Positions 1 to 37,624 of a DNA stretch of 37,624 bases are shown here, one piece after another; position 1 is the stretch's first letter, and every line of letters begins with the position of its first letter. Source of the stretch: Bacteroidota bacterium (lineage in GTDB: Bacteria > Bacteroidota > Bacteroidia > UKL13-3); the NCBI GenBank assembly GCA_034439655.1, contig JAWXAU010000103.1, positions 1-37,624 of the forward strand. Direction: 5' to 3'. Both the position numbers and the translations under genes were made by a program. Below the pieces are notes generated by a model, which saw only the letters and a list, made by a program, of their open reading frames with translations, did not search any database and was not told where the DNA came from.

Positions 1-170
1 ATTAATATATGTTCATAGTTTTTGCTATATGCTTCCATATTATAGCTAATCTCTTTACCGTCAATAAATAATTTATAGAAATATTTTACTGTAAAATCAT
101 TGCGTTGTATCCCTTGAAATTCATAAGCCGTAAGATTGTCTATTTTTATTTTTGCAAATTTGAGGTTTTG
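1..170 (-). pseudogene. Open continuation of the secreted-protein gene beyond an in-frame TAG (runs off the window)
   Basis: The reading frame of the upstream 228-residue protein stays open after its TAG (complement of 171-173) up to the window edge, about 56 codons with no other stop. The translation looks like real protein, with segments such as KFAKIKIDNLTAYEFQG and YFYKLFIDGKEISYN, and has no start codon suited to an independent gene near the stop. It therefore looks like the C-terminal part of the same gene, cut off by one nonsense codon. Alternatives are a sequencing or assembly error, a true nonsense mutation, or programmed readthrough. The far end is outside the window. Confidence 0.55.
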
Positions 171-857
171 CTATACCAAACCGGCTGGTTTTTCCTTTTT
201 ATACTCTTTTATACTTTTGGGGCAAACCAATTCATCGGGCCTGAGAAACACTTCAAGCACACTGCTGTCAAAATCATTGCTTTCAAAACTAACCCGCTCA
301 AATGGCAAAACTTCCACCGTTTGAAGTTTGGAACCAGAGAAGTCTAAATCAAAATCTAAAGTCTGTTGGGCACTGTATTTATAGGTGGAGTCTATAATAA
401 AAGAAAATGCCGATTTTTTCATCTCTGCCATCGTCTTTACATTATTGTTGTCCTCCATCAATACCACCTCAATCTGTCGCTCTCCATCAACAATAATTAG
501 CATGGCATACGATGAAAAACATTCATTGTCTTCCTTGTCAAAATAATATGAATTGAACCCATTTATGATATAATGCTTGGGTTTAATAACATGGGTGCTG
601 CATTGTCGTATTAACTTTTGTTGGTCGAAATTGGTTTCTTTTACATATATAAAATTCTTGCGGTCGGTAGAATGAAATCCATGACCTGCTCTATTTGGCA
701 AAAAACCTTCTGGTGCCACCATCGCCCAACCTGTGCCTGGCAATCTACAATAATTGCTTTCAAACTTATTGTTAATCACACTGTCAACTGACGGACCAGC
801 AAAAGCAGATGCCATTGATAATAGGATACAAATCGATATTGAGAATATTTTATGCAA
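171..857 (-). CDS. Secreted or periplasmic protein of unknown function, ended by an in-frame amber codon
   Basis: The protein has 228 residues up to the TAG. Residues 1-20 form a typical Sec signal peptide (MHKIFSISICILLSMASAFA), so the mature protein is probably periplasmic or surface located. The start is TTG: the only codons between the upstream in-frame stop and the signal peptide are AAT, CTG and TTG, and the next Met (residue 15) would destroy the signal. The start overlaps the end of gmk by 8 bases, which suggests translational coupling within a gmk operon. I do not recognise the family with confidence. The body has the alternating hydrophobic pattern of a beta-rich domain (for example YAMLIIVDGERQIEVVLMED). 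The frame continues after the TAG into position 1, so the annotated end is probably not the original end. Confidence 0.65.
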   Translation of the reverse strand: MHKIFSISICILLSMASAFAGPSVDSVINNKFESNYCRLPGTGWAMVAPEGFLPNRAGHGFHSTDRKNFIYVKETNFDQQKLIRQCSTHVIKPKHYIINGFNSYYFDKEDNECFSSYAMLIIVDGERQIEVVLMEDNNNVKTMAEMKKSAFSFIIDSTYKYSAQQTLDFDLDFSGSKLQTVEVLPFERVSFESNDFDSSVLEVFLRPDELVCPKSIKEYKKEKPAGLV

Positions 858-1458
858 CAGATTCTATGTTTTGTTGATCCTTCGGTTTAAGTCCAGTAAA
901 ATTTGAAACCAATGCCTCTGCGGCCTCAAAAGCGGTTTTCAAATCAGCATTAACTAGTACGCTGTCAAATTCATTCTCATACTTTAATTCCGAAACGGCT
1001 TTATTCAATCTCACCTCTAGTTGCAATGCTGTCTCGGTCGAACGATTGTATAAACGCTCCTTCAACACTTCAATGGAAGCTGGTTTTACAAAAACAGATA
1101 AGGCCTTTTCCCCATATTGTTTTTTTATGTTCAAGCCCCCTTCTACATCTATATCAAAAAGTACATGTTTTCCCATGTCCCACAACCTATCTATTTCCGA
1201 TTTTAAGGTGCCGTAGAAACTACCCGGATATACTTCTTCGTGTTCTACAAATTCACTGTTGTGGACTTTTTCTTTAAATAAATCTATATCCAAAAAGTAA
1301 TAATCCCTTCCATCAATTTCTCCAATCCGTCTTTGCCTCGTGCACGCCGAAACCGAAAAAGCCAAGCCATCGAACTTATTAAGTAAGTGCTTGACAATAG
1401 TAGTTTTACCGCTACCTGAAGGTGCTGAAAAAATAATAAGTTTTCCTCCTTTTTTCAT
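850..1458 (-). CDS. gmk: Guanylate kinase
   Basis: This enzyme transfers phosphate from ATP to GMP, giving GDP for nucleic acid and GTP synthesis in the cytoplasm. The 202 residues match the usual length. The P-loop APSGSGKT lies at residues 12-19. The guanylate-kinase signature with the GMP-binding arginines follows at about 40-55 (TRQRRIGEIDGRDYYFL), and the later FDIDVEGGLNIK segment is also typical. ATG 1458 is supported by a good promoter that ends 11 bases upstream. The 3' end overlaps the next minus-strand gene by 8 bases. It is divergent from pdhA. Nothing odd is seen in the protein. Confidence 0.97.
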   Translation of the reverse strand: MKKGGKLIIFSAPSGSGKTTIVKHLLNKFDGLAFSVSACTRQRRIGEIDGRDYYFLDIDLFKEKVHNSEFVEHEEVYPGSFYGTLKSEIDRLWDMGKHVLFDIDVEGGLNIKKQYGEKALSVFVKPASIEVLKERLYNRSTETALQLEVRLNKAVSELKYENEFDSVLVNADLKTAFEAAEALVSNFTGLKPKDQQNIESVA

Positions 1459-1469
1459 TTTTGTGAAGG

Positions 1470-1500
1470 CAAAGATAAACCCTCAAGTATGTATCAACAA
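1470..1500 (-). promoter_or_regulatory. Promoter of gmk (TTG-N20-TATCTTTG)
   Basis: On the minus strand TATCTTTG (complement of 1470-1477) matches the Bacteroidota -7 consensus TAnnTTTG exactly. A TTG (complement of 1498-1500) lies 20 bases upstream as the -33 element. The ATG follows after 11 bases, so the leader would be only a few bases long. Confidence 0.75.
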
Positions 1501-1617
1501 TTTATTAACGACTCCTATTTGCCCAAAAACTTACATATTAGTTTTGTTCTCAATTAAATAGCTCTATTTCAGACACAAATAAACCTAAAAAAATAGTCAA
1601 GATGATTGTTTGTGCTT

Positions 1618-1625
1618 TATATTTG
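1618..1625 (+). promoter_or_regulatory. -7 promoter element of pdhA (TATATTTG)
   Basis: TATATTTG fits TAnnTTTG exactly and lies 26 bases before the GTG at 1652. No TTG is seen at the ideal distance upstream. Its position inside the longest possible reading frame argues against a TTG start at 1610. Confidence 0.55.
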
Positions 1626-1651
1626 CCCCCCTTATTTTAAACCTAGAAAAG

Positions 1652-2650
1652 GTGGTTAAAGAATCTAAATATAACAAAGAGCAATACACAGAATGGTTCA
1701 ACGCAATGTTGTTGATGAGGCGTTTTGAAGAAAAATCTGCTCAGTTGTATGGCCAACAAAAGATTAAAGGTTTTTGTCATTTATATATTGGCCAAGAGGC
1801 AGTTGTAGCTGGCACTATGAGTGCAATTCAAAAAGACGACCGCATCATTACCGCCTATCGAGACCATGCCCATGCATTGGGTTGTGGTATTAGTGCAAAT
1901 GCTGTAATGGCAGAGCTTTATGGAAAATCTACAGGATGCTCAAAAGGCAAAGGTGGTTCCATGCACTTGTTTAGCAAAGAACATAATTTTTTTGGCGGGC
2001 ACGGTATCGTTGGTGGGCAAATACCCCTCGGTGCTGGTATGGCCTTAGCCGACCAATATCGTGGAGGCAAGCAAATAACAATTTGTTATATGGGCGATGG
2101 GGCCGTGCGTCAAGGAGCTTTACACGAAACTTTTAATATGGCAATGCTCTGGAAATTACCTGTTATTTTTGTTTGCGAAAATAATGGTTACGCTATGGGC
2201 ACATCTGTTGAACGCACAACAAATATGTTGGAGATTTATAAAATTGGACTCGGCTACGACATGCCTTCAAAATTAGTAAATGGCATGGCGGTAGAAACTG
2301 TTCACGAGGCTATAGTCGATGCCGCTAAACATTGCAGAGACGGCAAAGGGCCTGTTTTTCTTGAAATAAAAACCTATCGGTACAAGGGTCATAGTATGAG
2401 CGACCCCGCAAAATATCGTACTAAAGAAGAAGTTGAAGGATTCAAACAACAAGACCCGCTTGAAGCAGTGAGGGCTGTTTTGATGTCGAATAAATATCTA
2501 TCAGAAAAGGAAATTGAAGAAATTGAAACCCGAATTGAAAAGGAGGTAAGTGATAGTGTGGAATTTGCCGAGAACTCGCCATACCCCGATCATGCCGATA
2601 TATATTCAGACGTGTATGTAGAAAACGATTATCCTTTTATCATACAATAA
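1652..2650 (+). CDS. pdhA: Pyruvate dehydrogenase E1 component, alpha subunit
   Basis: The alpha subunit of the thiamine-diphosphate E1 enzyme decarboxylates pyruvate and passes the acetyl group to the E2 lipoyl domain. The TPP-binding motif runs from GDGAVRQGALHE to CENNGYAMGT, the classic GDG...NN pattern. Also typical are the N-terminal MRRFEEKSAQLYGQQKIKGF, the central GGHGIVGGQIPLGAGMA and the phosphorylation-loop-like YRYKGHSMSDPAKYR. I chose GTG 1652 (332 residues) because the frame upstream contains a -7 promoter box and does not resemble the family. Genes for E1 beta and E2 are not adjacent; the next gene is a TPR protein 33 bases downstream, probably co-transcribed. A branched-chain 2-oxoacid E1 alpha is the alternative, but the motifs favour pyruvate dehydrogenase. 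Confidence 0.93.
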   Translation: MVKESKYNKEQYTEWFNAMLLMRRFEEKSAQLYGQQKIKGFCHLYIGQEAVVAGTMSAIQKDDRIITAYRDHAHALGCGISANAVMAELYGKSTGCSKGKGGSMHLFSKEHNFFGGHGIVGGQIPLGAGMALADQYRGGKQITICYMGDGAVRQGALHETFNMAMLWKLPVIFVCENNGYAMGTSVERTTNMLEIYKIGLGYDMPSKLVNGMAVETVHEAIVDAAKHCRDGKGPVFLEIKTYRYKGHSMSDPAKYRTKEEVEGFKQQDPLEAVRAVLMSNKYLSEKEIEEIETRIEKEVSDSVEFAENSPYPDHADIYSDVYVENDYPFIIQ

Positions 2651-2683
2651 AAAACATAAAGTATATTATAATATCTATTTAAA

Positions 2684-3403
2684 ATGGAGCAAAACGAAAC
2701 AACAGAATTCAACCAAGAAAATGTGGATGCATCATCCAAAATGCATAAGAAAAAATTTCATTGGGGTAACTTTTTCATGAACAATAAAAAGGGCCTAACC
2801 ATTGGCGTTAGTGCTATTGTACTTCTTTTGGGCTGCTACTTGGGCTATAAATATTTTATTGTAGAACCAGGCCAAGAAGAAGCAAATAACAAAGCCTATA
2901 AAGCTGAGGACATGATGGATTTTGACGATTCGCTTATGTATGCCATGAACGGAGACGCTAAAATGGGAATTACCGGTTTAAAAGAAATCGCCGATGATTA
3001 TGGCTATACAAAAGCTGGTAAACGTGCCGCATTAAGGATTGGAAAAATACTTTTGGAGCAAGGTAAAACTGATGAAGCCATTGAATACTTGGAAAAATTT
3101 GACCTTGGCGACAAAGTTGCACAAACCCACGCCCTTGGTAATTTAGGACAAGCCTATTCCGATAAAAAGGAGTATGAAAAAGCCGCAAGCTATTTTCAAA
3201 AAGCCGCCGATCATGCTAAACTCATAAACATCTCTGCCCGTTATCAAAAATTAGCAGGCTTGGCTTATGAAGAATTAAAAGAATACGAAAAAGCCGCCGA
3301 CTGTTATCAAAAAGTTCAAAAAGAATATTTCAATAGCGACCAAGCACGAGATATTGAAAAATATATAGAACGTGCCAAGGGACTTGCAAAAACTAAAAAA
3401 TAA
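2684..3403 (+). CDS. Membrane-anchored tetratricopeptide-repeat protein
   Basis: The protein has 239 residues. The N-terminal 35 are polar and charged (cytoplasmic), residues about 37-59 form one transmembrane helix (GLTIGVSAIVLLLGCYLGYKY), and the rest is a periplasmic run of TPR units at about 100-230 (for example ALGNLGQAYSDKKEYEKAAS and KLAGLAYEELKEYEKAADCY). The layout resembles the YfgM/ancillary SecYEG translocon family, an inferred and uncertain role: TPRs bind proteins, but no partner is visible. It follows pdhA by 33 bases with no promoter seen and is ended by a strong terminator, so it is probably the last gene of the pdhA transcript. Confidence 0.85.
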   Translation: MEQNETTEFNQENVDASSKMHKKKFHWGNFFMNNKKGLTIGVSAIVLLLGCYLGYKYFIVEPGQEEANNKAYKAEDMMDFDDSLMYAMNGDAKMGITGLKEIADDYGYTKAGKRAALRIGKILLEQGKTDEAIEYLEKFDLGDKVAQTHALGNLGQAYSDKKEYEKAASYFQKAADHAKLINISARYQKLAGLAYEELKEYEKAADCYQKVQKEYFNSDQARDIEKYIERAKGLAKTKK

Positions 3404-3420
3404 TTGATTATATATTCAAA

Positions 3421-3460
3421 AAAACCCTTGGCTTATTAGATATTTGCCAAGGGTTTTTTT
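3421..3460 (+). terminator. Rho-independent terminator after the TPR gene
   Basis: A perfect 12-bp stem AAAACCCTTGGC (3421-3432) pairs with GCCAAGGGTTTT (3446-3457), followed by a run of T. It separates the pdhA-TPR transcript from ribH, whose ATG is 18 bases further on. Confidence 0.9.
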
Positions 3461-3477
3461 ATTTTAAATCCAACCAC

Positions 3478-3942
3478 ATGACACAAGCTCCATCAGAAGA
3501 TTATAAAACACTACAGGTTATCAATGCAGATGATATTCTTATTGGTATTGTCATTGCTCAATGGAATGCTCACATTACCGAAAAGTTACTGCATGGTGCT
3601 ATAGAAGTATTGGATTATTATAATATCCAGTTTGTGCAAATACAAGTACCCGGTAGTTTTGAATTGCCTTTGGCTGCACAAAAATTAGCTCAACGCAACG
3701 ACATCAATGCCGTTATTTGCCTAGGGTGCGTAGTTCAAGGTGATACAAAACATTTTGATTATGTTTGCCAAGCATCTGCTCAAGGAATATTAGAAGTAGG
3801 TCTTAAGTATAATAAACCTGTTATATTTGGATTGCTCACTACAAATGACGAACAACAAGCACTCGACCGTGCAGGAGGAGTGTTGGGCAATAAAGGAATA
3901 GAGGCAGCTATTACGGCAATTAAAATGATAGCTATTTTATGA
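3478..3942 (+). CDS. ribH: 6,7-dimethyl-8-ribityllumazine synthase
   Basis: This is the penultimate enzyme of riboflavin synthesis. It condenses 5-amino-6-ribitylamino-uracil with 3,4-dihydroxy-2-butanone 4-phosphate, and family members assemble into pentamers or 60-mer capsids. The 154 residues match the family length. Visible signatures are VPGSFELPLAAQKLA (residues 58-72) and GCVVQGDTKHFDYV, which contains the catalytic His92. ATG 3478 lies just after the terminator of the preceding transcript. I see no clear promoter in the 18-base gap, so the promoter may lie within the terminator region. The stop overlaps the fmt start by 4 bases (ATGA). Confidence 0.96.
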   Translation: MTQAPSEDYKTLQVINADDILIGIVIAQWNAHITEKLLHGAIEVLDYYNIQFVQIQVPGSFELPLAAQKLAQRNDINAVICLGCVVQGDTKHFDYVCQASAQGILEVGLKYNKPVIFGLLTTNDEQQALDRAGGVLGNKGIEAAITAIKMIAIL

Positions 3943-4868
3943 ATATAGTTTTTTATGGCACCCCGCAGTTTGCTGTTCCCTCATTGAAAGCCATAGTTAA
4001 AGCGGGCTTTAAAGTAAAGGCTGTTGTTACCATGCCCGATAAACTTGCAGGCAGAGGGATGAAACCAACACCTTCTGCTGTAAAACTTGCAGCTACCGAA
4101 TTGGGCATACCTGTGTTGCAGCCTGAAAAAATGAAATCTCCTGAGTTTATGCAGCAATTAAAAAACATAAACCCCGATATACAAATAGTTATTGCCTTTA
4201 GAATGATGCCAGAAATGGTTTGGAATTTTCCACCAAAAGGTACTTTTAATTTGCATGCCTCCATGTTGCCGCAATATCGAGGAGCAGCCCCCATCAATCG
4301 AGCTATAATGAATGGTGAAATAAGCACAGGGCTAAGTACTTTTTTTTTAAAACATGAAATTGACACCGGCAATATTATTATACAAAAGGAAATGCCCATA
4401 TACCACGACGAAACATTTGGTAAATTGCACGATAGAATGATGATGGAAGGTGCGGATCTTGTAGTGCAAAGTGTAAAACTTATTGAAAAAGGCGACCTTG
4501 AATTACAACCTCAAATAGAAACGCTCGAGTTAAAACATGCACCAAAAATATTTAAGTCGGATTGCGAAATAAAGTGGTCGTCCAACTGTGAAGAAATATA
4601 TAATAAAATAAGAGGGTTAAGCCCTTTCCCTGCTGCTTATACTACCATTAATGGTGAACCATTTAAAATATATTTTGCTAATTTTGAAATAAACAAACAG
4701 CATGGATTGCCGGGCGAAATTATTATAGAAAAACACCTCATGAAGATAACCTGTAACAATGGTTTTATATGTCCGACAGAGGTGCAATTGGCAGGAAAAA
4801 AAAGAATGGCAGTTATGGACTATGTGAATGGTTTAAAAGGTCAAAGCTCAATGTTAGCTGGTTCTTGA
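3939..4868 (+). CDS. fmt: Methionyl-tRNA formyltransferase
   Basis: This enzyme formylates the initiator Met-tRNA with 10-formyl-tetrahydrofolate as donor. The 309 residues are typical. The N-terminus reads MNIVFYGTPQFAVPSLKAI, the formyl-transferase core has NLHASMLPQYRGAAPINRAI at about 104-123 (the SLLPxYRGAAPI motif with the catalytic N-x-H), and HEIDTGNIIIQ lies at about 138-148. The C-terminal tRNA-binding domain is present (RGLSPFPAAYTTI). It starts inside the ribH stop codon, implying translational coupling. Its 3' end overlaps the convergent MFS gene by 28 bases. Confidence 0.96.
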   Translation: MNIVFYGTPQFAVPSLKAIVKAGFKVKAVVTMPDKLAGRGMKPTPSAVKLAATELGIPVLQPEKMKSPEFMQQLKNINPDIQIVIAFRMMPEMVWNFPPKGTFNLHASMLPQYRGAAPINRAIMNGEISTGLSTFFLKHEIDTGNIIIQKEMPIYHDETFGKLHDRMMMEGADLVVQSVKLIEKGDLELQPQIETLELKHAPKIFKSDCEIKWSSNCEEIYNKIRGLSPFPAAYTTINGEPFKIYFANFEINKQHGLPGEIIIEKHLMKITCNNGFICPTEVQLAGKKRMAVMDYVNGLKGQSSMLAGS

Positions 4869-6175
4869 GTGGGTTTATTGTTAGGCAGCCTCCACTTCTG
4901 CATTGATTTTCTGTGATAATAAATGGCAAACAATAGCAATATAATTGAGGCGATAAATGCACCCACAAAGCTAAACATGGAAAATAACAAGGTGCCTATA
5001 ATAGGTGCTAGTAAACCTCTAATTCCAGTAAGCGAACAATGAATTGCTTGATACGTGGCCACTTGGTCATTCGGTGCAAAATAACTGCTCCCTATTCCCC
5101 ACAAAATAGTCATACTACTTTGAAAAAAGCCATATGCCAAATATGCCAAGGCTAAAAATACAAATATCCGAATGCTATTCATAGGGATTGTTTGATGAAA
5201 GAAATATGCTCCTATCATCAATACAAAAAACAAAGCACATATAATAAAACTCATATTGCCAAACTTTCTAGGATCTTTCCGGTCCAGTATCAATCCAAAT
5301 AGCGGGAATGTCAGTATAGCTAATACCAAAGCTATTCCTTTGTATCCAGCCACTTCACTATAATTCAAATCATATTCGTCATTCAAAAATTTTGCGACCA
5401 CGCCCAAGTTCATCAAAAAGGCGACGCCATATATCATCATACCAATTTGAAAATCCCTAAAGGGTTTATTCTCTGTGAGTATTTTAATCGATTTATCCAA
5501 AGTATTGCCCCACGATTCAAATAAACTAATATCATCATAATACTTTTGCTCTGTTTCGTTTCTTATTTTTGATATGAGATAAATGGAAAATAATCCCAGT
5601 ACTCCCAATACTGGATAAACATAAGCAAACGACGTGGGAACCTCGTCCAAAAGCCAGCCAAACAATAAACTTGATACCAGTTGTGTAAACAAATTAATAG
5701 ACCAGGAATAACTATATAATTTACCTAATTTGTCAGGACTATAATTTAGCTTGAGTAAGTGATTAATTAGTGGAATAGTAAATGGCGATGCAAAATAAAA
5801 AAGGAGAAACACCATCAAAAAAACATTCTGAACCCAGTCACTTTGCAATTGATCCTGGGGAAGAATAGGGAAGAAAATAAATAATAGTAAGGGTATCCTT
5901 GTAAATAACCCTATTCGCGAGAGCAATCTTTTTTTATTGACCACCTTCTCGTAAAACTGGGTGAAGAATATACTAAATGGCAGTACCAAAACTCCCAACT
6001 GAAACAGTAAACTAATCTTAAATAAATCAGGATGGAAGTTTTTTTGAAACACAAATTCATTTAAGGTAAAACTACCCAATATAAGCCCATCCAAAAGGCT
6101 ATACACCGTATGCAATAAAAAGGTACGCCTTTCATTTTCGCTTAGGTCGGTGTATACATTAAGTATACTGTTCAT
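4841..6175 (-). CDS. Major-facilitator-type membrane protein
   Basis: The protein has 444 residues with about 11-12 hydrophobic segments along its whole length, a mid-protein hydrophilic loop (SKIRNETEQKYYDDISLFESWG) and a short basic C-terminal tail. This fits an MFS transporter, although the usual GxxxDRxxRR loop is only weakly visible (EKVVNKKRLLSR and FGLILDRKDPRKFG). The substrate cannot be told. I chose ATG 6175; the frame can be extended to GTG 6190. The 3' end overlaps fmt by 28 bases on the other strand. It probably has its own transcript, as a terminator lies between it and the upstream minus-strand gene. Confidence 0.75.
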   Translation of the reverse strand: MNSILNVYTDLSENERRTFLLHTVYSLLDGLILGSFTLNEFVFQKNFHPDLFKISLLFQLGVLVLPFSIFFTQFYEKVVNKKRLLSRIGLFTRIPLLLFIFFPILPQDQLQSDWVQNVFLMVFLLFYFASPFTIPLINHLLKLNYSPDKLGKLYSYSWSINLFTQLVSSLLFGWLLDEVPTSFAYVYPVLGVLGLFSIYLISKIRNETEQKYYDDISLFESWGNTLDKSIKILTENKPFRDFQIGMMIYGVAFLMNLGVVAKFLNDEYDLNYSEVAGYKGIALVLAILTFPLFGLILDRKDPRKFGNMSFIICALFFVLMIGAYFFHQTIPMNSIRIFVFLALAYLAYGFFQSSMTILWGIGSSYFAPNDQVATYQAIHCSLTGIRGLLAPIIGTLLFSMFSFVGAFIASIILLLFAIYYHRKSMQKWRLPNNKPTQEPANIEL

Positions 6176-6213
6176 ATAGTTTGGCTTCACCAGAAAAGGT
6201 TATAACATTTGAG

Positions 6214-6246
6214 CAAAAAAAAAGCGGACTAAAGCCCGCTTTTAAA
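6214..6246 (-). terminator. Rho-independent terminator of the 181-residue secreted-protein gene
   Basis: Read on the minus strand, a stem AAAGCGG...CCGCTTT (complement of 6236-6242 and 6221-6227) is followed by about ten T residues. It lies 16 bases after the stop codon at 6262 and before the MFS gene. Confidence 0.8.
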
Positions 6247-6261
6247 TATTATTAAATAAAA

Positions 6262-6807
6262 TTAAGCTTTATATATTTTTATTCTTACTTCAAATCCTGA
6301 TCCACCGCCATTCACTTTACGTATTTCGAGTTCAATTGTTTTTCCAGATGGAAGAGCATCCCAGTCAGAGAATGAATCACGCTTTTTCTCATCTATATTT
6401 GTTTCACCTCCATTTGCATTTTGGGGTTGTTTGCTTTCGCTAAAGAAAACCGTTTTTAGGTGTTCTCCAATATTGTCATAGCCCCATGACTGCATGCCAG
6501 CAGTACAGCCTTGCAATTTGGTTTTAAGGTCGCTGAATTTAGCTTTAGCAGCATCTTCGCTAACACCACTAACCATAGTGGCTATATACCATCCACTATT
6601 TTCTTCTATTACACACGATTTAGCACCTGCTATGTTTTGTGTTGCAGTCCATTGGCCATCGTATTGGGCACCAGAAAACTTGCCTTTCATGGCTTCAAAC
6701 CCTGTACTGGAAGCATCAACAACAGCAGTAACGTTACCGCAAAGGTCTTGTGCCGTAGTTACGCCATAAGCGAACAAAAGAGCGGCAAATAATGATAATT
6801 TTTTCAT
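6262..6807 (-). CDS. Small secreted protein of unknown function
   Basis: The protein has 181 residues with a clear signal peptide (MKKLSLFAALLFAYGVTTAQ, cleavage probably after the Ala-Gln region), so it is exported. The mature part contains three cysteines, a stretch with alternating beta-like pattern (SGWYIATMVSGV, KTIELEIRKV), and a low-complexity polar linker (KQPQNANGGETNIDEKKRD). I do not recognise a family. It is a single-gene transcript: a promoter lies 22 bases upstream and a strong terminator 16 bases downstream. It lies downstream of the giant T9SS cargo gene but is separated from it by 113 bases and its own promoter. It carries no visible T9SS sorting domain. Confidence 0.75.
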   Translation of the reverse strand: MKKLSLFAALLFAYGVTTAQDLCGNVTAVVDASSTGFEAMKGKFSGAQYDGQWTATQNIAGAKSCVIEENSGWYIATMVSGVSEDAAKAKFSDLKTKLQGCTAGMQSWGYDNIGEHLKTVFFSESKQPQNANGGETNIDEKKRDSFSDWDALPSGKTIELEIRKVNGGGSGFEVRIKIYKA

Positions 6808-6829
6808 GACAGATTTATTTACTTTTTTG

Positions 6830-6860
6830 CAAAATAAAGATACTTTTCCCGTTTATTCAA
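6830..6860 (-). promoter_or_regulatory. Promoter of the 181-residue secreted-protein gene (TTG-N20-TTATTTTG)
   Basis: TTATTTTG (complement of 6830-6837) differs from TAnnTTTG only at its second base and has TTG (complement of 6858-6860) 20 bases upstream. The same box with the same spacing precedes tilS and the AlbA_2-domain gene. Confidence 0.6.
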
Positions 6861-6920
6861 ACATTTCAACACTTAAATGTTTAAAAACATTTCAGTTAGT
6901 TGATTGTAAGAGTATTGCAG

Positions 6921-9900
6921 TTATCGTATCAAATGTACTACTCCATTTTTACTATACTCATAACCATCCATTCCGCGTCCTCTCAATACCCACATATATA
7001 CGCCATCTGGCATCAATTTGTTGCGTGACGTACCATCCCACCCAACTGTATGATCTGTGGTATAAAATACCTTCTGGCCCCAACGGTCGTATACTATAAA
7101 CTCAAATTTCTTTATCTCATCATCAAGGTTTTTGTTGAATACTGATATCAAAATGGGTTTAAATACTTCATTCTTCAATGGCCCCCTATCATTAGGCGTG
7201 AATGCATTGGGAATCCATATACGTGAAGGAACAACTGCACAACCTATGTTAGAGATGCTCGTATCGCCAAAGACATCGTTTTCGAGAGCCATAATCCTAT
7301 AACAATAATTTGTGGTTATCTCTTCGTGTACTTCTTTATCTATATAAGGAGTATCGAATGTATTAAGGGTTGCAAGGGTTTGCCATACTCCATTGAAGTC
7401 GAGTTGCACTTTGTATTCCTTTATTCCATTTGCCCAAAACTCATAAGGAGTCCACGCCAAATGCACATATTCATTTTCTACTCTGGCCTTTAACAAAATG
7501 GTTTTGCCTATATCGGTACTTGTTGGGCTATAGCTTCCACAATAGTCCTCCACACTTACTCGATAGGTATAAGATGTGTCCTTTACATCTACATTTACAT
7601 CGGTAAAACTTGTTTGGTTATTAGCCACAATCCCATAACGGTTTATCCAGGTATTTCCTCCATCGATACTCCTGTCAAGAATATAGTTTTTGATAGCACT
7701 GTGAGCACTTCCATTCCAACTTGTATGGGTATATCTGTCATTTACTACCGTAGACCTTGTGATACCTACAGCCGTATCGGGGCTGCTATATGGAGGGTGG
7801 TTCATACTCTTGTTACTTAAAGATTGGTATAACCCATTTCGGCTATACGCCAATACCACATACTGATAGTCAGAATCGCAAAGAAGTGAGTCGACTATTG
7901 AAGTATCAGTAGCTTGCATTGTTTTAAATAAGTTTAGTGTGCCGAAAGTACCGAAAAGTCCTGTATTCCTATATACCTCATACTTCGCTATTCCATTTAC
8001 GCCCCAACCTATATAAGGAGTCCATGATACCAAATTTGTCATAGGAGCATAGGTAGATGCTTTTAGCAACATGGTGGTATGCACCACACTGGGCAATGAT
8101 GTATACTTACAAGTATCGGTTGTTGTTATAAAGTAACTATAGGTTTGACTATTTACCAAGTTTGCACCACCATCATTAAATGTAGTATCAGTAGTATTTG
8201 AGCTACTATATACATTCAGAGGGTTGGGGTCTAACCTATATAACTTGTTGTCATCAAAACTAGAATCGGTATTTATATCCCAAAATGCAATTATTTGCTC
8301 AAAACCAGAAGTTGTATCTACTGTCACATAAGTAAGTTGTGTAACAACGGGCGGAATAGAATCATCTACAAATATGAAATTATTTTTGGTTATGGTGTCT
8401 TTGCACCCATTAGAATTGGTAATATAGAATGCTACTGTTTTAAAACCTGCCGTTGCATAAATATGGGCCGCGGGAAACTGATTGGTGTCGGTTGTGGCAT
8501 CTCCAAAATCCCATAACCAGTTTGTTAAGGCTACGTCCGAAGTACTAACATCGGTGAAAGAAACATTATCCCCAAAACAGGTACTTGGTTTATTGCTTAC
8601 AAAGTCAGCTACTGGTTTTATATAAACGGTGAATAAGTTAATAACTGTAGTTGAATCAACGCATCCTAATGAACTTGTTGCAATCAATTTCACCGAGTGT
8701 TTGCCAGGAGGCAATGATACAACGGGGTTTTGCACAGTAAAATCTATGGTGCCATCCAAATCTATATCCCACTGGTAATTATTTGCATACAAGGTTGAAT
8801 CACCGAATAAGGATGCTGTAAATGGTTCACAGCCTGTGGGTATTGGTGTGTACATTTTAGGTTTCGGTTTGTCGTTCACTATAACACGGGTGGTTATGGT
8901 AATACTGTCTGGGCAATTATTCAAATTATTGGCCCATAGTTTTACGTTATACTGTCCTACACCAAAACCGATTTTGGGATTTGCCAAAGTGGAAGTAACC
9001 CCATTTCCAAAATCCCACTTATAACTATTGGCATATGATGAACCATTGGTAAAAACAACCACTAGGGTATCACAACCCAGTGAATCGCTAACAGTATAGG
9101 AAGGAACAGCCCTGCGGTATACGGTTATCAGATTATTCTTAGTTAAAGAGTCTACACATCCGTATAAATTAAAACAATATTGTTTTACCGTGTAAGTGCC
9201 TGGTATATAACTATGCGATGGATTTCTCAAATTAGAAAAAGTACCATCTCCAAAATCCCATAAAACACTATCGGTAATAGTAGATGAATCTGTAAACTGT
9301 GCAGTGAAAGGTTCGCAGCCTTGTGTTTTGTCGACCCCAAATTTAGGTTGTGGAATATCATAAACTTCTACGAGGGTATCATAGGTAAGCGAGTCTGCAC
9401 AATTATTTACATTGTTTGCCCAAAGTTTAACATTATAATACCCTGGGGTATAAGTGTGCGTTGGATTTATTGCTGTCGATGTTTTAGTATCTCCAAAATC
9501 CCACGAATAGCTGCTTGCATTTGTTGAAGTATTGGTAAACGTGGCAAACAGACTATTACATTCTGCTGTGTCATTAACTGAGAAAGAAACTTTTGCTCTT
9601 TTGTGGCTCACAATATGGTTTGTTTTAATAATGGAATCGGCACAGCCCGAGCCGTTAGTTACCCATAGTTTAACAGTATAAGTGCCAGGATTAAAATGAA
9701 TTATTGGGAACTGGCTAGTAGAATCAGTTCCGTGTAAATAACTGAAAGTAGAAGGGGTGATAGTCCAACGCCAAACTGTTGTATACTTTGAAGTATCTGT
9801 AAGCTGTACTTCCATAGGCTCACATTGTTGGGTTGTATCTGATCTAAAATATGCTTTAGATCTCTTATATACCACCACGCTATCTGGGTTTTTGTTATTT

Positions 9901-12900
9901 GCCAACGGATACTGAGCATAACATCCAGCACCGTCGGTTGCTGACAATGATGGATAATACACACTATACAACGAATTTCCCGGCGAATAGTAGGTATGGC
10001 TCTTAGGAACACTACCATTTGTTTGTGTAGTACCATCGCCAAAGTCAAATGTAGGCTGCTTAATTTTATAGCTTTTGTCGACAATAGAAATATTAAGAGG
10101 CTCACACCCGATACTGTTAATCAAATCAAATTTAGGAACCGGCCCATTAAATCTGAGATAACAAGGAATAAACAAAGTATCTGAGCAACCATTGGCGTCC
10201 GTGGTAATCAAAGTAACATCCTTACACGAGTCATTTGTTTGGTAATAGTTAACCGCACTGTCGGAAGTAGTGGTTAAGGTATTTCCATCTCCAAAATCCC
10301 ATTTATATAATACTGCGTTGATAGAACTACCTGCGTAAAAACGAGCTAACTGAGGAGCACAATAAAAGAAGGTATCAGAGGCGTAATATTTAGGGACACT
10401 TCTTTGTATACAAATGGTATGAGATATTGTATCACTGCAGGTTCCTTTGTATACTGTTTGTCTTATCTGATAACAACCTGAATCCAAAAACTTTACTTTA
10501 GGGCTTGTGGGTGTTCCGTATACAGTTGAATCAAAAATTACTTTTGATGCCATAGAGGCGGGTAACACAGTCCATTTAACCGAAGAAGGGCTATTCTGCG
10601 AACCATCAGTTATAGATATGTCTTCTTTCATACATCCTCCTTGTGGAATATTGAACCCTGCAACTACACCAATTGTTACATAACCGACTTTAACAATATT
10701 GGGTGCTGTGCAACTATCTGCATTTTTTATGGTCAGGGTAACATCGTATGAGCCATTGTCTCCAAAAGTAATATTGGTGCTGGCAGAATTCGGATTTGCT
10801 ATAGTTACATTGGTACTGGGGTTTACTGACCAAGAATACTTTAGTGCTCTTGAATTTTTGATTGGATGATTCGTTGAATCTACATTAAGTGTGTCGAATT
10901 TAATAGCGGTGTTTTTACACCCTGAAGTAGTAACTGCTTTAAAATCACCTCCGATTGAGCTTACTTTTATATACTTCATCCGTGCAATACTGTCTTTGCA
11001 GAATCCAGGTTTATTGACCACATAGGCTACGTCATATATGCCCCAATCATTAAAAACTATAGAGGGTGCCCCAGTTAGCCATACTGTACTATTCGTGTTT
11101 TTATAATACCACGTTTCGCTTAGAACTAAGACAGGTGATGAGAATCCCTTGGGTGACACATACGAAGTAAATGAAACCTGATTGCCGGCACAGATAAAAT
11201 TTGTGTCTGCGTGAATAGAATCAATCTTTGGGGAAGCCACTGTAATTGTGTCCCAGATAGTGTCTCTACAGCCAAAATCAGTATAAACCATTAATTGAAC
11301 CAAATATTTTCCTGTATCGGTAAACTTGTACCGCATCGTGTCTTTAGGGGAATTAAAAGAAGTTAATTTATACCGAAGAATTTGGGACGTATCTAGTTTA
11401 TTGAACAAAGTAAATTCCTTCCTTATTGTATCAATAGAAAAAGCCGCTGTTGTATTTTTTATTAAAACAGAGTCATAGGGGCACAGGGTCTTGGGGCTTA
11501 TGGACATAGTAGCCACTGGGTCTTTTATACTCAAAAAATTATTTAGCGTAACCACATCAGAACAACCATTTGTGTTCGTAACAGTTAACCTTACTGTATA
11601 AACGCCACCCTTCAAAGGTGTCGTTCGTAGGGTATCGCCCGTAACAAGGGAATCTGTCTTGTTGGGATTCCCAATAGTGCCTGTAGAATCAGACACTTCC
11701 CATTTATAGGTATTTGTTCCCAATTTAGGAACAGTGGAAGTATCGGCCTTTAGTCTAAATGTATAAGGCGGTGAACAATATTTTACTACACCATCAATTG
11801 TGCTTGCAGAAGCTTTCGGATACAGCACTCTTACAGGCCAACTATAATACTTTTTACAACCGTTCAAGGTGAAACGAAGTTGCTGGGTACTAATACCGAA
11901 ATTTGCAAAAACCCCAACAAACGTATCTGATTTTGCACTGGGCTGATATACCGAATAATTGTTTGAAGAATACCAATATGCAACACCGCCTGGGTATGAA
12001 CTAAAGTTCTTTATAATAAATGTATCTTTCTCTCCTTTGCAAAAAGAAGTATCATTAACACTAACTTGAAGAGCTGCGGAATCGCCCGTTCTTAAATAAT
12101 TTTTCTTGTATTCAGTAAAAGTACACCCTACTGAATTCGTTACTTGCAAAGACACATCATACTGCCCTACTGATGAATAAGTAATGGTTGCAGGTGTTAA
12201 GTTTGTGTCCGTCGAAGGGTTACCACTCGGGAAATTCCAAAGATAACTGGTTAACGTTGTTCCATTACTGCTCACAGAAGGTGTGAATTTCGCTTTGTGA
12301 ATTAAGCATCCAGCCGTGTCGGGAGTGGAAAAATCGACACTAACCTTGTTATATACACAAACAGCTGAATCATAGGTCTTACTAATAGTACAACCATCCG
12401 TATTTTTAAGACTCACTATCACTTTTTTACAGCCTGTGGTCGTAATTTTATGTTTAATATTGCTTTTGTTTTGATATACTGTACCATCAATAATAATGAT
12501 GCTGCTTACAATATTTGGTGTGTTGTCAATAAACGTTAAGGTATCAGGACCATTGCATAATATCGATGGCGAAAAGGTAACGTTGGGCGTAGTCGCTACG
12601 CCTAATTTGTACATGCTATCTCTCACTATAGTACAAAGTAAATTACCATTCCCGTCAAGCACTTCCACTTTTATATTTATGTATCCGTTGTAGCCAACAT
12701 ATTGTTTGCTAGCGGTATCAGCATACTGATTTATTGAAGTTGCCCCAAAATAGTATTTAAACTGCGAGCCTGATGCATAACCTGAAATTTTAAGTCTTAC
12801 CGTATAATAATCGCAGGAGCTGTCCTTATCCATGTATATGGTAGAATCGGCAGAATTGTTGTAGTTACGAATGGTTTTTACAGCCTTCAAAACCAAGCTA

Positions 12901-12998
12901 GAACACTGAGCATTTGCTTCGTTGTTTAAACTTGAAATCAGCAAGAACATGCTTGCTATTATTGAGGTTAAAACAATACGTTTGTAAAGTTTTATCAT
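6921..12998 (-). CDS. Giant PKD/fibronectin-repeat surface protein with type B T9SS (gliding motility-associated) C-terminal domain
   Basis: The protein has 2025 residues from ATG 12998; a TTG 27 bases upstream is less likely. Residues 1-30 form a signal peptide (KRIVLTSIIASMFLLISSL). Most of the protein is tandem PKD-like beta domains, each opening with a GC motif and carrying WDFGDG-type turns (for example YSWDFGDTKTSTAINPTHTY); the clearest are encoded at about 8500-10300. About 350 residues of fibronectin-III-like sequence follow (NGIAKYEVYRNTG). The last 90 or so residues are the CHU_C/type B sorting domain (WIPNAFTPNDRG ... FEFIVYDRWGQKVF ... PDGVYMWVLRG). Family knowledge says such proteins cross the outer membrane through the type IX system and act as adhesins or gliding/S-layer-like proteins; the ligand is unknown. 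No PorP/SprF partner gene is adjacent. It probably shares a transcript with tilS, 61 bases upstream. Confidence 0.92.
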   Translation of the reverse strand: MIKLYKRIVLTSIIASMFLLISSLNNEANAQCSSLVLKAVKTIRNYNNSADSTIYMDKDSSCDYYTVRLKISGYASGSQFKYYFGATSINQYADTASKQYVGYNGYINIKVEVLDGNGNLLCTIVRDSMYKLGVATTPNVTFSPSILCNGPDTLTFIDNTPNIVSSIIIIDGTVYQNKSNIKHKITTTGCKKVIVSLKNTDGCTISKTYDSAVCVYNKVSVDFSTPDTAGCLIHKAKFTPSVSSNGTTLTSYLWNFPSGNPSTDTNLTPATITYSSVGQYDVSLQVTNSVGCTFTEYKKNYLRTGDSAALQVSVNDTSFCKGEKDTFIIKNFSSYPGGVAYWYSSNNYSVYQPSAKSDTFVGVFANFGISTQQLRFTLNGCKKYYSWPVRVLYPKASASTIDGVVKYCSPPYTFRLKADTSTVPKLGTNTYKWEVSDSTGTIGNPNKTDSLVTGDTLRTTPLKGGVYTVRLTVTNTNGCSDVVTLNNFLSIKDPVATMSISPKTLCPYDSVLIKNTTAAFSIDTIRKEFTLFNKLDTSQILRYKLTSFNSPKDTMRYKFTDTGKYLVQLMVYTDFGCRDTIWDTITVASPKIDSIHADTNFICAGNQVSFTSYVSPKGFSSPVLVLSETWYYKNTNSTVWLTGAPSIVFNDWGIYDVAYVVNKPGFCKDSIARMKYIKVSSIGGDFKAVTTSGCKNTAIKFDTLNVDSTNHPIKNSRALKYSWSVNPSTNVTIANPNSASTNITFGDNGSYDVTLTIKNADSCTAPNIVKVGYVTIGVVAGFNIPQGGCMKEDISITDGSQNSPSSVKWTVLPASMASKVIFDSTVYGTPTSPKVKFLDSGCYQIRQTVYKGTCSDTISHTICIQRSVPKYYASDTFFYCAPQLARFYAGSSINAVLYKWDFGDGNTLTTTSDSAVNYYQTNDSCKDVTLITTDANGCSDTLFIPCYLRFNGPVPKFDLINSIGCEPLNISIVDKSYKIKQPTFDFGDGTTQTNGSVPKSHTYYSPGNSLYSVYYPSLSATDGAGCYAQYPLANNKNPDSVVVYKRSKAYFRSDTTQQCEPMEVQLTDTSKYTTVWRWTITPSTFSYLHGTDSTSQFPIIHFNPGTYTVKLWVTNGSGCADSIIKTNHIVSHKRAKVSFSVNDTAECNSLFATFTNTSTNASSYSWDFGDTKTSTAINPTHTYTPGYYNVKLWANNVNNCADSLTYDTLVEVYDIPQPKFGVDKTQGCEPFTAQFTDSSTITDSVLWDFGDGTFSNLRNPSHSYIPGTYTVKQYCFNLYGCVDSLTKNNLITVYRRAVPSYTVSDSLGCDTLVVVFTNGSSYANSYKWDFGNGVTSTLANPKIGFGVGQYNVKLWANNLNNCPDSITITTRVIVNDKPKPKMYTPIPTGCEPFTASLFGDSTLYANNYQWDIDLDGTIDFTVQNPVVSLPPGKHSVKLIATSSLGCVDSTTVINLFTVYIKPVADFVSNKPSTCFGDNVSFTDVSTSDVALTNWLWDFGDATTDTNQFPAAHIYATAGFKTVAFYITNSNGCKDTITKNNFIFVDDSIPPVVTQLTYVTVDTTSGFEQIIAFWDINTDSSFDDNKLYRLDPNPLNVYSSSNTTDTTFNDGGANLVNSQTYSYFITTTDTCKYTSLPSVVHTTMLLKASTYAPMTNLVSWTPYIGWGVNGIAKYEVYRNTGLFGTFGTLNLFKTMQATDTSIVDSLLCDSDYQYVVLAYSRNGLYQSLSNKSMNHPPYSSPDTAVGITRSTVVNDRYTHTSWNGSAHSAIKNYILDRSIDGGNTWINRYGIVANNQTSFTDVNVDVKDTSYTYRVSVEDYCGSYSPTSTDIGKTILLKARVENEYVHLAWTPYEFWANGIKEYKVQLDFNGVWQTLATLNTFDTPYIDKEVHEEITTNYCYRIMALENDVFGDTSISNIGCAVVPSRIWIPNAFTPNDRGPLKNEVFKPILISVFNKNLDDEIKKFEFIVYDRWGQKVFYTTDHTVGWDGTSRNKLMPDGVYMWVLRGRGMDGYEYSKNGVVHLIR
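8503..10301 (-). repeat. Repeated PKD-domain coding segments with identical 11-base core
   Basis: The 11-mer TGGGATTTTGG (encoding the Trp-Asp-Phe-Gly turn of PKD domains) occurs on the minus strand at 8503-8513, 9007-9017, 9250-9260, 9493-9503 and 10291-10301. Three neighbours (9007, 9250, 9493) are exactly 243 bases apart, or 81 codons, giving a regular tandem array of domains. Confidence 0.7.
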
Positions 12999-13059
12999 AT
13001 ATCTATTTGTGTATAAAATTAACATGCGAATTTAGAGGTTTGAAGGTGAAAATTAAAAA

Positions 13060-14388
13060 TTATTTTACTACGCTTATTATCAAGTTGTTTTCATTGTTTT
13101 CTTGTGCTTTAAATCTTTCTGAAATTCTCAAAAAATCTACGCTAACTAACTCTCCATCCGAATTTTGTATTACAAAGACCTGCTCCTTATCAAAAAGGGT
13201 CATCTTAAGGTCGGTAAGCATGTCGCTTACTTTTTTAGCCCCGCCAACCCCTTTTAGCATTATTTTATCCGATGCTTCCCAGTGCCTTAAGGTAAGAGGG
13301 TAAGAGAGATTGCTTTTGCCTATGGTAAGGGTTTCACCACCTAGCGATGCTCCGCTGGAAGCGTGTTGAATTTGCAATTCTATATCGCCCACTTTTTGTC
13401 GGAACGAACCTATTTGTTCCTCTGTAATATTATATCTAGGTAATTTTCTTTCCATTTTTTTTCTAAGAATTAAACAGTCGCGGTCTTTTAAAATTTGGTG
13501 GCTTTGGGTCTCCCATATTTTGCCAGGTTGTTTATGTAATGACAAAAAAATGTTCTTTGTGGTTGCGTAATTGAAACCATATTTTTTTAAAATTTCCCAT
13601 AAGAGTGCCTCACTTATGTTGTTTTTCAATAGCTTATCTATATTTATATAGGCAAATTCTCCCTTTTTATGAATACATTTTTTTTCCATTTTTTTTAAAT
13701 TGGCTTCAAAAAACGCTATGTACTGGAGGGTTGCCCGACTATTGTCATAAACTGTTTCTACAATATTGGGATTCAACTTTTTCAATAACGGTATAACTTC
13801 GTTTCTTAAAAAGTTGCGGCTATAGTTATTGCTGTTGTTACTTAGGTCTTCTCTCCACCCTATTGAAAGGAGATCAGTCATTCTGTCAATGTCCTTACGA
13901 GTATAACACATTAATGGGCGAACGATCTTGTTTTTCTTGTTTCCAATACCAGCATATCCTCTAAGTTTAGAACCCTTTATCAAGTTATGTAAAATAGTTT
14001 CCAAGTTATCATCTTTGTGGTGGGCTGTTAAGATATATTGAAAACCATGTTCAATGCTAAGCTGCTCAAACCAATCATACCTTAACTTACGTGCCGCTTC
14101 TTGGGTTGAAAATTTATGCTTAACTGTGTATTCCTTTGTGTCAAATTTAATAGCGAAAAACGGGATATTAAATCGTTGGCAATACCCCTTTACAAAATCC
14201 TCGTCAGCTATGCTATCATTGCCCCGGAGCTGGAAATTGCAATGTGCCACTGATATATTATATCCAGCTTCTTTCAGTAAATGGAGCATGAGCATTGAGT
14301 CTCTCCCGCCACTTACTGCCGCGATTAGCTTATCGTTTTTAGAAAAAAGTGCATTTGATTCGATATGTTTTTCAAATTTTGTGTACAT
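13060..14388 (-). CDS. tilS: tRNA(Ile)-lysidine synthase
   Basis: TilS converts C34 of tRNA-Ile(CAU) to lysidine with ATP and lysine, so that the tRNA reads AUA codons. The 442 residues fit the long form of the family. The N-type PP-loop SGGRDS sits at residues 26-31, followed by the family signature TAHHKDDNLETILHNLIKG at about 118-136 and the downstream RPLMCYTRKDI. The C-terminal substrate-binding domain is present (LTLRHWEASDKIMLKG). ATG 14388 is supported by a promoter 21 bases upstream. The gene is divergent from the OstA-like gene and lies upstream of the giant PKD gene. The coding genes of this window use ATA heavily, which fits the need for this enzyme. Confidence 0.96.
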   Translation of the reverse strand: MYTKFEKHIESNALFSKNDKLIAAVSGGRDSMLMLHLLKEAGYNISVAHCNFQLRGNDSIADEDFVKGYCQRFNIPFFAIKFDTKEYTVKHKFSTQEAARKLRYDWFEQLSIEHGFQYILTAHHKDDNLETILHNLIKGSKLRGYAGIGNKKNKIVRPLMCYTRKDIDRMTDLLSIGWREDLSNNSNNYSRNFLRNEVIPLLKKLNPNIVETVYDNSRATLQYIAFFEANLKKMEKKCIHKKGEFAYINIDKLLKNNISEALLWEILKKYGFNYATTKNIFLSLHKQPGKIWETQSHQILKDRDCLILRKKMERKLPRYNITEEQIGSFRQKVGDIELQIQHASSGASLGGETLTIGKSNLSYPLTLRHWEASDKIMLKGVGGAKKVSDMLTDLKMTLFDKEQVFVIQNSDGELVSVDFLRISERFKAQENNENNLIISVVK

Positions 14389-14409
14389 GGCGGCCTTGCT
14401 ATTATCCTA

Positions 14410-14440
14410 CAAAATAAAGCAGATAGCCTTACAAATCCAA
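14410..14440 (-). promoter_or_regulatory. Promoter of tilS (TTG-N20-TTATTTTG)
   Basis: TTATTTTG (complement of 14410-14417) has TTG (complement of 14438-14440) 20 bases upstream. Its -33 element lies one base from the -33 element of the divergent OstA-like gene, making a compact bidirectional promoter. Confidence 0.6.
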
Positions 14441-14468
14441 TTTGACATGGTATTTGCACTTAATTTTG
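14441..14468 (+). promoter_or_regulatory. Promoter of the OstA-like gene (TTTG-N16-TAATTTTG)
   Basis: TAATTTTG (14461-14468) matches TAnnTTTG exactly. TTTG at 14441-14444 is the candidate -33 element; the 16-base spacer is slightly short. The TTG start at 14487 lies 18 bases downstream. Confidence 0.6.
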
Positions 14469-14486
14469 CACCTACATTTTTTGATA

Positions 14487-15995
14487 TTGAAAATCCCGAA
14501 CCTCCGAATACCTTTCTTTATTATTGCATTGTGTTCTCATTGTGCCATCAGCTCTGCACAGCAAGTTACGCGTATTGAAATATTGAGCAGCAATGAAATG
14601 AGTTTTGATCAGAGCAAGTTTGGAAATGTGAAAAGGCTAATAGGAAATGTTGCTTTGAAAAACGAAAATACCATTATGACCTGCGATAGTGCCTATATGT
14701 TCGATGAAGACCAAAATTTTGAAGCCTTCTCCAACGTAAAAATTAATCAAGGAGACAGTGTAAATGTAACAGCCAAGCATTTGCTATATGGAAGCAAAGA
14801 CAAAATAGCCCACCTGGACGGCAATGTATGGCTAACACAAGGCAAAATGACCTTAAATACTGAAAGGCTCGATTATTCACTTAAAGATAAAAAAGCTTAC
14901 TACAATACACCTGGTAAACTCACTAACAAAGAAAGTGTGCTTACCAGCCTCAGCGGCGAGTATTGGACACAAAGCAAGGAGGCACATTTTAGGCAGCGGG
15001 TAAAACTCAAAAATCCTGAATATGAATTACTCACAGATACGCTTATATATAATACTGGCAGTGAAGAGTCTCGATTTTACGGAGTGAGCACCATTGTAAC
15101 CAAAACCGACAGTATTTATGCTCTAAAAGGCTGGTACAATACCAAAACGGGAATAGGGAAATTTGCAAATCAGGTCTCCATAAAAACTGGCGGGCAAACT
15201 TTAAATACTGATAGTTTATATTACGACCAAAACCTAGGTAAAGGTTATGCCCACGGCCATTTAAACTTTTTTGATAGTACAGAAAAAATGCATCTAAAAG
15301 GAGACGAGGGTTATTATAATAAAGTGCCACAAATGATGCAAATGAACAACAATGCTTTTGCAAGTAAAATAATGGGACAAGACACTGTTTTTATAGGGGC
15401 AGATACTTTATATTACCAAGGAGACTCCATAAAACACGACCGGAGAATGAATGCTTGGGGCCAGGTCAAATTATTTAAAAACGATGTACAGGCTATTTGC
15501 GATACGCTGTGCTATATGATAGATGATAGCAATGTATCGATGTTTAAAAATCCTGTATTGTGGAGTTCCGAAAATCAATTAACAGCAGACAGTATATATA
15601 TATTTTTAAGCCATGACCAGATTGATCACATTGTGCTGCAAAAGCATGGCTTCATTGTTTCACACGAAAAAGGCCCGCACTATAATCAAATTAAAGGGGA
15701 TAGCCTGGTCGGTATTTTTGATTCGGGCGAAATAAAACGCGTAAAAGTATTCGGCAACGGGCAAAGCATTTACCATGTGCGTGAAGACACTAACAAATAT
15801 ACAGGATTAAACGAAATAGCTTGCCCCGTTATGGAGGTTTTTCTCTCGCAAGAAAAAGTTAAAGGCATCAAATTCATGGGCAAAAGCACAGCGACTCTTC
15901 ACCCAATAGGAAAAACCAAAAGTGAAAAATTCAGATTAAAAGGCTTTACATGGAAGCAAAATCTGCGTCCCCCTAAGCCTCTGTATGATTTTTAA
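14487..15995 (+). CDS. OstA/LptA-like LPS transport protein
   Basis: The protein has 502 residues from TTG 14487. That start gives a clean signal peptide (MKIPNLRIPFFIIALCSHCA), whereas the longer frame beginning at 14442 starts inside the -33 promoter element. The mature protein is made of short repeating beta units typical of the OstA/LptA jelly roll: RLIGNVALKNENTIMTCDSA, GNVWLTQGKMTLNTERLDY and AWGQVKLFKNDVQAICDTL. In such proteins the V-shaped beta sheets form a periplasmic bridge or outer-membrane gate for lipopolysaccharide. It is several times longer than E. coli LptA and has no LptD barrel, matching what Bacteroidota genomes call OstA-like protein. Its exact position in the Lpt bridge is inferred. 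Confidence 0.85.
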   Translation: MKIPNLRIPFFIIALCSHCAISSAQQVTRIEILSSNEMSFDQSKFGNVKRLIGNVALKNENTIMTCDSAYMFDEDQNFEAFSNVKINQGDSVNVTAKHLLYGSKDKIAHLDGNVWLTQGKMTLNTERLDYSLKDKKAYYNTPGKLTNKESVLTSLSGEYWTQSKEAHFRQRVKLKNPEYELLTDTLIYNTGSEESRFYGVSTIVTKTDSIYALKGWYNTKTGIGKFANQVSIKTGGQTLNTDSLYYDQNLGKGYAHGHLNFFDSTEKMHLKGDEGYYNKVPQMMQMNNNAFASKIMGQDTVFIGADTLYYQGDSIKHDRRMNAWGQVKLFKNDVQAICDTLCYMIDDSNVSMFKNPVLWSSENQLTADSIYIFLSHDQIDHIVLQKHGFIVSHEKGPHYNQIKGDSLVGIFDSGEIKRVKVFGNGQSIYHVREDTNKYTGLNEIACPVMEVFLSQEKVKGIKFMGKSTATLHPIGKTKSEKFRLKGFTWKQNLRPPKPLYDF

Positions 15996-16013
15996 TATCA
16001 TAATTAACAATTT

Positions 16014-16035
16014 GTTAAAAAAATATTTTTTTAAC
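16014..16035. repeat. Perfect 22-base AT-rich palindrome
   Basis: GTTAAAAAAA at 16014-16023, a central TA, and the exact reverse complement up to 16035. It lies 18 bases after the OstA-like stop codon. It could act as an AT-rich terminator hairpin or as a protein-binding site before the 63-residue gene. Confidence 0.6.
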
Positions 16036-16126
16036 AAGCAACTATTTTGCTAAAATTGCGTACTAGTAATTACACGCCCTATATTTTTAACCAATAGCAC
16101 CTTTTTTTTATTTAAAGTAAATTAAA

Positions 16127-16318
16127 ATGGCACATTCAAAAATTATTTCGCATTTTTTGATTATTGCTATTGTTTTTTGCATTGCAGCTCAGTTAACAGG
16201 CTCTCAGTTAAGGCTTACATTGGTTGTGTTGGCAGTATCTCCTTTGTTTGTTTTTGCTCTAACGTTGGCCAAGCGATATATGACAGACGAGCATTTGATT
16301 GAAGACGATACGATTTAG
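16127..16318 (+). CDS. Small two-helix membrane protein
   Basis: The protein has 63 residues with two hydrophobic helices (FLIIAIVFCIAAQLTG at about 10-25 and LRLTLVVLAVSPLFVFALTLA at about 28-48) separated by a two- or three-residue turn, and an acidic C-terminal tail (DEHLIEDDTI). It has its own upstream region of 130 bases and ends 13 bases before a strong terminator, so it looks like a real one-gene transcript. No family is recognised. Short hydrophobic proteins of this shape often act as membrane-complex subunits or regulators, but nothing here shows a partner. Confidence 0.65.
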   Translation: MAHSKIISHFLIIAIVFCIAAQLTGSQLRLTLVVLAVSPLFVFALTLAKRYMTDEHLIEDDTI

Positions 16319-16331
16319 GGAGCCAAATCGT

Positions 16332-16365
16332 AACAAAAACCGTTAGTTAGCTAACGGTTTTTGTT
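16332..16365 (+). terminator. Rho-independent terminator after the 63-residue gene
   Basis: A 15-bp stem AACAAAAACCGTTAG (16332-16346) with loop TTAG pairs perfectly with 16351-16365, and its 3' arm is T-rich. The symmetry would allow it to work on both strands. Confidence 0.88.
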
Positions 16366-16464
16366 TGCATTCGGCAGTAGTTTAATTTACGTGCTCTTTT
16401 CATCAGAATAGTTCATCAGGCAAAATGATAAAGCATAAGAATACGAGCTACATATAACTTTTTG

Positions 16465-16496
16465 TTTGGCTAATCGGTAATCTTAAGGCAATTTTG
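16465..16496 (+). promoter_or_regulatory. Probable promoter of lepB (TTTG-N20-CAATTTTG)
   Basis: CAATTTTG (16489-16496) differs from TAnnTTTG at the first base only, and TTTG (16465-16468) lies 20 bases upstream. The ATG follows after 5 bases, so the transcript would be leaderless or nearly so. Confidence 0.45.
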
Positions 16497-16501
16497 CCGG
16501 A

Positions 16502-17869
16502 ATGAACAACACACAAAACAGCAAACCACAAACAGGTTTTTTTCATATCTATTGGTCTAAACTTAGCCGCAATCAGCGGTTTTGGCTTGTCACCTTATCA
16601 AGTCTTAATGTCATCTTCTTTCTTATTATGCTAATAGCAGCAGGGGCAGGTTTTGTGCCTATCACCTTATTGCTATTGATTGGTCAAGGTCTTTTATTCG
16701 CGTATTATCATTATTTCAATGCGTCCAAACCTAAAAACAAAGTACGAGAATGGGTTGATGCTATTGCTTTTGCAGTAGTTGCGGCTACTATTATTCGCAG
16801 TGCTTTTATGGAAGCATATACCATACCAACGCCCAGTATGGAACGATCACTTCTTATTGGTGATTTTTTGTTTGTAAGCAAGTTTCACTATGGCCCGCGT
16901 ATGCCCATGACACCGCTTTCATTTCCTTTTGCTCACCACACTTTACCTTTTACTGAAAAATCCAAAAGCTATATCGAATCTCTTCAATTACCATATTACC
17001 GGTTGCCCGGTTTTAGCAGTGTGCAACGTGGTGACGATGTAGTATTCAACTGGCCTGCTGATAAAGTAAACAATAGACCTGTAGATAAAAAGGAGAATTA
17101 TATAAAACGCTGTATAGCCATAGCAGGCGACACCTTGCAGTTGATCAACAGTGAAGTGTACATCAATGGCAAACTACAACCAAAACCTGAAAAGTACCTG
17201 GCACTTTATACTCTAACGGCAAGCTCGCCACTCGATCCCGCAACAATACGCGATTTAGGTTTCCGCTATAATCCCGAAAAATACAATACTAAATATCAAC
17301 CAGGTTCTGGAGAGTTTTACGACAATGTTGTGCCCGAAGACTTGAGTAAGAATATATACCGAGTACATGCCACAAACGAGCAAGCCGAACAACTTAAAAA
17401 AATGCCTAACGTAACCAAGCTCGACCGATATATATATAGTAAAGACATGCCTATTGGCGACCCTATGCATAGCGATTTTGGTTTTCGTGCTCCCGACGCT
17501 TTCCAGTGGTCTCTCGATTTTTATGGCCCCTTGGTTATACCCAAAAAAGGGATGACTGTTCCCTTGGACAGTGCTCATTATTTTGTATATGAAAAAGCAA
17601 TTCACGATTATGAGGGAATGCAAGATTTACAATGGACCAATGGAAAAGCTTACAATGGAAGTACGCCAATAAATAGCTATACCTTTACAATGGATTATTA
17701 TTGGATGATGGGAGATAATAGATATAATTCGGAAGATAGCCGTTTTTGGGGATTTGTACCCGAAGACCATATAGTAGGTAAAGCTGTTTTTATTTGGCTA
17801 AGTTGGGACAGTTATGCCAAAGGATTAAACAAGGTACGCTGGGACAGGCTGTTCCATTTGCCTAATTAA
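16502..17869 (+). CDS. lepB: Signal peptidase I
   Basis: This membrane protease removes Sec signal peptides on the outer face of the inner membrane. The protein has 455 residues with two N-terminal transmembrane helices (about 28-70) and a third before the active site (about 85-100). The catalytic serine is Ser112 in [18 protein letters not shown], and the general-base lysine is Lys202 in [14 protein letters not shown]. The C-terminal box reads [20 protein letters not shown] large insertion of about 170 residues between the catalytic Lys and that box makes it longer than the E. coli enzyme (about 320), which is usual in Bacteroidota. It is followed after 22 bases by an oxidoreductase gene, probably co-transcribed. 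Confidence 0.96.
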
Positions 17870-17891
17870 TATAGTCTGTTTCGATATAAGC

Positions 17892-18893
17892 ATGATGAAG
17901 TCAGCGATATTAACGCAATTAAATGAAGTTCTTCAAGTAACGGAAAGTCCAAAACCAATTTTGGCAAAAGGCGAGGTGCTGGTAGCAATAAAATCTGCTG
18001 CACTTAATCACCGAGATGTGTTTATACAACAAGGATTATATTCGGGAATTAAAATTCCAGTGATTCTTGGTTCTGACGGGTCAGGAATAGTTTCTGAAAT
18101 TGCCGAGGGGGTTGATTCCAATTGGCTGAATAAAGAGGTGATTATGAATCCTGGACTCAATTGGGGCAATAACCCAAAGCACCAAGCCAAAGATTATATA
18201 ATAATGGGCACGCCCACCAATGGAACTTTTGCCGAATATATATCTATTTCAGCAGAACTCCTGCACCCCAAGCCTTCACATTTAGACTGGAACGAAGCTG
18301 CCGCATTGCCCCTTGCTGGTTTAACAGCTTTTCGTGCATTAATGGTGCAAGGGAATTTGCAACTAACTAACAAAGTATTGATAACAGGCATTGGCGGCGG
18401 TGTTGCCCAAATGGCACTGCAATTTGCAATAGCCAATGGAAACGAGGTATGGGTTACCAGCAGCAGTGATGATAAGCTACAAAAAGCCTTTGAGCTTGGT
18501 GCTAAAGGTGGAATAGATTATAAAAAAGACAAGTGGAATAAAGAGTTGGTCCAACAGGCTGGCGAGTTCGATGTAATCGTCGAATCAGCATGTGGATCTG
18601 GCTTTGGGGCGGTGGTAGATTGCTGCACACCAGGAGGAAAGGTTTTAATATATGGTGGTACTGCTGGAAATATTGGAAATATTATACCTGCTAAAATATT
18701 TTGGAGGCAAATAGCTATTATAGGTTCTACCATGGGTTCCAATGAGGACTTTGCGGAGATGCTGGCCTTTGTGAACAAGCATAAAATTACACCCACGGTG
18801 AGTCATGTTTTTCCTTTGGAACAGGCACAAGATGCTTTAGATTTTCTGAATACAGGAAACCAATTTGGCAAGGTGGTGTTAAGTATATCATAA
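17892..18893 (+). CDS. Medium-chain dehydrogenase/reductase, zinc-free quinone-oxidoreductase type
   Basis: The 333-residue protein has the MDR two-domain fold: an N-terminal GroES-like domain (HRDVFIQQGLYSGIKIPVIL, GSDGSGIVSEIAEGV) and a Rossmann NAD(P)H domain with the GxGxxG-type turn VLITGIGGGVAQMALQFA at about 158-175. The catalytic-zinc ligands of true alcohol dehydrogenases are missing: the Cys position is Asn-His-Arg-Asp, and GHE is replaced by GSD. The structural-zinc cysteine cluster is also absent. It is therefore most like NADPH:quinone or enoyl reductases of the MDR group; the substrate is unknown. The start could equally be the second ATG at 17895. It lies 22 bases after lepB and converges with the AlbA_2 gene. 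Confidence 0.85.
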   Translation: MMKSAILTQLNEVLQVTESPKPILAKGEVLVAIKSAALNHRDVFIQQGLYSGIKIPVILGSDGSGIVSEIAEGVDSNWLNKEVIMNPGLNWGNNPKHQAKDYIIMGTPTNGTFAEYISISAELLHPKPSHLDWNEAAALPLAGLTAFRALMVQGNLQLTNKVLITGIGGGVAQMALQFAIANGNEVWVTSSSDDKLQKAFELGAKGGIDYKKDKWNKELVQQAGEFDVIVESACGSGFGAVVDCCTPGGKVLIYGGTAGNIGNIIPAKIFWRQIAIIGSTMGSNEDFAEMLAFVNKHKITPTVSHVFPLEQAQDALDFLNTGNQFGKVVLSIS

Positions 18894-18910
18894 TACTTTT
18901 CACAAAGTAT
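18893..18910. terminator. Possible hairpin terminator between convergent genes
   Basis: ATACTTT (18893-18899) pairs with AAAGTAT (18904-18910) around a 4-base loop. It spans the 6-base gap between two convergent stop codons. The stem is short and AT-rich, so the call is weak. Confidence 0.3.
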
Positions 18911-19529
18911 AAAACTCTATCTTTTCAGTATTGTGAACTCTTATTACACCAATGCTCACTAGGTTCACCAACATTCTTTGTGCTCGCCAACGGGCTATAT
19001 TGAGCATTTGGCAAAGTTCCTTGATGGTAATGCGGTCATGACTAGTCAAAAAATCGAGCAAGGCTTTTTCTTTTGACGAATAGTTTATTTTTACGCCATC
19101 ATTGCTGTTTTGTTTTCGCAATACTTCCACCATCACTTTGCTGGCCAATAGACTTTCGTCCTTCACACGAATATAAACCCACCACTTTCCATCTTCATCT
19201 TTGGCTGCATAGGGTCTATGTTCTCCTTTTGGTATGGCCACCTCCAAAATAGTTTTGCCTTCAAACTCCCATTCTTCTATAGTAATGTCGATTGCCGGTT
19301 TGCAAAAGAAACCTGCAGCCATATCGAGCATATATTTTTCTTCGTCGCTTCGAATCCCGCTAATACTGCCATTATCATTGACGCCTACCAATAACTTACC
19401 ACCTTTGTGGTTGGCAAATGATACCATTGTTTTGGCGATTTTGCTTACAGAGGTAATGGTTTTCTTGAAGTCGAGTATCTCGCTTTCGCCGCCTAAAATT
19501 AATTGGAATATATACTTTGGGACACTCAT
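18900..19529 (-). CDS. AlbA_2 (Schlafen-like) domain protein with C-terminal winged helix
   Basis: The protein has 209 residues from ATG 19529; the longer frame to 19571 would start upstream of its promoter -7 box. Residues 15-125 form an AlbA_2/Schlafen AAA_4-like domain: E-x-x-x-x-DFK (about 15-22), the FAN motif (38-40), GGKLLVGVNDNGSISGI (43-59) and KWWVYIRVKDES near the end. Residues about 165-208 look like a small winged helix (ITIKELCQMLNIARWRAQRMLVNL). The family includes putative nucleic-acid-binding regulators and some nucleases; which of these applies cannot be read from the sequence. It is a single gene with a promoter 12 bases upstream, and is divergent from the ECF sigma gene. 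Confidence 0.8.
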   Translation of the reverse strand: MSVPKYIFQLILGGESEILDFKKTITSVSKIAKTMVSFANHKGGKLLVGVNDNGSISGIRSDEEKYMLDMAAGFFCKPAIDITIEEWEFEGKTILEVAIPKGEHRPYAAKDEDGKWWVYIRVKDESLLASKVMVEVLRKQNSNDGVKINYSSKEKALLDFLTSHDRITIKELCQMLNIARWRAQRMLVNLVSIGVIRVHNTEKIEFYTL

Positions 19530-19541
19530 AGAACAATAAGG

Positions 19542-19571
19542 CAAAATAAATGGCAGTGAATATATATTCAA
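19542..19571 (-). promoter_or_regulatory. Promoter of the AlbA_2-domain gene (TTG-N19-TTATTTTG)
   Basis: TTATTTTG (complement of 19542-19549) has TTG (complement of 19569-19571) 19 bases upstream, the same variant box as at 6830 and 14410. It supports the start at 19529. Confidence 0.6.
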
Positions 19572-19585
19572 AATAATTTTATCCC

Positions 19586-19593
19586 TATATTTG
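19586..19593 (+). promoter_or_regulatory. Candidate -7 element of the sigma factor gene (TATATTTG)
   Basis: This is an exact TAnnTTTG match 113 bases before the TTG start, with no TTG -33 element at the right distance. If it is used, the sigma mRNA has a leader of about 105 bases, long for this window. Confidence 0.4.
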
Positions 19594-19706
19594 TATAACC
19601 ATCACACCCTCAAATTTCAAACTGCCAACTGTAACCTGTGTAATGTGAAATGCAAACTACTAAATAAAAAATCTTCCAACCCAACCCAACCATCCCTAAA
19701 ATAAAA

Positions 19707-20315
19707 TTGTCATTACAACAACCCTTGATTAAGCAAAGCCATATAGACCAATTAGACGAGCAGAAAATCATTGACGGGGCAATAAGGAAAGACCATGCCT
19801 GCCAAAAGTGGATTTATGAAAAATTCGCTAACAAAATGATGGCTGTTTGTTTACGCTACACAGCCGATGCTGATGAGGCCAAGGACTTGCTGCAAGATTC
19901 GTTCATTCGCGTGTTCGATTACCTGCACCAATTTGGGCACAAAGGCTCGCTTGAGGGATGGGTAAGACGGGTGGTTGTAACCTCGGCACTCAACCATTAC
20001 AATGTGGCAAAAAGGAGGTTTACGGATGTAGACATAGACGCAGTAGACTGGGAAAAAGGGGCATCGTACACGCCTTATAACGCCCAGTACACCATGGAAG
20101 AGTTGACCATGTTGATAAAGCAACTACCGCCCATGGCACAAACGGTTTTCAATCTATTTGCCGTGGATGGATATAGCCACAACGAGATTGCGGAGATGCT
20201 TAGTATTAGCGACGGCACATCGAAGAGCAATTTGTTTAGGGCAAGGGCATTATTACAAGAAAAATTAAAAAATTTAGAACAACATAGTTATGGACAAGTT
20301 AGACAACATAGATGA
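19707..20315 (+). CDS. ECF-type RNA polymerase sigma factor
   Basis: The protein has 202 residues. Region 2 lies at about 25-95 (WIYEKFANKMMAVCLRYTAD, DEAKDLLQDSFIRVFDYLHQF), and region 4 with its helix-turn-helix at about 135-190 (LPPMAQTVFNLFAVDGYSHN, EIAEMLSISDGTSKSNLFRA). The start is TTG 19707: it is the only start codon upstream of region 2 without a stop, and the next Met would remove part of region 2.1. The 3' end overlaps the next gene by 26 bases, so the two are made together. ECF factors are usually held by a co-expressed membrane anti-sigma factor, and the neighbour has a fitting layout. The regulon is unknown. Confidence 0.93.
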   Translation: MSLQQPLIKQSHIDQLDEQKIIDGAIRKDHACQKWIYEKFANKMMAVCLRYTADADEAKDLLQDSFIRVFDYLHQFGHKGSLEGWVRRVVVTSALNHYNVAKRRFTDVDIDAVDWEKGASYTPYNAQYTMEELTMLIKQLPPMAQTVFNLFAVDGYSHNEIAEMLSISDGTSKSNLFRARALLQEKLKNLEQHSYGQVRQHR

Positions 20316-21615
20316 TTTGTTTGCCAAATTGAACAATGATGAAAAACAAACCCCAGCAGGGGTTTGGGAATATATCTTGGCCGATCAAAAAAGAAAAAAG
20401 AGAGCAGGTGTCCTTTGGTGGTACTATGGCTCCGCAGGGTTGCTATTGGTGGCGGGGCTTATGGGCTATTATCAGTTTAAAAAGGATAAAAAGCATTTGC
20501 AAGCCTATACAATAGCAAAAGCATTTGCAAACAACGATCTTGCTGCCAGCAACAATACTGATGCAAATAATAATGCTGTGGCACAAACACCCGATACCCT
20601 AAGGTTATCGGCAGTAAATAATATGGTATATTATACAGCCGAGGTGGCACTCGCTAAATATAAGGAGTATGCTAACACTACAGAGCATATAGTAGACAGG
20701 AACAGTGGCATGGTTGAGCCCGATATGAAAAATATAATCAAGCCTAATGATGTTGTTACTCGTACTGCCAATATGGAGTATGAAAAAGCGGAGGCTCCGC
20801 CAACAGATATTCGCCTTAATAAAAAAGACTTGAGCAAAGAAAAAGAAGAAAAAGATAAGACTATTAGAAAAACCCCTAACTCTAAAAGCCAAAAATACTT
20901 TGTGGAGGTGGCACTAACGGCTAATCGTTCTTACCGTACGCTAAGTGGAGATGCAAGCCTAAGCGAACATATAAACCAACGCAACCGCTCAGAGGTAGCA
21001 TTAATTACCAAGCCCGCACTAGCTATTACAGTGGGCAAGGAACTAAACAGAAATTGGAATATACAAACAGGGGTTCTGTATAATGTGCAGGGGCTGAGTG
21101 CCAGCTATACTGTATCAACCGCACAGAGGAAAGTGTTTGTAGATATTGACCCAACACTGAAGAAATACGATACCACTGCTAGTTATATATACATACAAGA
21201 CTCGGTATATAAACTGGAAAAAGGTATTAGTATAAACGGTGACCAAAAATATCATTATATAAGAATACCTGTTTTGGGCGAGTGGAAATTAGAAACACGC
21301 AAGCTTACTGTATATGCGGGTGGTGGCCTGTCGCTAAATATATTACTGGCAGCCCGAGGTGATGTGCAAGATTATCAAAGTGCCCAATCAGGTGTGTTTG
21401 TGCCCGTGACCCAATTGGCCTTGCAGCGTGTGGGTTGCGATTTTATGGGAAGGGCAGGTGTCCTTATGCCTATCTTTGGCAGGCCCGATATGAAAGTATC
21501 TTTTGGTTTCCGTGGCATGTTTAGCCCTGTCTCGGTGTTTGGCAAAGATGTACCACTCAAACAACATAACTACTCTTTTGCTCTTGAGTTGGGAATTAGG
21601 AAGATGCTGAAGTAA
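20290..21615 (+). CDS. Single-TM protein with cytoplasmic N-terminus and C-terminal beta-barrel-like domain (putative anti-sigma/sensor)
   Basis: The protein has 441 residues. Residues 1-38 are polar and basic (cytoplasmic), about 40-60 form a transmembrane helix (GVLWWYYGSAGLLLVAGLMG), about 65-200 are a low-complexity Asn/Ala/Lys-rich periplasmic linker (KKDLSKEKEEKDKTIRK), and about 200-441 have the alternating pattern of a PorT-like outer-membrane beta-barrel (NWNIQTGVLYNVQGLSASYT, YHYIRIPVLGEWKLETRKLT). The last residues are FALELGIRKMLK. The start lies inside the sigma-factor gene (26-base overlap). By analogy with other ECF loci, the short N-terminus may bind the sigma factor; this is inference, as no classical ZAS or FecR motif is visible. 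A helix spanning the inner membrane joined to a barrel-like domain is topologically odd. Confidence 0.78.
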   Translation: MDKLDNIDDLFAKLNNDEKQTPAGVWEYILADQKRKKRAGVLWWYYGSAGLLLVAGLMGYYQFKKDKKHLQAYTIAKAFANNDLAASNNTDANNNAVAQTPDTLRLSAVNNMVYYTAEVALAKYKEYANTTEHIVDRNSGMVEPDMKNIIKPNDVVTRTANMEYEKAEAPPTDIRLNKKDLSKEKEEKDKTIRKTPNSKSQKYFVEVALTANRSYRTLSGDASLSEHINQRNRSEVALITKPALAITVGKELNRNWNIQTGVLYNVQGLSASYTVSTAQRKVFVDIDPTLKKYDTTASYIYIQDSVYKLEKGISINGDQKYHYIRIPVLGEWKLETRKLTVYAGGGLSLNILLAARGDVQDYQSAQSGVFVPVTQLALQRVGCDFMGRAGVLMPIFGRPDMKVSFGFRGMFSPVSVFGKDVPLKQHNYSFALELGIRKMLK

Positions 21616-21674
21616 TAGTTACGAGTTACCTGTTGTGAGTTGCGAGAGGGCAGTATAGATATATCTAGTCCCTA

Positions 21675-22928
21675 TTACCTCACTCCTGCTTCTACTATCT
21701 GCTGCACATTATACTGCCCCGCTTCCAGTTTTTCTTTTACTTCTTTAAAGGCTTTAATAGTTCTGTCTACATCGGCAACAGTATGCACGGCTGTGGGTAT
21801 CAAACGGAGCATAATTACATCTTTGGGTACTACAGGGTATACTACTATAGAGCAGAAAATATCATAGTTTTCACGCAAATCTAAAGTTAGTGCTGTGGCC
21901 TCTGGTATGGTGCCATTGAGCAATACTGGGGTTACAGGGGTGGTGGTAATACCTATATTAAAACCTGCATTCCTTAAACCGTTTTGTAGGGCACTTACTA
22001 TTTTCCATAGGTTGGCTTTTAGTTCGGGTTGTGTGCGTAGCAGTTCCAATCTTTTTCTTGCTCCCTGCACCAAAGGCATGGGCAATGATTTGGCAAATAT
22101 TTGTGAGCGGCTATTATAGCGTAAGTAGGTTATTACTTCTTTAGTGCTGCCTATAAAGGCACCTATAGAAGCCATACTTTTAGCAAATGTGCTAAAGTAT
22201 ATATCGATACCATCCATGCAGTTTTGCTCTTCTCCAGTGCCTGCTCCTGTTTTGCCCATGGTTCCAAATCCATGTGCATCGTCCACAAACAAACGGAAAT
22301 TATATTTTTCTTTTAGTGCTACTATATCTTTCAAATTGCCCTGTGCTCCACTCATACCAAATACGCCTTCGGTAATAAGTAAAATAGAACCGGGAGTATC
22401 TTTTACCAACTCGGTAGCTCGTTGCAATTGTTTCTCGGCACCGGCCACATCATTGTGTTTAAAAATGAAACGTTTGCCTGCGTGCAGTCTCACACCATCA
22501 ACTATACAGGCATGGCTTTCGGCATCATATACAATTACGTCGTGCCTGTCTACCAATGCATCAATGGCACTAACCATACCTTGATATCCAAAGTTGAGGA
22601 GGATGGTATCTTCTGTGCCTATAAAGGCTGCAAGCTCGCGTTCAAGGGCTTCGTGGTTATCGCTTTCGCCACTCATCATGCGGGCTCCCATGGGGTATGC
22701 CATTCCGTATTGTGCGGCAGCTTCTGCGTCGGCTTTGCGAACTTCGGGATGGTTGGCCAAGCCCAAATAGTTATTAAGGCTCCACACGAGTTTTTCTTTG
22801 CCCCTAAAATTCATGTGGGCACTAATGTCCCCTTCTAGTTTTGGAAATGTATAGTAGCCGTGCGATTGCTTGGCATGCATGCCCAAAGGCCCCATATTCG
22901 CTTCTAATTTCTTAAATAAATCCTGCAT
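21675..22928 (-). CDS. PLP-dependent alpha-oxoamine synthase (serine palmitoyltransferase/KBL/AONS family)
   Basis: The protein has 417 residues from ATG 22928. The frame extends to GTG 22955, but that segment contains the -7 promoter box. Family features are the small-residue NFGYQGMVSAIDAL segment, YDAESHACIVDGVRL, the Asp-Asp-Ala-His cofactor-ring motif (FVDDAHGFGTMGKTG), and the Schiff-base lysine Lys250 in YFSTFAKSMASIGAF. The family condenses an acyl-CoA with an amino acid. Bacteroidota often use such an enzyme as serine palmitoyltransferase for sphingolipids, but 2-amino-3-ketobutyrate ligase or another oxoamine synthase is possible. No other sphingolipid or biotin gene is nearby. It is transcribed away from recQ's end with a 103-bp repeat element in the gap. 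Confidence 0.85.
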   Translation of the reverse strand: MQDLFKKLEANMGPLGMHAKQSHGYYTFPKLEGDISAHMNFRGKEKLVWSLNNYLGLANHPEVRKADAEAAAQYGMAYPMGARMMSGESDNHEALERELAAFIGTEDTILLNFGYQGMVSAIDALVDRHDVIVYDAESHACIVDGVRLHAGKRFIFKHNDVAGAEKQLQRATELVKDTPGSILLITEGVFGMSGAQGNLKDIVALKEKYNFRLFVDDAHGFGTMGKTGAGTGEEQNCMDGIDIYFSTFAKSMASIGAFIGSTKEVITYLRYNSRSQIFAKSLPMPLVQGARKRLELLRTQPELKANLWKIVSALQNGLRNAGFNIGITTTPVTPVLLNGTIPEATALTLDLRENYDIFCSIVVYPVVPKDVIMLRLIPTAVHTVADVDRTIKAFKEVKEKLEAGQYNVQQIVEAGVR

Positions 22929-22942
22929 CGAGTTTTTTGCGG

Positions 22943-22950
22943 CAAAGATA
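22943..22950 (-). promoter_or_regulatory. -7 promoter element of the oxoamine synthase gene (TATCTTTG)
   Basis: An exact TAnnTTTG match on the minus strand, followed by GCC as at gmk, 14 bases before ATG 22928. No TTG at the normal distance. Confidence 0.55.
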
Positions 22951-22974
22951 GGCACCTTATGTATAATAACGTAG

Positions 22975-23077
22975 CGTCATTGCCAACAGGCTTCCCGTGA
23001 AGCAATCTCGTTATTGTGTCTCCGAATCACAATTCGCCGCGGCGAAGCCAAGCATTGAAGCATTGCTCGCAATGACG
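22975..23077. repeat. 103-bp REP/MITE-like palindromic element
   Basis: The outer 9 bases are perfect inverted repeats: CGTCATTGC at 22975-22983 and GCAATGACG at 23069-23077. Inside lies the 14-base palindrome TTCGCCGCGGCGAA (23033-23046) and a further GCATTGAAGCATTGC segment. Read from the right, the end begins CGTCATTGCGAGCAATGC, which from memory resembles a widespread class of short palindromic intergenic repeats starting CGTCATTGCGAG. It has no coding capacity, so any movement would depend on a transposase elsewhere. Confidence 0.75.
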
Positions 23078-23105
23078 ATGTTTATTTGGATTTCGTAAAA
23101 GAATT

Positions 23106-25349
23106 TTAATTCGCTACTTCCGATATAAATATCATTCGCATCAATCGCATTTCTTCGTGGTTGTAATCCCTATCAAAGTATTTTACAGCTTCTTCCAAAT
23201 CGTCGCTGCTTGATTGCCTATAGTATTCGAATATTTCGTCCTGCTGGTTTTGGTCCAATATAGACTGAGCGGCATAGCGAAGGTTAAGTTTGGTGCCTGT
23301 ATATATAATACCTTCTATTTCGGCAACCATTTCGTCGCGGTTCATTCCTCTTCCACGTGCTATATCGTCGATGGAGTTTTTCTTGTCGATATTAAGTATC
23401 AACGCAACCTTGGCTCCCGATTTATTTACCACCGACTTCACCACCATGTCATCTGGCCTTTCAATCTCATTCTCTTCTACATAATTGGAAATAGCTTCAA
23501 TAAACTTTTGGCCATACTTAGCTGCCTTATTGCTGTTTACTCCTTGTATGTTCTGCAATTCCTCCATCGTAATGGGGTATTTCACAGCCATGTCTTCTAA
23601 ACTTGGGTCAGTGAAAATTACATAGGGTGGGAGTTTCTTTTCTTTGGCAACAGTTTTTACCAAATCTTTTAGAATGGTAAATAATTGGTCATCGTACACG
23701 GCTTCCACTTCAAATGAGCTACCATCTTCGTCGGTTACTCGCTCGAAAGATTGGTCTTTGGCCATCATCTCCTTTTGCGGAGCAGCTAACCATGCTGCAC
23801 CCTTTGCGTTCATCTTAACCAGCCCATAGTTTTCTATATCTTTAAAAGTATATAGGTTTAACATACATAGCCTTCCTATCGATTTCCAAAAAGCCATGTC
23901 GCGATATGCCCCTGATGCAAATACGGGTAATTTATCATGGCGGTTTAAGGTGATAGCTTGTGTACGCTCACCCATAAATATTTGAGCCAAATGATCTACG
24001 TCGAATTTTTCTCCTAAGTCTCTCACAGCTTCCAAAAACATTTTTGTTTCATTGGTCACCTCTTCTTTCGGCTTCGGGTGGCGACAGTTATCGCACATAT
24101 TGTTACAATTTTCGTCGTTAAAACTTTCGCCAAAATAATGCAGTAGCATTTTGCGGCGGCAACCGCTCGATTCTACAAAAGATTGTGTTTCGAAAGTAAG
24201 CAGCGACCCAATTTCGCGTTCGGCAACTGGCTTGTCTTTCATAAAACTCTCCAGCTTTTCTATATCAGCCGGATTATAATATAATACACAGTCGCTCTCT
24301 ATCCCGTCTCTGCCTGCACGTCCTGTTTCTTGATAATATCCTTCTAACGATTTGGGTACATCATAATGCATCACAAACCGCACATCGGGTTTATCGATCC
24401 CCATACCAAATGCTATAGTTGCTACAACCACTTTTACATCCTCCATCAAAAACTTGTCTTGGTGCGACGCCCTTGTTTTGGCATCGAGCCCCGCATGGTA
24501 AGGAATAGATTTAATACCATTCACATTTAGTATCTCCGATATTTCTTCAACTCGTTTGCGACTGAGGCAATATATAATTCCGCTGCGGTTTGGTTTCGAC
24601 TTGATATAGGAAACAATGTTTTTTACATTGGCATCCTTCTTTCCTTTGGGTCTAATTTCATAATACAAATTGTGACGGTTGAACGAAGACTTAAATAAAG
24701 TAGCTTCCGTCATTTGCAAATTCTTCTGTATATCACTTTGTACTTTGGGAGTGGCAGTTGCAGTAAGAGCCATCATCGGCACATTGCCAAGTTCTTTGGT
24801 TATCAGTTTTATTCTGCGGTACTCAGGTCTGAAATCGTGACCCCATTCACTAATACAGTGAGCTTCGTCCACTGCTATAAATGATACTTTTATTTCTTTC
24901 AAAAAATCAATGGTCTCTTCTTTCTTAAGCGTTTCTGGAGCGATGTACAGCATTTTTGTTTTCTCTGATCGCGTGTCGTCTTTTACCTTTTGTATATCTG
25001 CTTTCGAAAGTGATGAGTTTAAGAAGTGGGCCACGGTATCACTTTCGTTGAATCCTCTAATCTGATCGACCTGGTTCTTCATCAATGCGATAAGTGGTGA
25101 TATTATTATAGCGGTCCCCTCCATCATTAAGGCTGGCAATTGGTAGCATAAACTTTTTCCTGCCCCTGTAGGCATAATAACAAAACTATCTTCTCCATTC
25201 AGTGTGGCAGTGATAATGTTTTCCTGATGTCCTTTAAATGTGTCAAACCCAAAATAATATTTTAGGGCTTCTTTGGGGGTTTGCAATTCTATATCTGTCA
25301 TATCTTTTAGCATGTTCTTTCTAAGTTCTCTTAAGTAGTGAGATGTCAT
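23106..25349 (-). CDS. recQ: ATP-dependent DNA helicase RecQ
   Basis: A 3'-5' DNA helicase of recombination and repair, 747 residues, longer than E. coli RecQ (about 610). The Walker A motif TGAGKSLCYQLPA has Lys65, and the Walker B box DEAHCISEWGHDFRP is at 161-175. Motif VI contains QETGRAGRDG. The zinc-binding RQC domain has four cysteines (SSGCRRKMLLHYFG, then NCNNMCDNC). An HRDC domain follows at about 560-640 (SLEDMAVKYPITMEELQNIQ). The last 100 residues form an extra helical region resembling the helix-turn-helix tail of long RecQ proteins. The start could also be Met13 or Met17; the first ATG is given. It is divergent from rsmA. Confidence 0.95.
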   Translation of the reverse strand: MTSHYLRELRKNMLKDMTDIELQTPKEALKYYFGFDTFKGHQENIITATLNGEDSFVIMPTGAGKSLCYQLPALMMEGTAIIISPLIALMKNQVDQIRGFNESDTVAHFLNSSLSKADIQKVKDDTRSEKTKMLYIAPETLKKEETIDFLKEIKVSFIAVDEAHCISEWGHDFRPEYRRIKLITKELGNVPMMALTATATPKVQSDIQKNLQMTEATLFKSSFNRHNLYYEIRPKGKKDANVKNIVSYIKSKPNRSGIIYCLSRKRVEEISEILNVNGIKSIPYHAGLDAKTRASHQDKFLMEDVKVVVATIAFGMGIDKPDVRFVMHYDVPKSLEGYYQETGRAGRDGIESDCVLYYNPADIEKLESFMKDKPVAEREIGSLLTFETQSFVESSGCRRKMLLHYFGESFNDENCNNMCDNCRHPKPKEEVTNETKMFLEAVRDLGEKFDVDHLAQIFMGERTQAITLNRHDKLPVFASGAYRDMAFWKSIGRLCMLNLYTFKDIENYGLVKMNAKGAAWLAAPQKEMMAKDQSFERVTDEDGSSFEVEAVYDDQLFTILKDLVKTVAKEKKLPPYVIFTDPSLEDMAVKYPITMEELQNIQGVNSNKAAKYGQKFIEAISNYVEENEIERPDDMVVKSVVNKSGAKVALILNIDKKNSIDDIARGRGMNRDEMVAEIEGIIYTGTKLNLRYAAQSILDQNQQDEIFEYYRQSSSDDLEEAVKYFDRDYNHEEMRLMRMIFISEVAN

Positions 25350-25624
25350 TTAAAAATCGGTTGGTAAAATTATACAAAAAAAGACCAAATAAACAAATTT
25401 TTTTTTATTTATTGTTTGATGCTCGCAAAATGCTCGTGCTTTAATTGAGCATTGTAATAAGAAATAAATAGACCCCAATAAGCTGTTAAATTCTTGTTTT
25501 TCTAGGTGAAAATATATTATATCTCTCTTTGCCAGGGCGAAAAAACAAATTCAATTTAGTTATTGTATAATAAGCCTATAATTGCAACTGCTTTCCTAAA
25601 TCAATATTTATTTCGTATTAAAAA
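25350..25624. other. AT-rich divergent intergenic region between recQ and rsmA
   Basis: No gene is seen on either strand. It holds a nine-base T run near 25399, a direct repeat ATGCTCG (25419-25425 and 25430-25436) with an inverted GAGCAT at 25447-25452, and several TATA-rich stretches. An exact TAnnTTTG box was not found for either neighbour. Confidence 0.5.
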
Positions 25625-26383
25625 TTGGTAACTCCCAAAAAATATCTCGGTCAACATTTTTTGCGTGATGAAAACATTGCAAAAAAAATTGCCAATATCC
25701 CCTTAGATAGCGGTTATGAAGGCGATATATTAGAAATAGGCCCTGGTATGGGTGTCCTTACCAAATATATGATAGCAGCTTTCCCTAAATTGAATCTGAA
25801 AGTGTGTGAAATTGACAAAGAGTCTGTAACCTATTTAAAAAAAGTATATCCGCAACTTTGCATCATAGAAGGTGATTTTTTAAAGCTTGATTTAGCTACC
25901 TGTTGCGATAAGGAAGTATATGTCATTGGCAATTTTCCTTATAATATATCTTCACAAATAATTTTTCAGATACTAGACCAAAGACATTTAGTGCCCGGTG
26001 CAGCAGGTATGTTCCAAAAAGAAATGGCTGAGCGAATTACGGCAAAACATGGTGGCAAGGACTATGGTATTTTGAGTGTTCTCACCCAGTCGTTTTACGA
26101 TGTAGAATATTTATTCACGGTACACGAACATGTTTTTAGTCCGCCGCCTCGCGTAAAGAGCGGTGTTATAAAACTTACCCGAAAAGAAAACCTAGGCGAT
26201 TTTGACCCCGGTTTCTTGAAAACACTCGTAAAGGCTTCATTCAACCAGCGAAGGAAAACCATGCGGAATTCTTTGTCTGCATATATTAGCAGCGACGAAA
26301 TGAAACGAAACCCGGTGTTCGACAAACGCCCTGAGCAGCTTTCGGTGCTCGAGTTTCAGCAATTAAGCAATATGATGCTTTAG
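25625..26383 (+). CDS. rsmA: 16S rRNA (adenine(1518)-N6/adenine(1519)-N6)-dimethyltransferase
   Basis: This enzyme (also called KsgA) dimethylates the two adjacent adenines in the helix-45 loop of 16S rRNA during 30S maturation. It has 252 residues. The N-terminus VTPKKYLGQHFLRDENIAKK is diagnostic. The SAM-binding motif I is EIGPGMGVLTKYM at about 37-50, and the catalytic N-x-P-Y motif is NFPYNISSQI at about 102-111. The C-terminal region has the usual FSPPPRVKSGVIKL and FNQRRKTMRNSL. The start is TTG 25625: no ATG precedes the conserved N-terminus. It appears to be monocistronic, with alanine dehydrogenase 117 bases later under its own promoter. Confidence 0.96.
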   Translation: MVTPKKYLGQHFLRDENIAKKIANIPLDSGYEGDILEIGPGMGVLTKYMIAAFPKLNLKVCEIDKESVTYLKKVYPQLCIIEGDFLKLDLATCCDKEVYVIGNFPYNISSQIIFQILDQRHLVPGAAGMFQKEMAERITAKHGGKDYGILSVLTQSFYDVEYLFTVHEHVFSPPPRVKSGVIKLTRKENLGDFDPGFLKTLVKASFNQRRKTMRNSLSAYISSDEMKRNPVFDKRPEQLSVLEFQQLSNMML

Positions 26384-26447
26384 TATTGTTACGCTGCATG
26401 CTGCGTTAATCGGTATAATACTTCCGCATTATATAAATTTTATATAA

Positions 26448-26477
26448 TTGTATTTAAGAGATGAAACCTTAAATTTG
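26448..26477 (+). promoter_or_regulatory. Promoter of alanine dehydrogenase gene (TTG-N19-TAAATTTG)
   Basis: TTG (26448-26450), a 19-base spacer and TAAATTTG (26470-26477) together form a textbook Bacteroidota promoter. The ATG is 23 bases downstream. Confidence 0.8.
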
Positions 26478-26500
26478 CATAAATTATATTTATCAAGGTT

Positions 26501-27724
26501 ATGGATCAAGGGAAATCAGGTTTCAGTGAATTAGCCAAGCAAGCTACATTGCAGCCACAAGAAATGCCGGCTGCGGTGGATACCAGCAATCAACAATTGC
26601 TTATTGGGGTGGCCAAAGATAGTACCTTTCAAGAAAACAGGGTTCCGCTTACTCCCTCGTCTGTAGGGCTTTTGGTTAACAATGGCCACGATGTTATTAT
26701 AGAATCGGGTGCGGGCAAGGGAGCCAATTTTTCTGATACCAATTATAGTGAAGCGGGTGCCCGTATAGCTTATGATAAGAAACAAGTTTTTGAGGCGGAA
26801 ATATTACTAAAGGTGGATCCGCCCACAATGGAAGAAATTGAGATGATGAAGCCCGATCAACTGCTTATCTCTGCCCTTCAACTCACTAGCTTGAACACGG
26901 ATTATATAACAGCTTTGCAAAAGAAAAAAGTAAATGCAGTGGCTTATGAATTTTATAAAGACTCATCGGGTAGCATCCCTATTATCCGCTCAATGGGCGA
27001 GATTGCAGGAAGTACCAGTTTGCTTATAGCAGCAGAATATTTGTCGAGTGCCAGTGGTGGCAAAGGCGAAATGTTGGGGGGCATATCAGGTATTCCACCC
27101 ACCGAAGTTGTTATAATAGGAGCCGGCACTGTGGGCGAATTTGCTGCACGTGCAGCTATTGGATTAGGTGCCTCAGTTAAAGTATTTGACAATTCCCTGT
27201 TCAAGTTACGTAGGCTTCAAAACAATATTGGTGAGCGTCTTTTTACAGCGGTCTTGCAACCCAATATATTATCGCGTGCTTTAAAAACAGCTGATGTGGC
27301 TATTGGTGCTTTAAGAGGTGAAGACAATACTAGCCTTTGTGTGGTGAATGAACAAATGGTGATGCAGATGAAACCCGGGTCGGTGGTAATAGATGTGTGT
27401 ATAGACCTTGGTGGCTGTTTTGAGACCAGTGAGGTAACAAACCATACAAACCCCGTTTTTCGCAAACACGATGTGATCCATTATTGTGTGCCCAATATAT
27501 CATCGCGTGTGGCTCGCACAGCCAGCTATGCACTAAGCAATGTGCTCACACCTTTGCTAATGAATATTGCCGATAGCGGCAGTTTCCATAAGTTAATATG
27601 GGAAAGACCCGGTGTACGACATGGAATTTATGTATATAAAGGGCAACTTACTAACCGCCATGTGGCCCAACGATTCAACTTGCAAAGCAAGGATATTGAT
27701 TTGCTTATTGGGGCCCATTTGTAG
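26501..27724 (+). CDS. ald: Alanine dehydrogenase
   Basis: This enzyme interconverts L-alanine and pyruvate plus ammonia with NAD, and belongs to the alanine dehydrogenase/PNT family. The protein has 407 residues. The N-terminal catalytic domain has ENRVPLTPSSVGLLVNNGHD, ESGAGKGANFSDTNYSEAGA and LLKVDPPTMEE, and the NAD-binding domain has VVIIGAGTVGEFAARAA at about 204-220. Typical late motifs are RTASYALSNVLTPLL and GVRHGIYVYKGQLTNR. About 30 extra residues precede the usual start. The NAD(P) transhydrogenase alpha subunit shares this fold, but the length and absence of a beta-subunit gene favour alanine dehydrogenase. The gene has its own promoter and converges with the glycosyltransferase gene, with a 20-base overlap of the 3' ends. 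Confidence 0.88.
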   Translation: MDQGKSGFSELAKQATLQPQEMPAAVDTSNQQLLIGVAKDSTFQENRVPLTPSSVGLLVNNGHDVIIESGAGKGANFSDTNYSEAGARIAYDKKQVFEAEILLKVDPPTMEEIEMMKPDQLLISALQLTSLNTDYITALQKKKVNAVAYEFYKDSSGSIPIIRSMGEIAGSTSLLIAAEYLSSASGGKGEMLGGISGIPPTEVVIIGAGTVGEFAARAAIGLGASVKVFDNSLFKLRRLQNNIGERLFTAVLQPNILSRALKTADVAIGALRGEDNTSLCVVNEQMVMQMKPGSVVIDVCIDLGGCFETSEVTNHTNPVFRKHDVIHYCVPNISSRVARTASYALSNVLTPLLMNIADSGSFHKLIWERPGVRHGIYVYKGQLTNRHVAQRFNLQSKDIDLLIGAHL

Positions 27725-29207
27725 GTTTCAAGTATATATAATACCCAAATCCTAAGGTGTCAGGATTGTGCGACACCATTTGGTATTTCGCCCCAAGAAG
27801 ATTTTGAATGTGATTGCCTGGAAAACAAGTGCCGTGATCTGTATCTATAAAAATAATTTTATTGTAGTTTTCTAGCTGCAAAAAAACTTTTTCATCTGTT
27901 GTGTTCACTCCATATATCTGTTTGTTGCTTAAGGCTGTTTCAATGTTTTTATATAATGATTTTTCATCAACTCGTTTAAAGAGTTCCCTATCATAATAAT
28001 AACAAAAGCCAAGCAAATTCCATTGTGGCTGGAAAAATACTATACACTTTTCGTCATTCTTGTTCTGCTTTACTAGATTCACCATTTGCTCAGTTTGCAA
28101 ATTAGGTTGGGGGTTAAAATTGGAAGTAACTATAAACAAACATAACATAACTATATATACATATTTTATATACTTTAATTGCGATACAATAAAAGCACCA
28201 TAGGCCATCAGGATAGGAAAAGCAATAGCAGCAGGCATTACGTAACGATTGTGAAACATAGGTATGCGGAACGATACCACAAACATGAGTATATATATAA
28301 TAAAAAACCAACTCAGAATTATTACTCCCGGTATTGATGCCTTAATCTTTTTGCTAGCAAGTAAAAAGACAGAAATAGCCAATACTACTAGACAAAAAAC
28401 TGCAGACACCGGCACATTGCTGAAAGCCCAAATCATATCATACAAAGGCTCTAACCCTGTTACCTTGCCCAGCCAACTATAGTCCCAATTTTTGTCCAAA
28501 CTTATTTTTTGAAAAAGTATATACAATACTGGTGCATAAAATAAGCATACCATAAAGTTCGATACAATAATTGCCCTGATCTTTCTTTTATATATAAAGT
28601 GTACCAGCACCGAGGCTATTGCCTGCGAGAAAAGTACCCATGCCCCAAAATAATGGAGGTATAGTATGAGTGTATTAACCAGTATATAACACGCCATGGT
28701 GACTTTCTTGGGCTTGCCCATTATAATATGGAGAAAGAAATAAAATGATGCAGCCGTAAACAAGCCTAGCATCGTATAGCAACGTGCCTCATGCGAAAAG
28801 AAGGTATGGTAATTGGAAAACAAGAATAATATACTAGCGGTTAGGGCCACTTGCTTATTGAAAAAACGAAAACCTATTTTGTATATAAAAACCCCTGTGA
28901 GCGATGATATGATTACCGAAAATATCCTTACCGAAAATTCTCCTACTCCGAAACAGTTTACCCAATAGTGTAAAATAATTTCATACAAAGGAGGGTTATT
29001 GCCTGTAAACAAATATTCCCAAATAACCCCAACACGCATTTGGCTCATATACACCGAAAATGGCTCATCCCCGCTTAGTGGCGTGGCTGTAATATATATT
29101 GTTTTTAATACAAAGTTGAGACAGAAAATAAGCAAACACATCAAGGTTGTTTTGCCCAAAAGCCAATCAAATTTTTCTGAAAACGATTTAGTAATATAGT
29201 TATACAT
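27705..29207 (-). CDS. GT39/ArnT-like membrane glycosyltransferase
   Basis: The protein has 500 residues from ATG 29207 with about 11-12 hydrophobic segments. The first extracytoplasmic loop carries the Asp-Glu pair typical of GT-C enzymes (ATPLSGDEPFSVYMSQ, Asp47-Glu48), followed by NNPPLYEIILHYW with the second conserved loop residues and FSVRIFSVIISSLTGVFIY. The C-terminal about 110 residues are a soluble domain (KNDEKCIVFFQPQWNLLGF). Such enzymes move a sugar from a polyprenyl-phosphate donor to lipid or protein on the outer side of the membrane; donor and acceptor are unknown here. The upstream frame extends to 29276 but would lie inside the divergent amidohydrolase. Its start is 10 bases from that gene's ATG. 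Confidence 0.82.
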   Translation of the reverse strand: MYNYITKSFSEKFDWLLGKTTLMCLLIFCLNFVLKTIYITATPLSGDEPFSVYMSQMRVGVIWEYLFTGNNPPLYEIILHYWVNCFGVGEFSVRIFSVIISSLTGVFIYKIGFRFFNKQVALTASILFLFSNYHTFFSHEARCYTMLGLFTAASFYFFLHIIMGKPKKVTMACYILVNTLILYLHYFGAWVLFSQAIASVLVHFIYKRKIRAIIVSNFMVCLFYAPVLYILFQKISLDKNWDYSWLGKVTGLEPLYDMIWAFSNVPVSAVFCLVVLAISVFLLASKKIKASIPGVIILSWFFIIYILMFVVSFRIPMFHNRYVMPAAIAFPILMAYGAFIVSQLKYIKYVYIVMLCLFIVTSNFNPQPNLQTEQMVNLVKQNKNDEKCIVFFQPQWNLLGFCYYYDRELFKRVDEKSLYKNIETALSNKQIYGVNTTDEKVFLQLENYNKIIFIDTDHGTCFPGNHIQNLLGAKYQMVSHNPDTLGFGYYIYLKPTNGPQ

Positions 29208-29210
29208 TTG
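29203..29210 (+). promoter_or_regulatory. -7 promoter element of the amidohydrolase gene (TACATTTG)
   Basis: An exact TAnnTTTG match 7 bases before ATG 29218, so transcription would begin at or next to the start codon. The box overlaps the start codon of the divergent glycosyltransferase (complement of 29205-29207). No good TTG -33 element is seen. Confidence 0.5.
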
Positions 29211-29217
29211 CACAACG

Positions 29218-30429
29218 ATGCAGGACAAAGAAACGCTAAAAAACATTATCAAATCAAAAGCAAATGAAATTAGCAATCAAATTGCCGACTTTCGTCACCA
29301 TTTGCATGCTCATCCCGAACTGAGTTTCAAGGAGTTTGAGACTTGTAAATTTGTTGAGCAAAAACTTAAAGATATCGGTATTAGTTCAATCCAACATATT
29401 GCCACCACTGGTTTGGTTGTGCTGATAGAAGGACAAAACCCCGGCAAAAAAACCATTGCCCTGCGTGCCGATATGGATGCCCTGCCCATCACCGAACAAA
29501 ACGAAGTGCCTTACAAAAGCCAAAACACTGGCGTGATGCACGCTTGCGGTCACGATGTACATACCAGTTGCCTGCTAGGTGCTGCCAATATATTATATAA
29601 TACCCGCCAGTTGTGGGAAGGCACTATAAAACTTCTGTTCCAGCCCGGCGAAGAGGTGTTACCAGGGGGGGCTTCAATGCTCATAAAAGAAGGGGCTTTG
29701 CAAAACCCTGCACCCACCGCCATTTTTGGCCAACATGTTATGCCCCTGATACCTGTGGGTAAAGTTGGTTTCAGACCAGGTTTATATATGGCCAGTACCG
29801 ACGAAATTTATGTAACGGTAAAGGGCAAAGGTGGCCACGGAGCTATGCCCCACCTCAATATTGACCCTGTATTAATTACCAGCCATATTATAATAGCATT
29901 GCAACAAATAGTGAGTAGGAATGCAAACCCTATCGTGCCATCGGTCTTAAGTTTCGGAAAAGTAACAGCCAATGGTGCTACCAATATAATTCCAAATGAG
30001 GTAAAACTGGAAGGGACCTTCCGCACCCTCGACGAGATCTGGCGTAGCAAAGCACATGAACTTATGATAAAAATGGCCACCACCATTGCCGAAAGCATGG
30101 GCGGTAGCTGTGAGTTTAGGATTGATAGGGGTTACCCATTCTTATATAATGATGAAACTCTCACTTTGCAAGCCAAACAAAATGCAATAGAATATTTAGG
30201 AGCAGAAAATGTGGTCGATCTTGACATCTGGATGGCGGCCGAAGACTTCAGTTTCTATAGCCAACAAATGCCTGCCTGTTTCTATAGACTTGGCACACGT
30301 AACGAGGCACAGGGCATCACTTCATCTGTTCACACACCTACTTTCGATATTGATGAAGCTGCACTGGAAATAGGAAGCGGCCTTATGGCTTGGCAAGCCG
30401 TGTGTGAGTTGCAGGCTAGTCTCTTATGA
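29218..30429 (+). CDS. M20D-family amidohydrolase (N-acyl amino acid hydrolase type)
   Basis: The 403-residue metallohydrolase splits amide bonds of N-acyl or N-acetyl amino acids, amino-acid conjugates or similar compounds. Family motifs are DFRHHLHAHPELSFKEFET (24-42), ALRADMDALPI (81-91), the metal-binding MHACGHDVHTSCLLGAA with Cys110, His112 and Asp113, LFQPGEEVLPGGASMLIKEG, and GKGGHGAMPHLNIDPV in the dimerisation lid. A His-rich GQHVMPLIPVG segment also fits. It has no signal peptide, so it is cytoplasmic. The exact substrate cannot be told; IAA-amino-acid hydrolase, aminoacylase and N-acetyldiaminopimelate deacetylase all belong to this subgroup. It is followed by a 550-base gene-free region. 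Confidence 0.9.
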   Translation: MQDKETLKNIIKSKANEISNQIADFRHHLHAHPELSFKEFETCKFVEQKLKDIGISSIQHIATTGLVVLIEGQNPGKKTIALRADMDALPITEQNEVPYKSQNTGVMHACGHDVHTSCLLGAANILYNTRQLWEGTIKLLFQPGEEVLPGGASMLIKEGALQNPAPTAIFGQHVMPLIPVGKVGFRPGLYMASTDEIYVTVKGKGGHGAMPHLNIDPVLITSHIIIALQQIVSRNANPIVPSVLSFGKVTANGATNIIPNEVKLEGTFRTLDEIWRSKAHELMIKMATTIAESMGGSCEFRIDRGYPFLYNDETLTLQAKQNAIEYLGAENVVDLDIWMAAEDFSFYSQQMPACFYRLGTRNEAQGITSSVHTPTFDIDEAALEIGSGLMAWQAVCELQASLL

Positions 30430-30569
30430 ACGTAGGCCATATTCCCCTCAACTAAACCTGGCGGAAAAGACATGGTGGAGAAATCAAAGAAAGTTTAGTG
30501 GTAGCCCTCAATAATGTCATTGAAATTATACCGAAACTCAATATATAATAGTCCAAAAGAAAGGGACTA

Positions 30570-30600
30570 ATCCCCCCGCAAGTTTGCGGGGCTTTCGGGA
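30570..30600. repeat. GC-rich hairpin repeat, copy 1
   Basis: The palindrome CCCCGCAA-GT-TTGCGGGG (30574-30591) lies within the frame ATCCCCCCGC...GCGGGGCTTTCGGGA. The outer bases match copy 2 in the same orientation. Confidence 0.6.
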
Positions 30601-30926
30601 TGTAGTTCGGCATTACCATTCTACAAACCAAATCCACCACAGGCGGAGAACTATTTTAGTTTAAGAATTGGTATTATAACGCATCAATACAAGACCCTCG
30701 ATAAAAATGATAAATGAGTATATGTGGACTTGAGTATATAGTATCATGCCTTTTTTAGACAAATGTATAATAAGCAATGGTATCACCCGACACTGCGGGA
30801 TTCAAGCGGCTTGCATAAGGTTTGTGGTTTATAACCAAAGCTATATAACCACTTAAATCATTTGATGCAAACGAGTAAAAAAAATTTGGGGGCTACAAAC
30901 CCATTTCCTTTGCTAAAGCCGATTGC

Positions 30927-30956
30927 ATCCCCCCGCCGCGGCGGGGCTATCGCGGA
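30927..30956. repeat. GC-rich hairpin repeat, copy 2
   Basis: A perfect 16-base palindrome CCCCGCCGCGGCGGGG (30931-30946) is flanked by the same ATCC at the left and CTATCGCGGA at the right. It lies 25 bases beyond the stop codon of the PorV/PorQ-like gene. No T run follows, so it is not a standard terminator. Confidence 0.6.
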
Positions 30957-30980
30957 CGGCTCTTTTGCTTATTTTATCAC

Positions 30981-32063
30981 CTACTCCTCCGTCTCCACCT
31001 TCCCTATGCCCAGCCTCAACGAGAACACGTGTGAGTAAAGGGCGGCACTGCTGCCACCTATGTCGGTAAAGGCGTAATCAACCATCAGGTTATTTAGTTT
31101 CAGCCCCACGCCAATGGTCGGTTGCAGGGTGGTTTTGGTTTTGCCTAATATGTCTTTTTCCTTTTGGAAATTGTAGATTCCGACACGCAGAAAAACTATA
31201 TCGGCATAATTGGTTTCCACGCCCAGCGAGGGGTTCACGCTACCTGCACGGGTACTTATAAGGCTGTTGCGGCGGCCATCGGTGGTTATTTGCAGGTTGG
31301 CTTCGGGCAACATGGATATTTTTTCATTTAAGGTTATCTTGCGTGACACGCCACCTATAATGCGGGGTGTGGCCACCTCTAGCGAACTTTGCGGCACCAC
31401 ATTGCCTGTCTGCTGCAGTTGGGCCTTTTCGGTTTCGGTAAAGGTATATTTCCAACCTGTAAAGGTGAAGGTTACATCGCGGGCCATAACGGCAAAAATC
31501 CAGTCGTCTTTTTTGTGCTGCATTCCAAAATCGAACCCAAAGCCCCAAGCATTGGCAAAGCTACCAATGGTTCGGTGTATAAGCTTGGCCGTGCCGCCTA
31601 TGCTGGTATTGCCGTTGCGTAACATGTGGCTATAGGTGCCCATAAAAGCCCAGTCGGCAGCACTAAAGGTTTTAATGCGGTTATAATCTATCTCGCCACT
31701 GGGGCCACGCAGGTCTATGGTGTTCGGTATATTGTCTATTCCAAAACGGATGATACTAAAACCTCCCGCATTTTGGTCGTCGAAGCGTTTATACACCCCG
31801 CCATAGTCGTAATTGGCAATGCCTGAGAAGTAGTTGCTGTGCATTACCGAGAATTGGAACTTCTCCTTGGCACGCATTAAGCCTGCGGGGTTCCAGTATG
31901 CCGCCGATACGTCGTTGCACGAGGCTATAACGGAATTGCCCATACCAAAGGCTCTGGCTGATACGCCAATATTGAGGAACTCGTTGCTGTACTTACGCGT
32001 TTGAGCATACGTGTTAGTGATAAATAGATATAATACTACGAAGAAGGCGGCTTGTTTGAGCAT
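30981..32063 (-). CDS. PorV/PorQ-family outer-membrane protein
   Basis: The protein has 360 residues with signal peptide (LKQAAFFVVLYLFITNTYAQ) and a beta-barrel pattern to the end. The family mark is ARAFGMGNSVIASCNDVSAA followed by YWNPAGL at about 34-60, the FadL/UPF0164-like N-terminus of PorV and PorQ. True PorV and PorQ are T9SS components that link cargo to the outer-membrane attachment complex, so a role with the giant T9SS protein of this window is possible but unproven; Bacteroidota have several paralogues of unknown function. The region encoded at about 31000-31900 is visibly more GC-rich than neighbouring genes. Its -7 box ends 4 bases before the ATG. It is divergent from the AMP-ligase operon. 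Confidence 0.82.
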   Translation of the reverse strand: MLKQAAFFVVLYLFITNTYAQTRKYSNEFLNIGVSARAFGMGNSVIASCNDVSAAYWNPAGLMRAKEKFQFSVMHSNYFSGIANYDYGGVYKRFDDQNAGGFSIIRFGIDNIPNTIDLRGPSGEIDYNRIKTFSAADWAFMGTYSHMLRNGNTSIGGTAKLIHRTIGSFANAWGFGFDFGMQHKKDDWIFAVMARDVTFTFTGWKYTFTETEKAQLQQTGNVVPQSSLEVATPRIIGGVSRKITLNEKISMLPEANLQITTDGRRNSLISTRAGSVNPSLGVETNYADIVFLRVGIYNFQKEKDILGKTKTTLQPTIGVGLKLNNLMVDYAFTDIGGSSAALYSHVFSLRLGIGKVETEE

Positions 32064-32067
32064 GTTG

Positions 32068-32075
32068 CAAAATTA
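32068..32075 (-). promoter_or_regulatory. -7 promoter element of the PorV/PorQ-like gene (TAATTTTG)
   Basis: An exact TAnnTTTG match on the minus strand with only 4 bases between it and the ATG at 32063. This predicts a leaderless transcript. Confidence 0.45.
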
Positions 32076-32118
32076 CTTGTTTTTATTGAAGATTCGTTTT
32101 TTGTGAAAAGGGTTGCAT

Positions 32119-32126
32119 TACATTTG
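32119..32126 (+). promoter_or_regulatory. -7 promoter element of the AMP-ligase operon (TACATTTG)
   Basis: An exact TAnnTTTG match 9 bases before ATG 32136. The nearest TTG (32101-32103) is 15 bases upstream, a little close. Confidence 0.5.
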
Positions 32127-32135
32127 TAGCTTATT

Positions 32136-33404
32136 ATGGACACGCTACAATGGCTCAATCACAAAGGACTTATGATGGTTCAAGGCAATGAGCAAGTTAA
32201 CTACGAACAGTTTTGTGAAAAAGTTATTGTAAGAGCCAAAGAACATGAGCGTCTTAACTTGCCTCGCACCATAGCCCTAAAAGCAGACTATAGCATTAAT
32301 TATTGGGTCGACTTTTTTACACTGCTATATAATAAGCATATAGTTTTTCCTTACCTGGGGCAAACGCCTACATACCCTTGGCTTGAGGGAGTGTATGCAA
32401 ACGGAAGTATTATAATAATAAAAGATTTAGAAAGATACGAAGAGCTCGATGCGTTTGCCTCAACCCAGCAAGCAGGCTTGGTATTAGAAACCTCAGGTAC
32501 CTCGGGCAATAAGAAAGTGGTATTGCACAACTTTAATATTATTGCACAAAAGTATACAAAACTGCACCGCAAGTTTAAAACAGTTTTGGTGTTTAGCCCC
32601 GAGCATATTTCGGGTATAGAAACTTTGTTAAGTATTATAATACCGGGCGGCACTATTATAATACCCACCGACCAAAGCATAAATACAATCTGTACTACCA
32701 TTGCCGCCGAAAAAATAGACCTTCTGGCTTGCACCCCGTCGTTCATTAGACTAGTTATGGTTTCGGGCAATATAGAAAAACTTAAAAGTATACAAATACT
32801 AAACCTGGGTGGCGAACGCAGCGATGAGAAACTATTATATAAGTTGCAAGAATGTCTTCCACATACGCACATTCACCAAGCCTTTGGCACTACGGAGACC
32901 ACTAATATTAGAACCTATTCGCAAGAGGGAAGTATATATTTCAAACCTGGAAAAGAAGGAGAGGATTATATGATAAAAGAAGATATATTGTGGTTAAAAA
33001 CTACACCCAGTATTATATGTTTTATAATAGGCAAACCTATAATAGAAAATGGATGGATATGCACCAATGACAGAGTGGAACAAGACAACGAAGGTTATAT
33101 AAAAATACTCGGTCGTAAAGAAGACACCATCAATATAGGAGGCGAAAAAGTAGACCCTGCCGAAGTTGAAAATACTATTATAAAAATGGGTGGTATTATA
33201 TCGGTAAAAGTATATGGTGAAGAAGATATGATTATGGGCAAAAAACTAGTAGCACATATCTATATAGAAAAAGGGCAAACACTCACCAAACAAGCCATCG
33301 TGCAGTTTTGTAAAATCCTTTTGCCCGACTACAAAATACCTGTAAAATTTCACATACGCACCGATTTGGCCCTAACTTCGCGGCTCAAAATAACACATAC
33401 ATGA
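32136..33404 (+). CDS. AMP-forming acyl/aryl-CoA ligase family protein
   Basis: The protein has 422 residues. The ATP-binding loop TSGTSGNKK is at 119-128, the adenylate motif AFGTTETTNI at about 249-258, and the hinge region INIGGEKVDPAEVENTI at about 340-356. These are the marks of the ANL superfamily, which activates a carboxylic acid as an acyl-AMP and normally passes it to CoA or a carrier. It is shorter than most acyl-CoA ligases (about 500-550), mainly in the N-terminal domain, close to MenE in size. No menaquinone, carrier-protein or polyketide gene is near, so the substrate is unknown. The C-terminal LALTSRLKIT has only a rough likeness to the usual GK-lysine motif. The stop overlaps the next gene by 4 bases (ATGA). 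Confidence 0.85.
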   Translation: MDTLQWLNHKGLMMVQGNEQVNYEQFCEKVIVRAKEHERLNLPRTIALKADYSINYWVDFFTLLYNKHIVFPYLGQTPTYPWLEGVYANGSIIIIKDLERYEELDAFASTQQAGLVLETSGTSGNKKVVLHNFNIIAQKYTKLHRKFKTVLVFSPEHISGIETLLSIIIPGGTIIIPTDQSINTICTTIAAEKIDLLACTPSFIRLVMVSGNIEKLKSIQILNLGGERSDEKLLYKLQECLPHTHIHQAFGTTETTNIRTYSQEGSIYFKPGKEGEDYMIKEDILWLKTTPSIICFIIGKPIIENGWICTNDRVEQDNEGYIKILGRKEDTINIGGEKVDPAEVENTIIKMGGIISVKVYGEEDMIMGKKLVAHIYIEKGQTLTKQAIVQFCKILLPDYKIPVKFHIRTDLALTSRLKITHT

Positions 33405-34459
33405 AAAAACAATTACTTTTAAGTTTACTGATAGCTTGCTGCTCGGCATCGGCACAAAAAATATATGTGGAAGATATGCAGGTGGTTCGAAATCTATTAC
33501 CCACACTTCCAAGCACAATTGAGGCAGTAAAAAAAGCCTGCACAACAGCCAACTGCACTAACATAAAAGACAGAGTAGCTATATCCCTTAAGCTAAGAAT
33601 GGATTCTATGAGTATGCCGCAAGCTATGGTTATGGAAGAGCCAGGCAATGGGCCTATGGAATTGTTAACCCCCGGGCTACCAGATAAAGTAAAGGAAAAG
33701 GGCGAGGCCGTGACTAAAAGTATTGATTCGATGGAGACCCTGCTACAAAAAGAGAAAATACTCACCATCAAAAACGGGAAATCAGACTACCATGAAACAC
33801 CCGCATACGGTAAAGCATTGAAAGAACTTTCCAGTAGACTCAAAACCCCTGTCATATCAAACGCTTATTACCACATGAACTATCAAGAAAGAGAAACATA
33901 TAGAGATTCGCTATATACGCTATTGGGAATTGACAGGGTAAAAACGAACCACTTGCTTGCCTATGAAAAATTGATTTTTGAAAAAAACAGGAAGAATATA
34001 TTTGAGGTGATTAGTATAGCTAGTGAACAGCAACGCAAGTTCACAGAAATTCAGAACAAGTGTACCACCGAGATAAAAACCCATAAAGATTCCACCCATA
34101 AAAAATTCAATGATATAACTTTATGGAAGCAAAAGGAATTGGCTAAAGCAAAAACGCCGGCAGAGAAAACAAGCATTAACCAGCAAGCAGCAACTAAAAA
34201 CCAAAAGCTTTTGAGCACCACGCATTCCTTGCTAATAGTGCGTTATGATATTTTAACCCGCCTATATGATGAGCAATTAATCGTTCTTAACGAGACTTTG
34301 AAAAATTATGAATTTGGGAATAACGCAACGATAAACCAAGAAAAACAAATGCAGAATATGGTTGCACAGTCGCAGTTAACGGGTTACTTAACTATGGGCA
34401 CCCTTACCGATTTTTGTGCTTTCGCTCACGAAACCATTATAAAGTATAGCAGCAAATAA
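33401..34459 (+). CDS. Secreted alpha-helical protein of unknown function
   Basis: The protein has 352 residues with signal peptide ([18 protein letters not shown]). The rest is mostly polar and predicted helical, with coiled-coil-like stretches (for example [20 protein letters not shown], residues about 225-245) and many Lys, Glu and Thr. No domain is recognised. It is translationally coupled to the AMP-forming ligase (4-base ATGA overlap) and is followed 10 bases later by the thioredoxin-domain gene, so it lies in the middle of a three-gene operon. The coupling suggests a shared task with the ligase, but one protein is exported and the other cytoplasmic, so a direct link is not obvious. Confidence 0.75.
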
Positions 34460-34469
34460 TCAAATCCTT

Positions 34470-36479
34470 TTGAAAACCCACACCAACAGACTTATACATG
34501 CACTGAGTCCCTATTTGCTGCAACACGCCTACAATCCAGTCGATTGGCATGAGTGGGGAGATGAGGCTTGGAAAAAGGCCAAGGAAGAAAACAAGTTGGT
34601 ATTGGTTAGTATTGGTTATTCGGCCTGCCACTGGTGCCATGTTATGGAGCACGAATCGTTTGAAAGCGAAGAGGTTGCCGATATAATGAATAAGTCTATT
34701 ATTAGTATTAAAGTAGACCGAGAGGAGCGGCCCGATGTGGACCAAGTATATATGGACGCCTGCCAGCTTATTACAGGGCGAGGAGGTTGGCCGTTAAATG
34801 TAATTTGCCTGCCCGATGGCAGACCAATTCATGCGGGAACGTATTTCCCAAAAGCACATTGGATGGACACGATAAAAAAACTCTCCGACTTTTATATTCA
34901 AGACCCCGCAAAGGCTGATGAATATGCCACAAAGCTCACGGAGGGTATGGCAAATATAGAAACGGTAAGTATTAAAAACGAAAACGCAGAACTCACAAAT
35001 AATACTGACGATATATATCACAACCTACAAAAAGCATTCGATATAACCCTAGGCGGCCTTGGTTATGTTCCCAAGTTTCCCATGCCCCCTGTTTGGAATT
35101 TTGTCTTGGATTATCACAGTAAAACCTGCAACGAAATAGCCAAAGTACAATTATTCCAAACCCTCTCAAAAATGGCAATGGGTGGTATATACGATCAACT
35201 AGCGGGAGGCTTTGCTCGTTATTCGGTTGATGGCGAATGGAAAGTTCCCCATTTTGAAAAAATGTTATATGATAATGCTCAGCTGCTTAGTTTATATAGC
35301 AGGACATATCCATTATATAAAGAACCGTTGTTTAAAGAAACCGCAAAAGGAATTATAGATTTTGCGATGACGGAATTATATAGCAACGATGGTCTTTTCT
35401 ATTCGGCACTGGATGCTGATAGCGAAGGAATAGAAGGAAAATACTATGTGTGGAGTGAGGAAGAAATAACCTTACTATTGGGCGATAATAGCAAACATTT
35501 TATTACCTTTTTTGCCGTAGGAGGAGCAGGCTTTTGGGAACACGACTATAATATATTGTTGCAAACAAAGCCCATTGAAATATATTGCCAAGATAACCAA
35601 CTAGAACTTGAAGAATTTAAAAACTATATACTAGCCTGCAAAAAACTCCTTCTTGCTGAGCGAAGCAAGAGAATTAAACCAGGACTTGACGATAAAATTA
35701 TTGTTTCGTGGAATTGCCTAATGGCAAAGGGCTTGATACATGCTCATAAATATTTTGGGAACGAGGAATATATTATAACTGCCGAAAAGTGCATCAATAA
35801 AATTATAGAGATCGCCTTAGATATAGAGCTGAATCTAAACCGCATCATCAAAAACGGACAATCAAAAATCTCTGGGTTCTTAGAAGACTATTCTTATATA
35901 ATAGATGTGTTACTTGAACTTTATCAGGTTACAGGCAAAGAATATTATGTAGAACTTGCAAAAAACTTGACAGAAAAAACCGAGGCGGATTTTTACGATA
36001 AAGAAGCAGGTCTATTTTGTTTTATTTCAAAAAAAGGTGAGCAGCTTATTGTTAAAAAGTTTGACACAACAGACGATGTGATGCCCTGTGCCAATGCGGT
36101 AATGGCGACGAACTTGTTGAAGCTTGGGCATTATTATGCGAATACAAATTGGATAAACAGAGCGAAGGAAATGCTGAACAAGGTAAATCCGCAATTTGTG
36201 AAATTCCCCACAGGCTATGCCCATTGGCTACAGCTACAATTGGTGGTTGAAACAGAGTTGGTGCAATGGGTTTATATAGGTCGGCCTACAGAACTACAAT
36301 TACAAAACTATATATTGCCTGGAGTAATATTTGCGTTCGCCAATAACGACAGCAAATTACCTTTGGTTTCAGGAAAAGTAGGCAATGACCCCGCAAAAAA
36401 ACATTATATATGCAAGGGAAATACTTGCTTACCGCCAGTACACAGCATAGAAGAAGCTTTAAGTCTTTGTTTTTCATAA
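34470..36479 (+). CDS. YyaL/DUF255-type thioredoxin-domain protein
   Basis: The protein has 669 residues, the usual length of the YyaL/SSP411 (human SPATA20) family. The N-terminus [21 protein letters not shown] is diagnostic and fixes the TTG start at 34470. A thioredoxin-like domain at about 15-165 carries Cys53-His-Trp-Cys56 in [16 protein letters not shown]. The rest is a six-hairpin (alpha/alpha toroid) glycosidase/epimerase-like domain, with [30 protein letters not shown] and [15 protein letters not shown]. The family is widespread but its reaction is not settled; a redox or carbohydrate role is only inferred. No signal peptide is present. It is the last gene of the operon beginning at 32136. 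Confidence 0.93.
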
Positions 36480-36504
36480 ATAATACGCCTCCCTTTTTTT
36501 TTAG

Positions 36505-36537
36505 TTTGGAATATTGGACTTATAATGGTTATTTTTG
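36505..36537 (+). promoter_or_regulatory. Promoter of the tRNA cluster (TTTG-N21-TATTTTTG)
   Basis: TTTG (36505-36508), a 21-base spacer and TATTTTTG (36530-36537, an exact TAnnTTTG match) lie 16 bases before tRNA-Ser. No further promoter is visible before the embedded protein gene. Confidence 0.65.
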
Positions 36538-36553
36538 CAGCCCTTTAAAAAAC

Positions 36554-36642
<89 letters not shown>

Positions 36643-36663
36643 CTCAAAAGAAAAAAAAGACCG

Positions 36664-37062
36664 ATGTTTGATTTTGAAAAATTGGATATTTACCAAACTG
36701 CCCAAAAGCAAACATTGGACTCGATGAATTATATGAGGGAACACCAGTTGGACGAGCATCTTGCAGCACAGTGGAAGCGTGCCGCTTTAATGTTACTAAC
36801 CAACCTCACACAAGGCACGGGCCGTGTGAATCCCGCCGACAAGAGGCACTTTTATACACATGCCAGAGGCTTTGTGTTTGAGTGCACCACCATCATCAAC
36901 CTACTGCGTGATATGGGCCAAATGGAAGAGGCTCGTCACCAAGAATTTTATGATAGGTATGAAACGCTTTCAAAAGGTCTGCTGGCCATGTACCGAAGTT
37001 TTAACAAAACAGGACAGCAACCCTATGCAAGCCGTCAAGAAAATCCAGGTATCCACCAGTAA
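36664..37062 (+). CDS. Four-helix-bundle protein (23S rRNA intervening-sequence protein family)
   Basis: The protein has 132 residues from ATG 36664; the frame also runs back through the tRNA gene, which cannot be coding. It is highly helical, and WKRAALMLLTNLTQGTGRVN followed by DKRHFYTHARGFVFECTTII matches the usual pattern of the family (RRAAxSIPxNIAEGxGR, then FxxxARGSxxE). The C-terminal tail (KTGQQPYASRQENPG) is polar. Known relatives are encoded inside intervening sequences of 23S rRNA genes or as free copies in Bacteroidota; their molecular role is unclear. Here the gene lies between tRNA-Ser (21-base gap) and tRNA-Pro (31-base gap), so it is probably transcribed with them. Confidence 0.78.
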   Translation: MFDFEKLDIYQTAQKQTLDSMNYMREHQLDEHLAAQWKRAALMLLTNLTQGTGRVNPADKRHFYTHARGFVFECTTIINLLRDMGQMEEARHQEFYDRYETLSKGLLAMYRSFNKTGQQPYASRQENPGIHQ

Positions 37063-37093
37063 TGGTTGGCCTAGTATAACAATAAAAAGAGAT

Positions 37094-37167
37094 CGGGGTT
37101 TAGTTCAGCCCGGTAGAATGCCTGCTTTGGGAGCAGGAGGCCGCAGGTTCGAATCCTGCAACCCCGA
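37094..37167 (+). tRNA. tRNA-Pro(TGG)
   Basis: The gene spans 74 bases. The acceptor stem CGGGGTT pairs with AACCCCG, discriminator A. The anticodon arm CCTGC-TTTGGGA-GCAGG gives TGG (37128-37130). The T arm has GCAGGTTCGAATCCTGC. CCA is not encoded. Confidence 0.97.
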
Positions 37168-37210
37168 CTTTTTTTATTAATAATATATTGAAAGAAGAGC
37201 TTTAAAATTT

Positions 37211-37284
37211 GCCCTCATAGCTCAGCTGGATAGAGCAACGGTTTTCTAAACCGTAGGCCGTAGGTTCGAGTCCTACTGGGGGTA
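37211..37284 (+). tRNA. tRNA-Arg(TCT)
   Basis: The gene spans 74 bases. The acceptor GCCCTCA pairs with TGGGGGT, including G-U pairs at positions 1 and 5; discriminator A. The anticodon arm ACGGT-TTTCTAA-ACCGT gives TCT (37245-37247). The T arm is GTAGGTTCGAGTCCTAC. CCA is not encoded. It lies 43 bases after tRNA-Pro, in the same direction. Confidence 0.96.
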
Positions 37285-37319
37285 CTTAATACCAGTCAAA
37301 TTTATTGCTGTAATCTAAC

Positions 37320-37340
37320 CAAAGAAGAATATTCTTTGTT
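37320..37340 (+). terminator. Possible terminator of the tRNA cluster
   Basis: CAAAGAA (37320-37326) pairs with TTCTTTG (37332-37338) around a 5-base loop, followed by T-containing AT-rich sequence. The stem is short and AT-rich, so the call is weak. Confidence 0.3.
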
Positions 37341-37411
37341 GTAATATTATTTTACAAATGTTAAACGAACAATATTTTTGCAATATAGTTAAATGCAAGC
37401 TTGCTAGCACC

Positions 37412-37534
37412 TTAGTCATTTTCCATATTTCGCCAGTGTTCAGTAGTCCAATGATCAATATACTCACTATAGTATTCTCCTTTAACACCGGCTCTGCTTG
37501 TGCCATCGGGATGAGAGTATGTATATAGCGGAAG
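37412..37534 (-). pseudogene. Possible gene remnant of about 40 codons
   Basis: Between an in-frame TAA at the complement of 37535-37537 and a TAA at 37412-37414 the minus strand is open and reads like protein: YTYSHPDGTSRAGVKGEYY, then SEYIDHWTTEHWRNMEND. It has no ATG, GTG or TTG start near its 5' end. It may be the tail of a decayed gene or a very short protein with an unusual start. The remaining bases to the window end hold nothing I recognise. Confidence 0.25.
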
Positions 37535-37624
37535 TTAAAACATACTTTATAGCAACAGCAGAAGTTTGCCTAATAAAAGCCCCAAAATGTAGCCACTAAA
37601 AGTTGATAACTTTGTTAATAAATA

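Follow-up and report, generated by a model that had tools for sequence, protein, structure and literature searches.

Introduction

The closest described counterparts of the gene pair analyzed here come from gut Bacteroides and Phocaeicola. In Bacteroides thetaiotaomicron, Dma1/Das1 and Dma2/Das2 each pair an ECF sigma factor, assigned to group ECF21, with an adjacently encoded anti-sigma factor that consists of an N-terminal anti-sigma domain, one transmembrane helix, a disordered tether and a C-terminal barrel, and the phenotypes of dma1 and dma2 deletions are reported to require the cognate sigma factor (PMC13088901). The M0N98_03760-61/EcfO-Reo pair is described in the same terms: loss of the anti-sigma factor switches on the sigma regulon, and the system governs nigD genes and is triggered by antibacterial toxins and, in the case of Bacteroides fragilis, by oxygen (PMC9308784, PMC13114119). 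In B. fragilis and Phocaeicola vulgatus, the EcfO-Reo anti-sigma factor is presented as extending from the cytoplasm to the cell surface (PMC13114119), and it is poorly conserved between species (PMC9308784). The roles given for these published relatives are vesicle formation, regulation of glycan use and protection from antibacterial toxins.

Here we describe a pair of this design in a different Bacteroidota lineage. The window, by which we mean the whole stretch of DNA analyzed, is 37,624 nucleotides of contig JAWXAU010000103.1 from a Bacteroidota bacterium (lineage UKL13-3, assembly GCA_034439655.1). It encodes an ECF sigma factor whose gene overlaps that of a putative envelope-spanning protein, referred to below as the partner. 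An earlier note, made from the sequence alone, had regarded the partner as an unusual one-protein envelope sensor. The novelty in that proposal does not hold, because the same design has been published for Dma1/Das1, Dma2/Das2 and EcfO-Reo; such pairs being known from gut Bacteroides, the window pair would be another of a known kind.

Results

The sigma factor gene

The features of the locus are as follows.

19687..19713, + strand: promoter-like two-block motif CAACC-N15-TTGTCAT, conserved in orthologues; proposed as the site that the encoded sigma factor recognizes
19725..20315, + strand: ECF sigma factor gene (Das-like), from Pfam matches and clade placement, with the start taken from orthologue alignment
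20290..21615, + strand: Dma-like anti-sigma candidate, 441 amino acids; overlaps the sigma gene by 26 bases, and relatives have the sigma gene upstream
20290..20424, + strand: residues 1-45, the predicted cytoplasmic N-terminus and candidate for sigma binding, with a near-invariant Trp26, from the family profile
20410..20478, + strand: predicted single inner-membrane helix, residues ~41-63, from hydropathy, with the basic stretch KRKKR just before it
20479..20904, + strand: low-complexity linker, residues 64-205, proposed periplasmic tether, from composition and fast change
20905..21612, + strand: predicted C-terminal outer-membrane beta-barrel domain, residues 206-441, from PF13568 and a profile match to free-standing outer-membrane proteins (OMPs)

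The open frame of the sigma gene spans 19707-20315, and its identification as an ECF sigma factor is confirmed by matches to Sigma70_r4_2 (E 3e-14) and Sigma70_r2 (E 6.5e-10), both above the Pfam cut-offs. The start had been placed at TTG 19707; TTG 19725 is likelier, because it aligns with the TTG at which two same-genus orthologues start, and the distance to the TTG further upstream is not the same in them, being off by 5 bases. The 26-base overlap with the partner gene (20290-20315) was read correctly in the earlier note and recurs in the orthologous locus L002, with shorter overlaps in L003, L004 and L005.

Anatomy of the partner protein

Searches of the partner against Pfam and NCBIfam returned no anti-sigma family, in agreement with the earlier statement that no anti-sigma domain is visible, but the N-terminus is nevertheless a conserved domain of its own family. 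Of 54 partners, 51 contain the N-terminal unit (the model was built from 20 of them), and Trp26 is kept in at least 90% of the 24 partner rows. The description of this region as a basic cytoplasmic tail applies to residues 34-45, with a net charge of +5, and not to residues 1-33, with a charge of -5. In the partners L016, L055 and L062, two tandem N-terminal units were detected within the first 70 residues of each; by eye, the L016 and L013 partners seem to have three.

The single transmembrane helix is marginal in the window protein taken alone, with a Kyte-Doolittle 19-residue maximum of 1.37 at residues 41-59, and the top 17-residue hydropathy score of the protein is found at residue 339, within the barrel, and is reached in 1015 of 2000 shuffles. 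The hydropathy maximum of L002 likewise lies inside the barrel, whereas a helix is clear at the corresponding position in L003, L004 and L005 (1.67-1.92), that is, in three of the four orthologues. The linker is long and of low complexity as previously noted, its 142 residues being rich in K, A, N and T, a composition that suggests disorder.

Support for a barrel-like C-terminus comes from homology: OMP_b-brl_2 (PF13568) matches residues 242-360 with E 9.8e-7 and 29.4 bits (cut-off 27), and the family profile matches free-standing OMPs. A partner without a barrel is therefore disfavoured by these matches. The partner ends in Lys, as do 8 of the 54 members in all, and 26 of the 54 end in Phe or Tyr. 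Single-sequence structure prediction gave no usable model (pLDDT 31.2, pTM 0.20), and a sequence search of the PDB found no relative (best E 0.34). Hydrophobic alternation in the C-terminal region was rejected as a barrel test: z is 4.55 for the window partner, 1.4-3.3 for four orthologues, and 2.1 and 2.6 for two FecR controls, so that the measure fails to part barrels from soluble beta proteins.

Co-occurrence of the two genes

Relatives of the partner were found in 10 of the 117 genomes searched, the window's own genome included. An ECF sigma frame lies directly upstream and in the same direction in 13 of 14 distinct related loci from other genomes, the sole exception being L009, where the match falls within a 1323-aa frame. 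The related-locus search with P0001 in the genome contigs found no relative. With a profile of 24 partners (A1) and E up to 0.001, a search of 296 Bacteroidota genomes gave matches in at least 108, some of which will be free-standing barrels; this number is a lower bound because at most five candidates were scored for nearly all genomes. Among the matches listed, a sigma gene is upstream in 28 of 29 loci from other genomes (including L133, which is clipped by the locus end), and the one without it, L130, is a free-standing outer-membrane protein. The survey for the same gene pair thus bears out the association.

Between same-genus genomes, BLASTP identity is 91-93% for the sigma factor, 74-95% for neighbouring genes and 53-55% for the partner. 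Within the partner, the N-terminus and helix retain 78-83% identity in same-genus orthologues, the barrel 60-65% and the linker 32-33%. The surrounding gene order is conserved in the genus, so the pair is a settled chromosomal operon. Convergent with it is a gene on the minus strand (21675-22955) for a PLP-dependent enzyme of the aminotransferase fold (PF00155), by eye resembling the serine palmitoyltransferase or KBL type; it is kept beside the pair in two same-genus genomes and is not beside the related pair in L150.

Relationship to the Bacteroides systems and to FecR

A search of the Bacteroides sp. GM023 genome with the partner profile identified two true pairs. L107 comprises a sigma gene and a 422-aa partner with an adjoining NigD lipoprotein gene, and L108 a sigma gene, a 346-aa partner and a third gene of 176 aa (DUF4943); they resemble the dma1 and dma2 types, respectively, as described in PMC13088901. 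A third candidate, L109, was rejected as a relative, since what the profile matched there is the helix of a FecR gene.

In profile comparisons, the C-terminal profile matched the barrels of the Bacteroides partners (97.6%, E 3e-12) and five free-standing OMPs of the window's own genome (96.9%, E 1.5e-10), and the N-terminal profile of 24 rows matched the two Bacteroides N-termini (96.2%, E 2.6e-9). FecR controls reached 23.6% (19 columns, helix only) and 0.0% against the partner profile. When the profile is cut down to its five closest rows, the C-terminal matches persist (77.9% and 93.3%), whereas the N-terminal match to Bacteroides falls to 6.2%, below the FecR helix at 64.9%; the N-terminal link to Bacteroides consequently depends on the wider family.

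A sigma factor tree grouped together 52 partner-associated sigmas, among them those of the window and of both Bacteroides pairs; the branch that sets them apart has a support of 100/96 and is found in 99% of bootstrap trees. The other 36 ECF sigmas, from the window's own genome, Bacteroides sp. GM023 and one further genome, fall outside this clade, among them sigmas linked to FecR, for example at L107 (2755-3351) and L109. The tree omitted 26 repeat locus identifiers and the incomplete L122 and L133, and for the Bacteroides genome the loci covered 30 of its 78 matches to sigma regions. An ECF21 label could be extended to the window sigma by association.

In FecI/FecR systems with a TonB-dependent transducer, a signal at the outer membrane is passed to an inner-membrane anti-sigma factor and from there to an ECF sigma factor, and the barrel, the TonB-dependent receptor, is a separate protein. 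The window pair is not a system of this type. Pfam shows no FecR family in the partner at E up to 10, comparison with the FecR periplasmic domain profile gives 0.0%, FecR has no match to the partner profile past the helix, and the FecR-linked sigmas lie outside the partner clade.

A promoter-like motif upstream of the pair

Both blocks of the motif at 19687..19713 are invariant in two same-genus orthologues, and L004 and L005 have the same blocks with the 15-base spacing, L004 with CAACT. The distance from CAACY-N15-TTGTC to the sigma start, likely or annotated, is 37 to 47 bases in the window and the four orthologues closest to it. The reduced pattern AAC-N18-GTC precedes 12 of 51 paired sigma genes, where 1.4 would be expected and 200 shuffles gave no more than 4, and 0 of 36 other ECF genes (0.9 expected); the twelve cases are not independent, as they come from five groups of related sigmas, and one of the sites (L125) falls inside a frame. 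Searches of three genomes with the strict pattern found, beyond the three operons, one site in the window's own genome, inside the coding frame 13060-14388, and no further intergenic site in that genome. G001 and G002 each have one site resembling it in sequence; beyond these, G001 has a single additional site and G002 has two. The search does not allow a regulon to be assigned. A general scan for sigma-70 promoters gave no excess (4 sites vs 6.2 in shuffles), and terminator-like sites numbered 6 vs 2.3.

Abundance of the pair in one genome

Seventeen proteins of the window's own genome match both Sigma70_r2 and Sigma70_r4_2; C138, C180, C87:11756 and C81, which match a single sigma region, were left out. 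In 11 of the 17 the sigma gene is followed by a partner of the window type, on contigs C103 (the window), C197, C165, C177, C64, C115, C87, C183, C74, C12 and C144. The N-terminal unit, to whose model most of them contributed, is present in all eleven partners. C177 has a different C-terminus, and the other ten are barrel-type or unassigned. Only three of the eleven reach PF13568 in the Pfam genome search, which indicates that divergence often puts the barrel beyond Pfam's reach; the C12 partner has no Pfam match whatever.

Large secreted PKD-domain proteins adjoin four of the eleven pairs (L051, L052, L055 and L062), two of them with a Por secretion tail, and it is possible that they are targets or clients of the pairs. 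Elsewhere in the window, the minus-strand frame 6921-13025 encodes a 2034-aa PKD-repeat-like protein with a C-terminus that by eye resembles a type IX secretion type B signal, and the frame 30981-32063 by eye resembles PorV/PorQ.

Partners with a type IX secretion domain

The C177 partner (L052 1764-3579) combines the N-terminal unit with a helix and with a PKD-like stretch that does not reach the Pfam cut-off. At its C-terminus is a CHU_C domain (PF13585, 35.0 bits, cut-off 27), the Pfam name of which is type IX secretion signal. CHU_C thus stands in place of the barrel, and the associated sigma factor falls within the same sigma clade. A search for this class matched 282 of 294 genomes, mostly through the CHU_C domain alone. 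Among the matches listed, 9 of 12 loci (L154-L162) have a sigma gene directly upstream, a hydrophobic stretch and a match to the N-terminal unit; they include the own-genome locus and a shorter one of 288 aa, and the unit match of L160 is weak (E 0.17). No sigma gene accompanies L163-L165, which are ordinary CHU_C proteins. Our literature search found no report of an anti-sigma factor with a type IX secretion tail; the nearest case is PorA in PorXY-SigP signalling (PMC7712824).

Discussion

We consider it very likely that the window pair forms a Dma/Das-type operon of sigma and anti-sigma factor, in which the sigma factor is subject to a barrel-tethered hold. The proposed anatomy, a cytoplasmic sigma-binding end, an inner-membrane helix, a linker as long as the periplasm and an outer-membrane barrel, is supported by the family matches and by the wide co-occurrence of the pair, and the adjacent ECF sigma factor seems to be of the same clade as Das. 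Also counted in favor are the conserved promoter-like motif, the NigD neighbour of L107, as in the nigD-controlling Dma1/EcfO type, and the third operon gene of L108, as described for dma2 in PMC13088901. The conserved sigma factor with a fast-changing anti-sigma factor that is reported for EcfO-Reo has its counterpart in the identities of the window sigma and partner. Counted against are the marginal helix, the terminal Lys, the lack of a PDB relative, the pLDDT of 31, the N-terminal match that is lost with five rows, and the strict promoter pattern, whose one other site in this genome is within a coding frame. The window pair differs from Dma/Das in its low sequence identity and in having neither a NigD neighbour nor a third operon gene, and it is instead flanked by an AlbA_2-type gene and the PLP-dependent enzyme gene.

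That an unrelated frame happens to follow the sigma gene has a negligible chance of being right; the single matches without a sigma gene, L009 and L130, were all that could be found in its favor, and the survey of related loci refutes it, since the frame is kept and domain-structured in relatives with the sigma gene upstream in 13/14 and 28/29 loci. The second gene might encode an outer-membrane protein that is merely cotranscribed and is a target of the sigma factor rather than its regulator. Target genes are common in sigma operons, and gene overlap by itself indicates coupling only, but the partner begins with a cytoplasmic-type N-terminus, its Trp motif is conserved in 51/54 partners, and the free-standing OMPs of the genome start, by eye, with signal-peptide-like sequences. 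We set this explanation aside as highly improbable on account of that N-terminus.

An anti-sigma factor whose C-terminal beta domain is soluble or peripheral in the periplasm, rather than inserted in the outer membrane, is unlikely, if less so than a cotranscribed target. An inner-membrane helix and an outer-membrane barrel on one chain is an unusual topology, the alternation z values overlap those of the FecR controls without clear separation, and the partner has no terminal aromatic residue. Against this stand the PF13568 match above cut-off and the profile match to free-standing OMPs, and the relative Reo is described as reaching the cell surface (PMC13114119).

Under the preferred Dma/Das interpretation, the partner probably restrains the sigma factor and extends from the cell interior as far as the outer membrane. 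By analogy with the published relatives, the N-terminus would keep the sigma factor at the inner membrane, and the tether would span the periplasm to a barrel inserted in the outer membrane. Disturbance of the outer membrane, ligand binding by the barrel or its failed assembly could then end the hold, with release by pulling, proteolysis or failed insertion. The freed sigma factor would act on its own operon through the CAACC-N15-TTGTC site and on a set of envelope genes. The envelope-sensor idea is well supported by this analogy, and the envelope-spanning part of the original interpretation draws support from the family matches and co-occurrence, although the sensor is neither new nor the only one of its kind.

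A broader and more tentative proposal, which we think somewhat less probable than its opposite, is that this lineage has made the envelope-spanning anti-sigma factor its main ECF design and has swapped the outer end, so that the C177 class would serve at once as an anti-sigma factor and as a substrate for secretion, reporting on type IX secretion. Should the CHU_C class prove real, it would directly sense whether type IX secretion is functioning.

The pair extends to a further Bacteroidota lineage a sensor design investigated so far in Bacteroides and Phocaeicola from the gut, and the 11/17 found here show that within one genome the envelope-spanning pair can outnumber any other ECF arrangement. 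The 54-member set, the conserved N-terminal motif and the candidate promoter provide a resource for work on the interface, signal and regulon of these pairs.
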